DNA from: Acinetobacter sp. ANC 4169
GTDB lineage: Bacteria; Pseudomonadota; Gammaproteobacteria; Pseudomonadales; Moraxellaceae
DNA: 64,000 bases
Assembly: GCF_002135355.1 (NCBI RefSeq)
Contig: NZ_NEGE01000002.1
Location: forward strand, 186,001 to 250,000
Direction: 5' to 3'
Of the stretch, positions 1 through 64,000 are shown piece after piece. The first letter of the stretch is position 1, and each line of letters begins with the position of its first letter. The notes under the pieces are model-generated. The model was given only the letters and a program-made list of their open reading frames with translations. It was not told the DNA's origin and searched no databases. A program made the translations under genes and the position numbers.

Positions 1-2
1 AA

Positions 3-1355
3 TCTGGAAACTGTATGGCCTTGGTGATTCTCTCACCTGAGCAATGGCAACGACATGATGATAGTCCTGCCAAGCAAATTTTTTATTTGCGCCAACTGGA
101 AACTCTAAAATCCCAGCTCAATCAACTGAATATCCCCCTGCTCATCAAACAGATTCCCTTATGGGATGATGTCCCTCATCAATTGCTGCAACTTTGCCAG
201 CAACTCAGCATTAATGCTGTACATGCCAATATCGAAATTGGAGTGAATGAATTAAAGCGTGATGCCCAGACCCAAAAAAAACTGGAAAAACATCAGATCT
301 CCCTTGAGCTTTATCATGACCAGACGATTTTTCCCGTCGGTTCGATCTGCAATAAATCTCACCAGCCTTATCAAGTGTTTAGTGCTTTTAAAAAGCGCTG
401 CTATGAACTTCTTAGCATCAGCCTGCCGCAATGTTATCCAGCAGTCGCACAGCAAGAAAAAATACAGCTGGACTTTGATTTGGGTCATGCGCTCATTAGC
501 GCATCAACATCTATGCAAAGTCCTGACACAGATCAGTTACAGCAACTTTGGCCAGTAACCAAAGACTATGCATTAGAAGTGCTGGACAATTTTATCGATG
601 CTAAAATAGAGCATTATCAACAGGAGCGGGATTTCCCTCACCTCAATTCCACCAGCCAGCTGTCGCCTTATTTGAATATTGGTGCGGTTTCAATCCGGCA
701 GTGTTTACAGGCTATCTTTAGAAAGCAAGCAGGCTATTTCCATATCGACAATCTGGGACAGCAAACCTGGCTGGATGAATTGCTGTGGCGAGAATTTTAT
801 CAACATATTCTTTATCAATTTCCTGCCGTTTCCAAACATCAACCGTTTAAGATCAATACTCAAAAGATTGAATGGCGAAATTCAGAGCAAGACCTGATTG
901 CCTGGCAGCAAGGCCAAACCGGTATTCCGATTGTAGATGCGGGTATGCACCAGTTACTGCAAACCGGCTGGATGCATAATCGGGTACGCATGATTACTGC
1001 AATGTTTTTGACCAAGAACCTGCTGATTGATTGGCGTCTGGGTGAAAAATGGTTTATGCAGCATTTAATTGATGGCAATTTGGCAGCCAATAATGGCGGT
1101 TGGCAATGGTGTGCTTCAACGGGAACAGATTCGGTGCCCTATTTTCGGATTTTCAACCCGGTAAATCAATCGCAAAAATTTGATAAAAATGGCGATTATA
1201 TCCGTAAATGGGTACCGGAACTGGCGCATCTGGATGCAAAAAAAATTCATGAACCTTATGCTTTTGAACCAGCTCAAGCATTACATTACCCACGTCCCAT
1301 TGTGGATTTAAGCTTATCGCGCAAACGTGCCATAGAGGCATTTAAGGCGATATAA
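3..1355 (+). CDS. phrB: Deoxyribodipyrimidine photolyase, 5' end outside window
   Basis: Class I CPD photolyase: a flavoenzyme that splits UV-induced pyrimidine dimers in DNA using light. The reading frame is open from base 3, ahead of the first ATG at 15. By family alignment the text before that ATG corresponds to roughly residue 35 of a ~480-residue protein, so the true start lies upstream of the window and the ATG at 15 is internal. Visible parts are the end of the N-terminal Rossmann (antenna) domain and the whole FAD-binding domain: the WRE/DEL segment near visible residue 255, NRVRM near 320, and the diagnostic WQWCASTGTD...YFRIFNP block near 362-380. Transcribed alone; no co-directional gene follows closely. 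Confidence 0.95.
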   Translation, partial: SGNCMALVILSPEQWQRHDDSPAKQIFYLRQLETLKSQLNQLNIPLLIKQIPLWDDVPHQLLQLCQQLSINAVHANIEIGVNELKRDAQTQKKLEKHQISLELYHDQTIFPVGSICNKSHQPYQVFSAFKKRCYELLSISLPQCYPAVAQQEKIQLDFDLGHALISASTSMQSPDTDQLQQLWPVTKDYALEVLDNFIDAKIEHYQQERDFPHLNSTSQLSPYLNIGAVSIRQCLQAIFRKQAGYFHIDNLGQQTWLDELLWREFYQHILYQFPAVSKHQPFKINTQKIEWRNSEQDLIAWQQGQTGIPIVDAGMHQLLQTGWMHNRVRMITAMFLTKNLLIDWRLGEKWFMQHLIDGNLAANNGGWQWCASTGTDSVPYFRIFNPVNQSQKFDKNGDYIRKWVPELAHLDAKKIHEPYAFEPAQALHYPRPIVDLSLSRKRAIEAFKAI

Positions 1356-1724
1356 CTTTAGCTATCAATCATGAGTTCCCTTCCAAACCAGGCTAAGTCA
1401 AAATTCACTGAAATCCCTCCAGCTTTTGACTTGGCTCAATTCATCTAGATATCGCTTGAATAAGACCAAGCAAATTCAAAATCAATATTCTAGTCGTGAT
1501 TGTTTTCATTGATAAATAAAATTGACTTGAATAAATTATTCCATAAATTTAAATCATTTTTCTTTTCGTTAATTAAAAGGTAATCATTATTACTTACCAA
1601 TAAATTGAAATTGTACTAATGTTCCAGCTTTAGATTAATTTCAAATATGAGTTATTTTTTTAATTTTTAAAAGATATATAAATATGTCTTTGTATTTTAT
1701 TTCTAATATTTTACCAAAATGAGA
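1356..1724. other. AT-rich intergenic stretch with one hairpin
   Basis: No gene seen. An imperfect inverted repeat (arms 1392-1403 and 1424-1435, 11 of 12 positions pair) lies just after the photolyase stop. It has no T-run on either strand, so it may be a weak terminator or just a folded 3' end. The rest is low-complexity A/T sequence. Confidence 0.4.
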
Positions 1725-1985
1725 TCAATATAATGGTTGGGTTTTTCTTTTAAATTTAAAGAATTGTTTCTCTTTCATTACCTCGAAAATTTTTCCTGTT
1801 CCAGGATGAATAAAAGTATTATTTTCATTTAAATTAATCACCTTTTCCGTGATCACAATTTTAGGTAAGGGCAACCAGATCAATCCCTCGGGGTTTAAAA
1901 TCTTTTCAAAAACCTGCTCTACAATTATTTTAGTGCCACATGCACTTTTCGCACTCACCTCTTTTAGAATCAAAATTTTAGCCAT
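1725..1985 (-). CDS. Hypothetical protein, 86 aa
   Basis: Not recognised. A small protein opening with a short hydrophobic stretch (MAKILILKEV) and ending in a Lys/Phe-rich basic tail. There is no obvious signal peptide or membrane helix. The ATG has a plausible GAG-type ribosome-binding site about 9 bases upstream and codon use does not look random. It sits alone in an AT-rich region with the next gene on the same strand 320 bases away. It could be a lineage-specific Acinetobacter protein; a spurious reading frame cannot be excluded. Confidence 0.45.
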   Translation of the reverse strand: MAKILILKEVSAKSACGTKIIVEQVFEKILNPEGLIWLPLPKIVITEKVINLNENNTFIHPGTGKIFEVMKEKQFFKFKRKTQPLY

Positions 1986-2305
1986 TTTTTTTGCTCTTAT
2001 TATGATTAAGCCTAATAAATTATAGAAGAGCAGCTTTTAAAGGTGTTAAATTTATGTCTATATATGTGTTTAATTATATCTTTAGGTAAATATTTTTAAA
2101 TTAGCTCCAAAATATTTTTTATTTACAGAGCATTTTTATTCATAATTATCCAATAAAATCAATAATATGGTCACCTTCAAACCATTCAGTTTTAAAACAC
2201 CGTACATATTGAAATAATTTAAAATAATCCTATTTATTTAGGCCTTGAAATAAGATTCTGATCTGATCAGAACCTTATAAAATAATCTCTTAAATAGCTT
2301 TTTTA
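1986..2305. other. AT-rich spacer
   Basis: About 320 bases of A/T-rich sequence between two small minus-strand genes. I see no gene, repeat or clear terminator; it presumably carries the promoter of the 86-aa gene. Confidence 0.4.
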
Positions 2306-2575
2306 CTAACGATGCAGCTGCTTATAGGCCCAGCTAAGAAATTCATTTTTATTTTTTAAGGAAGGTGCCAGTTGAATATTCACGATATTTCGGCTTCCAA
2401 ATTTACCAATAATTTTAGAAGGTGAATCCAGTCTTATGCCTTTTTGATCATCTTCATGAATAACCGAAAAAAAATCCAACATGAGATCAAGTTCACCTTT
2501 GCTTTGAAATCCTGGTCGCTCAGCGATAAAATTATAAACTTGCTGCAACATCTGAAAATTAGCAGTATTTTTCAT
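2306..2575 (-). CDS. Hypothetical protein, 89 aa
   Basis: Not recognised. I chose the ATG at 2575; the frame also extends two codons further to a TTG at 2581. The protein is soluble-looking and mixed charge, with amphipathic segments (YNFIAERPGF, ELDLMLDFFSVI) and a basic C-terminus ending KQLHR. No signal peptide or membrane segment. It lies alone in an AT-rich region, and its composition (many charged residues, few rare-codon runs) supports real coding. No function is inferred. Confidence 0.5.
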   Translation of the reverse strand: MKNTANFQMLQQVYNFIAERPGFQSKGELDLMLDFFSVIHEDDQKGIRLDSPSKIIGKFGSRNIVNIQLAPSLKNKNEFLSWAYKQLHR

Positions 2576-2581
2576 TTCCAA

Positions 2582-3111
2582 TATTCCAGAAAGTATCTAA
2601 TTAACTTTAAATATAACTTGAAATAATGTGTAAATTAATTAGATTATTTGTTATTCAATTGTTAATTATTATTTTGTAAAAATAAATATTTATATTCAAT
2701 CAATTATTTCTCAAAGCTTGATATAAGCTGGTTTTAATTAAAATATATGCTTACATTTTTAATATTAATTTTATAATTTTTTATATAATAAATAAGCTAA
2801 CTGACTGATGTTAAAGCATGGAATTTTTTTAATTCATTGGAGTTTATTCTGATGCTTTTGACAGTTTTCATCGCTAGTATAGAAACAAAGAATTTTCTCC
2901 CTGATACTTTACAAAGCCTTCTAGCACCAGACATACACTGTATTGATGAATTTACACTTTATTCTTTGTTGTTTGACATCAATAGCTTCAGCTATCGAAT
3001 TGTATGTTTTACTGAATGAAACAAGTTTTTAGATATCACTTTGATTATTATTTATAATATTAAAGTTCCAATAAAATTAAGCCTAATTGACATTCACTCA
3101 AGGAAATTCGC
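2582..3111. other. AT-rich spacer with a doubtful small ORF
   Basis: A very A/T-rich 530-base gap. The only coding candidate is an ATG at 2852 running to 3019 (55 codons) preceded by GGAG nine bases upstream. Its product starts with a hydrophobic stretch but resembles nothing I know, so I do not call it as a gene. The promoter of the ABC transporter must lie in the last ~100 bases. Confidence 0.35.
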
Positions 3112-4965
3112 ATGCTGCAGTGGTTTGAAAAACTCGTCGATCCTTATCCATCCAAAGGTTTAAACGAACCACTCCCTACCCGCTTTTTCCCTTTTGTCTG
3201 GCAAGCAGCCCAAGGTGTACGCCCTTACTTATTGTTGCTGGTACTGTTTACCGCAGCTGCTGCAAGTTTTGAAGCCTTCCTTTATTCCAAAATCGGCGAT
3301 TTGGTCAACTGGCTAAGCAAAAGCCAACCTGACACTTTTTTAGCTCAACATAGCCAAAATCTTACAATCCTGAGCTGCATTTTACTGGCCAATATTCTAT
3401 TTGCCAGCATGCAATCGATTATTAAACATCAAATTTTATACAGTACTTTTCCCATGCGTTTACGCTGGCGTTTCCATAATTTACTGTTACAGCAAAGCCT
3501 GGATTTTTTCCATAACGACTTTGCCGGGCGTTTGTCTGCCAAAGTGATGCAGACCTCACTGGCAGTACGTGAATTCTGGGTGATTTTAGGCGATATGCTG
3601 GCCTATGTTCTGATCTACTTTGCCACTATTAGTCTGGTACTGGCAGCGATTTCTCCCTTGCTGATTGTGCCACTAATGCTTTGGCTGGTGCTGTTTATTG
3701 CTGCGGCCTGCTTTTTTATTCCACGTTTAAGCCAGATTTCGAGTAAGCAAGCCGATGCCCGTGCAGTCATGACCGGTCGTGTGACCGATGCCTATACCAA
3801 TATTCAAACCGTCAAGCTATTTGCCCATGCTGGCCGTGAAAGCCACTATGCCAAAGAGTCGATGCAAGGCTTCATGGTCACGGTATATAAGCAAATGCGC
3901 CTGGGCGTGCAGTATGAAATCAGCATTAATTTGCTCAGCGTGGTTTTATATGGTGGTGTTTTAGGTACCGCAATTTGGCTCTGGATTAACGGTCAGGCTG
4001 AACTCGGTATTATTGCCGCAACTACAGCCATGATCTTAAAACTTAACAGTATTGCCGAATTTATGATGTGGCAGTCATCCGCACTGTTTGAAAATGTCGG
4101 TACCATTCAAGATGGTATGAAAACCATGGGGCGTCCGATTCACATTCAGGACAAACCTGATGCGCAACCCTTGCAGTTACAGCATGGTGAAATCAAATTT
4201 GAAGATGTCAGCTTTGCTTATCAGAATAAAAATGTGATTGATCATTTTAATTTAACCATTAAACCGGGTGAGAAAATTGGCATTGTCGGCCGCTCCGGTG
4301 CGGGAAAGTCCACGCTGATTCAACTGTTACTGCATTTTTACGATATCAACCAAGGTCGTATTTCGATCGATGGTCAAAACATTCAAGATGTAACTCAGGA
4401 CAGCTTGCGTAAAAGCATTGCTTTTGTGACTCAGGATACCTCCTTGTTACACCGTACTGTGGCTGAAAATATTAAATATGGTCGCCCTAATGCAACCGAT
4501 GAAGAGATGTTTGAAGCCGTACGCAAAGCCAAGGCGGAAGATTTTATTCCACAGCTCACCGACTTGCGCGGCAAATCCGGTTACGAAGCCTATGTTGGCG
4601 AACGCGGCGTCAAACTGTCAGGTGGTCAACGCCAGCGTATTGCCATTGCCCGGGTGTTTTTAAAAGATGCACCGATCCTGATTTTAGATGAAGCCACCAG
4701 TGCCTTAGATTCTGAAGTTGAAGCCGCGATTCAATCCAGTCTGGATGACTTGATGGAAGGCAAAACCGTGATTGCCATTGCGCACCGATTGTCCACCATT
4801 GCCCAAATGGACCGTTTGATTGTACTGGATGAAGGCAGCATTGTAGAGCAAGGTACGCATGATGAACTGGTTGCATTAGGCGGTATTTATGCACATTTGT
4901 GGCAAAGACAAAGTGGCAGTTTTTTGATAGAACAACAGGCATTGAAGAAAAAGGAATTGCATTAA
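3112..4965 (+). CDS. ABC exporter, fused membrane and ATPase domains
   Basis: A 617-residue half-transporter of the type IV ABC exporter fold (MsbA/LmrA-like). The N-terminal transmembrane domain occupies roughly residues 30-330 with about six helices. The ATPase domain follows: Walker A GRSGAGKST near 392, signature LSGGQRQR near 501, Walker B ILILDEATSALD near 522, and the switch histidine in AIAHRLS near 550. It should act as a homodimer in the inner membrane; the substrate cannot be told from sequence. AGGA lies about 8 bases before the ATG. The stop codon shares one base with the next start (TAATG), so it is probably translationally coupled to the dehydratase gene. Confidence 0.9.
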   Translation: MLQWFEKLVDPYPSKGLNEPLPTRFFPFVWQAAQGVRPYLLLLVLFTAAAASFEAFLYSKIGDLVNWLSKSQPDTFLAQHSQNLTILSCILLANILFASMQSIIKHQILYSTFPMRLRWRFHNLLLQQSLDFFHNDFAGRLSAKVMQTSLAVREFWVILGDMLAYVLIYFATISLVLAAISPLLIVPLMLWLVLFIAAACFFIPRLSQISSKQADARAVMTGRVTDAYTNIQTVKLFAHAGRESHYAKESMQGFMVTVYKQMRLGVQYEISINLLSVVLYGGVLGTAIWLWINGQAELGIIAATTAMILKLNSIAEFMMWQSSALFENVGTIQDGMKTMGRPIHIQDKPDAQPLQLQHGEIKFEDVSFAYQNKNVIDHFNLTIKPGEKIGIVGRSGAGKSTLIQLLLHFYDINQGRISIDGQNIQDVTQDSLRKSIAFVTQDTSLLHRTVAENIKYGRPNATDEEMFEAVRKAKAEDFIPQLTDLRGKSGYEAYVGERGVKLSGGQRQRIAIARVFLKDAPILILDEATSALDSEVEAAIQSSLDDLMEGKTVIAIAHRLSTIAQMDRLIVLDEGSIVEQGTHDELVALGGIYAHLWQRQSGSFLIEQQALKKKELH

Positions 4966-5414
4966 TGCTGTATTTAGAAGATATAAAAGTGGGTGATCGT
5001 TTCATTAGCCGTGAATATGAAATGACCTTAGAAGAAATTAAACAGTTTGCCCATGCTTATGATCCGCAAGTTTTTCATACCGATGAACATCAGGCCAAAG
5101 CGCATCCTGTTTTTCACGGAATAGCAGCCAGTGGCTGGCACACCTGTGCAGTGACCATGCGTTTATGGACCGAATGTTTTCCAGTCGCTTACGGCCTGAT
5201 TGGTTCGGAATCCAGTCTGCGCTGGCCACGCCCGACCCGTCCTGGCGATAAGATTCATGTTGAAGTCGAAATTGTGGCAATTACGCCATCAAAAAGTAAG
5301 ACTGACCGCGCTATAGTGAGTTATGTGACCCAGGCATTCAATCAGAATCATGATGTGTTACTTATTTCCACCACTAAAATTTTGGTCTTCAAAAAAGACT
5401 ATCAGCCTGAATAA
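4965..5414 (+). CDS. MaoC-like (R)-hydratase family protein
   Basis: A 149-residue hot-dog-fold protein of the MaoC dehydratase family, which hydrate or dehydrate acyl-CoA enoyl intermediates. The family's hydratase-2 motif is visible: FAHAYDPQVFHTDEHQA near residues 25-40, then HPVFHGIAASGWHT. It has the short single-domain length. I place the start at the ATG overlapping the transporter stop rather than 22 codons upstream, because the family N-terminus (YLEDIKVGDRF) begins there. Coupling to an ABC exporter is unusual, and the physiological acyl substrate is unknown. Confidence 0.85.
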   Translation: MLYLEDIKVGDRFISREYEMTLEEIKQFAHAYDPQVFHTDEHQAKAHPVFHGIAASGWHTCAVTMRLWTECFPVAYGLIGSESSLRWPRPTRPGDKIHVEVEIVAITPSKSKTDRAIVSYVTQAFNQNHDVLLISTTKILVFKKDYQPE

Positions 5415-5522
5415 TGTGCAGGCTTTAAAAATATTGTTGAACAATTTTAATAGGATAGTCTTCCAATTCGTGCCAATATGGCACTTACAAATAGAAAAAC
5501 GAATGAATGCAATGGATGGCGC

Positions 5523-6551
5523 ATGAAAACGATTTCTCCAAGACAGGATCAAGGAATACCCGGCGTTTATGGCCTGCTGCTATTAGATGTGGTCTCCCGC
5601 TGGGGCTACACTGCTGAAGCACTATTTACACCTTTTCACTTAAATAGTGAACAATTGGCAGATCCCAACTTTCGTATTCCGACCCCAATTGCCAATGAGC
5701 TGGTCAAACATGCACTACGCCTAACAGGTGAACCGACCTTGGGTTTCCACTTGGGTACCCAAATGCGTATCTCGATTCATGGCTTTATTGGCTATGCCAT
5801 TATGACGGCGCATGATATTACCGATGCCCTGATTCTGGCCAACCGATTTATTCAGCTACGTCTGCCTTTTTTACAGCTTTATTTTTCCACTTTTGGTGAA
5901 AAAGCCACGCTGCAATTGCAATGTGACTTTGACATTGAACCATTACGCACTGAAATCGCCATCGCCCTGACCTTTGGTATTATCACCATGGCCAAAGCCC
6001 TGACAGGTTGTGAAGATCTGTCTGGGGAAATTGATTTTGATTTTCCGAAACCTGCCGGTTTTGAACGCTATATGGCGAAATTCCCGTCGCATCAGTTCCG
6101 TTTTGAACAGCCGCACCTGTTAAGCAGTTTTGATAAAAAATATCTGGGGTTAAAGATGGTCAATGCGGACCCGATTGCCAGCCAGATTGCGATTAACCAA
6201 TGTGAATCGGAACTATCTGCACTGGGTGAACGCCGCCGCTTGGCCATGCGGGTACGTGATATTTTGACCAAGTCGGAGCAGCATTATTTAAGCATCGAAA
6301 ATGTTGCAGATCGGCTGCATATGTCGGATCGTACTTTAAAGCGTCAACTGGCAGCTGAAGGCACCTCCTTTTCCACTTTGGTGGATGAAGTACGCTATCG
6401 TCATGCAACTTCCCTGCTTTCACGTACCGATTACACCCTGGAACAGATTGCCGATGAAATTGGTTATAGCGATGTGGCCAATTTCAGCCGTGCATTTAAA
6501 CGCTGGAGTGGTCGCAGCCCAAGCAATTGGCGCAAAGATCCGTATTTATAA
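5523..6551 (+). CDS. AraC-family regulator with arabinose-binding-type N-domain
   Basis: A 342-residue transcription factor. Residues ~15-200 match the AraC-type N-terminal domain found in OruR/ArgR-like and lipase regulators; the last ~100 residues form two helix-turn-helix units ([24 protein letters not shown], then [25 protein letters not shown]). I start at the ATG before KTISPRQDQ; the frame extends 15 codons further up, but that text looks like leader. It is followed by gcvH after 71 bases. Its position next to the dehydratase suggests control of a lipid or amino acid pathway, which is inference only. Confidence 0.85.
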
Positions 6552-6622
6552 ACTTTTGTTTTTATCAAAAAACATGTATAAAACATGGCAAAAATGATTT
6601 GAATATTTTAAAGGAGTCATCA

Positions 6623-6997
6623 ATGAATCACCCTTCAGAATTAAAGTACGCCACTACTCACGAATGGGTCAAAATTGAAGGTGATCTTGTTGTTACCGGT
6701 ATTTCCGACCATGCTCAAGATGCTTTAGGTGATCTGGTCTATGTAGAAGCACCAGAAGTGGGTCAGCAAATCACTGCCGGTGAACAGGCAGGCGTGGTCG
6801 AATCAGTTAAAACAGCATCTGATATTCATGCGCCTGTTTCAGGTGAAGTGGTTGAAGTGAACTCGGCACTTGAAGATGATCCTGATTTTGTCAATGATGA
6901 CCCTTATGGCAAGGGTTGGATTTATAAAATTAAGCCAGACAATATGGCAGATATAGAAAAATTACTTTCAAGCAGTGAATACGAAGCAGGTTTATAA
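6623..6997 (+). CDS. gcvH: Glycine cleavage system H protein
   Basis: A 124-residue lipoyl carrier of the glycine cleavage system: it shuttles the aminomethyl group between the P, T and L proteins in the cytoplasm. The lipoyl attachment site is in ESVKTASD with the modified lysine at residue 63. Length and fold are standard. AAGGAG lies 7 bases before the chosen ATG; an in-frame ATG 32 codons upstream is ignored because it has no family match. gcvT and gcvP are not adjacent, so this is a stand-alone copy. A strong terminator follows. I see no glycine riboswitch in the short upstream gap. Confidence 0.97.
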
Positions 6998-7011
6998 TCC
7001 TGTTTTAGATA

Positions 7012-7040
7012 AAAAAATCAGCCTTAGAGGCTGATTTTTT
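7012..7040 (+). terminator. Intrinsic terminator after gcvH
   Basis: The stem AATCAGCC/GGCTGATT (arms about 7017-7024 and 7030-7037) is flanked by an A-run on the left and a T-run on the right, so it ends the gcvH transcript. Confidence 0.9.
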
Positions 7041-7283
7041 TATTTTTAAATGACTTTTAATAAAAATATCAAATGACGATATTAGATCGAATGAAAATCA
7101 CCATTTAAATTATTTATTGCAATTTATTCTTATATTACTACACTTTTCCCATATAATCGGATAATATTTAAACATCGATATAGCCTTCTGACTGATCTTA
7201 AATAATTATAACAATCCACAATAATAATGGTGGTCATAAGCCTGATAAGTCGTATATCCCATTGATACTGATTTAGGTAAATT

Positions 7284-8465
7284 ATGTCTACTGCAACTGT
7301 ACCCCAGTTATGGAATAAGTCCTTTATTCTATGTCTGGCAAATAACTTATTCTTATTTATATTTTATTTTGCTCAAACCACCATCTTGCCGATTTATATT
7401 CTTAACGAGTTGCATGGTACTTTGGCACAAGCAGGTTTAGCCATGACCCTGTTTATGGCATCTGCCATTGCAGTAAGGCCTTTTAGTGGTTTGATTGTTG
7501 AAAAAATTGGGGTAAAAAAAGCCCTTTATATCTCTGAAGCCTTGTTCTGCCTATTTTGTCTGACCTATATGCTGGCAGACAATTTAACTTTATTGCTGTG
7601 CATTCGTTTTTTACACGGGATCTGGTTTAGTATTTTAACTACGGTCATTGTTCCGATTGTCAATGACTTTATCCCGGCTGAACGTAAAGGCGAAGGTATG
7701 GGATATTTCCTCACGTCGATAAATTTAGGCATTGTGCTTGGGCCGCTGATTGGATTAAGTTTAATTCAAGCCCTGCCTTATATCACCATCTCTGCTATTT
7801 TAGCGGCATTTGTGCTCCTGGGCTTTATGTTCTGTTTTATGATTCCACTCAAACATAAAGTCAGCCCGGTCGAAAAACCGGAAAAGCGTAAACTGAGTCT
7901 TCAGGATTTTATCGAGAAAAAGGCAGTGCCTGTTTCCATCATGGCTATGATGGTTTCATTTGCCTATGCCAGCATCATGTCGTTTATTTCAACCTTTGCC
8001 GAATCGAAGCATATGTTGTCTTATGCCAGCCTGTTTTTTGTGGTATTTGCGATTTCGATGATGATACTGCGCCCGATCACGGGAAAAATCTTTGACCGTA
8101 AAGGTGCGAATTATGTGGTTTACCCAGCCTTAGCCTTGTTTGCATTAGGTTTACTGGTGCTTAGTCAAATTGATAGCGTACCCGGATTTATGTTTGCTGC
8201 TGTACTGATTGGGATGGGATTTGGTTCTGCCCAACCTTGTCTGCAAACCATTTCCATCCAACGATCTGAGAAACATAGAATTGGTCATGCGACCTCAACC
8301 TACTTTACCTGTTATGACATAGGTATTGCGCTGGGATCGTTGATTTTAGGTATTGTAATTGCTCATTTTGACTATAGTATTGCTTATATGCTGTGTGCAG
8401 GGATGATTATTTTAAGCCTGCTTTTCTATAATCTGGTGGTCGATAAACCAGCAGTGACTGACTAA
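7284..8465 (+). CDS. MFS transporter (DHA1-type)
   Basis: A 393-residue major facilitator with about twelve membrane helices. The conserved loop 2-3 motif is recognisable (GLIVEKIGVKKAL near residue 72), as is the loop 4-5 motif RKGEGMGYF near 135. It is clearly related to the MFS protein at 34308-35513, which carries RRGEGIGYY in the same place, so the two are paralogues. It probably exports a small organic molecule; the substrate is unknown. It stands alone, with a 243-base promoter region upstream of gcvH's terminator and its own terminator behind it. Confidence 0.88.
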   Translation: MSTATVPQLWNKSFILCLANNLFLFIFYFAQTTILPIYILNELHGTLAQAGLAMTLFMASAIAVRPFSGLIVEKIGVKKALYISEALFCLFCLTYMLADNLTLLLCIRFLHGIWFSILTTVIVPIVNDFIPAERKGEGMGYFLTSINLGIVLGPLIGLSLIQALPYITISAILAAFVLLGFMFCFMIPLKHKVSPVEKPEKRKLSLQDFIEKKAVPVSIMAMMVSFAYASIMSFISTFAESKHMLSYASLFFVVFAISMMILRPITGKIFDRKGANYVVYPALALFALGLLVLSQIDSVPGFMFAAVLIGMGFGSAQPCLQTISIQRSEKHRIGHATSTYFTCYDIGIALGSLILGIVIAHFDYSIAYMLCAGMIILSLLFYNLVVDKPAVTD

Positions 8466-8486
8466 AATGATCCTCGCTATGAATTT

Positions 8487-8518
8487 AAAAAAGCATGCTT
8501 TTAAACATGCTTTTTTAT
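8487..8518 (+). terminator. Intrinsic terminator after MFS gene
   Basis: A GCATG/CATGC stem inside AAAAAA and TTTTTT flanks. The symmetry lets it also serve the pilU copy converging from the minus strand. Confidence 0.85.
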
Positions 8519-8537
8519 CTATAACTTAACAGTCTGA

Positions 8538-9725
8538 TTATTCAGGAGCAGCTTCTTCGGTTTTTTCTTGACTTGCTTCTTGCACCATACTGAATCCGCT
8601 ATTTTCAGCTGGACTGGCAAGATTCTGTCGGGTACTTTTCAATTTAATCTGCAAGCGTAATTCGTTCATGGAATCGGCATTACGCAAAGCTTCTTCATAA
8701 CTGATCGAACCTTCATTATATAAATCATATAAAGCCTGATCGAAAGTTTGCATGCCCAATTCACGGGATTTTTTCATGATTTCTTTTAATTCATGAAACT
8801 GACCTTTAAGGATATTATCGCCAATCAATGGGGTATTCAGCAAAATTTCAATGGCTGCACGACGCCCGCGTCCATCCTCGGTACGCACCAAACGCTGTGA
8901 AATAATGGCTTTCATGTTGGAAGATAAGTCCATCAACAATTGGTTACGACGTTCTTCCGGGAAAAAGTTGATGATTCGATCTAGAGCCTGATTGGCATTA
9001 TTGGCGTGTAATGTCCCTAAACATAAATGCCCGGTTTCGGCAAAGGCAATGGCATGTTCCATGGTTTCGGTATCACGGATTTCACCAATTAAAATCACAT
9101 CGGGTGCCTGACGCAAGGTGTTTTTCAAGGCATTGTGCCAAGAATGACTATCCACGCCGACTTCACGATGCGTGATCATCGATTTCTTATGCTTATGCAC
9201 ATATTCAACCGGATCTTCCACCGTAATAATATGCCCGGCAGAATTTTCATTACGATGATCAATCATGGCGGCCAAAGAGGTCGATTTACCCGAGCCGGTG
9301 GCTCCTACGACCAGGACCAGTCCACGTTTTGCCATCATCACATGTTTTAAGGATTCAGGTAGCTTTAACTGGTCAAAATTTGGAATTTCTGCGGTAATGG
9401 TTCGGATCACCATTCCCACCTGTAATTGCTGCTGGAAAACATTAATGCGAAAACGCGAAACATTGGGAACGCTAATCGCGAAATTACATTCCAGCTCGGT
9501 TTCAAATTCCTGCCGCTGTTTTTCATTCATCAAACTATAGGCAAACAGCTTGGTCTTGTCGGCAGTCAATGTCTGTTGACCAATGGGTTTCATTAAACCC
9601 TGATGTTTAATGCTGGGTGGAAAATCTGCTGAAATAAATAAATCCGAGCCGCCATATTCCACCACCTTGGTCAGCATATGGAACATTATTTTACGTGCTT
9701 CTTCCAGTAATTCCGTACTATACAT
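8538..9725 (-). CDS. pilU: PilU-type twitching ATPase, copy 1
   Basis: A 395-residue hexameric ATPase of the PilT/PilU retraction family, powering type IV pilus retraction at the inner-membrane base. It has an N-terminal PAS-like domain (GGSDLFISADFPPSIK near 25-40), Walker A GATGSGKSTS at 141-150, Walker B VILIGEIRD near 210-218, the HIS-box (AETGHLCLGTLHANNA), and a variable acidic tail rich in Glu. I start at MYSTELLEEA because GGGG sits just upstream; 44 further codons in frame are not family-like. The next gene upstream encodes a close paralogue with the same N-terminus, so this is a tandem duplicate. Confidence 0.93.
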   Translation of the reverse strand: MYSTELLEEARKIMFHMLTKVVEYGGSDLFISADFPPSIKHQGLMKPIGQQTLTADKTKLFAYSLMNEKQRQEFETELECNFAISVPNVSRFRINVFQQQLQVGMVIRTITAEIPNFDQLKLPESLKHVMMAKRGLVLVVGATGSGKSTSLAAMIDHRNENSAGHIITVEDPVEYVHKHKKSMITHREVGVDSHSWHNALKNTLRQAPDVILIGEIRDTETMEHAIAFAETGHLCLGTLHANNANQALDRIINFFPEERRNQLLMDLSSNMKAIISQRLVRTEDGRGRRAAIEILLNTPLIGDNILKGQFHELKEIMKKSRELGMQTFDQALYDLYNEGSISYEEALRNADSMNELRLQIKLKSTRQNLASPAENSGFSMVQEASQEKTEEAAPE

Positions 9726-10034
9726 ATTTTCCCCGATCATGCAAAAACGCATGCATCTTAATAGCAGGCTCATGCCCATATATTTTGATTTCATTGTGCA
9801 GCGTTTTTTTTTAAGCCTCAAATAGATTTGATTTATAAAGAAAATATTTTTAGACAATTATGTGACTTAATTCAATAAAAACAAAGATAACAAGAAATAG
9901 TTAAGAATTTTAAAACCTTACTTTTAAAAAGACTTTTCATATAGGAAATAATATTCAGGAATTACGGAGATCACGGTTGAGGAAAAATTATCCCTTATCT
10001 CTCTTTTCATCCAGCATAGGAAATTAAAAATCTA

Positions 10035-10075
10035 AACAGGTAGCCGAAAGCTACTTCAGCTTTCGGCCACCTTGA
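10035..10075 (-). terminator. Hairpin after the second pilU-type gene
   Basis: A long stem around GCCGAAAGCT/AGCTTTCGGC with extra pairing outside it (GGT/ACC), lying about 60 bases past the stop of the upstream pilU copy. It lacks a clean T-run, so termination may be weak and some read-through into copy 1 is possible. Confidence 0.6.
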
Positions 10076-10134
10076 GAGATTCATCACTCAACTACGTTTC
10101 AAGCCGCATTTCAGCTTGGTCAAAGAATCATGCA

Positions 10135-11313
10135 TTAATCTGGAGAGAGTGCACGAGATTTGGATGGTTCTAGCATGGAAATTTGACCGCTTTCTGCCTG
10201 TAAAACTGGATTGATGCGACTACTCTTTAACTTGATCTGCAGACGCAGTTCATTGCTTGAATCCGCATTGCGCAAGGCTTCTTCATGAGAAATGACCCCT
10301 TCATTGTATAAATCAAAGAGTGCCTGATCAAAGGTTTGCATGCCCAGCTCACGCGAGCGTGCCATAATGGTTTTTAGCTCATAGAATTCACCCTTGCGGA
10401 TCAGGTCAGAGACCAAAGGTGTATTCTGCAGTATTTCCACCGCAGCACGGCGACCTTTTCCATCCTCTGTTCGAATCAGGCGCTGGGAAATCACTGCTTT
10501 CATATTGGCAGATAAATCCATCAGCAGCTGATTACGGCGTTCTTCCGGAAAGAAGTTAATGATGCGGTCTAGGGCCTGGTCTGCATTATTGGAATGTAGT
10601 GTGGCAAGACACAAGTGCCCTGATTCGGCAAAGGCAATGGCATGTTCCATGCTGTCTGTATCACGGATTTCACCAATGACGATGACATCTGGAGCCTGAC
10701 GCATGGTGTTAACCAGTGCGTTATGCCAGGAGATACAATCTACGCCAATCTCTCGCTGCGTAATCATCGACTTTTTATGCTGATAAACATATTCCACCGG
10801 ATCTTCGATGGTAATAATATGCCCCTCAGTGTGGGTATTACGGTAATCAATCATGGCCGCCAGCGTGGTAGATTTTCCGACACCCGTCGCACCAACAATC
10901 AACACCAGTCCTCGTTTTTCCATAATCACCTGTTGCAGCGAGCTTGGTAATCCCAATTGCTGAAAGCTTGGAATATCGGTGGTAATCGTTCGGATCACCA
11001 TACCCACATTGTGCTGTTGCTGGAACACATTCACCCGGAAACGTGAAATACCCGGTACGCTCATACCAAAATTGCATTCCATGACCGATTCAAATTCCTG
11101 GATCTGTCGGTCACTCATCAGGGAATAAGCAAATAAACGGGTTTTATCCGCTGTCAGTTTTTGCTGACCGAAAGGCTTCATCAAACCCTGCTGTTTGATA
11201 CTCGGCGGAAAGTCTGCAGTAATAAAAAGATCTGAACCACCATATTCAACCACCTTGGTCAGCATATGGTGCATGAGTTTACGTGCTTCATCGAGCAATT
11301 CGGTTGTATACAT
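10135..11313 (-). CDS. pilU: PilU-type twitching ATPase, copy 2
   Basis: A 392-residue PilT/PilU-family retraction ATPase, colinear with the copy immediately downstream over almost its whole length. It shares the N-terminal GGSDLFITADFPPSIK block, the ASP/HIS boxes and the QIKLKS C-terminal strand, and differs mainly in the tail. Walker A is GATGVGKSTT, with Val replacing the Ser seen in copy 1. All catalytic motifs are intact, so both copies could be active. The 409 bases between the two starts and stops contain a hairpin, so each may have its own transcript. Which copy is ancestral pilU cannot be decided here. Confidence 0.93.
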   Translation of the reverse strand: MYTTELLDEARKLMHHMLTKVVEYGGSDLFITADFPPSIKQQGLMKPFGQQKLTADKTRLFAYSLMSDRQIQEFESVMECNFGMSVPGISRFRVNVFQQQHNVGMVIRTITTDIPSFQQLGLPSSLQQVIMEKRGLVLIVGATGVGKSTTLAAMIDYRNTHTEGHIITIEDPVEYVYQHKKSMITQREIGVDCISWHNALVNTMRQAPDVIVIGEIRDTDSMEHAIAFAESGHLCLATLHSNNADQALDRIINFFPEERRNQLLMDLSANMKAVISQRLIRTEDGKGRRAAVEILQNTPLVSDLIRKGEFYELKTIMARSRELGMQTFDQALFDLYNEGVISHEEALRNADSSNELRLQIKLKSSRINPVLQAESGQISMLEPSKSRALSPD

Positions 11314-11567
11314 ATCGAGATTCCTGGGATCATTACCTGCCAGCTGTATAAAAACAGCTTGAGGCTGATCACTGATAAATTATTGTTATTGTTGATTTTT
11401 TTAAATCAGTTATTATTGAATTAAATTTTTAAAATCGTTTTAATTATCATTATTCTGCATTGCAAAAGACTGCATGCACTACATTGAACTTCTGTGTAGA
11501 TCCGGCTGATCAGCTACACCGGATACCGTCTTTCCCCAATGGATTGAGGAAAGACCTGAGCTTCAGT

Positions 11568-12629
11568 TTAAGCACTACGCTTTAAACTTTCGAGTCGCAG
11601 TGAATCAGTCATATTTAACAACAGTTGTTCGGTTTTTGTCCAGCCCAGACATCCATCCGTAACCGACTGACCGTAAACCATCTCCTCAGAAATTTTTTGC
11701 TGACCATCGACTATATGGCTTTCCAGCATTACCCCACGCACATTGGTCTGCAAGCGTTCTGCCACGATCTGTTGCAGCACTTCAGGTTGCAGCATTGGAT
11801 TTTTCGAGCTGTTGCCATGACTGCAATCAATTACCAGTGCCGGCAATTCAGCAGCATGCTTGGCTTTGATTTTTTCAATTTCTGACAACTGGTAGTTCGG
11901 GCCGCTATTCGAGCCACGCAGAATCAGATGCGCTTTTGGATTACCCTGAGACTCTAAAATACACGGTAATCCCGATTGGCCCAGACCCAGGAATTGATGG
12001 GGATGAGATGCAGATTGAATGGCATCCAGGGCAATTTGAATCGAGCCATCAGTGCCATTTTTGAAACCGATGCTGTATGGCATATGGCTTGAAATTTCAC
12101 GATGAATCTGGGATTCACTGGTACGTGCACCAATAGCACCCCATGCCAGTAAATCGTCGAAATAGGCCGTTGCCATTGGGCTTAATATTTCCGATGCTAT
12201 CGGCAAGCCCATTTCAATAATTTGTAAATATAACTCACGTGATTTTTCCAGGCCCAATTGCATATTGGAGGAGCCATCTAAATTTGGGTCATACAGGAAG
12301 CCTTTCCAGCCAACGGTGGTACGTGGTTTTTCAATATAGGCACGCATGACCAGGAAAATCTGGTCTGCTACTTGGCTTTGTAATTGTTGTAATTTCTGTG
12401 CATATTCAAGTGCAGAAGCTGGATCGTGAATGGAGCATGGGCCGGTCACGACCATTAAACGATGGTCTTTGCCATCTAAAATGTTTTCAATGGTTTGACG
12501 CTGATCGGCAATTTGTTGCGCCAGCTTGTTCGATAAAGGCAATTGTGCCTTCAATTGATGCGGCAAAGTTAAAATGGTTTCTTTTTCAGTTGTTTGAGTT
12601 TGTTGTAAAGCAGTATTCAAAGCATTCAT
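11568..12629 (-). CDS. aroG: DAHP synthase (class I alpha)
   Basis: 3-deoxy-7-phosphoheptulonate synthase: condenses phosphoenolpyruvate with erythrose 4-phosphate, the first committed step to Tyr, Phe and Trp. At 353 residues it has the full AroF/AroG/AroH length. Active-site blocks: GPCSIHD 63-69, KPRTTVGWKG 101-110, GARTSES 167-173, and metal-binding DCSHGNSSKN around 268-276. Which effector inhibits it cannot be read with certainty, so the symbol is provisional. AGGA lies about 7 bases before the ATG. Upstream lie two leader peptides rich in aromatic residues and an attenuator, so expression is very probably controlled by charged aromatic tRNA levels. A tyrB-like gene is its divergent neighbour. 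Confidence 0.95.
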   Translation of the reverse strand: MNALNTALQQTQTTEKETILTLPHQLKAQLPLSNKLAQQIADQRQTIENILDGKDHRLMVVTGPCSIHDPASALEYAQKLQQLQSQVADQIFLVMRAYIEKPRTTVGWKGFLYDPNLDGSSNMQLGLEKSRELYLQIIEMGLPIASEILSPMATAYFDDLLAWGAIGARTSESQIHREISSHMPYSIGFKNGTDGSIQIALDAIQSASHPHQFLGLGQSGLPCILESQGNPKAHLILRGSNSGPNYQLSEIEKIKAKHAAELPALVIDCSHGNSSKNPMLQPEVLQQIVAERLQTNVRGVMLESHIVDGQQKISEEMVYGQSVTDGCLGWTKTEQLLLNMTDSLRLESLKRSA

Positions 12630-12731
12630 TGGTCGTTCCTGGGGACTATTTTAGTCCAATCTTTTATTTGAGCGTTATGGGTCTAATGGATTGCGTGTGA
12701 AGAGTCATCAATTGACTAAAGTAAGACCAAT
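12628..12731 (-). promoter_or_regulatory. Long-range RNA pairing that can hide the aroG start
   Basis: In the minus-strand RNA, ATTGGTC (12725-12731, inside leader 2) pairs perfectly with GACCAAT (12628-12634), which includes the first two bases of the aroG ATG. TTTAGTC (12714-12720) pairs with GACTAAA (12650-12656). The aroG Shine-Dalgarno AGGA (12637-12640) is trapped between them. A competing local hairpin GGACTA-AAA-TAGTCC (12643-12657) uses the same GACTA bases. A ribosome stalled on the aromatic codons would cover the left arms, allow the local hairpin and expose the aroG start. The pairing is visible; the mechanism is inferred. Confidence 0.6.
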
Positions 12732-12768
12732 AAAAGTTGCTAAAGTATGAATAATTTAATGTTTGCAT
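12664..12768 (-). CDS. Second aromatic leader peptide of DAHP synthase gene, 34 aa
   Basis: A short ORF with GGAG eight bases before its ATG, ending 35 bases before the aroG start. Aromatic codons are packed at residues 6 (Tyr), 8 (Tyr), 9 (Phe), 12 (Phe), 13 (Tyr), 14 (Trp), 16 (Tyr) and 17 (Phe): eight of twelve positions. This composition is typical of attenuation leader peptides and very unlikely by chance. The Tyr13-Trp14-Ser15 codons (12725-12731) and Phe17-Ser18 codons (12714-12720) are complementary to the aroG ribosome-binding region, so stalling there should alter access to the aroG start. Read directly from sequence; no homologue known to me. Confidence 0.8.
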   Translation of the reverse strand: MQTLNYSYFSNFYWSYFSQLMTLHTQSIRPITLK

Positions 12769-12803
12769 GAGTAAACTCCAAAAAATGTAAGAAAAATAAG
12801 ATA

Positions 12804-12836
12804 TAAAAAAACCTGATCAGGTTTGCCGATCAGGTT
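12804..12836 (-). terminator. Attenuator terminator ahead of leader 2 and aroG
   Basis: Arms AACCTGATC (12828-12836) and GATCAGGTT (12810-12818) with a 9-base loop, followed on the minus strand by seven T residues. It lies downstream of the first leader peptide and upstream of the second, so it can stop transcription before aroG. The loop GGCAAACCT (12819-12827) is complementary, with one bulge, to AGGTTGCC (12849-12856), which gives an antiterminator pairing. Confidence 0.8.
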
Positions 12837-12847
12837 ATAAACTTGGT

Positions 12848-12896
12848 GGGCAACCTTTTCTTGCCCGAACGCGTTCAGGCAATTATCTAAATTGCC
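12848..12896 (-). promoter_or_regulatory. Mutually exclusive attenuator stems
   Basis: Minus-strand RNA segments: 1 GGCAATT (12890-12896), 2 AATTGCC (12878-12884), 3 GGGCAA (12861-12866), 4 TTGCCC (12848-12853). 1:2, 2:3 (with inner GAAC/GTTC pairing) and 3:4 are each possible but adjacent pairs exclude each other. Segment 1 coincides with the Trp-Gln-Phe codons of leader 1. Segment 4, extended to 12856, can also pair with the terminator loop. The order matches a trp-type attenuator with one extra stem. Confidence 0.65.
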
Positions 12897-12939
12897 AAAA
12901 ATAATAAGTTGCGTTTGAGATCATCGGTTGCTTTAACAT
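12883..12939 (-). CDS. First aromatic leader peptide of DAHP synthase gene, 18 aa
   Basis: Reads MLKQPMISNATYYFWQFR and stops. Five of the last seven residues are aromatic (Tyr12, Tyr13, Phe14, Trp15, Phe17), placed directly on the first arm of the stem cascade. This is the layout of pheL/trpL-type leaders. A ribosome waiting at the Tyr/Phe codons would mask segment 1, let 2:3 form and leave segment 4 free to block the terminator. A ribosome that reaches the stop codon would cover segment 2 and let 3:4 and the terminator form. The ribosome-binding site (GAAG) is weak. Function is inferred from composition and position. Confidence 0.75.
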   Translation of the reverse strand: MLKQPMISNATYYFWQFR

Positions 12940-12974
12940 CTTTATTTCTTCAAAAAAGTATGTGTCTTGAAATT

Positions 12975-13003
12975 AAAATACGCTGTATTGCCTTATTTGA
13001 CAA
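12975..13003 (-). promoter_or_regulatory. Sigma-70-type promoter for the aroG leader transcript
   Basis: On the minus strand TTGTCA (12998-13003) and TATTTT (12975-12980) are separated by exactly 17 bases, about 36 bases before the first leader ATG. Predicted transcription start near 12968. Confidence 0.6.
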
Positions 13004-13193
13004 TAGTTTTATTCAAAATAAAAATACATCAATCATTAAACTTTTACTTATCATTTGCGTATAAAAAATCCAGCAAGATAAAATTTAATCCATTTATGAA
13101 CATCATCAACATAGCTCACATCTTCAAGCTGCTATCCAGTGCTATGCTCATCGACCGGGTGCTTTTTCCAGCAAATTTCTGTTTATTTTTTTG

Positions 13194-13322
13194 ATGAGCA
13201 AAATAGCTGGATTGCATCTGGCTTTAGGTTTATTTCTGGTTTGGTGTTTTACGCATTCTGCTTTATCAACCTGTTATGGCTTATCAGGCATGACATGTGT
13301 CAGATCTCTATCTGATCTATAA
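13194..13322 (+). CDS. Possible small secreted/membrane peptide, 42 aa
   Basis: A doubtful small ORF upstream of the aminotransferase gene. The product begins MSKIAGLHLALGLFLVWC, a short basic start and a hydrophobic core like a signal peptide, followed by a region with two more cysteines. Local base composition is less AT-rich than the surrounding spacer, which favours coding, but no ribosome-binding site is visible before the ATG. I do not recognise it. The rest of the spacer (13323-13498) presumably holds the tyrB promoter. Confidence 0.22.
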   Translation: MSKIAGLHLALGLFLVWCFTHSALSTCYGLSGMTCVRSLSDL

Positions 13323-13498
13323 CCAGTCCTAGAACGGGTTTTTAAAATTATGCTCTGCCCCAATTCCAGGCCTGAATTCAGCCAGACAGCTTATTTTAAA
13401 ATATGAAAAAAGAAGCCCAGCTATTTCAATAAACCGCTAAAATGCCTGCTATACCGAAGGCTTGATTTGTTTTACTCCATATAACTAAGGATGTATTT

Positions 13499-14704
13499 AT
13501 GTTCCAACATGTTGATGCGTATGCAGGTGATCCGATTCTTTCCTTGATGGAAGAATTTGCTAAAGATGAACGGACTCAAAAAGTGAATCTAAGCATCGGG
13601 CTTTATTATAATGAGGACAATATTGTGCCTCAACTTGAAGCCATCAAAGCAGCATATAAGAATATTGAAGCGAGCAATGATCAGGTCAAGTTGTATTTAC
13701 CGATGGATGGTTTAAAACCCTATAATCAAGCCACTCAAGCCTTGGTGCTGGGCGAAAACAGTCCAGCACGCCGTGATGATCGTGCAGTCACTATCCAGAC
13801 TTTAGGCGGTTCTGGTGCACTGAAAGTGGGTGCCGATTTTCTGAAAAAATATTTTCCTGAATCTGATGTCTGGGTCAGTCAGCCGACCTGGGAAAACCAC
13901 ATTGCCATTTTTAACGGTGCCGGTATTCACTCACATTTCTATCCTTATTTTGATGCTGCAACCAATGGTGTCAATGTGCCAGCGATGCTGGAAAAATTAA
14001 GCCAGCTTCCGGCAAAAAGCATTGTGTTATTACATCCTTGTTGTCATAACCCGACCGGTGCCGATTTGACGCCTGCAGAATGGAATCAGGTGATTGCAGT
14101 ACTGAAAAAGCAGGATCTGATTCCCTTCCTGGATATTGCCTATCAAGGTTTTGCTCAAGGACTAGAGCAAGATGCATATGCGATCCGCGCGCTTGATCAG
14201 GCGGGCATGAATTTTATTGTCAGCAATTCATTCTCCAAAATTTTCTCTCTTTATGGTGAGCGTGTAGGCGGCCTAACCTTTGTTTGTGATGATTCGGCCA
14301 CTGCACAAAAAGTATTGGGCCAGCTAAAAGCCACAGTACGCCGCAACTATTCAAGTCCGGCAACGACCGGAGCATTGTTAGTGAATAATGTCTTGCAAGA
14401 TGAACAGCTGACGGCATCATGGAAAGCTGAACTGCAGGAAATGCGTGAGCGTATTATTAAAATGCGTCACATTTTAAAAGATAAACTCAGTCTAGCCTTA
14501 CCAGAGCGTGATTTTAGCTATCTGGTGAAACAGCAAGGCATGTTTAGCTATACTGGCTTAACGGCTAAACAGGTCGATATTCTCAAAGATCAATACGGCA
14601 TTTATCTGGTGCGTAGTGGCCGCATGTGCGCTGCGGGTCTTAATTTAAGCAATATCGATTATGTGGCTGAATCCATTGCCGAAGTCATTAAAGCCACGGC
14701 TTAA
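13499..14704 (+). CDS. tyrB: Aromatic amino acid aminotransferase
   Basis: A 401-residue class I PLP aminotransferase of the AspC/TyrB subgroup: transaminates aromatic 2-oxo acids (phenylpyruvate, 4-hydroxyphenylpyruvate) and often aspartate. Features are the N-terminal [11 protein letters not shown] block, YLPMDGL near residue 73, [11 protein letters not shown] near 180, the PLP-binding lysine in [16 protein letters not shown] near 247, and the substrate arginine in [10 protein letters not shown] near 375. Aspartate- and tyrosine-type enzymes are hard to separate by sequence. The divergent DAHP synthase gene makes an aromatic role likely. AAGGATG precedes the start; a strong terminator follows. 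Confidence 0.9.
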
Positions 14705-14734
14705 ATTGGGCTGATGCTTATCAATCGGTCTGAT

Positions 14735-14766
14735 TAAAAAAACGGGCAATCTGCCCGTTTTTTTAT
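14735..14766 (+). terminator. Intrinsic terminator after tyrB
   Basis: A CGGGCA/TGCCCG stem with an A-run before and a run of T residues after. Confidence 0.9.
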
Positions 14767-14790
14767 TTCTCTTTTTATTTATGGATGCTT

Positions 14791-15112
14791 AGGGTCTGTT
14801 GACAATTCGTCTATGTTTGCGACGACGAGTATTTTTTAGAGGATACTAGGCATGAACTACAAAATTTAGTCATTCTAAATGCGTAGTTCATAACGACGTA
14901 GCGTCAAAAAATACTCTAGTCCCCAGCTGCGCCTTGCGCTGCAAACAAAGCAGTGCTTTGATTTTGCTCAGGTTGTGGCTAAAATTATCTCAGACTGCGT
15001 CATGAAATTTAAAAATGGAACCACCATTCTTTGCATTTCATTCTTGCGACGTATACGTCTCATGCTCAATTTTAGCCTACAACGCAAACTATTTATGAAA
15101 TGTCAACAGACC

Positions 15113-15114
<2 letters not shown>
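14791..15114. mobile_element. MITE-like element with TA target duplication
   Basis: A non-coding 324-base element. Its ends are perfect 14-base inverted repeats (AGGGTCTGTTGACA at 14791 and its complement ending at 15114), with weaker similarity continuing to about 32 bases. Just outside the GGG/CCC ends is a TA dinucleotide on both sides, as left by TA-targeting transposases. Inside are nested inverted repeats, e.g. GAGTATTTTTT/AAAAAATACTC and GAACTAC/GTAGTTC. No transposase ORF is present, so it would need a helper element elsewhere. Its right end abuts and alters the frmA stop codon. Confidence 0.75.
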
Positions 15115-16282
<1,168 letters not shown>

Positions 16283-16350
16283 TTATTGTCAGATTCAACC
16301 TATAACATGATGATAATATGTACTTATAACTTTATGACTTCATAATAATT

Positions 16351-17910
16351 ATGCAGATGAGAACATCCTTGCGTGCTGTCATGTTTGCTTTGATATTTTT
16401 CACAATGACGGGGTGCAGTTTGCCGATGAATGAATCAAAAAAGCAGCTTCCCATTCAGGTTCATGCCGAGCACTGGCTAAACGGTTCCAATGTTGATACA
16501 CAAATTACTCAGGGTTTAACTGCCTATCTGTCTTTAGATGATGCTTTTATCAGTATTGCGTCAAGACTGCACCTGATTAATAAAGCGCAATACAATATCG
16601 ATTTGCAATACTACATCTGGGAAGATGACTCAATTGGTCACCTGATGCTGGCGGAATTGCTCAAAGCTGCAGATCGTGGGGTGAAAATCCGTTTATTGAT
16701 TGATGACCAGAACGGTTCTCAACTTGATGCAACCTTAAAACAACTGGCTCAACATCCTAATTTTGAAATTAAAATCTTTAATCCTTACACCTTTAGAGCT
16801 AGAAAATTACGGGTGTTTGATTATATTTTTCGTTTCAACCAGATCAATCACCGGATGCACAACAAGCTGATTATTGCCGATGGTGCCATAGCGGTGACGG
16901 GTGGACGCAACATCAGCCGTGAATATTTTGAAGCCAGTGAAAATTTCCAGTTTACCGATATGGATATCCTGTTTTATGGCACTGCCGTTCAGCATGCCAA
17001 TGAAGTCTTTCAAGACTTTTGGAATGATGATTTGAGTTATTCGGTACCGCAGCTGCTGGGTAAAAGTCGGCCTGAACAGCTTGCCAAATTACGTAAATAT
17101 TATGAACTGACTGCCTTACAAAAAGACCAGTTAAAAAGGCGGATTGAACTGGCTGAAAAACAGATCAATCAACACTTAAAAGACCGTCCGATTAACTGGG
17201 CAAAAGCGCATTTTGTTGCCGACTCTCCCGATAAAATTCGTGGTCAGGCATCCAGCAATCAGCTGATTTACCATCAGATCTTTCAGATTATGGGAGAACC
17301 GAAACAACATATGGAACTGGTCTCTGCCTATTTTGTACCTACACAGAAAGGTATGGATTATTTAACCGGTTTAGTTAAAAAAGGCGTAAATGTCCGGATA
17401 CTCACCAATTCATTCCTTGCCAATGACGTTCCTGTGGTGCATGCCTTTTATAGACAATATCGCCATGATTTACTAAAAAATGGGATAAAACTCTATGAAT
17501 TTAAGCCCTATATAGAGCGTAATAAACGCACTTGGTATGAGGTGGTGACAGGGAATGTTATTCCAGCTAAAGGCAAAAATGCCTCCAGTTTGCATGCCAA
17601 ATTTTTTGATATAGATGGCATGGCATTTATTGGTTCGGCCAATTTTGACCCTCGTTCCGCCAATTTAAATAGCGAAGTCGGACTGGTGGTAGAATCTGAT
17701 GTGTTACAAGAACAAATTTCGAACGCTTTAGATAAATATTTACCGCAAATTGCCTATGAACTCAAACTGAATCCACAGGATGAAGTCATTTGGCTAGAGC
17801 ATCATAAAGATGGAACCTACACAGAATATTCAAAAGATCCTGAATCGACTCGATTTCAACGTTATGCCATGCAAGTGGCGTCATATTTCCCATTTGAATG
17901 GATGATGTAA
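16351..17910 (+). CDS. Phospholipase D-family lipoprotein (cardiolipin synthase-like)
   Basis: A 519-residue protein with two HKD half-sites: HNKLIIADGAIAVTGGRN near residue 170 and HAKFFDIDGMAFIGSANFDPRS near 412, the arrangement of bacterial PLD/ClsC-type phosphatidyltransferases. The N-terminus is a lipoprotein signal (hydrophobic core then MTGC lipobox, Cys22), so it should be membrane-anchored outside the cytoplasm. Likely a phospholipase D or cardiolipin synthase homologue; the reaction is not determined by sequence. An in-frame ATG two codons in is an equally good start. Monocistronic, divergent from frmA. Confidence 0.85.
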   Translation: MQMRTSLRAVMFALIFFTMTGCSLPMNESKKQLPIQVHAEHWLNGSNVDTQITQGLTAYLSLDDAFISIASRLHLINKAQYNIDLQYYIWEDDSIGHLMLAELLKAADRGVKIRLLIDDQNGSQLDATLKQLAQHPNFEIKIFNPYTFRARKLRVFDYIFRFNQINHRMHNKLIIADGAIAVTGGRNISREYFEASENFQFTDMDILFYGTAVQHANEVFQDFWNDDLSYSVPQLLGKSRPEQLAKLRKYYELTALQKDQLKRRIELAEKQINQHLKDRPINWAKAHFVADSPDKIRGQASSNQLIYHQIFQIMGEPKQHMELVSAYFVPTQKGMDYLTGLVKKGVNVRILTNSFLANDVPVVHAFYRQYRHDLLKNGIKLYEFKPYIERNKRTWYEVVTGNVIPAKGKNASSLHAKFFDIDGMAFIGSANFDPRSANLNSEVGLVVESDVLQEQISNALDKYLPQIAYELKLNPQDEVIWLEHHKDGTYTEYSKDPESTRFQRYAMQVASYFPFEWMM

Positions 17911-18267
17911 TGACAGCTGAATGACATTGAGATATACAAAACTTTTTATAGTGAAAGCTCCACTGAAATCCGGCTTGCTGCAAGTAAAAGATCACATAGT
18001 AAATAGCTGACACCGGCTTTCAATAATTTGCTTTTGCAGTTTGATATATTCACATGATTGGACCACTGCTGTGCATTTTCTAGATGGTTTAAAGTAATGA
18101 AGTTTGGTCGTTTAAGTGATATTGCTGTGAGGACTTATAAGAGATTGAGTGTGATTTATACATATTTTAGATCAATCAACACAATGATTTTACTCATTTC
18201 CTGATTTGCTTTAACATTCTATTTTTCGAGTATTTAACTCCGCTCTCCCCATCGTGATCTTTTTGTA
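17911..18267. other. Intergenic, no gene seen
   Basis: A 357-base gap between two plus-strand genes. I see no reading frame with coding character, no T-run terminator and no repeat. It should contain the promoter of the 145-aa gene. Confidence 0.4.
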
Positions 18268-18705
18268 ATGCAATTTTTTGATTTAAGTCGTCAATTTAAT
18301 TTAAGTGATATTTTAACACCCTATAAAACCCTTGAGGATTTAGGTACTCAAGACTGGTTTTTATCTAAAGTCCGTGTGGAGCACGACTGTCTGTCAGATT
18401 CTGAAATTGTTGAAGGTCAGGCGGTATTAAAATCCAATCAGAATGTGCAACTTGAACTGGAATGGCTGATTCAGGATACCGGATTTGAACTTCAGGTGCT
18501 GTTTAAAGGCATTGAAACCGAAGCATGTGAAGAAACTTTACTTATGGTTAAGGGTGCAAAAATCGTCGATGCCAATCAACAGCTGATTTCAGCACAAGCC
18601 TTAAGCCTCTGGATTGACGGAACCCTGTTGCCGATGCTGCCCAATATCCGCAAAGAGATTAAATCCCGTTTAAATTTATGGGATTATGTGGAATATGATG
18701 GATAA
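18268..18705 (+). CDS. Conserved-looking hypothetical protein, 145 aa
   Basis: Not recognised. Acidic, soluble, without signal peptide or membrane segment; it contains a run of alternating strand-like stretches (NVQLELEWLIQDTGFELQ) suggesting a beta-rich fold, and a C-terminal helix (IRKEIKSRLNLWDYV). The ATG is preceded by a weak purine stretch. It converges with the MocR-type gene, 19 bases away, without a visible terminator between them. Coding character is convincing; function unknown. Confidence 0.7.
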   Translation: MQFFDLSRQFNLSDILTPYKTLEDLGTQDWFLSKVRVEHDCLSDSEIVEGQAVLKSNQNVQLELEWLIQDTGFELQVLFKGIETEACEETLLMVKGAKIVDANQQLISAQALSLWIDGTLLPMLPNIRKEIKSRLNLWDYVEYDG

Positions 18706-18724
18706 AAGTTGTGGCTGACTCAGC

Positions 18725-20116
18725 TTAAATGACCACACTGGAATAAGTTCTGATGGCATTTTCCAGTACATCAAAAACTTTTTTATCAATACATTGAGCC
18801 ACATTAAAACGAATGAATTGACCGGCTTGTTCAGACTGACTGAATGAATTTCCCGGCGCCAATATAATGCCCTGTTGCAGACATATCTTGGAAAGTTTTG
18901 ACGCTTCAATATGTGGCGGTAATCTGCACCATAAAAATATGCCTGCTTTGGGGACAATCCAAGGATGAATATCCAAATGGGCAAGCTTTTGAATGGTTTC
19001 ATTGCTGGCTTTAATCAATTGTTTTTTTAGCCAGTCCAAATGTTTCGGATAACTGCTATCCATCAGCGATTGATAAATAATTTCTGCGTTCAGATTACTA
19101 TTACTGAAGTGTATTGCGATCTTTAAATCAATCAATTTCTCAATGTTATCTATATTGCTCAGAATATATCCGCAACGTACTGCTGCCGAAAGCGTTTTGG
19201 TAAAACTGCCAATCTGAATCACATGGGAAAGTCCAGAGAGTGCCGCATATCGGGGGGCAGGTAAATATTCAAAATCAGCGAAGATTTCATCTTCAATAAT
19301 CAGCATATTGGCCTGTTCAGCCAGTCGGGCAATTTGATAAGCCCTCGCTAATGAAAGCGTTGCTCCTGTAGGATTATGAATGCCTGAATTGGTCAGATAT
19401 ATTTTTGGTTTTAACGCGAGTGCCTGCGCAAAATATTCAAGATCGGGGCCATGTTCGGTAAAGGGTATCGCGACTGCACGTAAATGATGTGCCTGAATAA
19501 GTGCCTGAAAATTGAAATAACATGGGTCATCCAGCAGCACAATATCACCCGGCTGCAATAGTAATCTGAAAATCAAATCAATCGATTGAGTGGCTGAATC
19601 GGTAAGCAGAATCTGATTGGGATGAATTTTTAAATCATAATTTTCCTTTTTTCGAACTAGATATTGTCTTAAAGCCAAATGTCCATGCGGAAGTGCATAA
19701 TCAATTAAAAGTGATTCTTCCGATTTTGCCACTATTTTTAAGGCTTTGCGCAGCGTCTGTTCAGGCATCCATTCTGCGGGCAACCAGCCACAGCCCGGCT
19801 TGAGCATTTCATTTTTAGCTTCTAAAGATTGTCTGGAAATCCACAGCGGATCAATTTCCCTGTCGTATTGAATATTCTGTTCAATATTGATGTGTTGAAC
19901 CGGTTTGCCAAGAATGTAATAACCGGCCCCTGCTCGGGATTCAATCATGCCTTCTGCTAGCAAGCGTGCATAGGCTTCCACAATGGTTGAAACCGAGTAA
20001 TTTAATTGCTGGGCGTACTGGCGCACTGAGGGCAAGCGTGAGCCGGCTATCAGTGTCTTGTTTTTGATATTCTGTTTGATCAGCTCAATTACAACTTCAA
20101 TTTTAGTTTTTGTCAT
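18725..20116 (-). CDS. MocR/PdxR-type regulator (GntR HTH + aminotransferase domain)
   Basis: A 463-residue PLP-dependent transcription factor. Residues ~5-72 form a GntR winged helix (SRLPSVRQYAQQLNYSVSTIVEAYARL...GAGYYI); residues ~110-460 form a class I aminotransferase-like domain with DDPCYFNF, NSGIHNPTG and the PLP lysine in GSFTKTLSAAVRCGY. Proteins of this type sense PLP or amino-PLP adducts. It is divergently transcribed from an EamA-type exporter gene, so it probably regulates that gene; the start-to-start gap is about 130 bases. The start codon is ATG at 20116. Confidence 0.9.
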   Translation of the reverse strand: MTKTKIEVVIELIKQNIKNKTLIAGSRLPSVRQYAQQLNYSVSTIVEAYARLLAEGMIESRAGAGYYILGKPVQHINIEQNIQYDREIDPLWISRQSLEAKNEMLKPGCGWLPAEWMPEQTLRKALKIVAKSEESLLIDYALPHGHLALRQYLVRKKENYDLKIHPNQILLTDSATQSIDLIFRLLLQPGDIVLLDDPCYFNFQALIQAHHLRAVAIPFTEHGPDLEYFAQALALKPKIYLTNSGIHNPTGATLSLARAYQIARLAEQANMLIIEDEIFADFEYLPAPRYAALSGLSHVIQIGSFTKTLSAAVRCGYILSNIDNIEKLIDLKIAIHFSNSNLNAEIIYQSLMDSSYPKHLDWLKKQLIKASNETIQKLAHLDIHPWIVPKAGIFLWCRLPPHIEASKLSKICLQQGIILAPGNSFSQSEQAGQFIRFNVAQCIDKKVFDVLENAIRTYSSVVI

Positions 20117-20248
20117 TCACGCATCCCCCAACAGTCAAACTGTACTGCTCAATCTAGCATAACAGTGATGTTAAATTGTATTGCCCTGTATATAGCAGCT
20201 GTATTTTTTTTCTTATTAAATTGCTCTAAATTCAATGAGCAGTATCAA

Positions 20249-21112
20249 ATGAACAGAACAAATATCGGCTGGATAAACGGATTATTAGGGGTAATTATTT
20301 TTGCAGGTTCCATGCCTGCCACCCGAATTGCAGTAACAGGTTTTAGTCCGACCTTCTTAACCGCAATTCGGGCAACGATTGCAGCAGTATTGGCGCTCTT
20401 GTGTTTGTTATGGTTTAAACAGCAGCGCCCGCAAACCCATCAGTACACATCCCTGATTATTGTCAGTCTGGGCGTGGTCATCGGTTTTCCTTTATTTAGT
20501 GCGCTGGCATTACAAAACATATCTGCCTCTAGAGCTTTGGTTTTTGTAGCTTTGCTTCCAGTTTGCACGGCCATGTTCGGAGTGATGAGAGCCGGTGAAA
20601 ATCCGAATGCAAAATTCTGGTTATTTACCCTGCTGGGAAGCAGCTTTGTGCTTGCTTATATGTTGCTTCAGGATCAGTCCTATCATCTGGCTAGTGGTGA
20701 TGTTTATATGATTGCAGCTGTTCTAGCTTGTGGTTTGGGTTATGCAGAAGGTGGACATTTATCCAAAGTATTAGGCGGATGGCAAGTGATCTGCTGGGCA
20801 CTGATTGTTGCCTTTCCCCTTATGCTGGTTTTAACGCTGTACTATTTTCCAGCCAATTTCACTGAAGTTTCTTATTCTGCTTATGCAAGCTTGGCTTATG
20901 TATCCATCTTCAGCATGCTCATAGGTTTTTTCTTCTGGTATAAGGGACTGGCTATGGGCGGAATTGCTAAAGTGGGCCAGATACAACTGCTACAACCCTT
21001 TATCGGATTAATCCTTTGCGCAATCATTTTGGGCGAAAATATTCATTTAGATATGATCGTGGTGTGTATGGCTGTGGTGATTTGTGTCATGTTGGCAAAA
21101 AGATTTGCCTAA
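20249..21112 (+). CDS. EamA/DMT-family exporter
   Basis: A 287-residue drug/metabolite transporter with ten predicted helices in two EamA repeats (the second begins near YMIAAVLACGLGYAEGGHL). Such proteins export amino acids or related metabolites across the inner membrane. The frame is open 28 codons further up, but the family N-terminus begins at MNRTNIGWINGLLG, so I use the ATG at 20249. The divergent MocR-type regulator and the following PNPOx-like gene suggest a link to vitamin B6 or PLP-derived metabolites, which is inference. Confidence 0.85.
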   Translation: MNRTNIGWINGLLGVIIFAGSMPATRIAVTGFSPTFLTAIRATIAAVLALLCLLWFKQQRPQTHQYTSLIIVSLGVVIGFPLFSALALQNISASRALVFVALLPVCTAMFGVMRAGENPNAKFWLFTLLGSSFVLAYMLLQDQSYHLASGDVYMIAAVLACGLGYAEGGHLSKVLGGWQVICWALIVAFPLMLVLTLYYFPANFTEVSYSAYASLAYVSIFSMLIGFFFWYKGLAMGGIAKVGQIQLLQPFIGLILCAIILGENIHLDMIVVCMAVVICVMLAKRFA

Positions 21113-21231
21113 AAGAGTCATGAATGACCAGTCAATCGGATCAATGCAGATCAAGTGACATTCATGTTTAAATGATCTGTGTTTTATTCAACTCACTGAA
21201 TACTATTTAAAAATAAAAAAGGGGAAATAAA

Positions 21232-21714
21232 ATGAAAACAGAAGAATGGCAACATATCTGCAAGGTGGTGAATGATGCACAACGTGCTGCAATGCACTGT
21301 TCTATTGCTACGGTAGATAGCAACTTGCAGCCGACCATTAGTCCCATAGGCACTTTATTTCTTAGAGAAAATCCAAGCGGTTTTTTCTTTGATACCTATA
21401 CCGAATCGTTACAACAGAATTTGCCGAAAAATAGTAAAGCCTGTATTCAGGCGATTAATAGTAGCCGCTTATTCTGGTTAAAAGCCTTATTTAAAGGCGA
21501 GTTTAGTGATTATCCTGGTGTTCGGCTGTATGTGGAAATTGGCGATCTTCGTCTTGCCAATGCCGAAGAACTGGCTCAGATTTCACGCCGCATTCAAAGC
21601 CTAAAATGGACCAAAGGCAGCCAGTTGATCTGGTCCGATTTTAGCCATGTACGGGATTTTCAGGTGCATGCTTTTAAATGGGTGAAATATCCCAAAATGA
21701 TGCCCTTCGCCTAA
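21232..21714 (+). CDS. Pyridoxamine 5'-phosphate oxidase-like flavin protein
   Basis: A 160-residue protein with the split beta-barrel FMN-binding fold: the family opening CSIATVDSNLQPTISPIGTLFL near residues 22-44 and RLYVEIGDLRLANAEE near 103. Too short and lacking the C-terminal pair of motifs for a genuine PdxH, so it belongs to the broad PNPOx-like group (flavin reductases, heme-utilisation-like proteins). GGGG lies 7 bases before the ATG. It follows the exporter by 119 bases and might share its promoter. Confidence 0.75.
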   Translation: MKTEEWQHICKVVNDAQRAAMHCSIATVDSNLQPTISPIGTLFLRENPSGFFFDTYTESLQQNLPKNSKACIQAINSSRLFWLKALFKGEFSDYPGVRLYVEIGDLRLANAEELAQISRRIQSLKWTKGSQLIWSDFSHVRDFQVHAFKWVKYPKMMPFA

Positions 21715-21735
21715 AAACAGACATATTAAACTAAC

Positions 21736-22329
21736 TTATAGTAAGCCTATTTCCTTAAATAATTGAGCATAGACTTCAGCTTTTTTTTCTATTGCCAAGG
21801 GATAAGCACGTGATGAAGATGGCATCCGGTATAAAGTCAGCTCGCGTTCAGCAAAATAGGCTTTGGAGGGCTGTCCAATTTTCGGTTTTTCCGTAGCTTC
21901 AGGCATGGACAGCATTAAGGTATCGGTGGCTTTATCTCCAGTCGTCATAATGCTATGACAATCAGGAATCTGCTGTAAAAGCTTGGCTAAATCAGTTGCT
22001 TGTGCAATGTGCAGAAATTTATCCGAGGCATTGCCTTTTAAGCGAATAATTTGATACGCCGTATCAAAAATTGCGATCCCTTTTTCCATTAAGAAATCAC
22101 GGATCTGCTGTTCCCTGAAATTTTTATTGGCGATATCCAAAAAATATTCTTTATCTTGAAAGAAGACCAAACCAAAAATCTTCCACATGTCATTTTGATA
22201 ATTTGGATAATAAAACTCCATTTTCCAGCGTGTTTTAGGCGGTGGAAAGCTGCCCATCATCAGCAACTTGGCATTTGAAGGAAGAAAGGGTTCCAATGGA
22301 TGAGTTTCTATTTCAAGTTCAGTGCTCAT
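21736..22329 (-). CDS. Uracil-DNA glycosylase-family protein
   Basis: A 197-residue member of the uracil-DNA glycosylase superfamily (Mug/TDG-like branch). It shows the substrate-pocket motif GSFPPPKTRWKMEFYYP near residues 26-42, followed by NDMWKIFG, and a C-terminal loop SSSRAYP in the position of the DNA-intercalation motif. Function as a mismatch or damaged-base glycosylase is likely but not proven, and some relatives are uncharacterised. I use the ATG at 22329 (MSTELE); a TTG three codons upstream is possible. It lies 31 bases after the SGNH hydrolase gene on the same strand. Confidence 0.75.
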   Translation of the reverse strand: MSTELEIETHPLEPFLPSNAKLLMMGSFPPPKTRWKMEFYYPNYQNDMWKIFGLVFFQDKEYFLDIANKNFREQQIRDFLMEKGIAIFDTAYQIIRLKGNASDKFLHIAQATDLAKLLQQIPDCHSIMTTGDKATDTLMLSMPEATEKPKIGQPSKAYFAERELTLYRMPSSSRAYPLAIEKKAEVYAQLFKEIGLL

Positions 22330-22359
22330 AACAGTCAATTTATCCGTCTTCAGTTGAAT

Positions 22360-23076
22360 TTAAAACATTTGGCGAATTTTATCTGCTACCTGTTCGCCCC
22401 AAAGTGTATAAATTTCCTTGCTGGGATGAAAACCATCCTTTGCCATTTCCAGGTTTAAAGCCCTAAAACGCTGCAGATCATATTCAATCCATTGCATATT
22501 GGCGTGCTGCTGCACAAATTTTGCAAGATTTTTATTCATGCCTTTGGCATATTGTCCAAATAGCCAGGCCAGCGGATTGGGTAAAGCCGGAAACAGGTTC
22601 ATTGGCGGCACACCCGCGGCAATAATCAATTCAGGCGTAAATTTCTGGTTAATCTCGGCATAAAGTTGTTGCTGCTTTTTAATCCAGCCCTTAGGCGAGG
22701 TCAGTTTGGTAATGTCATTCACCCCGACAGAAGTAATCACCACATTGAAGTGTTGAGCAGGCATATTTTTGACTGTTTTAATCACCTGCCCGCTGCTATG
22801 ACCGGTTGTTGCTTCAAGTTGATAACTGATTTCATATCCATCTTGTAACTGGTTCAGCACTGCACCGAGTAAAGCATCGTCCTGAATTTCAACGCCTACA
22901 CCTGCCGCTGCTGAATCACCTACAATCAGGATAGATAAAGGTTTTCCGTTTCCAACCGATCCCTGACGGTTTCCCTCGGGTTCGGGTAAGCGTAAAGTAT
23001 TTTTTTTAACGGCATTACCTTGAATAATCAAAGATGGAATCAGGGCAAGAGTTGAAATTTTTAACAGCATAAACAA
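22360..23076 (-). CDS. SGNH/GDSL-family hydrolase, exported
   Basis: A 238-residue SGNH hydrolase (esterase/lipase or acyl-transfer type). Catalytic Ser in block I VGDSAAAGVG near residue 55, block III GVNDITK near 117, and the C-terminal Asp/His pair in KDGFHPS near 213. The N-terminus (MLLKISTLALIPSLIIQGNA) resembles a signal peptide or anchor, so action in the periplasm is likely. It is transcribed with the glycosylase gene behind it. Substrate unknown. Confidence 0.85.
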   Translation of the reverse strand: MFMLLKISTLALIPSLIIQGNAVKKNTLRLPEPEGNRQGSVGNGKPLSILIVGDSAAAGVGVEIQDDALLGAVLNQLQDGYEISYQLEATTGHSSGQVIKTVKNMPAQHFNVVITSVGVNDITKLTSPKGWIKKQQQLYAEINQKFTPELIIAAGVPPMNLFPALPNPLAWLFGQYAKGMNKNLAKFVQQHANMQWIEYDLQRFRALNLEMAKDGFHPSKEIYTLWGEQVADKIRQMF

Positions 23077-23303
23077 TAAAATTCACGATCATATCCACAT
23101 CAATATATGATTATATCGCGTTAAAAGCATTGACCGAAACTACAAGGTGTTCCCTTCAATCCAAGGATCTATCCGCCGATATTTTATCTTTATCAACCCT
23201 CATCATTCATTATATTTTTTACCATCCAAATCCTCCTTTCTAAATTGACAATTTTCAGTTAGCGGCCTATTTTAAAAATAGATGACATACAATCTATTTT
23301 TCT

Positions 23304-23771
23304 ATGATGACTCCAACACAAAATCTTGATCAGCTTCGTTTTGGCAGTTTAGCCGCCCTAGTTGCCCGCGCCTGGCGTAAAACGATAGACCAACGACTGG
23401 TACAATATGAATTGACCGAAGCCACCTGGTTGCCATTGGTATATTTGTCACGCCTGGATAAACCTGTCAGACAAAAAGATCTGGCTGCAATGCTGTCTTT
23501 AGACAGTTCTTCTGTGGTTCGGGTACTGAATAATCTGGAAAAATTAGGCTTTGTGGAGCGCACAGCTGAACAGCATGACCGCCGTGCTAAAGCCACCTGC
23601 ATTACCCCTCAAGGTAAGGAAATTATTGCACATCTGGAATCGATATCTCAGGATCTGGAAAATGAAATCAGAGCCAGTCTGGATGCTAATGATTTAAAAA
23701 TCGCACGTCAGGTTTTACAAAGTCTTTACCTGATACTCTCAGATATGAATCATCTGTCAGATGAGGTTTAA
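23304..23771 (+). CDS. MarR-family regulator
   Basis: A 155-residue winged-helix repressor. The DNA-binding region is PVRQKDLAAMLSLDSSSVVRVLNNLEKLGFVERTAEQHDRRAKATCITPQGKEII (residues ~52-110), with long dimerisation helices on both sides. It ends two bases before an MFS gene, so the pair form an operon and the regulator probably represses the efflux gene and itself. The first two codons are both ATG; either may be used. The downstream transporter is broken, so this regulator may have lost its main partner. Confidence 0.9.
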   Translation: MMTPTQNLDQLRFGSLAALVARAWRKTIDQRLVQYELTEATWLPLVYLSRLDKPVRQKDLAAMLSLDSSSVVRVLNNLEKLGFVERTAEQHDRRAKATCITPQGKEIIAHLESISQDLENEIRASLDANDLKIARQVLQSLYLILSDMNHLSDEV

Positions 23772-23773
23772 AT

Positions 23774-24967
23774 ATGTCTGTACCTCAAGCTGAGCATAAA
23801 AATATTCCTTTATGGTTTCTAGCGATACTGACTTTAAGCGGCACACTTGCCATGCACATTTTTGTGCCGGTTTTGCCCTTGGTTGGGCAATATTTTCAGG
23901 CCGATCTGCATGAAGTTCAGCTCACTTTAAGCGTTTATATTATTGGTCTGGCTATTGGACAGCTTTTTTATGGTCCTTTGGCAGACAGTATTGGCCGTCG
24001 TCCTGTACTGCTGTTTGGTATGCTGCTGTATACCTTTGCGGGATTAGGCGCTTTATATGCAGTGAATTTGCATATGTTAATCGGAATGCGCTTCCTACAG
24101 GCACTTGGTGGATGTACCGGTCTATTATTGGGGCGCGCGATCGTACGAGATACATCTTCAGGGATTGAAACGACCAAACGATTATCCTTAATGAATATGA
24201 TGGTGATGTTTGGGCCTGGACTGGCTCCAATTTTTGGTGGTTTTTTAGCATCCGCTGCGGGTTGGAAAAGTATTTTTGTCGCTTGATCTCTGCTGGGTTT
24301 GATTAATCTCATGCTTGTCTGGATCTTTGTTTCCGATGCAGCACTAAAACGTGAAACTTCAGCAAAAGCGGTAATGGATGATTATAAGAAACTCATTACA
24401 TCAACCAAGTTTTTGGGCTATGCCTTAGGTGGAAGTTTAGCTACAACAGCATTTTATGGCTTTTTAGGTGTTGCATCTTATATCGTGCTGCATCAACTGC
24501 ATGGCACCATTCACGATGTTGGTGTTTACCTTGCATTAGTGATGGTGGGAATTTGGTTAGGTACATTCAGTTCGACCCGTTTAGTATCGAAAATTTCCCT
24601 GAATACGATGATGGCCCTTGGCAGCAGTATTAGTATTGGTTTTTCTATACTTTTATTTGGATATACTTATTTTGATTATTTAACGCCGTGGAGTGTCATG
24701 ATTCCAGTGGTGGGGTTTTGCTATGGGGTAGGTTTAACCTCTCCTGCTTCGCTGACCAATGCTTTAAATGTCAATCCTAAAATTGCAGGTTCTGCTTCTG
24801 GTTTATATGGCTTTTTACAGATGGCCATTGGCGCAATATGTACCAGTTTAACTGCTTTAGGAAATAATCCCGCATTTTCGGCTGCGTGTGTGTTATTGGC
24901 TGCAAGTCTTATTGCACAGTTTTGTTATCAAATGGCTCGTCGAGTTAAAGTATCACACGAATGTTAA
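23774..24967 (+). pseudogene. MFS transporter (Bcr/CflA-like), in-frame nonsense codon
   Basis: A multidrug-type MFS gene read as one continuous frame of 398 codons interrupted by a single TGA at 24284-24286. The protein text flows across it (WKSIFVA, stop, SLLGLINLML), mid-membrane helix, where a Leu codon TTA or TTG would be expected; TTA to TGA is one base. Motif A GPLADSIGRRP lies near residue 70 and the helix pattern is that of a 12-helix drug exporter. No frameshift or deletion is seen, so the lesion looks recent. A 222-residue C-terminal half with its own ATG could be made but would not transport. Confidence 0.85.
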
Positions 24968-24996
24968 AAGCATTTTCCTCATATCTAAAAAAGATA

Positions 24997-25024
24997 TAAA
25001 AAGCCCATTGAATGGGCTTTTTAA
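24997..25024. terminator. Bidirectional terminator between MFS and SDR genes
   Basis: AAGCCCATT/AATGGGCTT arms with A-run and T-run flanks; it serves the convergent genes on both strands. Confidence 0.85.
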
Positions 25025-25034
25025 AATTCTAAAA

Positions 25035-25778
25035 TCAGCCCAATTTATTGACCAGTTTCAAAGGCAAAATTTTCATGGCCAAACCGAGCGGCAACCAAGG
25101 CCACTGTGGCACATAAGCTTTAACTGGTGCTTTTTCAATGGCTTTAACCAGTAAATGCGAACCGGTTTTTTCATCCACTTCAAAAGGCAGTTTTTTGGCA
25201 CCTTCATTCAGTTCAGTGCGGATATATCCCGGGAAAATGGTGGTGACTTTAATCGGGGTATCAATCAGTTCGGCACGGATGCCTTCTGCCAAATGTGCAA
25301 CACCGGCTTTACTTGCCCCATATGCCGTTAAATGTTTAGGCATGCCACGCATTGCACTCATCGATGAAATCATCACCAGATGCCCTGCATTTTGCGCACG
25401 GAAAATTTCCACCGCGGCTTCACATTGAGCCAAAGCTGAAATAAAGTTTGTTTCGACGGTCGCCTTGTTAATTTCGAAATTTCCTTTACCAATTCGACGG
25501 CCTTCACCCACGCCCGCATTCACAATAATGCGGTCAATAGTGCCAAACTCTTGTTTAAATGCGCGGAACACTTCAAAGACCTGATCGTAATGAGTCACAT
25601 CTAAGGTTTTGGCAATGACTTTTACGCCATACTTGCTTTCCAGCTCTTGTTTTAAAGCTTCCAGACGCTCCAGACGACGCGCACAAATGGCCAGGTTATA
25701 GCCCTTTTGTGCAAATTCACGTGCCATACCCGCGCCAATGCCTGAACTTGCTCCGGTAATTAAAATTGTTTTTGCCAT
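25035..25778 (-). CDS. Short-chain dehydrogenase/reductase
   Basis: A 247-residue classical SDR: cofactor loop GASSGIGAG at residues 8-16, NAG motif (VNAGVGEG) near 88, catalytic Ser in MISSMSAM near 137, and YGASK near 152. The C-terminal ~30 residues are hydrophobic (PWLPLGLAMKILPL). It is the last gene of an operon with a histidine phosphatase, an APH-like kinase and an acyl-CoA dehydrogenase, so an acyl or alcohol intermediate is the likely substrate. Confidence 0.9.
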   Translation of the reverse strand: MAKTILITGASSGIGAGMAREFAQKGYNLAICARRLERLEALKQELESKYGVKVIAKTLDVTHYDQVFEVFRAFKQEFGTIDRIIVNAGVGEGRRIGKGNFEINKATVETNFISALAQCEAAVEIFRAQNAGHLVMISSMSAMRGMPKHLTAYGASKAGVAHLAEGIRAELIDTPIKVTTIFPGYIRTELNEGAKKLPFEVDEKTGSHLLVKAIEKAPVKAYVPQWPWLPLGLAMKILPLKLVNKLG

Positions 25779-25805
25779 GTTCTCTTCCTTTGCTATTTTT
25801 TTAAA

Positions 25806-26504
25806 TCAGATCCATGTCAGTAACTTGGAATCTTCAGCCTTAATAAAATGATGTTCATTTAAGCTTAATAACTGCGCTTCATTCCCCACCAAACGCAATG
25901 TGGTCATGCTGGTATTGGCAATCGCCCAGTTTAAGGCGAAAGTCCGGTTGGCATTTAGTTCTAACAGTTTTCCGGCAGCCACTGAAATCACGCCACCGGA
26001 GGTAAATACCACAGCATAACGGGGTTTGGTTTTGGCCAGTTCATTACATAAATTTTGCAATGCTGTTTCTACCCGGTTTTTAAAATGTGGCCAGGATTCA
26101 TCATATTCATGATGATAGTCACCACCGGTCCAGCGCTCGATGGCCCCTTCAAAAATTTTCGCCAGATAAGCACGCGGATTTTCTTCTTTGGCCACATCCT
26201 GCTTTAACAAGTGTGGTTCATTAAAACGTGGTTCGTACTTGGCAAAAACTTGCTGATGATTAAATTCATTCCAGGCATTGTCAATCTGAATTTCAGCTTC
26301 GGGAAAACATTCGGCTAAAGCCAGTTGCGCCGTTTGCTGATGACGTTGCATCGAGCCTGCCACCACATAGGGCGTTTCTTTTAGAATCTGATCGAAATAT
26401 TGGCCCAATAATTTCGCCTGTAATTCACCATTAGGGGAAAGCTGATCATAGCTTTCCGCTCCAAAAGAAGCCTGTCCGTGACGAATCAGATAGATTGTGG
26501 TCAT
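25806..26504 (-). CDS. Histidine phosphatase-family protein
   Basis: A 232-residue phosphoglycerate-mutase-like phosphatase: catalytic RHG at the N-terminus (IYLIRHGQASFG), partner Arg in AGSMQRHQQTA near 57, and second His in FTSGGVISVAAG region near 170 (here Gly-Gly rather than the common HGG, so the second catalytic His is not obvious). Its ATG overlaps the stop of the preceding kinase gene by ATGA, so it is translationally coupled. Substrate unknown. Confidence 0.85.
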   Translation of the reverse strand: MTTIYLIRHGQASFGAESYDQLSPNGELQAKLLGQYFDQILKETPYVVAGSMQRHQQTAQLALAECFPEAEIQIDNAWNEFNHQQVFAKYEPRFNEPHLLKQDVAKEENPRAYLAKIFEGAIERWTGGDYHHEYDESWPHFKNRVETALQNLCNELAKTKPRYAVVFTSGGVISVAAGKLLELNANRTFALNWAIANTSMTTLRLVGNEAQLLSLNEHHFIKAEDSKLLTWI

Positions 26505-27622
26505 GAGGGCATCAGCTCCTTAAATTTGGCGATATATTTTTGCGCCAGTTGATTGGCTTCAAGTTTCTGTAAACCAATCAATTTAAGCGCACGGATATGC
26601 AAGGCATGAATCACAATCCAGAAATCCTTAAAGGCTGGATTATTGGTTTGCTTGTGGTAATAACGGTAATAGATTTGCTGTGCAATCACGGCTAAACGGA
26701 AAATGCCGAATACTTCGTAGAAGGTCCAGTTCTCAGGTTGCAAGCCGGTTTTTTCTAAATAATAATCCACGACTTCTTGACGCGTGAACATGCCTTTTAA
26801 ATTGGTCGGCTGACGACGCGTGGCTTTAAAAATGTGGTTGTCGCTTTCTTCCACCCAATAGGCCAGTGCGGAACCTAAATCCATTAGAGGATCGCCAAGT
26901 GTAGCCATTTCCCAGTCCAGCACCCCAATCACTTGAGTCGGATGGTTGGGGTCTAAAATCACATTGTCAAAACGCCAGTCATTATGAATCACGCAGGTTT
27001 TTGAATCGGCAGGAATATTATCTTTCAGCCACTGGCGTACATATTTGAATGAAGGCACATTTAAGGTTTTGGCTTTTTCATAGCGTGCATCCCAGCCTTC
27101 CACCTGACGGCGGCAATAGCCCTCACCTTTACCCAGTTTTTCCAGTTCTGTACCGACATAAGGAACTTGATGCAGCTCGATCAGTTTGTCGATCACATTA
27201 ATACATAATTCGCGAACCTGAGCTTCATTAAAGTTCAGTTCTTTAGGTAAATTGGCACGTGGAATAATGCCTTCCACGCGCTGCATCACGTAGAAGTCAC
27301 ACCCAATTACGGATTCGTCCTGACACAGCGCCAGCATTTCCGGCAAGACCGGATAGAAAGGTGCCAGATTTTTTTGCACGTTGTATTCACGTGCCATGTC
27401 ATGGGCAGATTTGGCTTTGGTTCCTTTAGGTGGGCGACGTAAAATCAAGTCCTTATTGTCGTATTTCAAACGATAAGTCCAGTTAGACGCTCCGCCTGAA
27501 TATTGCGTGACTTCGACCTGACCGTGTAAATCAATGCCTTGTGCTTTGAGCCAATGCTCAACTGCAATGACATCTAGCTCTTCGCCTTGACGGACATTTC
27601 CGCCCACATCAATAACTGACAT
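26501..27622 (-). CDS. APH-like phosphotransferase (ACAD10/11 type)
   Basis: A 373-residue aminoglycoside-phosphotransferase-fold kinase. It shows the N-lobe SGGASNWTYRL near residue 43, the LILRRPPKGTKAKSAHD block, the catalytic loop VIHNDWRFDNVILDP near 210, and metal-binding VLDWEMATLGDPLMDLG near 233. In animals this domain is fused to an acyl-CoA dehydrogenase (ACAD10/11) that handles 4-hydroxy acids; here the dehydrogenase is the next gene upstream. A role in phosphorylating a hydroxyacyl-CoA before elimination is therefore plausible. It is not an antibiotic resistance call. Confidence 0.88.
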   Translation of the reverse strand: MSVIDVGGNVRQGEELDVIAVEHWLKAQGIDLHGQVEVTQYSGGASNWTYRLKYDNKDLILRRPPKGTKAKSAHDMAREYNVQKNLAPFYPVLPEMLALCQDESVIGCDFYVMQRVEGIIPRANLPKELNFNEAQVRELCINVIDKLIELHQVPYVGTELEKLGKGEGYCRRQVEGWDARYEKAKTLNVPSFKYVRQWLKDNIPADSKTCVIHNDWRFDNVILDPNHPTQVIGVLDWEMATLGDPLMDLGSALAYWVEESDNHIFKATRRQPTNLKGMFTRQEVVDYYLEKTGLQPENWTFYEVFGIFRLAVIAQQIYYRYYHKQTNNPAFKDFWIVIHALHIRALKLIGLQKLEANQLAQKYIAKFKELMPS

Positions 27623-27651
27623 TCTTATTTCCCTAAATCTTTAATTTCAAA

Positions 27652-27729
27652 AGACTTCTTACATCACCTTATTTACACCTTTTTCATTTTCCATTCATAG
27701 GGAAATTTGAATAAAGTTGTAAGAAGTCT
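27652..27729. repeat. Long-spaced inverted repeat inside the dehydrogenase operon
   Basis: A perfect 12-base inverted repeat: AGACTTCTTACA at 27652-27663 and TGTAAGAAGTCT at 27718-27729, with weaker complementarity inside. It fills the 133-base gap between the acyl-CoA dehydrogenase and kinase genes. It could be an intercistronic RNA stem affecting stability or an operator; there is no T-run. Confidence 0.6.
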
Positions 27730-27755
27730 CATCTACTCGCTATATTTTTTAGATA

Positions 27756-28994
27756 TTACTTACGACGTGAACCGTAACCACGTTTAGCCAGTTCAAGTTT
27801 GGCAATCATGCCTTTATGAACTTCATCCGGACCATCAGCCAAACGTAAAGATCGTGCCTGAGCAAAGAAACCTGTCAGTGGCGTATCACGGGAAACGCCA
27901 GCACCGCCGTGAATCTGCATGGCCATATCCACCACTTTTTCCAGTACACTTGGCGCAACCACTTTAATTGCTGAAATTTCAGTCAGTGCTGCCATATTAC
28001 CCAAAGTATCCATCTTGTAAGCAGCATAAAGTGTAAGTAAACGTGCCTGGTCAATGGCGACCCGTGCTTCTGCAACACGTTCCAGATTGCCACCCAGTTT
28101 TAAGATTTCCTTGCCAAAAGCACTACGGCTCATGCCACGGTCAATCATCAGCTCAAGTGATTTTTCCGCTGCACCGATACAGCGCATGCAATGGTGAATA
28201 CGGCCCGGCCCTAAACGACCCTGGGCAATTTCAAAACCCTGACCTGCACCGCCAATAAAATTGGCTACCGGTACGCGTACATTGTTAAAGCTGATTTCGC
28301 CGTGACCATGCGGAGCATCATAATCGCCAAAAACCGGCAACATACGTTCAATTTTTACTCCTGCCGTATCAATAGGAACCAGAACCATAGAATGTTGATG
28401 ATGACGGTCTTTGCTTGCGTCAGGCGTATGCGCCATAAAGATGATGATTTTTGCATTGGGATCGCCCAAACCTGACGACCACCATTTACGGCCATTCAGG
28501 ACAATTTCATCACCCTCGACTACAGCTGTCGCCTGCATATTGGTGGCATCTGAGGATGCAACGGCAGGTTCAGTCATACAAAACACTGAGCGGATTTTGC
28601 CTTCAAGCAATGGCGTTAACCATTGTTGTTTTTGTTGTTCAGATCCATAGCGCCATAACACTTCCATGTTGCCGCTGTCAGGCGCATTACAGTTAAATAC
28701 GATGGGTGCAATTAAACTGCGCCCTGAAAGTTCGGCAATATGCGCATATTCCTGAACCGACAAACCTTGGCCAAGTTCCGGACAGGGTAAAAACATATTC
28801 CAAAGCCCTGCTGCTTTAGCCTTATTTTTTAATATTTCAAGTTGCGCAGGCCATTGCCAAGTTGTCCAATCACCGCCTTGATTTAACTCATGAACATCGT
28901 TCCAAAACTCGGTTTCCACCGGTTCAATTTCGTTTTTTATAAAGGCTTTGGTTCGTTCAATGAAATCCTGTGCTCGTGCTGACAACTCAAACAT
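27756..28994 (-). CDS. Acyl-CoA dehydrogenase family protein
   Basis: A 412-residue flavoenzyme of the ACAD fold that introduces the alpha-beta double bond into acyl-CoA. It has the FAD/substrate motifs FCMTEPAVASSDATN near 138, RKWWSSGLGDP near 165, the QIHGGAGVSRDTPL block near 362, and LRLADGPDEVHKG near the C-terminus. Length fits the ACAD10/11-type or long-chain branch. It heads the operon with the kinase, phosphatase and SDR. A divergent LysR gene starts 93 bases away and probably controls the operon. Confidence 0.92.
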   Translation of the reverse strand: MFELSARAQDFIERTKAFIKNEIEPVETEFWNDVHELNQGGDWTTWQWPAQLEILKNKAKAAGLWNMFLPCPELGQGLSVQEYAHIAELSGRSLIAPIVFNCNAPDSGNMEVLWRYGSEQQKQQWLTPLLEGKIRSVFCMTEPAVASSDATNMQATAVVEGDEIVLNGRKWWSSGLGDPNAKIIIFMAHTPDASKDRHHQHSMVLVPIDTAGVKIERMLPVFGDYDAPHGHGEISFNNVRVPVANFIGGAGQGFEIAQGRLGPGRIHHCMRCIGAAEKSLELMIDRGMSRSAFGKEILKLGGNLERVAEARVAIDQARLLTLYAAYKMDTLGNMAALTEISAIKVVAPSVLEKVVDMAMQIHGGAGVSRDTPLTGFFAQARSLRLADGPDEVHKGMIAKLELAKRGYGSRRK

Positions 28995-29087
28995 GGCAAC
29001 TTCCTTAAAATATTATGTGATCTAATCTTTACAACAACATAACCTGAAAACTATTATGAATAAAATGATTTAATTCAATAGAACATC

Positions 29088-30005
29088 ATGAATAGTATGC
29101 ATAATAAAGCCGTGATTGATATGGCTGTTTTTCATCGCATAGACATCAACTTATATCCCTTATTTATTGCTGTTTATGAACAAAAAAGCATTTCCAAGGC
29201 TGCGCAGATTTTGTGTATTAGCCAATCTGCTGCCAGCCATGCCCTACAGCGTTTAAGACAGCATTTGCAAGATGACTTGTTTGCACGTGCCGGCAGTAAA
29301 ATGTTGCCTACACCTTTTGCCGAGCAAATTTATCCTGTCGTTAAAAATGCACTGGTTGCCATTCAAAATATATCTATACAAAAGCAAAGTTTTGATCCCA
29401 GCATGGTGCAAAGCCTAAAAATTGCGGTACATGATGAAATTGAACCGATGATTTTTCCCAAACTGGTTCAGCACTTCCAAAGACTGGATCTGGATATTCA
29501 ATTTTTCAGTAGCAAACTCGACCGTAAAAGCATCGTGACGGACCTTGCTACCCAGCAAATAGATTTTGTCATTGATCTGGAGCAAAATTTTGGTGAAAAA
29601 ATTCAATTCCAAAAACTCGTGCAAGACCATTTTGTGGTTTGTACACAGCAGCAAAATATGAATGAACAAATTTATCTCGCCTCATCGCATATTGGCGTTT
29701 CATCACGGCGTACTGGTGTTTTAGTTGAAGATATTTATTTAAACCGCCAACAACTGTCACGACAGATTTCTTTACGCTGCCAGCACTATTCAACTGCTTT
29801 ACAGATTTTGCTGCAAAATCCAAAATCGGTTTTAACCATTCCTCAAAATTTGCTGACCCATTTGCAAGTTTCTCCAGCATTAAATATTTTTCCGGTGCCT
29901 GTAGACTTGCCGCTTATTTATTTGGGGATGTATTGGCATAAAGATTTGAAAGAAAATTCACGGCATCATTTTTTGCGAAGCGAAATTTCTAAAATTTTTG
30001 CTTAG
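29088..30005 (+). CDS. LysR-family regulator
   Basis: A 305-residue LTTR: N-terminal HTH LYPLFIAVYEQKSISKAAQILCISQSAASHALQRLRQHL near residues 20-60, then a periplasmic-binding-like effector domain. It is divergent from the acyl-CoA dehydrogenase operon with a 93-base shared intergenic, the usual LTTR arrangement, so it likely regulates that operon in response to an acid or acyl-CoA. An internal ATG at 29121 (MAVFHRI) is an alternative start. Confidence 0.88.
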   Translation: MNSMHNKAVIDMAVFHRIDINLYPLFIAVYEQKSISKAAQILCISQSAASHALQRLRQHLQDDLFARAGSKMLPTPFAEQIYPVVKNALVAIQNISIQKQSFDPSMVQSLKIAVHDEIEPMIFPKLVQHFQRLDLDIQFFSSKLDRKSIVTDLATQQIDFVIDLEQNFGEKIQFQKLVQDHFVVCTQQQNMNEQIYLASSHIGVSSRRTGVLVEDIYLNRQQLSRQISLRCQHYSTALQILLQNPKSVLTIPQNLLTHLQVSPALNIFPVPVDLPLIYLGMYWHKDLKENSRHHFLRSEISKIFA

Positions 30006-30290
30006 GCTATTTGAACGTAAAATCAATATATGTCATTTCTAAAAAAGGGTCTTGTTATAGCTTAGCTTCCACATAAGAAAGACATAGAATTTACTTAGGC
30101 TATTTATATTATCTTTGGGATGGAAAATTGATCTATGTTAATTGTGATTCAAATATAAGCTATTGCCGAATAAATAAACGAAATGCTGAATTGGCAAGGG
30201 ATTGAGTGCTATTTGGTTATTTATTCAGCCCTTAATTCATGCCAATTCACTTAAACTTGACCTCCATATTTTTCTCATTTTTATAGATGA

Positions 30291-30887
30291 ATGGGCGCTG
30301 AAATTTCCGGCTCATTTATCCAAAATTTTTCTATGTTGGCAAATCTCTCCCCTTTCTGGCTCATTGTATTGGGCATGCTGTTGTGTGCGGTTTCATTTTT
30401 TATTTTCCGAAAAATTAACCTGTATTTGACCCAACTCTTTAAACCCTTCAAAAAAGGAAAAAAATACTGGTGTAAAGTCATTGCCGTCAGTGATGGCGAT
30501 ACCCTCACCTGCACACGTTTTAACTTACGGCGTTCAGAAACCAAACTGCGCTTTGCCTATGTCGATGCCCCAGAATCGACACAAACTTATGGCAAGGAAT
30601 CACAGCGTCTGGTGAAAAAAATGGTCTATTACAAATTGGTCCGTGTCGAGATTACCGATGTCGATCGCTATGGCCGCTGCGTTGGGGTGATTTATCGTTT
30701 TAGACGCAATATCAATCAGGAGCTGGTCAAACGCGGCGCAGCCTGGGTATACGAGGAATATATTAAAAATCCGACTCAAAAACAAAAATGGCTGGCGCTA
30801 CAAAACCAGGCCAAAAAGCAGAAAAAAGGCTTATGGAAAAATGCACATCCGGTACGTCCCAGCGTTTATCGTAAGCAAAATAAATAG
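30291..30887 (+). CDS. Membrane-anchored staphylococcal-nuclease-like protein
   Basis: A 198-residue protein with one N-terminal membrane helix (FWLIVLGMLLCAVSFFIF, residues ~22-39), then an SNase/thermonuclease domain. It contains VSDGDTLTC, LRFAYVDAPES, the catalytic-loop RYGRCVGVIY, and ELVKRGAAWVYEEY. The catalytic Asp and Arg positions of the SNase fold look present (DGDT, R near 83, R near 125), so activity is plausible. It is probably anchored in the inner membrane facing the periplasm. The start is uncertain: the ATG at 30333 just before the helix is equally possible and neither has a clear ribosome-binding site. Confidence 0.8.
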   Translation: MGAEISGSFIQNFSMLANLSPFWLIVLGMLLCAVSFFIFRKINLYLTQLFKPFKKGKKYWCKVIAVSDGDTLTCTRFNLRRSETKLRFAYVDAPESTQTYGKESQRLVKKMVYYKLVRVEITDVDRYGRCVGVIYRFRRNINQELVKRGAAWVYEEYIKNPTQKQKWLALQNQAKKQKKGLWKNAHPVRPSVYRKQNK

Positions 30888-30975
30888 CATTCAAGTATAG
30901 AAAAACGCTCGAGGTTAAATTCGACGTTAAAAATGGATTTGAATGGGTATCATCACATCAAATTTTCTCTATAAA

Positions 30976-31008
30976 ACAAAGTGGCCTGTTTAAAGCTGGC
31001 CACTTTAA
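30976..31008. terminator. Terminator between nuclease and bd oxidase genes
   Basis: Perfect AAAGTGGCC/GGCCACTTT stem with an 11-base loop; a T-run (CTTTTTT) follows a few bases later on the plus strand. It sits between convergent genes and may serve both. Confidence 0.7.
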
Positions 31009-31024
31009 TAGCTTTTTTAGAGAG

Positions 31025-31138
31025 TTAAAGATAATAAGCCAATTGAACCAGCAACCGGAATGCTCCGGCAATGAGGGCCAAAGCAAAAAATCCACCCAGC
31101 CACAACACAATAAACCACTGCGTCTGTGAAAGTTTCAT
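31025..31138 (-). CDS. Small bd-oxidase subunit (DUF2474-like), 37 aa
   Basis: A tiny single-helix membrane protein starting MKLSQTQWFIVLWLGGFFAL, only nine bases after the cydB stop and with GGGAG before its ATG. Position, length and the W-x(n)-GG hydrophobic core match the CydX/DUF2474 class of small subunits that stabilise cytochrome bd or cyanide-insensitive oxidases. It is easily missed because of its size. Assigned by context and composition, not by search. Confidence 0.75.
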   Translation of the reverse strand: MKLSQTQWFIVLWLGGFFALALIAGAFRLLVQLAYYL

Positions 31139-31147
31139 ATTTACTCC

Positions 31148-32152
31148 CTAATGATAGCCTTTATCACCAATGCGTACTTTGTCGCGGAAGACCCAGTAAG
31201 ACAACCCTGTATAAATAATAATGATTGGAATCAACAGCAATGCACCAATCAGGGTAAATAACTGGCTACTTTGAGGTGCTGCTGCCTCCCAAATCGTGAC
31301 TGAACGTGGAATGATATAAGGCCATAAACTGATCAGGAATCCGGTATAAGCTAGGAAAACTAGGGCCAAAGTATAAACAAATGGACTGAGTTCCTTACGT
31401 TGCTTGCAGGCACGTAACGCGAGGTAAGTAAATACTAAAACCAGAATTGGTACTGGACTGAAATAGGTAAGCTGAGGCTGACTAAACCAGCGTTCGGCAA
31501 TTGCAGGATGAGCCAAAGGCGTATAAATACTGACACAACCGAAAATGATGAATAAGGCAATAATCAGCTTCGGCATGAGTTGAAACATTCGATTTTGCAA
31601 GTCTGCATCTGTTTTAAAAATGAGCCAGCCACAGCCCAAAGTAGCATACAGCACCACCACTCCCACCCCGGTAAAAACCGAAAATGGCGTGAGCCAATCT
31701 AAACCGCCTCCAGTGTATATCCCATTGGTGGTTTTAATGCCTTGAATATAGGCTCCCAGAATGATGCCCTGGAAAAATCCGGTCAGTATAGAACCTCCAA
31801 TAAAGGCCATATCCCAAAGATGGCGGTTACGTCTGGATTTAAAACGAAATTCGAAAGCCACTCCTCGGAAAATGAGGGCAACAACCATCAAAATGATAGG
31901 CAGATATAGCGCAGAAAGTACCGTCGAATACACCAAAGGAAAAGCGGCAAATAGGCCTGCCCCGCCCAACACCATCCAGGTTTCATTGCCATCCCATACT
32001 GGAGCCACGGTATTCATCATCACGTCACGTTCTTGTTGCGCTTTAAAGAAAGGAAACAAGATGCCGATACCTAAGTCAAAGCCATCCAGTACCACATAAA
32101 TCAGCACACCAACCGCAATAATTACAATCCAGATAAAAGATAAATCAATCAT
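31148..32152 (-). CDS. cydB: Cytochrome bd-type oxidase subunit II
   Basis: A 334-residue integral membrane subunit (about eight or nine helices) of a bd-type quinol oxidase. It shows the family opening VLDGFDLGIGILFPF near residues 23-37 and WDGNETWMVLGGAGLFAAFP near 53. It pairs with CydA in the inner membrane to reduce oxygen to water. Its start overlaps the cydA stop by four bases (ATGA), so translation is coupled. Shorter than E. coli CydB and resembling CioB of the cyanide-insensitive oxidase branch. Confidence 0.93.
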   Translation of the reverse strand: MIDLSFIWIVIIAVGVLIYVVLDGFDLGIGILFPFFKAQQERDVMMNTVAPVWDGNETWMVLGGAGLFAAFPLVYSTVLSALYLPIILMVVALIFRGVAFEFRFKSRRNRHLWDMAFIGGSILTGFFQGIILGAYIQGIKTTNGIYTGGGLDWLTPFSVFTGVGVVVLYATLGCGWLIFKTDADLQNRMFQLMPKLIIALFIIFGCVSIYTPLAHPAIAERWFSQPQLTYFSPVPILVLVFTYLALRACKQRKELSPFVYTLALVFLAYTGFLISLWPYIIPRSVTIWEAAAPQSSQLFTLIGALLLIPIIIIYTGLSYWVFRDKVRIGDKGYH

Positions 32153-33588
32153 TTGTCATTCTCCTGGTTGTTATCTAAAGGCTGACCATCCAGCTCTTCA
32201 TCGGTACTGCCTAATGGACGATGTGAAGCTTGAATAACCTTCTCTTCACTATGCGGCATGTAATGAACAAATTCCGGGCCTTTATGCATGATTCGGAGCA
32301 TGTAATAGATGCCAACCCCGAACACTACGCAATACACCAGTACAAAAATAATCAGGGTTAATCCAACCTGTTCTGCCGACACCGGGGACAGTGCATCTTT
32401 AGTTCTTAATACCCCATACACGACCCAAGGCTGACGTCCAACCTCTGTAGTAAACCAGCCAGCCAACATGGCGATAAAACCCGAAGGTCCCATCATCAAG
32501 GCAAAACGGTGAAATCCTGAACTTTCATAAAGACGGCCAGTTTTTCTGAGCCATAAGCCGACTAGGGCCAATAGCAGCATCAACACGCCCAGGCCCACCA
32601 TGACCCGGAAACTCCAAAAAATAATGGTTGAGTTTGGACGGTCTTCTGGCGCAAATTCTTTCAGGCCAGGCACTTTACCGTTCATGGAATGAGTCAGAAT
32701 CAGACTACCGGCATTGGGTATGGCCAATCCATAGCGAGTCTGCTCTGCCTGCATATCCGGAATACCAAACAAATACAGCGGCATGCCTTCATTGTGATTA
32801 GTTTCCCAGTGGCCTTCTATTGCGGCAATTTTTGCTGGTTGATGCTTTAAGGTATTGATACCATGCAGATCGCCAATCAGAACCTGCAAAGGGGTAAGTA
32901 CCAATATCATCCATAAGGCCATGGAAAAAGACGTTTTGACCATGGCATCACGGCGCCCTTTCAATAAATGCCACGCTGCTGTACTTGCCACCAGCAAGGC
33001 TGACACCAGAAATGCAGCCATTGCCATATGCGCCAAGCGATACGGGAAAGAAGGATTGAACACAATGGCTAGCCAGTCCTGCGGAACGATAATGCCATTT
33101 TCAATACTGAAACCTTGTGGAGTTTGCATCCAGCTGTTGGATGAGAGAATCCAGAACATGGAAATACAGGTTCCGAGGGCCACCATGACCGTAGCAAAGA
33201 AATGTGCCCGAGGACCAACACGCCCCCAGCCAAACAGCATAATGCCCAGGAATCCGGCTTCCAGGAAGAATGCACTCAGTACCTCATAGGCTAGAAGTGG
33301 CCCGGTTACACTACCGGAGATGCGTGAAAATTCACTCCAGTTGGTTCCGAACTGGTAGCTCATGACCACACCGGAAACCACGCCCATACCAAAGGCAATG
33401 GCAAATATTTTGACCCAAAACTTGAACAGGTCCTGATAGACCGGATCTTGGGTTCTTAGCCAGCGCCATTCTAAAACCGCCAGAAAGCTTGCCAGGCCAA
33501 TGGAAATAGCCGGGAAAATAATATGAAAAGAGACAGTGAACGCAAACTGAATTCGCGCAAGCTCAAGTGCTGTTAATCCTAGATTCAT
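32149..33588 (-). CDS. cydA: Cytochrome bd-type oxidase subunit I (CioA-like)
   Basis: A 479-residue subunit carrying hemes b558, b595 and d. Heme/quinol residues are visible: ARIQFAFTVSFHIIFP (His18 region), GVVSGVVMSYQFGTNW near 75, HMAMAAFL near 188, and the quinol-loop GRQPWVVYGVLRT near 390. The Q-loop is short, the feature separating CioA from the long-loop CydA of E. coli, so this is most likely the cyanide-insensitive type. First gene of cioAB plus a 37-residue subunit; the 280-base gap to the divergent marR gene carries its promoter. Confidence 0.93.
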   Translation of the reverse strand: MNLGLTALELARIQFAFTVSFHIIFPAISIGLASFLAVLEWRWLRTQDPVYQDLFKFWVKIFAIAFGMGVVSGVVMSYQFGTNWSEFSRISGSVTGPLLAYEVLSAFFLEAGFLGIMLFGWGRVGPRAHFFATVMVALGTCISMFWILSSNSWMQTPQGFSIENGIIVPQDWLAIVFNPSFPYRLAHMAMAAFLVSALLVASTAAWHLLKGRRDAMVKTSFSMALWMILVLTPLQVLIGDLHGINTLKHQPAKIAAIEGHWETNHNEGMPLYLFGIPDMQAEQTRYGLAIPNAGSLILTHSMNGKVPGLKEFAPEDRPNSTIIFWSFRVMVGLGVLMLLLALVGLWLRKTGRLYESSGFHRFALMMGPSGFIAMLAGWFTTEVGRQPWVVYGVLRTKDALSPVSAEQVGLTLIIFVLVYCVVFGVGIYYMLRIMHKGPEFVHYMPHSEEKVIQASHRPLGSTDEELDGQPLDNNQENDK

Positions 33589-33871
33589 AACCTCACCTTT
33601 TTTAATTTGTTCGGCTGATGATTGATCATGCAGATTTTTAGGAAAGTCATTTTGTTGTTTTGAACAGCTTTTAGAATACGCCTAAATTTTAAGCAAAGTA
33701 TGTTGCTTTAATATTTCCAGCCCACTGCAATACCCCGAAATAAAGCCTAACATACTAGCTTTCATTGACCTGTATTTTGATCAGGACTCTTGATCCCGGC
33801 CTGATTTGAACTTGAACAATCATATAAAGAAGCATAAAATTGCAGATAGTTAGTTACCCTGGTTAACTATT

Positions 33872-34315
33872 ATGAATTCCTTACTCGGATTTCGTCCCTC
33901 ACTGCTGCGCTGCGCACGAATGATGAGTGATGAAATCAATACAATTTTACTTCCCTATCAGCTGAATTATTCCTTATGGCAAATCCTGTTTGTGATTCAG
34001 GAAAAGCATGGTTGTACCTCTATAGAAATGGCAGATTATTTAAATGTGTCTAAGCCATCGATCGCAAAGCGTATACATGTGCTGATGCAAATGGGTGTTT
34101 TAAGCCACATCGAAACTGAAGACAAACGTCAAAAAAAACTGATGTTAAGTACTCAAGGCATCGCGCTTTTTCAACAGTGTGCTGCCGAAATAGACAACTT
34201 TGAAAGTCAGCTAATTCAAAATCTGGATCAGCAAGATATTCAACGCTCCATCAAGATTCTGCATGCCATCATAAATGATCTTGAAATTAACAAAACAGGT
34301 GAACAGCATGAGTGA
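33872..34315 (+). CDS. MarR-family regulator
   Basis: A 147-residue winged-helix repressor: HTH and wing at SIEMADYLNVSKPSIAKRIHVLMQMGVLSHIETEDKRQKKLMLS (residues ~49-93) between dimerisation helices. Its stop overlaps the start of the downstream MFS gene by 8 bases, a tight two-gene operon, so it probably controls that exporter. It is not a close copy of the MarR protein at 23304, although both pair with MFS genes. Confidence 0.9.
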   Translation: MNSLLGFRPSLLRCARMMSDEINTILLPYQLNYSLWQILFVIQEKHGCTSIEMADYLNVSKPSIAKRIHVLMQMGVLSHIETEDKRQKKLMLSTQGIALFQQCAAEIDNFESQLIQNLDQQDIQRSIKILHAIINDLEINKTGEQHE

Positions 34316-35513
34316 TAATGCCCCCTTATGGACAAGAAATTTTATTCTTGTCAGTTCCATTAACTTTCAGCTGGTACTGACCTTTTATCTTCTTGTGGTG
34401 GTCATTGTCGGTTATGCCGTTGCTGAACTGGGTGCAACGACTGCTCAGGCAGGCCTGGTTTCGGGATTATTTATTGTTGGCACCCTGATTGGCCGTTTGC
34501 TGGTAGGTAAGTTTCTGCAACGTTTTGGCCGTAAAACCACCATGATTGTAGGGTTAATTGGATTTCTGATTTTTTCCGGATTCTATTTCATTCCCCTGAA
34601 TGTCGCTGCCTTGCTGGGTGTACGTTTCATGCATGGTTTTATGATGGGCATGGCATCGACCGTATTGGGAACCATCATTGCCCAGATTTTACCGCCAACC
34701 CGTCGTGGTGAAGGTATTGGCTACTACAGCATGAGCAGTACCTTGGGTACCGCGATTGGTCCATTCCTGGCCATATGGATGATGCTGCATGTCGGTTATA
34801 ACGCGATTTTTGCCTTATCTACCCTCATTGCTGTGTGCTGTTTAATTGTGGCGTTGATGATTCAAGTTCCCAACTTGCCACAACATCCCAAAACAGTTGA
34901 AACTCAAGTCAGTGTAAAAAAACCAAGTTTCATTTCCCAGTTTATTGAAATGAAAGCCCTGCCTATTTCAATCATTATGCTATTGGCATCGATTTGCTAT
35001 TCGGGTGTGCTGTCCTTTATCAATTTCTACGCCAAAGAAATCGATCTGGTTGAAACCGCTTCTTTCTTCTTTTTGATGTATGCCATTGCCATCTTGATAT
35101 CACGACCGTTTACTGGCCCGCTAATGGATCGTAAAGGTGAAAACATCATTATGTATCCGGCCTTTATCATCATGGCCATTGCCCTGGTTTTATTAAGTCA
35201 GGCACACAGTTCATTTATGCTGCTACTTTGTGCAGGCTTACTCGGTTTTGGCTATGGCAACATTCAGTCGGTTTGCCAAACCGTGGCAGTGAAAAGTGCC
35301 AACATTGAACGGATGGGCTTTGCCACCTCAACCTTTTTCATTTTCCTCGATGCAGGCCTAGGTTTTGGTCCTTATTTCATTGGTCAGGCACTCGGCTATA
35401 TTTCCTATTCACAGCTATATTTTTATAGTGCCATGGCGGTATTGGTCTGTATTGTCATCTATTATCTGTTGCATGGACGTACTGCAAGCAAGCGTCAGCA
35501 GGCTTCTGCTTAA
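34308..35513 (+). CDS. MFS transporter (DHA1-type)
   Basis: A 401-residue, 12-helix major facilitator. Loop motif VGKFLQRFGRKTTM lies near 70 and RRGEGIGYYSMSSTLG near 137, shared with the transporter at 7284-8465, of which it is a paralogue. I start at MSDNAPLWTRNF because AGGTG precedes it and the frame above that is the MarR gene's tail. It likely exports a compound sensed by the overlapping MarR-type regulator. Unlike the other MarR-linked MFS gene in this window, this one is intact. Confidence 0.9.
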   Translation: MSDNAPLWTRNFILVSSINFQLVLTFYLLVVVIVGYAVAELGATTAQAGLVSGLFIVGTLIGRLLVGKFLQRFGRKTTMIVGLIGFLIFSGFYFIPLNVAALLGVRFMHGFMMGMASTVLGTIIAQILPPTRRGEGIGYYSMSSTLGTAIGPFLAIWMMLHVGYNAIFALSTLIAVCCLIVALMIQVPNLPQHPKTVETQVSVKKPSFISQFIEMKALPISIIMLLASICYSGVLSFINFYAKEIDLVETASFFFLMYAIAILISRPFTGPLMDRKGENIIMYPAFIIMAIALVLLSQAHSSFMLLLCAGLLGFGYGNIQSVCQTVAVKSANIERMGFATSTFFIFLDAGLGFGPYFIGQALGYISYSQLYFYSAMAVLVCIVIYYLLHGRTASKRQQASA

Positions 35514-35546
35514 AGCTTAAGTATCACAATCAATTTAAATCTGTAA

Positions 35547-35591
35547 TTAAAACGGCGGTGATACTCTAAGGAGTGAGCCCCGTTTTTTTTA
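35547..35591 (+). terminator. Terminator after MFS gene
   Basis: Outer stem AAAACGG/CCGTTTT with an inner ACTC/GAGT pair and a run of T residues. Ends the marR-MFS operon. Confidence 0.7.
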
Positions 35592-35627
35592 TAAAATAGC
35601 TGAAAGAAAAATAAGCAATATTCGAAG

Positions 35628-35674
35628 ATAATCTTCTAAAAAATTATCTTCTAAAAAATTATCTGCTATAAAAA
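35628..35674. repeat. Three tandem 15-base repeats
   Basis: Units ATAATCTTCTAAAAA (35628), ATTATCTTCTAAAAA (35643) and a diverged ATTATCTGCTATAAAAA (35658) sit between an MFS terminator and the nitroreductase gene. Possibly a replication-slippage product without function. Confidence 0.7.
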
Positions 35675-35748
35675 ATAAACCACACCCTCCCTAAGCCAGT
35701 CATAAAGCACAGCTATGACTGACATCAGAAAGAATGCTGATCTAAAAA

Positions 35749-36351
35749 TTATTTAAACACTTTAAAACGGGCTGCATCATCCATATAGCCTTTGTCATTG
35801 GCTTCGCCTTCTACCGAACCAAATACGAGCTGGGCACGAAGTTTCCAGCTGGCAGGAATATCCCATTCTGCATGAACCTGTTCATCGACAATCGGGTTGT
35901 AATGCTGAAGTGAAGCACCCAAGCCATCGGTATGTAAGGCCGTCCAAGTGGCAAACTGAGCAATCGCTGTAGAATGTTCCGCCCAAACCGGGAAGTTATC
36001 GGCATATGACGGGAACTGCTCTTGCAAGCCTTTAATGACATCCATATCTTCAAAGAATAAAACCGTACCCACGCCCGCAGCAAAGCTGTCCATTTTGGCA
36101 CTGGTTTTTGCTGCGCTTTCTTGGTCTTTTGCATAGGCTTTAAGTTGTTCTTTTACAAAACCCCAAAATTTCTCATGCTGCTCATTAAACAAAATCACTG
36201 CACGTGAAGATTGCGAGTTAAAAGATGAAGGACTTTGCTTAATGGCATGCTTGATCAAATCAGTTAAATATTCAGGGCTTTGCTCTACATTTTTACCTAT
36301 GGCATAAATAGTACGGCGTTTATTAATTAAATCTAAAAACTGATTCGACAT
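35749..36351 (-). CDS. Nitroreductase-family protein
   Basis: A 200-residue FMN-dependent oxidoreductase of the nitroreductase fold, short form (YdgI/MhqN-like): RRTIYAIGKN near residue 10, QSPSSFNSQSSRAVIL near 37, and GLGASLQHYNP near 145. It probably reduces quinones or nitro compounds with NAD(P)H. I start at MSNQFLDL; 18 further codons upstream are not family-like. Transcribed alone. Confidence 0.88.
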   Translation of the reverse strand: MSNQFLDLINKRRTIYAIGKNVEQSPEYLTDLIKHAIKQSPSSFNSQSSRAVILFNEQHEKFWGFVKEQLKAYAKDQESAAKTSAKMDSFAAGVGTVLFFEDMDVIKGLQEQFPSYADNFPVWAEHSTAIAQFATWTALHTDGLGASLQHYNPIVDEQVHAEWDIPASWKLRAQLVFGSVEGEANDKGYMDDAARFKVFK

Positions 36352-36583
36352 TTGATGAAATCCTTTGATATTTCTTCGGGAAGATTTTAGACAAGCTGCC
36401 AACACTGTTAAGTAAATGTGAAATATAAACTTTTACAACAATGCAGCTAAAACTTGTAATGAGCCTACCATATGCAATAATAATTACAATTTCTAGTATA
36501 TTTTATTGATAATTAAATCTTTAATTTTTTATATGCAAGGGTTTAGTTCACCCAAAGCGGTTCTAGGATATTCAATATTAATA

Positions 36584-36614
36584 AAAAAATCCCCCAACAT
36601 TTGGAGGATTTTTA
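36584..36614. terminator. Hairpin beside the 163-aa gene
   Basis: AAAATCC/GGATTTT arms with imperfect CCC/GGA pairing, in A-rich and T-rich flanks. It lies just past the end of the minus-strand 163-aa gene and probably terminates it. Confidence 0.65.
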
Positions 36615-36631
36615 CTATATTTCAGCAAGTT

Positions 36632-37123
36632 TTAGAATTTAGCATTCAAAATATTTTGTGCTACTTTATGCTTCCAGAGATCTCGTAAAGTTGGCAAATA
36701 GAATTTTTCACCAATTTCGACCAACTCAGCATCAATCAACGCATGAACTTCATGCATAAATAGATAATCAAGTTCAACTGTTTTTAATTTTGGATGGCTT
36801 TTGGCAAAGGCTTTACGCTTTTGTTGTGCAGTTTTGACCAATTGATCTGCATAGTTTTTATTTTTAAATTGGGAAATTGCATTTAAACGTAATTCAATCA
36901 CACCCCAGCCACTCACCAATAATTTGAACAGTTCAAAATCTTCAGTGGTTGATTCCCAGGTCATTTCATCCAGATTTTCATCATTAGGAAGTACCGGAAG
37001 TAGCAGTTCCATCACACTCGGGAAAATCTTCTTAAAATTCAAAATAAATTTAACAGGATGCTCACCCGGATAATCCTTGAATTGCACCTTTTTCTGAACA
37101 TCTGTTAAATAAATATCGAACAT
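36632..37123 (-). CDS. Hypothetical protein, 163 aa
   Basis: Not recognised. Soluble, helix-rich, with a hydrophobic strand (VKFILNFKKIFPSVMELLLPVL, ~24-45) and a basic C-terminal half (QLVKTAQQKRKAFAKSHPK). No signal peptide. The ATG follows an AGG purine stretch and codon use is consistent with its neighbours. A terminator lies directly downstream. It sits alone between nitroreductase and diguanylate cyclase genes. Confidence 0.7.
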   Translation of the reverse strand: MFDIYLTDVQKKVQFKDYPGEHPVKFILNFKKIFPSVMELLLPVLPNDENLDEMTWESTTEDFELFKLLVSGWGVIELRLNAISQFKNKNYADQLVKTAQQKRKAFAKSHPKLKTVELDYLFMHEVHALIDAELVEIGEKFYLPTLRDLWKHKVAQNILNAKF

Positions 37124-37382
37124 TGAAAATTTTCCTAGATAGATTACTGTTTTACAAACATTTATTTTTACCTTGCAAAACTAATGCAAAATAAGTGCAA
37201 AGCAGTAATAAAAAACGAAATGCATTTTAGCAATTATGACAATTTATTCAACGCTAAATTAAGCTTTATAAATCTCACTGATTTGGGACATACGCCATTA
37301 TTTCAACACATAAATAAAAAAGCTTAAGACAAAACAATGAAAACTTGGCTCGATTTCTTTACGGGACATACAATCAAAAAGT

Positions 37383-38522
37383 TTAATTAAAGCAAACCCT
37401 ATTTCGGCCAGCGTTTTTAGCTTTGTACAAACGTTTATCTGCTATTTCTAAAGCACTAATGAACTGAGATTCTGCATCTATTCGAGCTGCACCAAAACTT
37501 ACGGTAGTTCTTATATTATTAATAAAAAGTTGATCTTCAATTTTTTTGCGTAAACGTTCAACTAAAGCTAATGAAGATTTTTCATCTGAACTTTGCAGCA
37601 ATATAATAAATTCTTCTCCGCCATATCTGCCGACAACATCACCTTGCCGAATATTGGATCTGCATATATCCGCAATTGCGCACAAAATTTTATCCCCTAC
37701 GGTATGTCCCCATGTATCATTTATAATCTTGAAATGATCAACATCACACATCACAAGATAAACTTCACTATGCTGCAATTTTTTAAACAAGTCTTCGGTT
37801 TTTTCTAAAAAACCATTACGGTTATACAGCTGCGTTAAAGAATCTTTCAATCTTTCTTCGTTAATAATACTAAACCTTTCTTTTACAGCTACAGCTGAAA
37901 CGACAATTGCAAACCACAGACTGATGAGTATATTTACTGCAATCATCATCATCCACCACGTTGTTGTGGCTAAGGTGACCATTTGCACATTTTGAAGGTA
38001 TACAATGACGATTAAAGTTCTGATAACAGCATAAGTAATTAAGAGAAAGTAACTAAAGCATAAAAGCTTTTCTAAGACGTCTGTTCTTTTCAATAAAGCA
38101 TACACTTTCGGAAGTGCTAACGCTTCTAAGCATAAAATCGCAATATTAATTGTGACTATGCGTGGCCATAACTGCTCATCGATATACTTGAAATATAAAA
38201 GAAAAACCATAGCCGCGATCATAAAAAGAGAAGCTACAAACATATTTAACCTAGAATTGGCTTTTAACAGCATTCCATGTGTGACTGCCCCAGCTCCGCC
38301 TAAATAGAAAAGTGCAAACCATGGCGCAGTCAGTTTCAATTGTGCATTTGTCATCAATGTCTGTGCAGCTAATGCTACTGATGGCAAAATACAACTCAGC
38401 CCCATCCACAATAAATATTTGGGAGCCTTAAACCATAAATGTGCAACAATAAAAACAGCACCAATGAGCATTAAGCAAATCGGGTAAACTAACAAAAAAT
38501 ATTGGGTATCTGGCTGATTCAC
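37383..38522 (-). CDS. Membrane-bound diguanylate cyclase
   Basis: A 379-residue protein making cyclic di-GMP from two GTP. Residues ~1-205 carry six or seven membrane helices forming an uncharacterised sensor; the GGDEF domain follows. The active site is GGEEF near residue 299. An RxxD inhibitory site (RQGD) stands five residues before it, so product feedback is expected. The substrate loop DVDHFKIINDTWGH is intact. No EAL domain. It may influence the pili encoded elsewhere in the window, but there is no operon link. Confidence 0.9.
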   Translation of the reverse strand: MNQPDTQYFLLVYPICLMLIGAVFIVAHLWFKAPKYLLWMGLSCILPSVALAAQTLMTNAQLKLTAPWFALFYLGGAGAVTHGMLLKANSRLNMFVASLFMIAAMVFLLYFKYIDEQLWPRIVTINIAILCLEALALPKVYALLKRTDVLEKLLCFSYFLLITYAVIRTLIVIVYLQNVQMVTLATTTWWMMMIAVNILISLWFAIVVSAVAVKERFSIINEERLKDSLTQLYNRNGFLEKTEDLFKKLQHSEVYLVMCDVDHFKIINDTWGHTVGDKILCAIADICRSNIRQGDVVGRYGGEEFIILLQSSDEKSSLALVERLRKKIEDQLFINNIRTTVSFGAARIDAESQFISALEIADKRLYKAKNAGRNRVCFN

Positions 38523-38698
38523 GGACTGAATGAAACCTAGAGCTGTGTAGTTTTTATTCTAAATTGTTTAGCTAAAAGTATTCAATAAATATTTATTTTT
38601 TATCATAAAAGCTGTATTTTTTATCATTCCTGCTCTTAAGTCGTTCGTTCATTCACCGTTTTATATCATTGCCGGGAAGGAATGCTAAGAACTATCCA

Positions 38699-38990
38699 AT
38701 GATGAAATATGTGATAATAATTAAAATTGTGACTACCAATATAGTCTGGTTATTTACTCTTCCTTTTTTCTATATGGTTTTAAAGGGCGGAAATCCTGAT
38801 CGCTTTCGTGAACATTTCAAAATTTACCTAACTTAACAGTACTCACTCCCAATCAATTATTTGACCAGTTGCTCTTCCCTTATGGATTGGTGTGGGTCTA
38901 ATTGTAATTCCTGGTATTTGGTTTGCTGGTTACTTAGTACGCTGGCATTTAACATCTGACACCAAAACACTAGATGCTTTTCTTAAATAA
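38699..38990 (+). pseudogene. Frameshifted small membrane protein
   Basis: A coherent ~95-residue two-helix protein can be read only by changing frame twice. MMKYVIIIKIVTTNIVWLF... runs in one frame to FREHFK, NLPNLTVLTPNQLFDQLLFP follows in a second, then LWIGVGLIVIPGIWFAGYLVRWHL...FLK and a TAA at 38988 in the third. Each segment is open and makes sense as membrane protein text, so this is a recently broken gene. No ribosome-binding site stands out. Family unknown. Confidence 0.6.
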
Positions 38991-39147
38991 AAAACCATCC
39001 TATAAACAAAGTGTGGAATTGCTATTCAAATAAGAAACCCAATCAAAGATGATTGGAGTTAACACAAAGATTAAGAAAATGATTTATATGAAAATAATTT
39101 TTTATTTTGTATAAGGTGTATTAAGTTAATGTTAGGAATACTTAAAA

Positions 39148-39243
39148 ATGAAGAAATTAGAAATCATCTTTTCAGTAATTTTAGTCCTCGTTATTTTGTA
39201 TGGCATCCAATGGATGTTTCATGGTTTTCCAGCAGGAAATTAA
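39148..39243 (+). CDS. Small membrane protein, 31 aa
   Basis: A short ORF starting MKKLEIIFSVILVLVILYG and ending FPAGN: a single transmembrane helix with a basic start. AGGA lies about 11 bases upstream of the ATG. This resembles the many small single-helix proteins of gamma-proteobacteria; no function is assigned. Note the convergent 118-aa membrane protein gene 55 bases away. Confidence 0.4.
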   Translation: MKKLEIIFSVILVLVILYGIQWMFHGFPAGN

Positions 39244-39297
39244 CATTTCCCTATCAAGTATTCATCCTGATTCGATGTGAGTAATCGTTTTAATGCT

Positions 39298-39654
39298 TTA
39301 CATTAAATCAATGCCGAAATGGCGCAAAATGATAGCCCAGGCAAGAAAAATAAGGATAGTCATTACGCAACAAAGGGCTAGAGACAGCCAAAATCCATAA
39401 CGCTGATAAAGTATTGGAAATGCTAAAAACATAGGTAATGTCGGTACTACATACCAAAAAGTATACCAAGCATGATTGGAAATTTTCTGGGGATCTTGAT
39501 TCTCAATTTTCATCCATATCAGCACAAGTACCGTTACGATAGGTAAGGCTGCAATCAATCCCCCTAGACGGTCACTACGTTTAGCAACTTCTGAAATTAG
39601 TATGACCATCCCAGCAGTTATAGCATATTTAGCAATAAGCCAAACCATATGCAT
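39298..39654 (-). CDS. DUF3147-family membrane protein
   Basis: A 118-residue protein with four predicted helices. The first spans IAKYAITAGMVILISEVAKRSDRLGGLIAALPIVTVLVLIWM, with a charged KRSDRLGG loop between helices 1 and 2 typical of DUF3147 proteins. Function unknown; relatives are inner-membrane proteins. The ATG at 39654 is followed by a second ATG two codons on. It is encoded on its own strand between small or decayed genes. Confidence 0.75.
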   Translation of the reverse strand: MHMVWLIAKYAITAGMVILISEVAKRSDRLGGLIAALPIVTVLVLIWMKIENQDPQKISNHAWYTFWYVVPTLPMFLAFPILYQRYGFWLSLALCCVMTILIFLAWAIILRHFGIDLM

Positions 39655-39828
39655 TTCCTATATGAAATAAAAACTCAATTTTATAGGTCGTTTAAATCAC
39701 CTACACGCTTTATTAGATCTATAGATTACTAAATAGACAAAGAATTTATCATTCTTGTCATCGATTTAAGTTGTATCACGAATCAAGAAATTTAGCTGTG
39801 TACTCAAAATCATGGCTCCGGAAAATCA

Positions 39829-39858
39829 AAGGCCCCACAAATTTGTGAGGCCTTTTAA
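39829..39858. terminator. Terminator downstream of the frameshifted small gene
   Basis: A long near-perfect stem AAAGGCCxCACAAA/TTTGTGxGGCCTTT; T-rich on both strands. It lies five bases past the stop of the minus-strand frameshifted gene. Confidence 0.8.
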
Positions 39859-39862
39859 TAAA

Positions 39863-40004
39863 TTAAACAGTGATATTTTGTGCCTTGATTTGTTCCTCTA
39901 TTTCTCGAATAGTCATTGGATTTTGTATTTTTCTTCCTATTTTTAACTTTTTTATAACAATATCCAGCTGCCACACCTGCACCAATCAAAGTTAATAATT
40001 TCAT
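39863..40004 (-). pseudogene. Small gene with +1 frameshift in an A-run
   Basis: Starts MKLLTLIGAGVAAGYCYKKV, a short hydrophobic anchor followed by basic residues. Removing one A from the run after the GTT codon joins it to a second open frame ending MTIREIEEQIKAQNITV and TAA, for a 46-residue protein. The length (142 bases) is 3n+1, as expected. Ribosome-binding GAG precedes the ATG. Could be a genuine mutation or a homopolymer sequencing error. Confidence 0.5.
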
Positions 40005-40163
40005 CTTTTAACTCAACCCATCAGAAATGCAAGCACATATAACTACCACCTATATCGATTGCATCCCAAGCCCATTTCGATAGCTTTTTGTATGGCAGGT
40101 AATTAGTGTGTATTAAATAAAGAAAGCTGACCTTTCGATGAGCTTATACTTTCTGGTTGTTCA

Positions 40164-40400
40164 TTATAAATCTGTACTCACAAACACGCATTCAATAAAA
40201 GCATCTGCCTCATGATCATCCAGTACTTCAATGTTTACATCTAAATGAATAACTTCAGCCCCAGTCTTTTCTTTAAATTCTGCGAATTTTTGGGTAAGAA
40301 ACTCTTGTATTTCATCTTCAAGCTTAGTTCTTTCAATGCGATATTCTTTTAGTGCTTCTTTTACAGAAAATCCTCCGTGGGCTTTTATTTGTGAATTAAT
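40164..40400 (-). CDS. Possible hypothetical protein without a normal start codon
   Basis: A 78-codon open frame with clearly protein-like text (VKEALKEYRIERTKLEDEIQ, then AEVIHLDVNIEVLDDHEADA), a helical start and an acidic end. No ATG, GTG or TTG lies in frame before this text; only ATT/ATA are available. A GGAGG motif stands near 40372-40377, inside the frame, so the original start may have been lost by mutation. Probably a damaged small gene. It belongs to the same decaying stretch as its neighbours. Confidence 0.35.
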   Translation of the reverse strand: MNSQIKAHGGFSVKEALKEYRIERTKLEDEIQEFLTQKFAEFKEKTGAEVIHLDVNIEVLDDHEADAFIECVFVSTDL

Positions 40401-40411
40401 TTACCATAAAG

Positions 40412-40442
40412 ATGAAAAAAGCCCACCATTTGGCGAGCTTTT
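40412..40442 (-). terminator. Terminator-like hairpin
   Basis: Imperfect stem AAAGCTCGCC/GGTGGGCTTT with a T-run on the minus strand. It lies between the start side of the damaged 78-codon frame and fumC's 3' end, and probably ends the fumC transcript. Confidence 0.6.
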
Positions 40443-40561
40443 AAATCAAAACGTCAAGCATAATCAATCATCAGCAGTTAATTTCTAGAGCTATTGTAGG
40501 CATATCTGCCACAGATAAAAACCACTGATGATCAATTGACAAGACATCTAAACTTTAGATG

Positions 40562-41956
40562 CTATTTCACATTAGGTGAAACCATATTTTCCGGAACTAC
40601 CACGGCATCAAACTGTTCAGCCGTAACCAGATTCAGTTCAACCGCGACCTGTTTTAAGGTTTTGCCTTCCTTATAAGCCGTTTTCGCCACTTTTGCGGCA
40701 TTTTCATAACCAATTACCGGATTTAATGCAGTCACCAACATCAGTGAGTTATGCAGGAAATGATCAATTTTTTCACGGTTTGGTTCAATACCAATGGCAC
40801 AATGGTCATTGAAGCTATTACATGCATCCCCCAGCAACTGAATCGATTGCAATAAGTTAAATGCAATTACTGGCATAAACACATTCAGCTCAAAGTTGCC
40901 CGAAGCCCCTGCTACATTAATGGTCGTATCATTCCCCAGCACTTGCGCGACCACCATGGTCATGGCTTCACTTTGGGTTGGATTGACCTTGCCTGGCATA
41001 ATGCTTGAACCGGGTTCATTTTCAGGAATGCGAATTTCACCAAAACCACAACGCGGGCCACTGGCCAACCAGCGAATGTCATTGGCAATTTTATTTAAAC
41101 TGCTGGCCAGGGTTTTTAAGGCACCAGAAGCAAATACTGCGGCATCGCGCGCAGCCAAGGCTTCAAACTTGTTCGGTGCAGTCACAAAAGGTAAACCGGT
41201 TAATGTAGCCAGCTGTGCTGCCGCTTTGACCGCATATTCAGGATGTGCATTTAACCCCGTTCCGACCGCTGTACCACCTAAAGGCAATTCGTATAAACCC
41301 AATAAGGCATAATGCAAACGCTTTAACCCATGTTCAAGCTGGGATACATAGCCACTAAATTCCTGTCCCAGTGTTAAAGGTGTGGCATCCTGTAAATGGG
41401 TACGGCCAATTTTAACAATATCTGCAAACTGTTTAGATTTGGCTTCCAAAGTATCGCGTAAACGTGCGACCGCAGGAATCAGCAGTTCATTGATCTGTAA
41501 ACTTGCTGCAACATGAATGGCGGTGGGAAAAGAATCATTGGTTGACTGCGCACGATTGACATGATCATTGGGATGCACCGGTTTTTGTGCCCCTAAAGGA
41601 TTGCCCAGTTTCTGGTTGGCAATATTGGCAATCACTTCATTGCAGTTCATATTGCTTTGCGTACCTGAACCGGTTTGCCAAACCACCAACGGAAATTGGC
41701 TATCCCATTTCCCGCTAATGACTTCTTCTGCGGCATCGACAATATAATGTGACAATTCATGAGGAATTTGCTCTAACTCGGCATTGGTAATGGCTGCTGC
41801 TTTTTTTACCAGCCCCATGGCACGAATCATCGGCCGTGGTAAACGCTCCTGCCCGATTTTAAAGTTTTGCAAACTACGCTGTGTTTGCGCACCCCACATT
41901 GCTTCACTCGGAACCTCTACATCGCCCATGGTGTCGTGTTCAATACGTGTCTGCAT
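40562..41956 (-). CDS. fumC: Fumarate hydratase, class II
   Basis: A 464-residue homotetrameric TCA-cycle enzyme interconverting fumarate and malate, oxygen-stable and iron-free. Superfamily motifs: [12 protein letters not shown] near residue 98, [20 protein letters not shown] near 186, and the signature [13 protein letters not shown] near 318. I choose the third nearby ATG (MQTRIEHD), which is six bases from GAGG and matches family length; earlier in-frame ATGs are too close to or inside the ribosome-binding site. Transcribed alone. Confidence 0.97.
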
Positions 41957-42069
41957 CATCAACCTCATTTCCATTTTATAGCTTTAGCCAATTCATCTGT
42001 TTTGACATATTCAATGATCTTAATCAAACACTTTCTTAATGTAAATGATTATTGTTTACAATTTATTTA

Positions 42070-43077
42070 TTAATGTCCTTTTAATGTTTGCTGATAAAAA
42101 CGCCAGCCATCTTCTACAATCTGGGTAATACTGCGTTTCGGTTGCCATTGTAAAATTTCATGGGCTTTTTCTGCAGTTGCACCGACCTGATCCATTTCAG
42201 CATAACTATAAAATGGGGCATCAATGGTTTTAATTTCTGCCTGGGTAACTTTAGCCACTTCACTCAGCAAGGCGCGAATGGACATATTTTGCCCGGCTAT
42301 ATTAAAGGCATCACAGGTATAGGGCTGCGTCCTGAGCCACTTTAAAGTTGCCATAATGGCATCGCAGCAGTCCAGCACGTGTAAGAAGCTACGTTCTACA
42401 GTGCGGTCCAAGGTCTGTGCCTGCTGACGCAGCTCAATATATTCACGCTGTCTGGCTGCTGCCTGTAAGGCCAATGGAATAATATTTTTCGGTAAAGGGG
42501 CAACAAATTCTCCAAGCACGGCGTGTTCAAAGGCACCGGCAATATTGCACAATCTTAAAATGGCAATTTTCCATTCACTGTCGGTCAAAGCAGTATCACG
42601 GATGATTTCTTCCACCATTTGTTGTGATTTTACATAGGGGTTCGGATAAGAATAGTTAAAAGGCACATCCTCGGTCAGGATCAGACTCGACTGCCCATAT
42701 ACTGCCAAGCTGGATAAATGAATCAGTGTCCGGATCCCTGTGCGCTGCATGGCGCGCAGCAGACTCATGATACAACTGACATTGTCGTTATAATATTCCA
42801 GCGGTTTCAGTGCCGATTCTTCTATCGATTTAAAACCGGCAGTATGAATGACCGCTTCTACAGAATATTGTTCAAAAACTTTGTTTAATGCGGGCGTGTT
42901 GCGAATATCTATTTTAACAAAGGGCACATAGCTGCCCGAAATATATTCAAGTCGTTCTAAGGTTTGTAAATTTGCATTGGATAAATTGTCGACAATGATG
43001 ACTTCTTGTCCATAAGCCATCAGGCTTAACGCAATATGTGAGCCTATAAAGCCTAAACCACCAGTCACTAAAATCAT
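42070..43077 (-). CDS. GalE-like NAD-dependent epimerase with altered active site
   Basis: A 335-residue extended SDR closest to UDP-glucose 4-epimerase: NAD loop GGLGFIGSH at 6-14, HTAGFKSIEESALKPLEYY near 80, catalytic Ser in HLSSLAVYG near 121, and LRLCNIAGA near 177. The YxxxK motif reads YVKSQ (residues ~148-152): the tyrosine is present but the lysine is Gln, and the DNA (CAA) is unambiguous. That residue normally lowers the Tyr pKa and holds the NAD ribose, so activity may be weak or changed. It is not beside galactose or capsule genes; tus genes run divergently 71 bases away. Confidence 0.85.
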   Translation of the reverse strand: MILVTGGLGFIGSHIALSLMAYGQEVIIVDNLSNANLQTLERLEYISGSYVPFVKIDIRNTPALNKVFEQYSVEAVIHTAGFKSIEESALKPLEYYNDNVSCIMSLLRAMQRTGIRTLIHLSSLAVYGQSSLILTEDVPFNYSYPNPYVKSQQMVEEIIRDTALTDSEWKIAILRLCNIAGAFEHAVLGEFVAPLPKNIIPLALQAAARQREYIELRQQAQTLDRTVERSFLHVLDCCDAIMATLKWLRTQPYTCDAFNIAGQNMSIRALLSEVAKVTQAEIKTIDAPFYSYAEMDQVGATAEKAHEILQWQPKRSITQIVEDGWRFYQQTLKGH

Positions 43078-43148
43078 TGTATACTACCCTTTTCTTATGA
43101 AGTTTGGATGCATCAATATTGGATTGGGCATTCCTCAAGTGAATTTCG

Positions 43149-43517
43149 ATGAGCACCTTATTACTAATTACCTCCGCTCCAACCTCGATCTATGCCTGGC
43201 ACGCGCTAGGTCTGGCACAGGCTTTACAGGCTAAAAAGCAGCCATTTCGCGTGTTTTTCTATCAGGACGGAGTCGCGGTTGCGAATGCCTTACAATGGGT
43301 TCCAGATGACCAGCGTAATTTGACTGAAGAATGGCAGAAGCTGGCCATTCGCTTACCGGTATGTGTCAGTGCTGCTTTGGCGCGGGGTATTTCGGATCAG
43401 GAAAATGCTAAACGACATCAGATTAGCCAACATAATCTTGCTCAAGGCTTTGAACTGGTTGGACTGGGTGAACTTGCCGATGCAGTACAATCAACACAAC
43501 GTCTGATTCAATTCTAA
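43149..43517 (+). CDS. tusD: Sulfurtransferase TusD
   Basis: A 122-residue DsrE-fold protein of the TusBCD sulfur relay, which passes persulfide sulfur from TusA toward TusE for 2-thiouridine synthesis in tRNA. The active cysteine is in RLPVCVSAALARG (Cys72). First of four consecutive genes tusD-tusC-tusB-tusE on the plus strand. Confidence 0.9.
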   Translation: MSTLLLITSAPTSIYAWHALGLAQALQAKKQPFRVFFYQDGVAVANALQWVPDDQRNLTEEWQKLAIRLPVCVSAALARGISDQENAKRHQISQHNLAQGFELVGLGELADAVQSTQRLIQF

Positions 43518-43560
43518 GATGTTATTTTTGGGAATTTGTTGCTTTTAAAAGGTAAATTGT

Positions 43561-43911
43561 GTGAAATCTGTACTCGTTATTCTAACTCAAGCAAATCTTG
43601 CCAATTTACAAGTGCATGAAAGCTTGTCTGCCACGATGGTACTGGCAACGTTTGGCTGTGACGTCAAAGTTTTGTTGCAAGATGCCGCCCTAAGTTTACT
43701 GCATTCAGAAGTGCAATTTGATCAGCTTAAACATGCCTTTAAAGTTGCTTCGAACATGGTCGATAGCTTTGAATTTTACGACTTAAGTCCCGTACTGGTG
43801 GAAAATAAAAACCGTAACGCCATCTTTGTTACCCAAGCTCAACAAGAGATTGAATTTGTTGAATTTAGTCCCGAGCTGATTCAAAGTTTCGATTTTGTGC
43901 TGTACTGGTAA
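43561..43911 (+). CDS. tusC: Sulfurtransferase complex subunit TusC
   Basis: A 116-residue DsrF-like subunit of the TusBCD heterohexamer, structural rather than catalytic. GTG start. The family shape is recognisable (ATFGCDVKVLLQDAALSLL near residue 28). Second gene of the tus set, 43 bases after tusD and two bases before tusB. Confidence 0.8.
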   Translation: MKSVLVILTQANLANLQVHESLSATMVLATFGCDVKVLLQDAALSLLHSEVQFDQLKHAFKVASNMVDSFEFYDLSPVLVENKNRNAIFVTQAQQEIEFVEFSPELIQSFDFVLYW

Positions 43912-43913
43912 AG

Positions 43914-44216
43914 ATGACGAGTGAAACAATAATGATCAACAAAAGTTTATATTTGCTACAAAGTAGTTTTTCAGCGATACCCGCCACTCTGGAAAAATTA
44001 GCACAACTCTACGGCCCTGAAGATAGTGTTGTACTGATGGGCGAATCGGTCTTACAGTTTCAACAGCCATTTTTGCAACAGCTGGATCGCATTTATGTGC
44101 TGGATACAGATGCAGAAATTCTGGCAAGCCAAACATCAGAACATCTGCAGATTATTTCTTATGCCGAATTTGCAGATCTCTGCCTGAATTATAGCCGCTG
44201 TATCCGTTTGAACTAA
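43914..44216 (+). CDS. tusB: Sulfurtransferase complex subunit TusB
   Basis: A 100-residue DsrH-like protein, third partner of TusBCD. The sequence is divergent; assignment rests on size, the LYLLQSSFSAIPATLEKL opening and its place between tusC and tusE. A second ATG six codons later is an alternative start. Confidence 0.7.
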   Translation: MTSETIMINKSLYLLQSSFSAIPATLEKLAQLYGPEDSVVLMGESVLQFQQPFLQQLDRIYVLDTDAEILASQTSEHLQIISYAEFADLCLNYSRCIRLN

Positions 44217-44229
44217 TTTGAGATTAATG

Positions 44230-44541
44230 ATGAATTTAGAACTCGATCAAGATGGTCACTTAGTCGATTACACCATTTGGAATGAACAGGTTGCACAAGA
44301 ATTAGCAAATACTTTAAGTTTAGAACTTACCGCCTGGCATTTTGAAGTTCTGCATGCCGTGCGCCAGTTCTACCAGCAGTTTGGACATTCCCCGGCCACC
44401 CGTCCGCTGATTAAATTTCTAATGAAAACAGTCAGTAGCGACATCAATAATGCGCTATTACAAGATAGGTTTCAGACCGGTTTAGTGGCACGTCATTTAA
44501 GCCGTCTGGCAGGAATTCCCAAACCACCGAATTGCCTCTAA
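44230..44541 (+). CDS. tusE: Sulfurtransferase TusE (DsrC-like)
   Basis: A 103-residue DsrC/TusE protein that accepts sulfur from TusBCD and presents it to MnmA for tRNA thiolation. It ends in PKPPNCL with the conserved penultimate cysteine, and has FYQQFGHSPATRPLIKFLMK. I use the second of two adjacent ATGs, seven bases from GAG; the first ATG (44227) and an upstream TTG are alternatives. Confidence 0.88.
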   Translation: MNLELDQDGHLVDYTIWNEQVAQELANTLSLELTAWHFEVLHAVRQFYQQFGHSPATRPLIKFLMKTVSSDINNALLQDRFQTGLVARHLSRLAGIPKPPNCL

Positions 44542-44556
44542 TGCCTAGCAGATGGA

Positions 44557-45039
44557 TTAGGACTGGGTCTTGCGTTGTTGCAGATAATTGAAATAATCCG
44601 GAGTCAGTTCAGCTTTAATATGCTTGGCCTGAATGGTTTCATTACATTCTGAACAGACCAAACGTGGCTTCATGCTATGCCCGCAGCTTTGATGAATGTA
44701 TCGCATGGGCTGGCCAATATCTTCATTCATCCATTGGTCTGCCCAATGTGCCATAGACATTAAAATAGGATAAAGCGCCAGCCCTTTTTCCGTCAGGCAA
44801 TATTCATATCGCTCTTGCCGCTGTACATAGGGTTTTTTGACTAAAATACCATGCTCAACCAAATGCTTTAAACGGTCAGACAGCACATGGCGGGTAATAC
44901 CCAGATTTTGCTGAAAGGATTCAAAACGACGCATGCCTAAAAAAGCATTTCGCAAAATCAGCACAGTCCAGCGGTCACCAATCACCGATAAGGTTCTGGC
45001 AATTGAACAGGGTTGTTCGCCAATTTCGTCCCATTTCAT
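44557..45039 (-). CDS. HxlR-family regulator with C-terminal zinc ribbon
   Basis: A 160-residue transcription factor. HxlR winged helix at residues ~10-98: CSIARTLSVIGDRWTVLILRNAF, then RFESFQQNLGITRHVLSDRLKHLVEHGILVKK. The C-terminal extension carries CGH...CSEC (residues ~119-134), a likely metal or redox site. The N-terminal Cys11 is at the position used for thiol sensing in some family members. Convergent with tusE with only 15 bases between stops. No target is visible. Confidence 0.88.
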   Translation of the reverse strand: MKWDEIGEQPCSIARTLSVIGDRWTVLILRNAFLGMRRFESFQQNLGITRHVLSDRLKHLVEHGILVKKPYVQRQERYEYCLTEKGLALYPILMSMAHWADQWMNEDIGQPMRYIHQSCGHSMKPRLVCSECNETIQAKHIKAELTPDYFNYLQQRKTQS

Positions 45040-45280
45040 TTTCTTGAGTCACCGCGCTTAAATTGATACTAAAATGAAGTGATTTATGAATTTTTGCAAG
45101 GAGTTTATAGCTGCTCTCATACCTGAATCATGATCTATCGTCATGACTCAATACCGCTGTTTACTTTGGCAAATCAGTAAATACTTGAGCCTAAATCAGG
45201 ACAAGGATTCCGCCTAAAATAACAAAAATGTACCCCTCAAAATCAAAAAAAACCAATGCTAGAATTAGTGTAGCAAAGCT

Positions 45281-46180
45281 TTAAAAATGAATTTTATCCT
45301 GATTTTCTTCAATAATTTTTAACCATGCCCGCGTGGCCGGATTCATGGCAACCGTGGTATTCCAGGCCATGCTTAAGGTCCAGTTCAGGTTGGGACTTTC
45401 CAGCAGACTGACATTGTATTTTTCCTGATCGAGCTGATCACAATAAATTTTTGGCAATAAGGCAATCCCGACATCTGATTCCACCATTTTGGCAATAAAG
45501 TCCCATTGACTGCTTTTACACACCACATGCGGTTCAAAACCGACATAATTCGCAGCCTGAATAATCATATTGTTTAGACTGAAGGTGTCGTCATAGAGCA
45601 AAAACGACTCTTCTTTTAATTCAATAAGCTGAACTTTTTTCCGGCCTTTCCAATGAGTGGCTTTGCGTGAAAGCAGGCATAATGGCGAATCCATAATTGG
45701 AATTCCACTGAATTGCGGTTTTAAATTCCCCAGTAAAATCCCGACATCGACTTTTTTGGCCAAAATCGCCTCTTCAATGCCAGATGCCCCAACTTCCAGA
45801 AACCTTAATTCTATATGCGGATATTGTTTGTGAAATTTGGCAATCAGGCTACTTAAAAGCACCGACCCCAGTGGCGGCAAGCCCAGTATGAGCTTGCCCT
45901 TGTGTAAATGCCGAACTTGCTCAATGGAGTCAAAAATACGCTGCTGTTCTTCAATAATCACCAAAGCATGTTGATAAATCTGTTCGCCCATATAGGTGAG
46001 TAAAACTTCACGTTTACGTCCAGCTTGCCCCTTGTGAAATAAGGCTACACCAGTTTCTTCTTCCAGTTGGCGAATTGCTTTACTGATGGTTGGCTGGGTC
46101 ACGCACAGATGTTCAGCTGTGCGGGTAAAGCTTTGCAATTGCACAAGTTTGACAAAAATATTCAGGCTCTTAATATCCAC
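45281..46180 (-). CDS. LysR-family regulator (CidR-like position)
   Basis: A 299-residue LTTR: HTH LVQLQSFTRTAEHLCVTQPTISKAIRQLEEETGVALF at residues ~11-47, then an effector domain. It is divergent from the CidA/LrgB genes, the arrangement of cidR-cidAB in other bacteria, so it probably activates them in response to acetate, pyruvate or acid stress. Confidence 0.88.
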   Translation of the reverse strand: MDIKSLNIFVKLVQLQSFTRTAEHLCVTQPTISKAIRQLEEETGVALFHKGQAGRKREVLLTYMGEQIYQHALVIIEEQQRIFDSIEQVRHLHKGKLILGLPPLGSVLLSSLIAKFHKQYPHIELRFLEVGASGIEEAILAKKVDVGILLGNLKPQFSGIPIMDSPLCLLSRKATHWKGRKKVQLIELKEESFLLYDDTFSLNNMIIQAANYVGFEPHVVCKSSQWDFIAKMVESDVGIALLPKIYCDQLDQEKYNVSLLESPNLNWTLSMAWNTTVAMNPATRAWLKIIEENQDKIHF

Positions 46181-46273
46181 AAATATTCCAAATAAGCATA
46201 ATCTTTTTCTTATTATTCATAATTGACTAAGTCAGTCAAATTTAAAATATATGAAAATTCTCCTATTAAGACG

Positions 46274-46705
46274 ATGGCTATGTCACAACGATATTCGCAC
46301 TTTTTGCTGATTGTGCTGCAACTCGGCATTTTAATCGCAATCTGGTTTTTAGGCTCAGTCATTCAGCATGCCTTCAATTTGCCGATTTCCGCCGGTGTGA
46401 TCGGACTATTGCTGTTACTGGCTGCATTGCTGACAGGGTTGTTTAAACTGCAATGGGTCAAAACCGGTGCTGACTTTATTCTGGCAGAACTGGTTTTATT
46501 ATTTATTCCCTGCGTAGTCGGCCTGGTCAAATATAAAAGCCTATTTCTCGCTCAAGGCTGGCAACTGATTTTGGCTGTTGTCTTGGGAACCCTGTGCGTG
46601 ATGGTGATTACCGCATATAGCGTACACCTTGGATTTAAAATTGAATCACGTTTAAAGCAGCGTCAGCACAGCCAAGAAGCAACCATGCTTAAACACGGGG
46701 AATAA
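46274..46705 (+). CDS. CidA/LrgA-family membrane protein
   Basis: A 143-residue holin-like protein with four hydrophobic segments (FLLIVLQLGILIAIWFLG first) and a basic tail. CidA/LrgA proteins influence murein hydrolase activity, programmed lysis and small-carboxylate transport. I start at ATG 46274; the upstream 17 codons in frame look non-coding. One base separates it from the LrgB gene, so they form an operon. Confidence 0.85.
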   Translation: MAMSQRYSHFLLIVLQLGILIAIWFLGSVIQHAFNLPISAGVIGLLLLLAALLTGLFKLQWVKTGADFILAELVLLFIPCVVGLVKYKSLFLAQGWQLILAVVLGTLCVMVITAYSVHLGFKIESRLKQRQHSQEATMLKHGE

Positions 46706-46706
46706 T

Positions 46707-47399
46707 ATGAACATGATTGCAATGCTTTGTTTTGTTCTTACGATTGTAGGATATATCTTGGCGAAGAGGCTTTATCGAAAGTTTCCTTATATGCTGCTTT
46801 CCCCTGCACTTTTTGTGCCTTTTTTGTTGATCATTTTCATGGTCATATTTCATATTTCCTATGACACTTATATGCAAGAAAGTCATTGGATTGTGTGGAT
46901 GCTGGGTCCGGCAACCGTTGCCTTTGCCATTCCAATTTTTGAGTATCGTCAGGTCATTAAAGAACATGCCATTTCAATTGGTTTAGGTATTGTGATTGGC
47001 ATGCTGGCAGGTGTGGTCAGTGCTTTTTACCTGGCTAAACTGTTTCAGTTTGATCAGGAAACATCTTATAGTCTCATGGCACGGTCTATTTCGACTCCCT
47101 TTGCGATGGAATTAACTTCACATATAGGCGGTTCGGTGGAACTGGTCATTTTATTTACCATGATTACAGGCATTGCTGGCGGCGTACTTGCAGATGTCGT
47201 GCTCTTAAGTTTAAAGCTCAATTCACGTTTTGCCCAAGGCGCTGCTCTGGGTAATTCGGCACATGGTTTTGGTACCAGTAAGGCCTTCATGCGCCATAAA
47301 GAAGAAGGCGTGGTTGCCTGTTTAAGTATGGTACTTGCAGGGGTATTTATGGTGTTGTTTGGACCTGCGATTATTCATCTGGTTGTTCATTTTCTTTAA
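46707..47399 (+). CDS. lrgB: LrgB-family membrane protein
   Basis: A 230-residue partner of CidA/LrgA with about seven helices: SPALFVPFLLIIFMVIF near 32, GPATVAFAIPIFEYRQVIKEH near 73, ARSISTPFAMELTSHIGG near 127, and GNSAHGFGTSKA near 188. Recent views favour a carboxylate or glycolate exporter rather than a simple holin. It begins one base after the CidA-like gene. Confidence 0.9.
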   Translation: MNMIAMLCFVLTIVGYILAKRLYRKFPYMLLSPALFVPFLLIIFMVIFHISYDTYMQESHWIVWMLGPATVAFAIPIFEYRQVIKEHAISIGLGIVIGMLAGVVSAFYLAKLFQFDQETSYSLMARSISTPFAMELTSHIGGSVELVILFTMITGIAGGVLADVVLLSLKLNSRFAQGAALGNSAHGFGTSKAFMRHKEEGVVACLSMVLAGVFMVLFGPAIIHLVVHFL

Positions 47400-47400
47400 A

Positions 47401-47430
47401 AAAAAAGCATGGTAAATACCATGCTTTTTT
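47401..47430. terminator. Bidirectional terminator
   Basis: A perfect 13-base stem AAAAAAGCATGGT/ACCATGCTTTTTT with a short loop. It separates lrgB from the pilus operon converging on it. Confidence 0.92.
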
Positions 47431-47457
47431 AATTCCTGGTTTCTCGGAGATTAAGCT

Positions 47458-47892
47458 TTAATAATCTATATTAATAATAATATGGTCATGATAATCCCCG
47501 GCAGCCAGGTTTGCTAAATTCACAGTGCCTAATCGGGCAACAATCACATAGCTATGAGCGGCCTTTTTTTTCTGATTGGTGATTACCTGCCACTGTGAAC
47601 CGGCATCACCAGACAGCTCATATTTGACATCTATCGTGTTTTTCAGTTTTGTATAAGCCAATGCAGACTCATTTTTTAGAGTACTGCTACCGCTACTATT
47701 CAGCATATTCTGACTGTCAAAAGTAATGTTAAACGCTGTATCACACTTCGCGGTTAACTGAATAGACGAAGTTGCTCCAGAGCCAGGCTGTAAACGAATG
47801 GTTCCAGCACCGGTATCGGAAATTGTACAAAGCGCATATGCGCTGGAGCATGTAAAGAAGAAAACACTACTCGCCAAAATTTTTAAAATCAT
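47458..47892 (-). CDS. Spore-coat-U pilin-like protein, last gene of pilus operon
   Basis: A 144-residue secreted SCPU protein: signal peptide (MILKILASSVFFFTCSSAYA), then ALCTISDTGAGTIRL, the QLTAKCDTAFNITFDS core and a terminal GDYHDHIIINIDY donor-strand-like end. In Csu systems this position holds the tip adhesin CsuE, of about 330 residues with two domains. This one has a single domain, so it is either a minimal tip or a capping minor pilin. GGGAG precedes the ATG by about 9 bases; 15 bases separate it from the usher stop. Confidence 0.85.
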   Translation of the reverse strand: MILKILASSVFFFTCSSAYALCTISDTGAGTIRLQPGSGATSSIQLTAKCDTAFNITFDSQNMLNSSGSSTLKNESALAYTKLKNTIDVKYELSGDAGSQWQVITNQKKKAAHSYVIVARLGTVNLANLAAGDYHDHIIINIDY

Positions 47893-47907
47893 TGTCTTTA
47901 TACTCCC

Positions 47908-50247
47908 TTATTTACACAGCAGCTGTAATGGGACACGACTGGCCTCATTGCTTTTAAAGCTGAAATCAACCGTACAGGCTTCATTCGAAGATAGCTGTAC
48001 ATGTAACTGATGCGGCCCATCAGTCATTCCATAGACGGTGACGAGATGATCACTGCCGATTGGGTAAATATCTGCCTGATTTCCATCCACGCTAACCTGG
48101 CTGCCCTGCGCTAAAGGCTGCCCCGCCAAATCGACAAGTTTTATATCCACTTCACGTGTATGAATGACAGGAAATTCAACAATATAGCCACGCTTATTCA
48201 GCGGCATAATGGTTTTACGAGCTGTAGTTACCTTATCTTCTATCTGTAACTGGTTTTCATTAAATGAAAGATGCTGATTAGTATAGGCAATTAAATCATG
48301 GACAAATATTTCACCATTTTTGTTGGTTTTACCTATATATAAATCATTGCGATAAACATCAACATTCGGGCTATCGGTAACTTTGACCAGAGAGAAACCG
48401 TTATTCACCGATTTGGTTAAATCTACGCTATGTCCCAACCAGGTTAATGCCCCATGAAAAGTTGCGCTATAACTGTCGTTAGAACCCGTTTTTAGATATT
48501 GCAGGTCTAAATCACCCGCTTGGGTTTTGACACGGGTCGCGACATTGCCGGTATTTTGTTCATTTGCACGTCCCAGGCCAACCGCATAGTCCATACCTAC
48601 AGCATTAGAGCTGGTTTTCACCAAACTAAGATTGGTCGAATCTGAATCAGTCTGGTTAAAATAGGCAGCATGTTTATCATCGAAACGGTAACTGAGTGAT
48701 AAATCGACACGATTATTATCCTGATTCACTGCATCATAACTGAAGCCTAAAGACATGCTTAAATTATCAAATAAACTGCGGCTATTACGCAGTGAAAAAA
48801 TACGTTGATCTTCTCGTTCTGCACTTTTTCTATATTGCTGTTCTATATAGGTAAAAGATAAATTTCCCAGCACAGGTATACCTGATTTGGACAAATAAAA
48901 AAGGTTTTCTTGTTCAGGCAAAAAGTGTTCTTTTTGATCTTCCATGCCTAACATACGAAAATTACGACTATAATATTGTGATTTTAATCCCAGACTGTAT
49001 TTATCTTTATCTCTTTTAAACTCTGTACTTAGCGTATAACCATCGCTGCTTTTCGCATCACTATAAGCCGAATTGATTTCTAATAATCCAAGTTTATATA
49101 AATATTGGCTCCACAGTAATCCGGTACTGGTTAAAGCACGACTATAATCAGCCACCATGCCCAAAGTGGTGCTATCGGTCATTCCTCGCCTTAAATAAGC
49201 ACTCGCAAACCATTCACGATAATCATCGCTTTCTTCACTATAGTTATAGCGTAACTTACCGCTTGATATACTGTAATCCGTTAAACCTTGTTTTAATAAG
49301 CGCTCACTGACAAATATAGGGATATTTTGCACAGTCTTGTTTCCCATAATGTCTTCAATCACCATATCGGCGCTGCCTAGACCCCGAAAATTAATATTAC
49401 TGTTAATATTAAATTCACCCGGATTTATTTTAGAGTTATAGGCTTTATTACCGTTAATAATTAAATCAATTGTGGATTGAACCAGTGCACTGCCTTTAAA
49501 TGAAGGCGTATTCCAGTAAACGAAATCTGGCCGCGAAGTAAAATTGGTCCCCCAGCGAAAACCGCCAAAATAATAAGACTGGGATAATCCGGTATTGGTA
49601 CTGACAATATCGCCCAATTGCAAAGTGGTCAGATGTTTTGGAAATTCAAATATCAGCGTGGTATTTAACCGGGTATTGGTATTGAAGTCTTCGCCACTAT
49701 TTGCAAATTTTTTTCGAAAAATATGGCTGCTATTAAAAAAAGTATTTTTCCAAAATATGCCTAAATCTGCGACGGCGTTTGCCTGTTTTGAATAATCTCC
49801 GTTTTGATAAAAGGCATCATAATTTAAAAAGCCACCTAAACCGGGCAATTCCGGCATTTGAATTTCATTATTTTGAATATGCTGGCTCAGCATATAACGG
49901 GCTGGAATATTAATTTTTAACAGCTGTAAATCGGTATCTTCCTCAAGATGAATATCCGTTTGAGAAAGCAGGCAATAGGCTATTCCCTTTTGAGTAATCT
50001 GCTGGAATTTGGCAAGATCCATAAAATTTGCCTGCAGCACACTGCACTCAATATATTTATTCTGTTCAACCACACTAAGCATCGCATCCTGATGCTGATC
50101 TATACCGTTAATCCATAAGCCAAGAATGGCATCTTGCTGTAATTCATCTTTGTTTTCAGGTATAGGCAATTCATTTGCCAAAGCATAATCTGCTCGCACC
50201 AAGGTCAAAAGCGCAAGGAATATAAGATTATATTTTGCTTTAAGCAT
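47908..50247 (-). CDS. Outer-membrane usher of an archaic chaperone-usher pilus
   Basis: A 779-residue CsuD-like usher: signal peptide to ~25, N-terminal domain, a 24-strand pore region (repeated GLSQSYYFGGFRWGTNF, DLSLSYRFDDKHAAYF) and a C-terminal domain with two cysteines (ACTVDF...QLLCK). It recruits chaperone-subunit complexes and builds the pilus through the outer membrane. A little shorter than CsuD (~830). It starts five bases after the chaperone stop. Confidence 0.92.
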   Translation of the reverse strand: MLKAKYNLIFLALLTLVRADYALANELPIPENKDELQQDAILGLWINGIDQHQDAMLSVVEQNKYIECSVLQANFMDLAKFQQITQKGIAYCLLSQTDIHLEEDTDLQLLKINIPARYMLSQHIQNNEIQMPELPGLGGFLNYDAFYQNGDYSKQANAVADLGIFWKNTFFNSSHIFRKKFANSGEDFNTNTRLNTTLIFEFPKHLTTLQLGDIVSTNTGLSQSYYFGGFRWGTNFTSRPDFVYWNTPSFKGSALVQSTIDLIINGNKAYNSKINPGEFNINSNINFRGLGSADMVIEDIMGNKTVQNIPIFVSERLLKQGLTDYSISSGKLRYNYSEESDDYREWFASAYLRRGMTDSTTLGMVADYSRALTSTGLLWSQYLYKLGLLEINSAYSDAKSSDGYTLSTEFKRDKDKYSLGLKSQYYSRNFRMLGMEDQKEHFLPEQENLFYLSKSGIPVLGNLSFTYIEQQYRKSAEREDQRIFSLRNSRSLFDNLSMSLGFSYDAVNQDNNRVDLSLSYRFDDKHAAYFNQTDSDSTNLSLVKTSSNAVGMDYAVGLGRANEQNTGNVATRVKTQAGDLDLQYLKTGSNDSYSATFHGALTWLGHSVDLTKSVNNGFSLVKVTDSPNVDVYRNDLYIGKTNKNGEIFVHDLIAYTNQHLSFNENQLQIEDKVTTARKTIMPLNKRGYIVEFPVIHTREVDIKLVDLAGQPLAQGSQVSVDGNQADIYPIGSDHLVTVYGMTDGPHQLHVQLSSNEACTVDFSFKSNEASRVPLQLLCK

Positions 50248-50252
50248 ATATT

Positions 50253-50981
50253 TTAGTGCTCCGCAATATCATAAACTACGGCACTTTTTTTGGCATCGGA
50301 CTGCATGACAAATTTTAATTTTTTTGCAGAAGCATTCCATCCCTCCAAAGGAATAGAAACTTCACGTTTAGGCAAAACATATTTCATGGTATCGACATCT
50401 TTAAGCACTTTGCCTGATGCATCTTGAATGCTGAACTTGGTCATTTGAAAATGTGCTGTACCACTATTTTTTGCCTTTAATACGGTATTCTGTTTGGCAT
50501 CCTGCGCAAGGTAAAAGGACATCTCCGGTTGGAAACCGCTTCCTACAAATACAGGCACACTAAAATTCAGCGCAATGCTCATTCCGGTTTTTTGTAAGGG
50601 TGATGGAATCTCGTTGAATTTTACCCGCCAGGTCCCTTGTTGTTGTAAGTTCATGGCTTCAATAGATTGGCGAAATCCAAATCGAATGACTTTATTTCCA
50701 TCGGGTTTTAAAATCAGTGCCTTGGGATTAACAACCAGGTCTGTATCGGGTGTTAAAACATCATTGCCTTGTTCATCCTGAGACCAGCGAAATACGCTAA
50801 CTTCATAGGTACGGTCTGATTTTTCACCTTTGGTATTTAGTGTTGCCGTAGTGCTACGCTGTTCACGCTCACCGGAAATATATAATTGAACTGGAGATAT
50901 CGTCAGATCTGCATGTGCTATGGACTGCATGAAAGTCAGTAAAGCAAAAACAAGACTTGCTTTATTCGTTATAGTTCGCAT
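50253..50981 (-). CDS. Periplasmic pilus chaperone (CsuC-like)
   Basis: A 242-residue two-domain immunoglobulin-fold chaperone that folds pilins by donor-strand complementation. Signal peptide then ADLTISPVQLYI; NPKALILKPDGNKVIRFGFR (~93-112) holds the conserved subunit-binding positions; GTWRVKFNEIP leads to the second domain. I start at MRTITNKASLV; seven codons upstream also lie in frame. It sits between the pilin genes and the usher as in csuC. Confidence 0.92.
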   Translation of the reverse strand: MRTITNKASLVFALLTFMQSIAHADLTISPVQLYISGEREQRSTTATLNTKGEKSDRTYEVSVFRWSQDEQGNDVLTPDTDLVVNPKALILKPDGNKVIRFGFRQSIEAMNLQQQGTWRVKFNEIPSPLQKTGMSIALNFSVPVFVGSGFQPEMSFYLAQDAKQNTVLKAKNSGTAHFQMTKFSIQDASGKVLKDVDTMKYVLPKREVSIPLEGWNASAKKLKFVMQSDAKKSAVVYDIAEH

Positions 50982-51075
50982 ATTTCTTTTACCCCAGTAC
51001 AAATTAATATTTTTAGCGTCACAATTAAAAATGCATAAAAGGTAAATGGCTTACCTTTTATGCGATTATTAAGAA

Positions 51076-51543
51076 TTAATATTCAACATATACATGAAAT
51101 ACATCAGTATATAAACCAGCGGGTGTCGTTGCTGTAATTGAGTCTGAAACACGCATAGACAAACTATAATCTGCTTTGATATATCCTGGTTGAGGTAAAT
51201 AGACCATAGGATATCGCAACGGCAAACCTGTACCTGTTTGTGCATTTTGTATAGTTATTTGCGTCTTTAACCAATTATTATTGGCATTAGAAACATATGA
51301 ATAGGTCTGACCTGCATCCCATTTATCAGACGTTGTATAAATGCCGTAAGGGACATTACAAGTTACTGAAAAGTTTTCCGTGGTCCAAGTATTGTCTTCT
51401 TTTAAAATCAGACCTGATGGAACATCTGCAATCGTACATTGCTTTGCAATTTCCACACTCATAGGAATAGATGAAGTCGCTGTAGCAGCAAATGCCGGAC
51501 ATCCCATCATCAGTGTTGTAATTGCTAAGAGCATTTTTTTCAT
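51076..51543 (-). CDS. Spore-coat-U pilin subunit 4
   Basis: A 155-residue secreted SCPU pilin. Signal peptide to ~20 (GCPAFAATAT), SIPMSVEIAKQCTIADV, one internal disulfide cysteine pair (QCTIAD / VTCNVPYG), and the conserved TTPAGLYTDVFHVYVEY C-terminus. AGGAT lies about 8 bases before the ATG. Fourth of four adjacent pilin genes; similar to, but not a copy of, its neighbours. Confidence 0.9.
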   Translation of the reverse strand: MKKMLLAITTLMMGCPAFAATATSSIPMSVEIAKQCTIADVPSGLILKEDNTWTTENFSVTCNVPYGIYTTSDKWDAGQTYSYVSNANNNWLKTQITIQNAQTGTGLPLRYPMVYLPQPGYIKADYSLSMRVSDSITATTPAGLYTDVFHVYVEY

Positions 51544-51570
51544 GATTTTATCCTCAATGAAATTGCAAAC

Positions 51571-52044
51571 TTAGTAATCAACACTAATGTTTAAGGTATC
51601 GTTATAGAAACCTGCAGGAGTTGTTGCCACGACAGCAGCGACAAGTGCAGCATTCACGTTATATGTATCTACCGTTAAACCAGGCTGAGACAATGCTGTA
51701 CCTACATTGACAGGTACAGCTGTACCGTTTAAATCCACAGCAATATGAGTATTTAAAGTATGGCTTGCATTGGTTGTCGATTTAACAAAAGTGGTTGCAT
51801 TGGTTGTATTGGTCGTGCTGGTACTAATGCTATACGGTGTATTGCAAGTCACTTTAAAGTTACCTGTACCGCTTGTTGTATCATTTGGAATAACAATATT
51901 CGTTGATACATCACTAATGGTACATTTTTTAGAAATGGTTAAACTGACTGGAATGCTTGCTGAAGTTGTGGCAGCTTGAGTCTGTACTAAAGCACTCGAT
52001 AAAGCCGCAATAACAACTAAAGAAATTTTTGTTAATGTTTTCAT
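51571..52044 (-). CDS. Spore-coat-U pilin subunit 3
   Basis: A 157-residue SCPU pilin: signal peptide MKTLTKISLVVIAALSSALV, then TSASIPVSLTISKKCTISDV, VTCNTPYSIST, a Thr/Asn-rich middle (TTNTTNATTF) and TTPAGFYNDTLNISVDY. I start at the ATG preceded by GAG; another ATG four codons earlier is possible. The Thr-rich region and high small-residue content suggest the major shaft subunit, which is inference. Confidence 0.9.
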   Translation of the reverse strand: MKTLTKISLVVIAALSSALVQTQAATTSASIPVSLTISKKCTISDVSTNIVIPNDTTSGTGNFKVTCNTPYSISTSTTNTTNATTFVKSTTNASHTLNTHIAVDLNGTAVPVNVGTALSQPGLTVDTYNVNAALVAAVVATTPAGFYNDTLNISVDY

Positions 52045-52080
52045 GGTTTTTCTCATTTGTTTTTTGAGTTGAAGTGAAAA

Positions 52081-52575
52081 TTAATAATTTACAGTCACAC
52101 GGAATGTGTCTGTATACACACCGGCTGGTGTAGTTGCTGTGGTTGGATTAGAGAGATTAAAGTTGAGAATCGCACCAACTGGTGTTCCAACTGTCCCATG
52201 TCGCGTATACCAATCTCTAGTCGAAGATCCCAGATTTGTTACATTATTAAATATTGTTCCACCCACTGAATAATTCACACGAATGTTCATTGGCAACCCC
52301 ACACCATTTGGATTTTTTAGTTGTAGGTTTCCACTTTCTAAAGAGTCTGTTGTGATCCTAAAAGTAAAGTCAGGAATATTACATATCATTGTGAAACCAC
52401 CTGTTGTATCCGTGCCATCTTCAGGGACCACAACAGAGGAACTTAAATTCGAAATAGTACAGCTTTTAGGTATATCTACCCCCATAGGAATACTGGCTGT
52501 CGTAGTATCGGCTTGAACCAAGCCACTCCCCAATAACACAGCTAAAGTTGCAGCTGATTGAATCAATATTTTCAT
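52081..52575 (-). CDS. Spore-coat-U pilin subunit 2
   Basis: A 164-residue SCPU pilin with signal peptide (MKILIQSAATLAVLLGSGLV...), TTTASIPMGVDIPKSCTISNL, MICNIPDFTF and TTPAGVYTDTFRVTVNY at the end. I begin at the ATG with GAGAG upstream; 13 codons of frame before it are non-signal text. Between subunits 1 and 3 with short spacers, so co-transcribed. Confidence 0.9.
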   Translation of the reverse strand: MKILIQSAATLAVLLGSGLVQADTTTASIPMGVDIPKSCTISNLSSSVVVPEDGTDTTGGFTMICNIPDFTFRITTDSLESGNLQLKNPNGVGLPMNIRVNYSVGGTIFNNVTNLGSSTRDWYTRHGTVGTPVGAILNFNLSNPTTATTPAGVYTDTFRVTVNY

Positions 52576-52600
52576 TGTTATGCTCTCATAAAATGAGTGA

Positions 52601-53068
52601 TTAAAAAGTTGCATCCAAATACAAGACGTCCTGATAAACCCCAGCAGGTGTTGTTGTATGCACTGGACTTGCCAGATTTATACTGATTGTTCCAAGCTCG
52701 GAACTTGATGGGTCTAATACTTGAATCTGTTTAACACCATCCAGTTGATAAATGTTCCCCATAAAACTGACCTTGACGATGGTATTCAACTTCCCCCCAT
52801 TGTCTATTTTGACTGAAGTTGAAATATCTCCATCTTTTAACGACTTTGAACTGATTTGCAGTTGAAAATTTTTATTACAGTTCAAGGTAAAATTTCCGCT
52901 AGTAACTGCACCATTTTCAGAAACAATAATTTGTGGACTGACATTGGAAAATTGACAACTCACAGGAATAGTCGTAACAACATCGATCGAAGATGTTTGT
53001 TTTGCAGGATAAATATTTCCTGAAAATTGCAATAAAATAAGCATCAACAAAATGTTGGCAAATTTCAT
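52601..53068 (-). CDS. Spore-coat-U pilin subunit 1, first gene of pilus operon
   Basis: A 155-residue SCPU pilin: signal peptide (MKFANILLMLILLQFSG...), SSIDVVTTIPVSCQFSNV, LNCNKNFQLQIS and TTPAGVYQDVLYLDATF. The most divergent of the four pilins. The ATG follows AAGGG at a good distance. It heads the operon of four pilins, chaperone, usher and terminal SCPU protein; its promoter must lie in the AT-rich region upstream. Confidence 0.88.
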   Translation of the reverse strand: MKFANILLMLILLQFSGNIYPAKQTSSIDVVTTIPVSCQFSNVSPQIIVSENGAVTSGNFTLNCNKNFQLQISSKSLKDGDISTSVKIDNGGKLNTIVKVSFMGNIYQLDGVKQIQVLDPSSSELGTISINLASPVHTTTPAGVYQDVLYLDATF

Positions 53069-53104
53069 ACGACATCCCTTTATCAGCATCGCGAGTTCAA
53101 TCAA

Positions 53105-53484
53105 AAATGATTATGGCTAATTAAAAGCGAAATAAATTGAGATTGATATCACTGTAATTGGGTATATTGATCACAAAACAACAACATTTAAAATATTTTA
53201 AAAATTAAATATTTAAGAAATAATCATTAAGATTCAGCACTATAAATTCACTATATGTATTTTTATGTAACTTTCGATTTTTAATTTTTTTAATAAAATA
53301 TTTTTGTCATTCTTTTTATATAATTTTGAGTGTAATATATTTTTCACTTAATTTATTATTTGAATATTTAACAAATCCTATATTTATTTAAGTTTTTTCT
53401 TCATCATAAAATCATTCAATCTTTCCTGCTTTAATCTTCCCTTGTATAAAAAAAATTTTAAAAATCCATACATAAAATTCTTTT
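53105..53484. other. Very AT-rich region upstream of the pilus operon
   Basis: About 380 bases with long A/T runs and hardly any G/C, between the pilus operon (leaving leftwards) and the cob operon's 3' end. No gene. It probably carries the pilus promoter and, by composition, may be bound by H-NS-like proteins. No box is confidently placed. Confidence 0.45.
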
Positions 53485-54246
53485 TCAAGCTTGTAAAGCA
53501 GATGGAAAATATAAAGATAAACTGATGACGAAACTCAACAGACTGACCACTTCTACAATTTCAATACTGGCACCAACGGTATCTCCGGTAATGCCGCCAA
53601 TACGCTGTATAAATTTGGCTCTTAAATAAAGTACAGTCGCTATAAAACAGACGCTGCTTAAAATACCGGACCAGCCCCAATATGCTGATATCAGCAAACA
53701 CAAAATAATTATGCAAATTGCAGCAGTTTTGGGAATAAACTCAGCCATGGAAGATCCCAGACCTTGGGTACGGACATAGCGCGTACTTAAAAATAACATC
53801 AGAGGGACTAAACGCCCCAGCAGCGGAAATAAAACTAGCGCTGAATAAAGTTGCTGTTCTAACAACACATAAATGGCTGACCATTTTAACAAGCACACAA
53901 TGAATAGGCTCAGTACGCCAATCGGGCCACAACTCGGGTCTTTCATGATGGCTAAGGTACGTTCAGCATTACCAAAGCCGCCCACCCAGGCATCGGCAGT
54001 ATCAGCCAAGCCATCCAGATGCAAACCGCCTGTTAGCCAAATCCAGACCACCAGCACCAAACTGCTTAATAAGATGATTGGAATTGCCTGCAAACTCAGT
54101 GCGAGTCCAAACAGGATTAACCCGATCATCAAACCCACGATTGGATAAAACAGCAAGGATTGCCCATTTTGCTGTTTCGTAGGCATTGCTTTCAGTTGTA
54201 TGGGGAAAGTCGTTAAAAACTGGAGTGCGATCAAAAATGGAGTCAT
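53485..54246 (-). CDS. cobS: Cobalamin synthase
   Basis: Adenosylcobinamide-GDP ribazoletransferase, 253 residues, with multiple membrane helices: joins adenosylcobinamide-GDP with alpha-ribazole to finish cobalamin (or its 5'-phosphate). The motif GGLHLDGLADTADAWVGGFG (~68-87) is the metal-binding signature, followed by MKDPSCGPIGVLS. Last gene of the set, one base after the phosphatase gene. Confidence 0.95.
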   Translation of the reverse strand: MTPFLIALQFLTTFPIQLKAMPTKQQNGQSLLFYPIVGLMIGLILFGLALSLQAIPIILLSSLVLVVWIWLTGGLHLDGLADTADAWVGGFGNAERTLAIMKDPSCGPIGVLSLFIVCLLKWSAIYVLLEQQLYSALVLFPLLGRLVPLMLFLSTRYVRTQGLGSSMAEFIPKTAAICIIILCLLISAYWGWSGILSSVCFIATVLYLRAKFIQRIGGITGDTVGASIEIVEVVSLLSFVISLSLYFPSALQA

Positions 54247-54247
54247 G

Positions 54248-54859
54248 TTATTGCTCCAGATATTGAAGTGTTAAATTGTCATGCAAAGCAAAGCGGTTCA
54301 GTTGCCCAAGTTCTGCCGACATTTTCAGAATATTATCCAGCGGCTGATTCATTGCCAGACATTTTAACAGTTTAATCACACCGCCATGGGTGACCACCAG
54401 TACATGTTCAAACTGCTCGTGTTGCATATAAGTCTGAATCTGCTGTAGTGCTTGATTGATTCGCAGATGAAACTGCTGCAGGGTTTCAGCATTTGGCGGA
54501 CTAAACTGGGAGGGTTTCTCCCAGAATTGCGCCAGTAATTCCGGCTGGGTTGCATAAATGCTTTGGGTCGAAAGGGCTTCCCAGTCACCAAAATGCATTT
54601 CTTGCAAATTGGCATCCAGTATCACTTCAAGTTTCAGTTTGAGGGCCAATTCATCTGCAAATACACGGCAGCGTTGCAAAGGTGAACTGATTATGGCATC
54701 CCAAACCAAAGCCTTAGGATCATGCTGTAACGCTTGCTCTACTGTCTGACGCATTTGCTGCCAGCCAGACTCGGTCAAGGCATCATCCGTAGACCCCCGC
54801 AAAGTATGGCTTAAACTGGTTTCACCATGACGCAGCAGATCAATGCGATACATGTTCAT
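54248..54859 (-). CDS. cobC: Alpha-ribazole phosphatase / histidine phosphatase
   Basis: A 203-residue phosphoglycerate-mutase-like enzyme with catalytic DLLRHGETSL (His11 region), SPLQRCR near 61, and VVTHGGVIKLL near 155, all catalytic residues in place. In this operon it should remove phosphate from alpha-ribazole-5'-phosphate or cobalamin-5'-phosphate. Confidence 0.92.
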   Translation of the reverse strand: MNMYRIDLLRHGETSLSHTLRGSTDDALTESGWQQMRQTVEQALQHDPKALVWDAIISSPLQRCRVFADELALKLKLEVILDANLQEMHFGDWEALSTQSIYATQPELLAQFWEKPSQFSPPNAETLQQFHLRINQALQQIQTYMQHEQFEHVLVVTHGGVIKLLKCLAMNQPLDNILKMSAELGQLNRFALHDNLTLQYLEQ

Positions 54860-54878
54860 ATCCTAAATAAAAAACCCA

Positions 54879-55931
54879 TTAAACCTTGTCGCCAATCACT
54901 GCCGCTTCAGCAAAAGTCGCCATATTGTTATGCAGGCTGCAGGCCAACTTGATGATTCCTAAAGCCGCACCGGCACCACTGCCTTCTCCCAAACGTAAAT
55001 TCAGCTTGAGTAAGGGACTGGCATTCAGCTCTTGCAATAAACGCAGATGCCCATATTCAGCCGATTGATGACCAAACAGCATCCATTCACGTACTGCCGG
55101 ATTTAAACGTACCGCTACCAAAGCCGATGCCGTACTAATGAATCCGTCCACCACCATGGCCAGGCCCAGTTGCGCACAACGAATATAGGCACCCACCATG
55201 GCTGCAACTTCCAGACCGCCAACGGCGCATAGTGCCTTGAAAGCATCCTGACCGACATATTGCTGATGTAAAGCCAAAGCCTGATTAATCACATTTTTTT
55301 TATGGTTAAGTTGTTCTGCACGAATGCCTGTACCCACGCCGGTCAATTGCTCGGCAGGTTCATTCAGTAAAAAACAGGCGACCGCAGAAGCGGAACAGGT
55401 ATTGCCAATGCCCATTTCCCCTGCCACATAAATAGATGCCCCATGCGCTACAGCCTGTTCCACACTTTTTGCACCCAGCATCATGGCCTCGGCACATTGC
55501 GCTTCGGTCATGGCCGGCTGTTTGGCGAAGTTAGCCGTGCCCGGAATAATGCAATGTCGTTCGACACCGGCATATTCATAAGCATCACCGACAGAACCGC
55601 AGTCAATGACTTGCAGTTTGGCCTGATATTCTTTGGCAATCACGCTGATGCAGGCACCACCACCAGTAAAGTTTTGCAGCATCTGCCGGGTTACAGCTTG
55701 CGGATAAGCCGAAATATTTTCTTCCATCACCCCATGGTCACCGGCAAAAATGCTGATCCAGGGCTGGTTGATATTGGGACGCGGATTGTTTTGCAAACTG
55801 GCCAGTTGAATCGCAACATTTTCCAGTTCGGAAAGTGAACCGGTCGGTTTGGTTAACTGTAATTGACGCTCTGTAGCCTGTAGTCTGGCTTCTGCACTCG
55901 GCGTTTTACACGCATCTAACCACCAGTTCAT
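54879..55931 (-). CDS. cobT: Nicotinate-nucleotide-DMB phosphoribosyltransferase
   Basis: A 350-residue enzyme that activates the lower-ligand base (5,6-dimethylbenzimidazole or a related purine or benzimidazole) as the alpha-ribotide. Motifs: FAGDHGVMEENISAYPQ near 72, NFTGGGACISV near 95, the GEMGIGNTCSASAVAC block near 174, and the C-terminal LRLGEGSGAGAALGI near 316, whose Glu is catalytic. The ATG overlaps the cobU stop by one base (TAATG) with GGAGAG just upstream, so translation is coupled; a 14-codon in-frame extension upstream lies inside cobU. Confidence 0.95.
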   Translation of the reverse strand: MNWWLDACKTPSAEARLQATERQLQLTKPTGSLSELENVAIQLASLQNNPRPNINQPWISIFAGDHGVMEENISAYPQAVTRQMLQNFTGGGACISVIAKEYQAKLQVIDCGSVGDAYEYAGVERHCIIPGTANFAKQPAMTEAQCAEAMMLGAKSVEQAVAHGASIYVAGEMGIGNTCSASAVACFLLNEPAEQLTGVGTGIRAEQLNHKKNVINQALALHQQYVGQDAFKALCAVGGLEVAAMVGAYIRCAQLGLAMVVDGFISTASALVAVRLNPAVREWMLFGHQSAEYGHLRLLQELNASPLLKLNLRLGEGSGAGAALGIIKLACSLHNNMATFAEAAVIGDKV

Positions 55932-56449
55932 TACTTCTCTCCTTTTAAAATCATTGGAAAACCCGCCACACAAAACACCACCTTATCGGCAATCTGTCCC
56001 AGCTGTTGATGTAAACGGCCAGATTCATCCACAAATTTACGGCTGATCTCGCCCATGGGAACAACCCCCAATCCGGTTTCATTGCTCACTAAAATGATCT
56101 GCGATTGCAACTTAGGCAACACATCAAGTAATTTTTGACATTCCATAACTTGCAGATTTGCATCTTCATGCATCAACAGATTGCTTATCCATAGCGTCAG
56201 GCAATCGACCAAAATCAGCTGATTCGGCGCATCAATTTGCTGCAATCGTTCTGCCAGTGAGTAAGGTTCTTCAATCAGCTGCCAATGGGCAGGACGTTGC
56301 ATTTGATGATGGGCAATTCGCTGCTGCATTTCCGCATCTAAGGCTTGAGCGGTTGCAATGTAAGTTACAGCTAAAGCTGAATCTTTCGCAATTTGTTCAG
56401 CCAGACGACTTTTGCCGGAACGGGCACCGCCTAAAATAAGTTGGATCAT
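55931..56449 (-). CDS. cobU: Adenosylcobinamide kinase / guanylyltransferase
   Basis: A 172-residue bifunctional enzyme: phosphorylates adenosylcobinamide and transfers GMP to it. P-loop GGARSGKSRLAEQ at 7-19, YIATAQALDAEMQQRIAHHQMQRP near 30, VDCLTLWISNLL near 85, and SNETGLGVVPMGEISRKF near 127. It overlaps the LigT-like gene by four bases and cobT by one. Confidence 0.95.
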   Translation of the reverse strand: MIQLILGGARSGKSRLAEQIAKDSALAVTYIATAQALDAEMQQRIAHHQMQRPAHWQLIEEPYSLAERLQQIDAPNQLILVDCLTLWISNLLMHEDANLQVMECQKLLDVLPKLQSQIILVSNETGLGVVPMGEISRKFVDESGRLHQQLGQIADKVVFCVAGFPMILKGEK

Positions 56450-57057
56450 GCATCACCCAATAAAAATTGATGGTACGGTGTTAATGGCCCCTGCAAAACC
56501 TGGGCATGATAAGTCCCAAAAGTTAATTGTCGGGTTTGAAATTCAAATTGCTGCTGTGAAATTTTTTCAATACGCTCAAAAACAGCATCACTATTGATAT
56601 TGTCTTTATATAAACCCAAAGTGATATGCGGACAATACTGTAAGGGGGCGACTTCTTTTGAACAGGCATAGAACTGTTGGCGTATCTGGGCCAAGCTTCC
56701 TTCAGTATCTTCAATTTCAATAAAAAGCGCACTTTCAAAACTATTTAAGTTACCCGTCTTTAATTTAAATAAAGATTTTTGTGCTGAGTTTAAAGTTTCA
56801 ATCTGTTGTTGTAATTGCTGCTGGCTAAAATCGTCATCCCAAGCAGGTTTATGTGCGGTCAGAAATCCGCAAATAAACAAGGTAATATGAAACTGGCGCG
56901 TATTGGGCGTATACAGCAGGTCGGAAAAGTGCTGACGCAGGTGGTGTAAATAATGCAGTAATTCAGGCTGCTGTATTTCCAGATACCAGAGTGAATAATC
57001 CATGCGCCCCTTATGCCACTCAGGATAATCCTGTGCAAGCGTGGGTACAACTGGCAT
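56446..57057 (-). CDS. 2'-5' RNA ligase / LigT-like phosphoesterase
   Basis: A 203-residue two-histidine (2H) phosphoesterase family protein: HxT motifs FHITLF near residue 57 and PHITLG near 142. Members cleave or ligate 2'-5' or cyclic phosphate bonds in RNA or nucleotides. I use ATG 57057; a GTG six codons earlier is possible. It overlaps cobU by four bases and is the first gene of the cob set, so a link to nucleotide or ribazole phosphate chemistry is conceivable but unproven. Confidence 0.8.
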   Translation of the reverse strand: MPVVPTLAQDYPEWHKGRMDYSLWYLEIQQPELLHYLHHLRQHFSDLLYTPNTRQFHITLFICGFLTAHKPAWDDDFSQQQLQQQIETLNSAQKSLFKLKTGNLNSFESALFIEIEDTEGSLAQIRQQFYACSKEVAPLQYCPHITLGLYKDNINSDAVFERIEKISQQQFEFQTRQLTFGTYHAQVLQGPLTPYHQFLLGDA

Positions 57058-57265
57058 AGAGGGTTTCAGAAACACGTAAAATTCACATTAAATTCAATCG
57101 GCTTATTTAACCATGAATTTTGCCAGATGAATCAAAGCTTTGGTTTAACAATATTCAGCTTATGCTGAAATTTATTCAGCTCGTCATGCAAAGCCTTATA
57201 TAAATGACTTTTTTATAGATCCAGCGCCATGAGAATTACTGTATACAGTTCATTCCGATGAGCCT

Positions 57266-58507
57266 TTAGCTATCTGCCATATCATTCTGATTCAAGGATA
57301 TTTTCTTCTTGTCCTGGGCAATAACCATCATAGAAAAATAAACCATCAAACCCAGCATTAACAACAGCAGAAAATAATAGGGATAACTCTTATGCCACTG
57401 ATACAAGCCGGTACTCAAGATTGGGCCTAAAACAAAACTAAAGGCCTGGGTTGCGGTACACCAGCTGGCGACTTTGGCTTGCATAGACTTCGGTGCATCT
57501 TTTGCCGCCCCCGTGGTAAATGCAGGAATTAAACACGCGACCGCAATCCCATAAAGAAGATAAACGAACTGGAAAATACGGATCTGTTCGGTCAGTACAG
57601 AAATGAGTAGTGCTGCGGTCAGGGAAAAAATGCCTACCCACAACAAACGATAGACCGACCATTGCAGATATCTGGAAATCAGGCTTTGCATAACCACCAG
57701 TGCAATACCCACAATTAAAGAACACTGGGAAAAATATACGGCGCCTTTTGCAATACTCATGTGAAAATGATCCTGGATATAAAAACCGGCAGTCAAATTC
57801 ACAGTCACAATTGCTAGATACAAACTAAAGCCAAGCAGCAACCAGGCAGAACATTGATAAATGGAAAAGTCTGAATCTGTATTGGCTGCATTTAGAACAT
57901 GCTCCTGTTGAGCAGATTGAATCGTGCTGCTACGTTCAAATCCAAACACAATCACCAGACTAATCAAACTCAAAATGATTATCGCAGCCCATAACGGAGC
58001 CAGGATGCCCCACGCTAACAGTAAAGTCGTTAAAAATGGGCCAATAATCACTCCTACGCTATTTAACGCGCCAAATTTTGACATGGTCTGGCTACGTTCT
58101 TGTTCTTCGACATAACGGGTCATCACATAGGTTTGTAGCGCAATTTGCGGCATGGCCATAAATACCCCGGTTCCTGCACGAGCCGCCATGAGCAAACCAA
58201 ACAAGCTGATTAATGACACCTGAACCGACAGGCCATAGAGCAAGACGGCAGTGAAAATGCCCCAGGTAATGGTCATGCCAATAAAACCAAGGCTGAGCAA
58301 CTGGTAAATCGAAAATTTATTTTGATTTTTAGAAATATAAATGGCTGCTATCGCCATCAGTAATGCTCCACCCGAGACCATGGCACCGCCTTGCAGTTCC
58401 GAGAGCTTTAACTGACGAACCAGAGGCGCCAGCAAAGGTAAAATCATCGAGAAACTCGCCCCATTGGCCAGACTTGCTGCAATGAAGATTTTGTTATTTT
58501 TATCCAT
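57266..58507 (-). CDS. MFS transporter, possibly siderophore-associated
   Basis: A 413-residue, 12-helix major facilitator (opening LANGASFSMILPLLAPLVRQL, then AARAGTGVFMAMPQIALQTYV near 107). The sequence resembles MFS exporters found in Acinetobacter siderophore clusters, and just upstream on the same strand lies a decayed TonB-dependent receptor, so siderophore export or import is a reasonable guess. No biosynthesis genes are present in the window. The ribosome-binding site is not obvious. Confidence 0.85.
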   Translation of the reverse strand: MDKNNKIFIAASLANGASFSMILPLLAPLVRQLKLSELQGGAMVSGGALLMAIAAIYISKNQNKFSIYQLLSLGFIGMTITWGIFTAVLLYGLSVQVSLISLFGLLMAARAGTGVFMAMPQIALQTYVMTRYVEEQERSQTMSKFGALNSVGVIIGPFLTTLLLAWGILAPLWAAIIILSLISLVIVFGFERSSTIQSAQQEHVLNAANTDSDFSIYQCSAWLLLGFSLYLAIVTVNLTAGFYIQDHFHMSIAKGAVYFSQCSLIVGIALVVMQSLISRYLQWSVYRLLWVGIFSLTAALLISVLTEQIRIFQFVYLLYGIAVACLIPAFTTGAAKDAPKSMQAKVASWCTATQAFSFVLGPILSTGLYQWHKSYPYYFLLLLMLGLMVYFSMMVIAQDKKKISLNQNDMADS

Positions 58508-58596
58508 GCTTTATTTTTAATTCCCACTTGTGGTTTGTATTTATAAGAGACCAGAGGCAACACACACTAGCCCTTTCATGCTTTTTAGAACGAAAT

Positions 58597-58985
58597 TTAG
58601 GACTTCACGCTATAGCTCAGGACATAAGTTCGGCCTTGGACAGGTAATACCAATGCAATAAATTGATTATAAAAAGAGTTATATTCAGTATTTCAGACGC
58701 TGGAAAAATCAATCGCAGGTTCCCGAAGCCCATTTTGGTATTGGCAATCACATCCATTGTGGCAAGCCCATTGTTTCAGTTTGCAGCCGAGCTATATTTA
58801 ATCGTATCTTGCCGGACTTTGTCAGTACCGCCAATCGCCAAAGCTTGTACGCGCAAGATCATATTATTAAATTGTCCAACTGCTAGATCGGGTTCTTTTA
58901 ATGGCATGAGACAACTAGGATTCAGTTTTTGCCCAAGCCACTCTGAGTATTTTTTATTGATCCCGAGTATTAGCCAGTGTTCCAC
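58597..58985 (-). pseudogene. Relic of a TonB-dependent siderophore receptor
   Basis: Only the C-terminal part is recognisable, split by stops and frame changes. NNGLATMDVIANTKMGFGNLR resembles the penultimate strands of TonB receptors (compare ATxDxMANYKL). NSFYNQFIALVLPVQGRTY...LSYSVKS, ending at a TAA at 58597, is the typical last-strand pattern (GRTYxLSYSxKx). Upstream text (QALAIGGTDKVRQDTIKYSSAA) may be an earlier barrel piece. The bulk of a ~700-residue receptor is missing. Faint, but the terminal strands are convincing. Confidence 0.6.
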
Positions 58986-59010
58986 CTAATGTCTATCCAT
59001 AGTGTATAGC

Positions 59011-59043
59011 ATATAAAAAAGCCCTAAATTTGTTTAGGGCTGA
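59011..59043 (-). terminator. Intrinsic terminator after ybaK
   Basis: Stem AGCCCTAAA/TTTAGGGCT with a four-base loop; T-run on the minus strand. It lies 24 bases past the ybaK stop. Confidence 0.9.
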
Positions 59044-59065
59044 TTAGAATCATTGAAGTCAATTT

Positions 59066-59533
59066 TTACACGTCTAGCACATCTGCAAATTCTGCGCCCA
59101 AGATCTGGGCTAAATCTTGTGGTTTTACACCTATATCCAGGCCTCTTTTACCACCACTGACATATATTTTTTGCAACTGCTGTGCTGAAGCATCGATGAC
59201 CGTTTTTAAACGCTTTTTCTGACCCACTGGGCTAATCCCCCCGACCAGATAACCTGTTAAGCGTTCGGCATTTTTAGGATCGGCCATCTGCAATTTTTTA
59301 CAGCCCACTGCCGCTGCCACTTTTTTTAAATTCAATTGGTGATTCACTGGTAATACTGCTACAAAATAGTTCTTATCATCGGTGACTAATAAGGTTTTAA
59401 ATACTTCTTCAACACTTAGCCCCAGTTTCTCGGCCGCTTCCAGACCGAAACTTTTAACATTGGCATCGTGTTCATATTCATGGATAGAAAATTCAATTTT
59501 ATTTGATTTTAAAACTTTGCAAGCAGGTGTCAT
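59066..59533 (-). CDS. ybaK: Cys-tRNA(Pro)/Cys-tRNA(Cys) deacylase
   Basis: A 155-residue YbaK/EbsC-type trans-editing factor that hydrolyses misacylated Cys-tRNA(Pro). Family motifs: [33 protein letters not shown] (~18-50), the catalytic-lysine region [26 protein letters not shown], and [17 protein letters not shown] near 93. Monocistronic. Confidence 0.95.
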
Positions 59534-59991
59534 TTTTTGATGATTTTAAAAACGAGATAAGTAAATTATAGGCTTTTTAAAAGTGAATGTTTAGCTTGCT
59601 TAGGCTATTTTTTGGTTTCATGTTTATATCTAATGAATCTATAAAAACTCTGAAAACCGTTTTAGGACTTATATTTTAAAACCAAATTATAGATGTGGCT
59701 AAAACCTAAAGAAGTATTAAGTGCTTCCCCATATTCTACTGTCGACTAGACTCGGCATTTCTCTAAAAATAACAATGGAGATACTTAGGATATGTCTTCC
59801 CTTACTCGGCCTAACTTTGATCGATATACAATTGATTGAAAAATTGGTTTTATCCAAGCAACCTGCTATAGAGAAATACTTAGGTGTAAATCAGATCTCT
59901 TAAAAAATATGATTTTAGAATTTAAAAAAGTAGATCCAAGTGATGATATAAAGCGTGGACATTGCATCCACGCTTTTTAATTAAATTGAGA
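59534..59991. other. Intergenic with one terminator, no gene called
   Basis: The gap between ybaK's start side and the marR stop. A 42-codon frame at 59775-59903 has no convincing ribosome-binding site or family resemblance. The stem-loop AAAGCGTGGA/TCCACGCTTT near 59950-59977 is T-rich on the plus strand and A-rich before, and most likely terminates the marR transcript from the right (and anything from the left). Confidence 0.5.
59949..59980. terminator. Terminator beside marR
   Basis: A perfect ten-base stem AAAGCGTGGA/TCCACGCTTT with a 7-base loop and a T-run on the plus strand; the minus strand copy also ends in T residues, so it can stop both directions. Confidence 0.85.
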
Positions 59992-60459
59992 TCAATGTGC
60001 CAAGTTTCTGAAGATAAGTTTAAGGCTGTCTAGCATTTTTTCAATTTGTAGCGGGGTCAAACCTTCAAAAGATTGATCTAGAACAATGTGACTAAGATCG
60101 TTAATTTTTTGCACCATTTGCTCGCCCATATGGGTTAAAACGACCCGGGTAATTCGTGCATCATCTTCACAACAATAAGTATGCACTAAGCCTTCATCTT
60201 TCAGACGGTAAATAATTTTCGTCGTGGTCGACATCTTGAAAATCAACATATCGGATAAATCGGATACACTCGCGTTGGGCTTGGATTTTAAAGCCAGTAA
60301 AATACGACGACGAGAATTATCCAGACCATATTTTTTTAACGCATGATCCACATTTTGCACATATTGAGAATGTACTTGAGTAATCCAGTAGTATGGAAAA
60401 TTATCTAGATTGAACTCAGATGCTGCAGAAAAAAATTTACTGTACTTGGTTGTCATCAT
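59992..60459 (-). CDS. MarR-family regulator
   Basis: A 155-residue winged-helix protein: SVSDLSDMLIFKMSTTTKIIYRLKDEGLVHTYCCEDDARITRVVLT (~64-109) with a CC pair in the wing, unusual for the family and a possible thiol sensor. No obvious co-regulated gene is adjacent; ybaK lies on the same strand downstream but behind a terminator. The first two codons are both ATG. Confidence 0.88.
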   Translation of the reverse strand: MMTTKYSKFFSAASEFNLDNFPYYWITQVHSQYVQNVDHALKKYGLDNSRRRILLALKSKPNASVSDLSDMLIFKMSTTTKIIYRLKDEGLVHTYCCEDDARITRVVLTHMGEQMVQKINDLSHIVLDQSFEGLTPLQIEKMLDSLKLIFRNLAH

Positions 60460-61216
60460 TATGACCTCTAATTTATTGTTGTAATTTAAATTATTTTAAG
60501 TTTAGAAAAACTATTTAAAATAATTTGTTTTTTGCAATATGTATTAAATTATTTTTATTGCTTATTGAGATATTCAGTTTCTTATAAATTGATCGAAAAA
60601 GCTACAAAATATATTCAATGTTGTCTAACAAAATTCGTATAAAATAAAAAACCCGGCGTCCTGCCGGGATTTTTCGTATTTGATGCTTAGATCTGACTCC
60701 TGTCTGATCTTACATTCCTTGTTCGATCTATTCTTTTTATTCTGTGGAACTTCCTGTTCTCTATGTCCCCATCATAAGAAATTACAGTGAAGTCGTATAG
60801 CCGCAAAGGGCCGAGATTTATGTGAGCATATGCGTACAAGATTGGCTAAAAACCATCCCGGTTTTATCTGTAAAAATTGGGGATAGTTTTTGCTCTGAGA
60901 AGGTCGAAAACATTGAAAAATTTCATTTTGAATAAAAAATAATCAATTCTATTGACTGACTATATCAAAACCGCTCATAAAAAAGCCGACTTGCTTCCAG
61001 GCTAGTTTTTAGCTGTTTTTTTGAGCAGTCTAAAATATATAAATATATGATTTTATTTAAATAATTAAAATGTATTTCGTATAAGCACCATTATGTTAAA
61101 TAGATAGCGAATTGGTAGAAAAATCCAGTTTTTAAAATTTCAAATAAGAGGTTTTATGCTAAATCTATTCTGATATATTAAGAATTCATATGGCTAACTA
61201 TAATTATCTTATAAAT
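60460..61216. other. Long intergenic region with hairpins
   Basis: About 750 bases with no ORF of coding character. It holds the marR promoter (left end), a strong GC-rich terminator (60646-60676), further stem-loops up to ~60891 and an A/T-rich right end before the secreted-protein gene. The left half looks like a small RNA gene on the minus strand (separate entry). Confidence 0.45.
60646..60895 (-). ncRNA. Candidate small RNA
   Basis: On the minus strand the segment ends in a strong intrinsic terminator (CCCGGC/GCCGGG, loop 5, then a T-run), yet no coding gene precedes it. Upstream of the terminator are a second hairpin AGATC...GATCT (60687-60712), a GAAC/GTTC stem in the 60745-60765 area, and a long AAAACTATCCC/GGGATGGTTTT hairpin (60849-60891). 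An orphan terminator with ordered stem-loops suggests an independently transcribed RNA of about 100-250 bases. The 5' end is not defined and I recognise no known family. Confidence 0.35.
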
Positions 61217-61591
61217 ATGAGAAATATAATAAAATTAGTAATAATTCCTTTATGTATTGCATCAGCTAAGGCTGAAAAAACATATAACGGACCATATAGC
61301 GAACACGTTGCGAAAAAATGTATAGGTATGGGAAAGCTATCAGATTTGATTTATAGATCTAGGATGGAAGAAAAACTATCTAAAGATGAAGTCATAGCTA
61401 AAATTAGAAATCTTATAAATAACACTCCTAATTTTCCCGAACCACAAGATTTTATTGAAGTAAGCAATAATCTTATCGATAAAGTTTTTCAGTATCCGAA
61501 ACCTAAGAACTATAAAATTAAACTTCAGCAAATCGATAGTATGAGAATAGAAACAGTTCATAATTGCCTAGACAAATATAGTATTAGTTAA
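61217..61591 (+). CDS. Small secreted hypothetical protein
   Basis: A 124-residue protein with a signal peptide (MRNIIKLVIIPLCIASAKAE, predicted cut after AKA), then a mature domain with cysteines in HVAKKCIGMGKL and TVHNCLDKYS that could form a disulfide. Helix-rich middle (MEEKLSKDEVIAKIRNLINN). I start at the ATG before RNIIKL because it begins the signal; the ORF extends nine codons further. Much more AT-rich than neighbouring core genes, so it is probably an accessory or recently acquired gene. Not recognised. Confidence 0.6.
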   Translation: MRNIIKLVIIPLCIASAKAEKTYNGPYSEHVAKKCIGMGKLSDLIYRSRMEEKLSKDEVIAKIRNLINNTPNFPEPQDFIEVSNNLIDKVFQYPKPKNYKIKLQQIDSMRIETVHNCLDKYSIS

Positions 61592-61698
61592 ATTGCTAGA
61601 AATTATTTAGACACCTTATAGTTTTCTGAAATTAACATAATACACGTTATGCAAAATGTAATTAAATTGTCATATAGAATCAATATAATACGATGTTG

Positions 61699-61732
61699 TA
61701 AAAGCCCATTCACCCTCGAATGGGCTTTTTTT
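61699..61732. terminator. Terminator between secreted protein and alkM
   Basis: Stem AAAAGCCCATT/AATGGGCTTTT with a 10-base loop and T-run on the plus strand; A-run opposite serves alkM on the minus strand. Confidence 0.88.
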
Positions 61733-61789
61733 ATGATTGATCATTTAAAGACGCATTCAAAAAATATTAAATGTTCAACTTGCCGCCCG

Positions 61790-63010
61790 TTATTCTTTAT
61801 TTAACAACCGATCAACCACACCAAACTTCTTGAATATGCTGGCACGGCGTTTTGGATGAATATTGGCTTTGCTTAAATCGCCTTGATAATGATCGAATAC
61901 GCGTTTATCCATCATTTTAAACCAGAGCGATGGAATCATTGCTGGCAAGAGCATGGTGGCATAACCGCTCGGCAATTCAGGCGCTTCATCAAAATGGCGT
62001 AAGGCCTGAAATGGACGTGTCGGATAGGCATGATGATCGGAATGACGCTGCAACTGGTATAAAAACAGGTTGGTAGTAATATTATTATTATTCCAGCTAT
62101 GCTCAGGCATGGTACGCGTATAAGTCCCATCTTCCTTTTTATCGCGCATTAAACCGTAATGTTCAATGTAGTTAATAATTTCAAATAAGCTCACCCCATA
62201 AAAAGCCTGCGTAGCTAAATAAGGCAACACTTCTTTGCCAAACAACTTCAGCATGGTGGCATGAAAACCAGCACTCATTGCCCAGCCTTGAAACAGCTCA
62301 TTTTCCGCACTAAAGAAAGATAAACCTTTGCGTTTTAAACGGTTCTTTTCAATTTCAATGGCCGACTTGATGCCGCCAAATACCGTTCTTGGCCAGAATT
62401 CATAGAAACTTTCTCCCATTTTAGAAGATGCAGGATCTTCAGGTGTTGCCGCACGTTTATGGTGGCCATAAGGATGTTCAACACGAAAATGATTATAAAA
62501 TAGTGGCATTAATGTGGCATGAGCAAGGTAATGATCTTTCTTATGCGGTCTATGTGACAGCTCATGCGCTGTATTCACGCCCACACCATTAATCGCCCCC
62601 ATGGAAATTCCCAACAGGATCTGATCGACAAAAGAAGTCTCTTTACGGCTCACCACATAACCGGCAAAAAGATTGGCAGCCATCTGCAAGGGAATAAATA
62701 ATTTTACAATCCGGTCATAATAAGGGTCTGCAACCAGCGATTTAATTTCGTCATCATTGGGATTATTACTGTCATTGCCCACCAGTGCATCAATACTGGG
62801 AATAATCACGTGCAGCAATAAAGGGCCACCCAAGGCAAATATTTTTTTCGTAGCTTTAGGGCCAAACTGGTAACCGGCCAAAATCCCCATGCCAATCACT
62901 GGTAAACCTGGACTCAGCAGCCACCAATAACGTTTTTTATCGAGTGCCAGACCTGAAGCAGTTTGCATGGTTAACGTTGTTTTTTGATCAATTTGTACTG
63001 GTGCATTCAT
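61790..63010 (-). CDS. alkM: Alkane 1-monooxygenase
   Basis: A 406-residue integral-membrane di-iron hydroxylase that adds oxygen to the terminal carbon of n-alkanes, using rubredoxin and its reductase. The three histidine boxes are intact: HELSH (149-153), EHPYGHHKRAATPEDP (179 onward) and QRHSDHHAYPTRPFQALRH (321 onward), plus NYIEHYGL near 280. Six hydrophobic segments precede and separate them. It is divergent from an AraC-type regulator as in the alkM/alkR arrangement of Acinetobacter baylyi. rubA/rubB are not adjacent here. Confidence 0.96.
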   Translation of the reverse strand: MNAPVQIDQKTTLTMQTASGLALDKKRYWWLLSPGLPVIGMGILAGYQFGPKATKKIFALGGPLLLHVIIPSIDALVGNDSNNPNDDEIKSLVADPYYDRIVKLFIPLQMAANLFAGYVVSRKETSFVDQILLGISMGAINGVGVNTAHELSHRPHKKDHYLAHATLMPLFYNHFRVEHPYGHHKRAATPEDPASSKMGESFYEFWPRTVFGGIKSAIEIEKNRLKRKGLSFFSAENELFQGWAMSAGFHATMLKLFGKEVLPYLATQAFYGVSLFEIINYIEHYGLMRDKKEDGTYTRTMPEHSWNNNNITTNLFLYQLQRHSDHHAYPTRPFQALRHFDEAPELPSGYATMLLPAMIPSLWFKMMDKRVFDHYQGDLSKANIHPKRRASIFKKFGVVDRLLNKE

Positions 63011-63204
63011 GCTCGCGATCTTCCTTATTTTCTGTTCTCCCTTTATATTTCTAGAAATGCAGCATCAAGAACAGTTGTAAACGTCCAAAAAACCTATGCA
63101 AGCGTTCTTGGCGTAAATAGCCCCAATTTGTCCTATAAACACATGCTGGAATAAATTCAGGCTTTTTATAATTTTTAGTCAAGATGAAGACAGAAACATA
63201 AGAC
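63011..63204. promoter_or_regulatory. Divergent alkM-alkR regulatory region
   Basis: A 194-base gap between divergent starts; it should hold both promoters and the AlkR operator. I see no convincing -10/-35 pair or repeat to name. Confidence 0.4.
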
Positions 63205-64000
63205 ATGGATGCCTTAAGTAAAATTTTTGATGATATTCATCTGAATAAATCTGAATATATTTATTTAAAACCGCAAGGCAACTGGGCCTATGCTTATCAG
63301 GAACAGGATGCCATGATTGGCTATGTGGTTCTGGTGGGCACGCTCAACATACAATTTGAATCGCAAAAAATGCTGCAACTGGAAGCGGGAGATTTGATCC
63401 TGATCCCTTCTGGACAGACCCATAGCTGTCACAGTAATAATAAAAATAACTTAATTGAAGCACTTAATATTACAGGGCTTTTTGATGAAAAAAGGCAAGA
63501 AACCATTGAGTTTGGCAGTGAGAGCGGTGAACCGGCGCTAATTTTGGCCATCCGTTGTCATATCGATACCATTATGGCTCGGCCTTTACTGAATGCCCTG
63601 CCCGACTATATTCATATTCAGCATATTACCGGCAGTACCGCGCCTGAATGGCTGCAAATAGGCCTACATTTTTTGGCTGTGGAAGCCTATCAGCTGCGTC
63701 CGGGTCGCGACAAAATTCTCGACCATCTGGTGAGTATTCTTTTTATTGAATGTGTACGTGATTATATTGCCCAGTTACAGGATTCCAATAACTGGCTGCG
63801 CGCGCTTGCCCATGCCGAACTGGCCAATGCCCTGGCAGCCATTCATGGCAAACCTGAACGGCCCTGGACAGTAGAAAGTCTGGCCGAACAATGTTGCATG
63901 TCTCGTTCCAAATTTGCGACTTTATTTAGCACGATTGTTGGGGAAACACCGCTGGCTTATTTACAGCAATACCGCTTCCGTTTGGCTTCGCAGCATTTGC
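63205..64000 (+). CDS. alkR: AraC-family regulator of alkM, 3' end outside window
   Basis: The first 265 residues of an AraC/XylS activator: an N-terminal cupin-like domain (GDLILIPSGQTHSCHS near 70-85), a central helical region, and the start of the C-terminal HTH (WTVESLAEQCCMSRSKFATLFSTIVGETPLAYLQQYR near 228-264). The gene runs off the window. Divergence from alkM and homology indicate the alkane-responsive activator AlkR. Membership in the AraC family is certain, the symbol likely. Confidence 0.85.
   Translation, partial: MDALSKIFDDIHLNKSEYIYLKPQGNWAYAYQEQDAMIGYVVLVGTLNIQFESQKMLQLEAGDLILIPSGQTHSCHSNNKNNLIEALNITGLFDEKRQETIEFGSESGEPALILAIRCHIDTIMARPLLNALPDYIHIQHITGSTAPEWLQIGLHFLAVEAYQLRPGRDKILDHLVSILFIECVRDYIAQLQDSNNWLRALAHAELANALAAIHGKPERPWTVESLAEQCCMSRSKFATLFSTIVGETPLAYLQQYRFRLASQHL

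Follow-up and report, generated by a model that had tools for sequence, protein, structure and literature searches.

What controls the type I DAHP synthase gene on the minus strand of this 64,000-nucleotide stretch of Acinetobacter sp. ANC 4169 DNA (the window), and how many aromatic leader peptides stand before it? The gene product matches Pfam DAHP_synth_1 (E 1.9e-71) and NCBIfam NF009395 (483 bits). Searches with the leader peptides against NCBIfam and Pfam returned nothing near a cut-off, and an Rfam scan of the window at gathering scores, taken down to E 5 for positions 12500-13050, returned nothing relevant. A preliminary description of this DNA had seen a single aromatic leader and a trp/phe-type attenuator upstream of the gene. 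That leader, ORF1, stands; a second aromatic leader, ORF2, had been missed, and ORF1 is the first half of a tandem (Table 1). Taken as a whole, the locus is likely, on comparative and predictive grounds, to be a two-stage aromatic sensor that controls one DAHP synthase.

Table 1. Features of the DAHP synthase locus in the window.
Feature	Position	Strand	Remarks
Promoter-like TTGTCA-17-TATTTT (-35 / -10)	13003-12975	minus	9/12 matches; kept in most of a 40-sequence alignment
ORF1, leader peptide MLKQPMISNATYYFWQFR, 18 codons	ATG 12939 to TAA 12883	minus	YYFWQF core; direct reading
Segment 1, GGCAATT	12896-12890	minus	within the ORF1 Trp-Gln-Phe codons; direct reading
Segment 2, AATTGCCTGAA	12884-12874	minus	partner is 1 or 3
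Segment 3, TTCGGGCAA	12869-12861	minus	partner is 2 or 4
Segment 4, GGTTGCCC	12855-12848	minus	partner is 3 or 5
Segment 5, AACCTGATCGGCAAACC, terminator 5' arm and loop	12836-12820	minus	partner is 4 or 6
Segment 6 and U tract, terminator 3' arm and seven T	12821-12805	minus	stem 5:6
ORF2 Shine-Dalgarno, GGAG	12779-12776	minus	direct reading
ORF2, second aromatic leader MQTLNYSYFSNFYWSYFSQLMTLHTQSIRPITLK	12768-12664	minus	...SYFSNFYWSYF...; direct reading; downstream of the terminator
ATTGGTC in the ORF2 Tyr-Trp-Ser codons	12731-12725	minus	complementary to GACCAAT at the aroG start; fold and duplex
Hairpin GGACTA-AAA-TAGTCC	12657-12643	minus	separates the ORF2 stop from the aroG Shine-Dalgarno
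aroG ribosome-binding site AGGAA and start	about 12640-12627	minus	includes GACCAAT (12634-12628), a possible pairing partner of ORF2
Type I DAHP synthase gene (aroG/aroF class), 353 aa	11568-12629	minus	Pfam, NCBIfam

Anatomy and conservation of the first leader

The preliminary description had recognized an 18-codon leader with five aromatic residues among its last seven, had placed the first arm of a chain of complementary segments (12890-12896) on its Trp-Gln-Phe codons, and had ended the chain in an intrinsic terminator (12810-12836) with seven T residues. Direct reading bears this out: ORF1 is as described, the GGCAATT of segment 1 pairs with AATTGCC at 12884-12878, and the terminator consists of an 11-pair stem (12836-12810) with seven T at 12811-12805. 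The coordinates given there hold overall to within one or two bases. Segment 4, which had been put at 12849-12856, is real but lies one base away, and its proposed pairing with the terminator loop (12819-12827) is found with the terminator 5' arm and loop, GGCAAACC (12827-12820). This helix contains one bulged A in the window, where most aligned relatives have GGCAACCC, and its covariation is not above that of shuffles. The earlier count of five segments has to be revised to six, the extra alternative helix being 2:3 (TTGCCTGAA:TTCGGGCAA, 9 bp). Transcription would be expected to start near 12968, from the promoter-like TTGTCA/TATTTT; promoter-like matches are no commoner in the region than in shuffles, their number lying within the shuffle mean.

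The aromatic content of ORF1 is weak evidence on its own (5 of 18 codons, binomial P 0.026), and the leader folds at -41 kcal/mol against a shuffle mean of -29.0 kcal/mol (z -3.16; better than 200 of 200 shuffles). It is conservation, rather than the single sequence, that excludes chance. The enzyme is present in all 175 genomes of the genus, and upstream DNA was gathered for 110 of these, which form the basis of the ORF1 and ORF2 counts. ORF1 occurs in 110/110 loci, with cores such as YYFWQF, YFYFWQF and YYFWQY, and its synonymous fraction is 0.359 in the coding frame compared with 0.102 and 0.112 in the other two; inspection of the alignment by eye revealed no strong Shine-Dalgarno sequence at ORF1. 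Thus the alignment of relatives proposed in the preliminary description finds the leader frame, aromatic codons, stems and terminator all kept across the genus. The segments were also folded one by one, as had been proposed: the medians for helices 1:2, 2:3, 3:4, 4:5 and 5:6, each taken alone, are -6.9, -11.0, -9.6, -12.5 and -14.7 kcal/mol, and all five are stable in each of the 102 scored loci (of the 110, two whose terminator escaped the pattern had already been set aside, and six of the remaining 108 were not parsed).

The compensatory stem changes proposed there as a check were found in part. Among 35 representatives the termination structure has 98.6% of its cells paired, compared with 17.7-49.5% when it is slid along the alignment, and compensatory changes occur in 2 of 19 pairs, both in stem 5:6, which has 100% of its cells paired and is followed by the T run. 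The antitermination structure is likewise kept (94.4% of cells paired, 25.3-55.7% when slid). Covariation in its helices, however, was not above shuffles, the score being reached by 185 of 500 in the same 35 representatives, because the segments are nearly invariant.

A covariance model of the element, R1, matched 169 of the 175 genomes of the genus under strict filters, at one locus each, and none of 173 genomes from 15 other genera of the family. Laxer filters left the same six genomes of the genus without a match; these contain only weak, paralogue-like DAHP synthase matches, and one of the genomes is 65% complete. No such leader was seen when 50 genomes of other genera in the family were searched and the upstream DNA of 30 loci inspected. 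The A. baumannii enzyme is 76.3% identical to that of the window, and the models of both elements find matches in two A. baumannii records. The records NZ_CP077849.1 and NZ_CP104448.1 (3.66 and 4.09 Mb) are labelled as A. baumannii plasmids, yet are of chromosome size.

Helices 1:2, 3:4 and 5:6 are mutually compatible and form a terminating set, and 2:3 and 4:5 are compatible and form a read-through set. When charged Tyr-, Phe- or Trp-tRNA is low a ribosome would stall on YYFWQF and cover segment 1; 2:3 and 4:5 would form, the terminator 5:6 would come too late and RNA polymerase would read through. A ribosome at the ORF1 stop would cover segments 1 and 2, allowing 3:4 and then 5:6 to form and transcription to end. 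Equilibrium folding with a masked ribosome was carried out on 34 loci (one of the 35 was skipped). Before the terminator arm is made, a stall at Trp lowers the mean probability of 3:4 from 0.15 to 0.04 and raises that of 4:5 from 0.71 to 0.92; with the ribosome at the ORF1 stop, 4:5 still averages 0.75. In the full-length leader the mean terminator probability is 0.93-0.97 whatever the state of the ribosome, and only L097 and L107 of the 34 fall below 0.5, on the Trp stall. On average, the equilibrium therefore favours the terminator in every state, and the switch would have to be kinetic, depending on the order of synthesis.

The enteric his leader is a six-segment attenuator in which 1:2, 3:4 and 5:6 alternate with 2:3 and 4:5. 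The first element has the same alternating helices, end-product codons in its leader peptide and an intrinsic terminator; it differs in its aromatic codons, its DAHP synthase target and the presence of a second leader ORF, and the likeness is one of wiring as generally known, not of sequences. Of the trp/phe-type attenuation originally proposed, the attenuator is thus upheld by conservation, and the wiring is better likened to his than to trp. Anatomy and conservation together make it very probable that the first stage is ribosome-mediated transcription attenuation before aroG, and the element would be, in its presumed function, a new member of a known attenuator class.

The second leader at the aroG start

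When the 1132 small ATG ORFs (10-45 codons) of the window are ranked by their most aromatic 10-residue stretch, ORF2 comes first. By eye it is found in 110/110 loci, and by script in 109/110, L033 having been missed by the pattern; together with 19 divergent loci it is present in all 129 examined of the 169 attenuator loci. Across 51 distinct sequences the synonymous fraction is 0.244 in frame compared with 0.121 and 0.130 out of frame, and a core resembling SYFSNxYWFYFSQ is widely kept in the genus. The ORF2 stop lies 32-45 nt from aroG (109 loci), and in 106 of the 109 a hairpin with a stem of at least 5 bp occupies the interval. This hairpin has a median z of -2.45 (z of -2 or lower in 76), a stem of equal length appears in a median of 10% of shuffles, and compensatory changes are seen in three of its five pairs.

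Thirteen loci of the genus (L145-L157) are divergent: their ORF2 has been rewritten, in some more than in others, and yet is still in place and aromatic. In five of them the gap before aroG was folded; four retain a hairpin with changed sequence, and L149, in which ORF2 stops 8 nt before aroG, is without one. Six further loci (L114, L117 and L141-L144) have an ORF2 with 7-11 aromatic residues and, in every case, a 25-nt overlap with the aroG start. The same six loci keep the attenuator in front of a DAHP synthase only 53-55% identical to that of the window, which looks like a swap of the enzyme gene with the leader left in place.

On a read-through RNA, a ribosome would read ORF2 as a second aromatic sensor. 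For many species, folding predicts that the aroG ribosome-binding site is paired with the aromatic codons around the Trp of ORF2; stalling of the ribosome there would free the aroG start, and free passage would let the RNA refold. Where ORF2 overlaps the aroG start, free passage would instead let ribosomes run across it. Both stages would then give more aroG expression when aromatic amino acids are scarce.

Folding is in part consistent with this scheme. The main pairing partner of the aroG start region is the group of ORF2 codons around Trp, and the opening codons of ORF2 come second. With a masked ribosome at the ORF2 Trp, the predicted accessibility of the aroG start goes up in 22 of 34 loci and down in four. 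With the ribosome at the ORF2 stop, however, it also goes up in 22 of 34, and down in eight (mean 0.39, compared with 0.35 for ribosome-free RNA), and nearly every mask position in the initial two thirds of ORF2 gives some gain, so that the Trp stall is no sharp switch. The ORF2 core forms duplexes of -9.2 kcal/mol with aroG starts as against -6.7 kcal/mol with 26 other gene starts of the window, although 16 of the 34 ORF2:aroG duplexes are weaker than -9 kcal/mol. A species-matched helix was not supported, since an ORF2 pairs better with its own aroG start in only 19 of 34 cases (P 0.28).

The conservation and composition of ORF2 argue that it is probably a translated second sensor, and on balance they favour a second stage in which its aromatic codons control aroG translation. 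The exact mechanism is more tentative: unmasking of the aroG start is rated the most likely one and may well not be correct.

The tandem in Pseudomonas and the Rfam family P15

A class-wide AroG search led to the same layout at a locus of another family, L188, and searches of the family, the order and named genomes extended it to Stutzerimonas, Pseudomonas and relatives; in Chromohalobacter the arrangement is a related one. The loci were scored for two strict DNA strings, one for each leader. Among the 80 distinct loci with an enzyme identity to L188 of 60% or more, 74 contain both, and the ORF2 string, considered alone, occurs in 76. L230, L234 and L250 have both leaders by inspection without both strict strings, L325 and L248 have ORF1 only, and L324 has neither leader. 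Of 49 loci with less than 60% identity, the 41 below 54% carry neither string. At 54-60% there are eight: one with both strings; one with the ORF1 string only, which is the window's own locus, its ORF2 having other letters; one with the ORF2 string only (L330, where inspection finds both leaders); and five with neither. Three of these five (L254-L256) have a different, single aromatic leader, WWFGYGFYFSQ. L213 and L216 likewise have one aromatic leader before a DAHP synthase, FYFWYYFPKP or FYRWYYFPKP. All five of these loci belong to other Gammaproteobacteria, and no ORF2 was seen in them. At L189 an ORF1-type leader with MYFYGYWFSRYGV and a terminator is followed, by eye, by a weakly aromatic ORF that ends at the ATG of the enzyme gene.

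In 63 distinct pattern-caught sequences the Pseudomonas attenuator pairs its GGGTATTGG codons with ATACCC, followed by a second hairpin and then a terminator. The second leader was examined in 74 distinct Pseudomonas-type rows, picked for a WRF peptide, 28 of which have an unusual start distance, many being misassigned by the script. All 74 read TGGCGATTT, often with CGCCA beside the aroG start; 58 of their 74 ORF2:aroG duplexes beat the shuffle mean and 19 fall in the best 5%. RNAalifold returned no structure for the Pseudomonas-type ORF2 region, the alignment of which is gappy. The CGA and TTT of TGG-CGA-TTT are identical in the 74 rows, which were picked for the peptide and not for its codons, and TGGCGATTTA is found in 76 of 80 unpicked Pseudomonas-type loci. 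Both codons are rare in these GC-rich genomes.

A further motif was noted inside ORF2 after TGGCGATTTA at L251, L252, L305-L308, L311-L313, L318-L322 and L330: CGKTCGG, 15 nt, a CCGNNCG-like element, 10 nt and GGTGGY. These spacings are constant, though the pattern allowed 8-18 and 3-20. The arrangement is compatible with an H-type pseudoknot, stem 1 of which covaries (CGGTCGG:CCGACCG and CGTTCGG:CCGAACG) and is mismatched in some loci. The pattern search found the motif in no Stutzerimonas locus and in 0 of 229 of a class-wide sample, which holds one genome of that family (G508).

The Pseudomonas first element coincides with an entry already in Rfam. RF00627, 'Pseudomonas sRNA P15', scores above its gathering threshold in seven of eight Pseudomonas-type loci, the eighth being that of Chromohalobacter. 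P15 has been proposed as a possible riboswitch in the pertinent part of PMC2527527, and that of PMC2375449 lists it among the sRNAs detected by Livny et al. Of 99 Pseudomonadaceae genomes, 70 have P15 (67 above the cut-off). A comparison by eye shows these to be the very genomes that have the isozyme (best E below 1e-120), and the 29 others to lack both. In 20/20 loci examined the enzyme starts 151-231 nt downstream of P15 on the same strand, and P15 contains the end of a leader ORF. Like the Acinetobacter first element, P15 sits before the orthologous enzyme, has leader codons in its first arm and shows the same order of hairpins; it differs in that Rfam lists it as an sRNA gene and in that the Acinetobacter sequence falls outside the family, the window, L001 and L155 giving no match to RF00627. 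Most simply, P15 would be the terminated leader of the DAHP synthase gene.

Alternative readings and related systems

It could be argued that only the first element regulates, and that ORF2 is a translated spacer which keeps a long leader covered by ribosomes and senses nothing. The first stage does have the clearest anatomy, and the complementarity between ORF2 and aroG is not species-specific, nor is the predicted effect of stalling sharp. Against this, ORF2 stays rich in aromatic residues where its sequence has been replaced, is kept in every one of the Acinetobacter loci examined and in most Pseudomonas-type loci, and remains close to the aroG start, and we regard this reading as unlikely, if credible. 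An improbable reading, too, is that ribosomes finishing ORF2 reinitiate at aroG, in which case a shortage of aromatic amino acids would lower aroG translation. The short interval with its hairpin, the six overlapping loci, the locus with only 8 nt between stop and start, and the gain in predicted accessibility when a ribosome sits at the ORF2 stop are all in keeping with such coupling; its sign, on the other hand, would oppose that of the first stage, and a 25-nt overlap is ill-suited to reinitiation.

ORF2 might instead be an arrest peptide which, like TnaC, senses a free aromatic amino acid through its own sequence. The widely kept SYFSNxYWFYFSQ-like core would suit this. The Pseudomonas-type ORF2s, however, have another core, WRF (a peptide required in picking those rows), and divergent Acinetobacter species keep aromatic richness only; a TnaC-type peptide was rejected and is very unlikely. 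The name under which P15 is catalogued raises the further reading that the first element is an independent, trans-acting small RNA. This too was rejected and seems highly improbable, given that P15 occurs only alongside the isozyme in the 99 genomes, lies just upstream of it and co-directional with it in 20/20 loci, and has the end of a leader ORF within it. A metabolite riboswitch was discarded as well, no aptamer-like conserved domain having been seen beyond the alternating segments and the ORFs. The reading we prefer remains that of two aromatic sensors in tandem.

Related arrangements before DAHP synthase genes have been predicted elsewhere. In Acholeplasma, the relevant part of PMC8632094 describes the uORFC-13-1 motif before aroF, made up of a terminator and a predicted leader ORF in which phenylalanine is encoded once or more; it also mentions an older attenuation hypothesis for E. 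coli aroF. The motif resembles the present element in combining a predicted leader ORF with a terminator before a DAHP synthase gene; in that part of the source one ORF is described, and the phylum is another. Attenuation is likewise predicted before the DAHP synthase-tyrA operons of Vibrio, with data from the Merino site (PMC1173090); the pertinent part of that paper mentions no second leader, and Acinetobacter is absent from the corresponding part of its Table 7. The nearest two-leader case found is ermB, which also has two leader peptides before one gene. It differs in being induced by erythromycin, and the portion of PMC8274638 that concerns it is titled translational attenuation and mentions no transcription-termination stage. 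Searches of open-access text returned no attenuator or leader peptide described before a DAHP synthase in Acinetobacter or Pseudomonas, and no tandem pair of amino-acid leaders of this type.

What would be new, then, is the tandem itself, with a second aromatic leader at the aroG start, common to Acinetobacter and Pseudomonas and with a function deduced from comparison. There is about an even chance that both genera share a conserved sensor with two checkpoints, in which the first leader decides whether the mRNA is finished and the second whether it is translated, P15 being what the first checkpoint yields. DAHP synthase is the point at which carbon is committed to the aromatic amino acids, and it is often targeted in engineering. 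If this view is correct, Pseudomonas and Acinetobacter would have a cis-acting control of the enzyme for which the open-access text searched holds no description, and the Rfam family P15, for which neither the Rfam listing nor the relevant parts of the papers state a role, would gain one. A single transcript would sense the same amino acids two times, first during its transcription and again during its translation.
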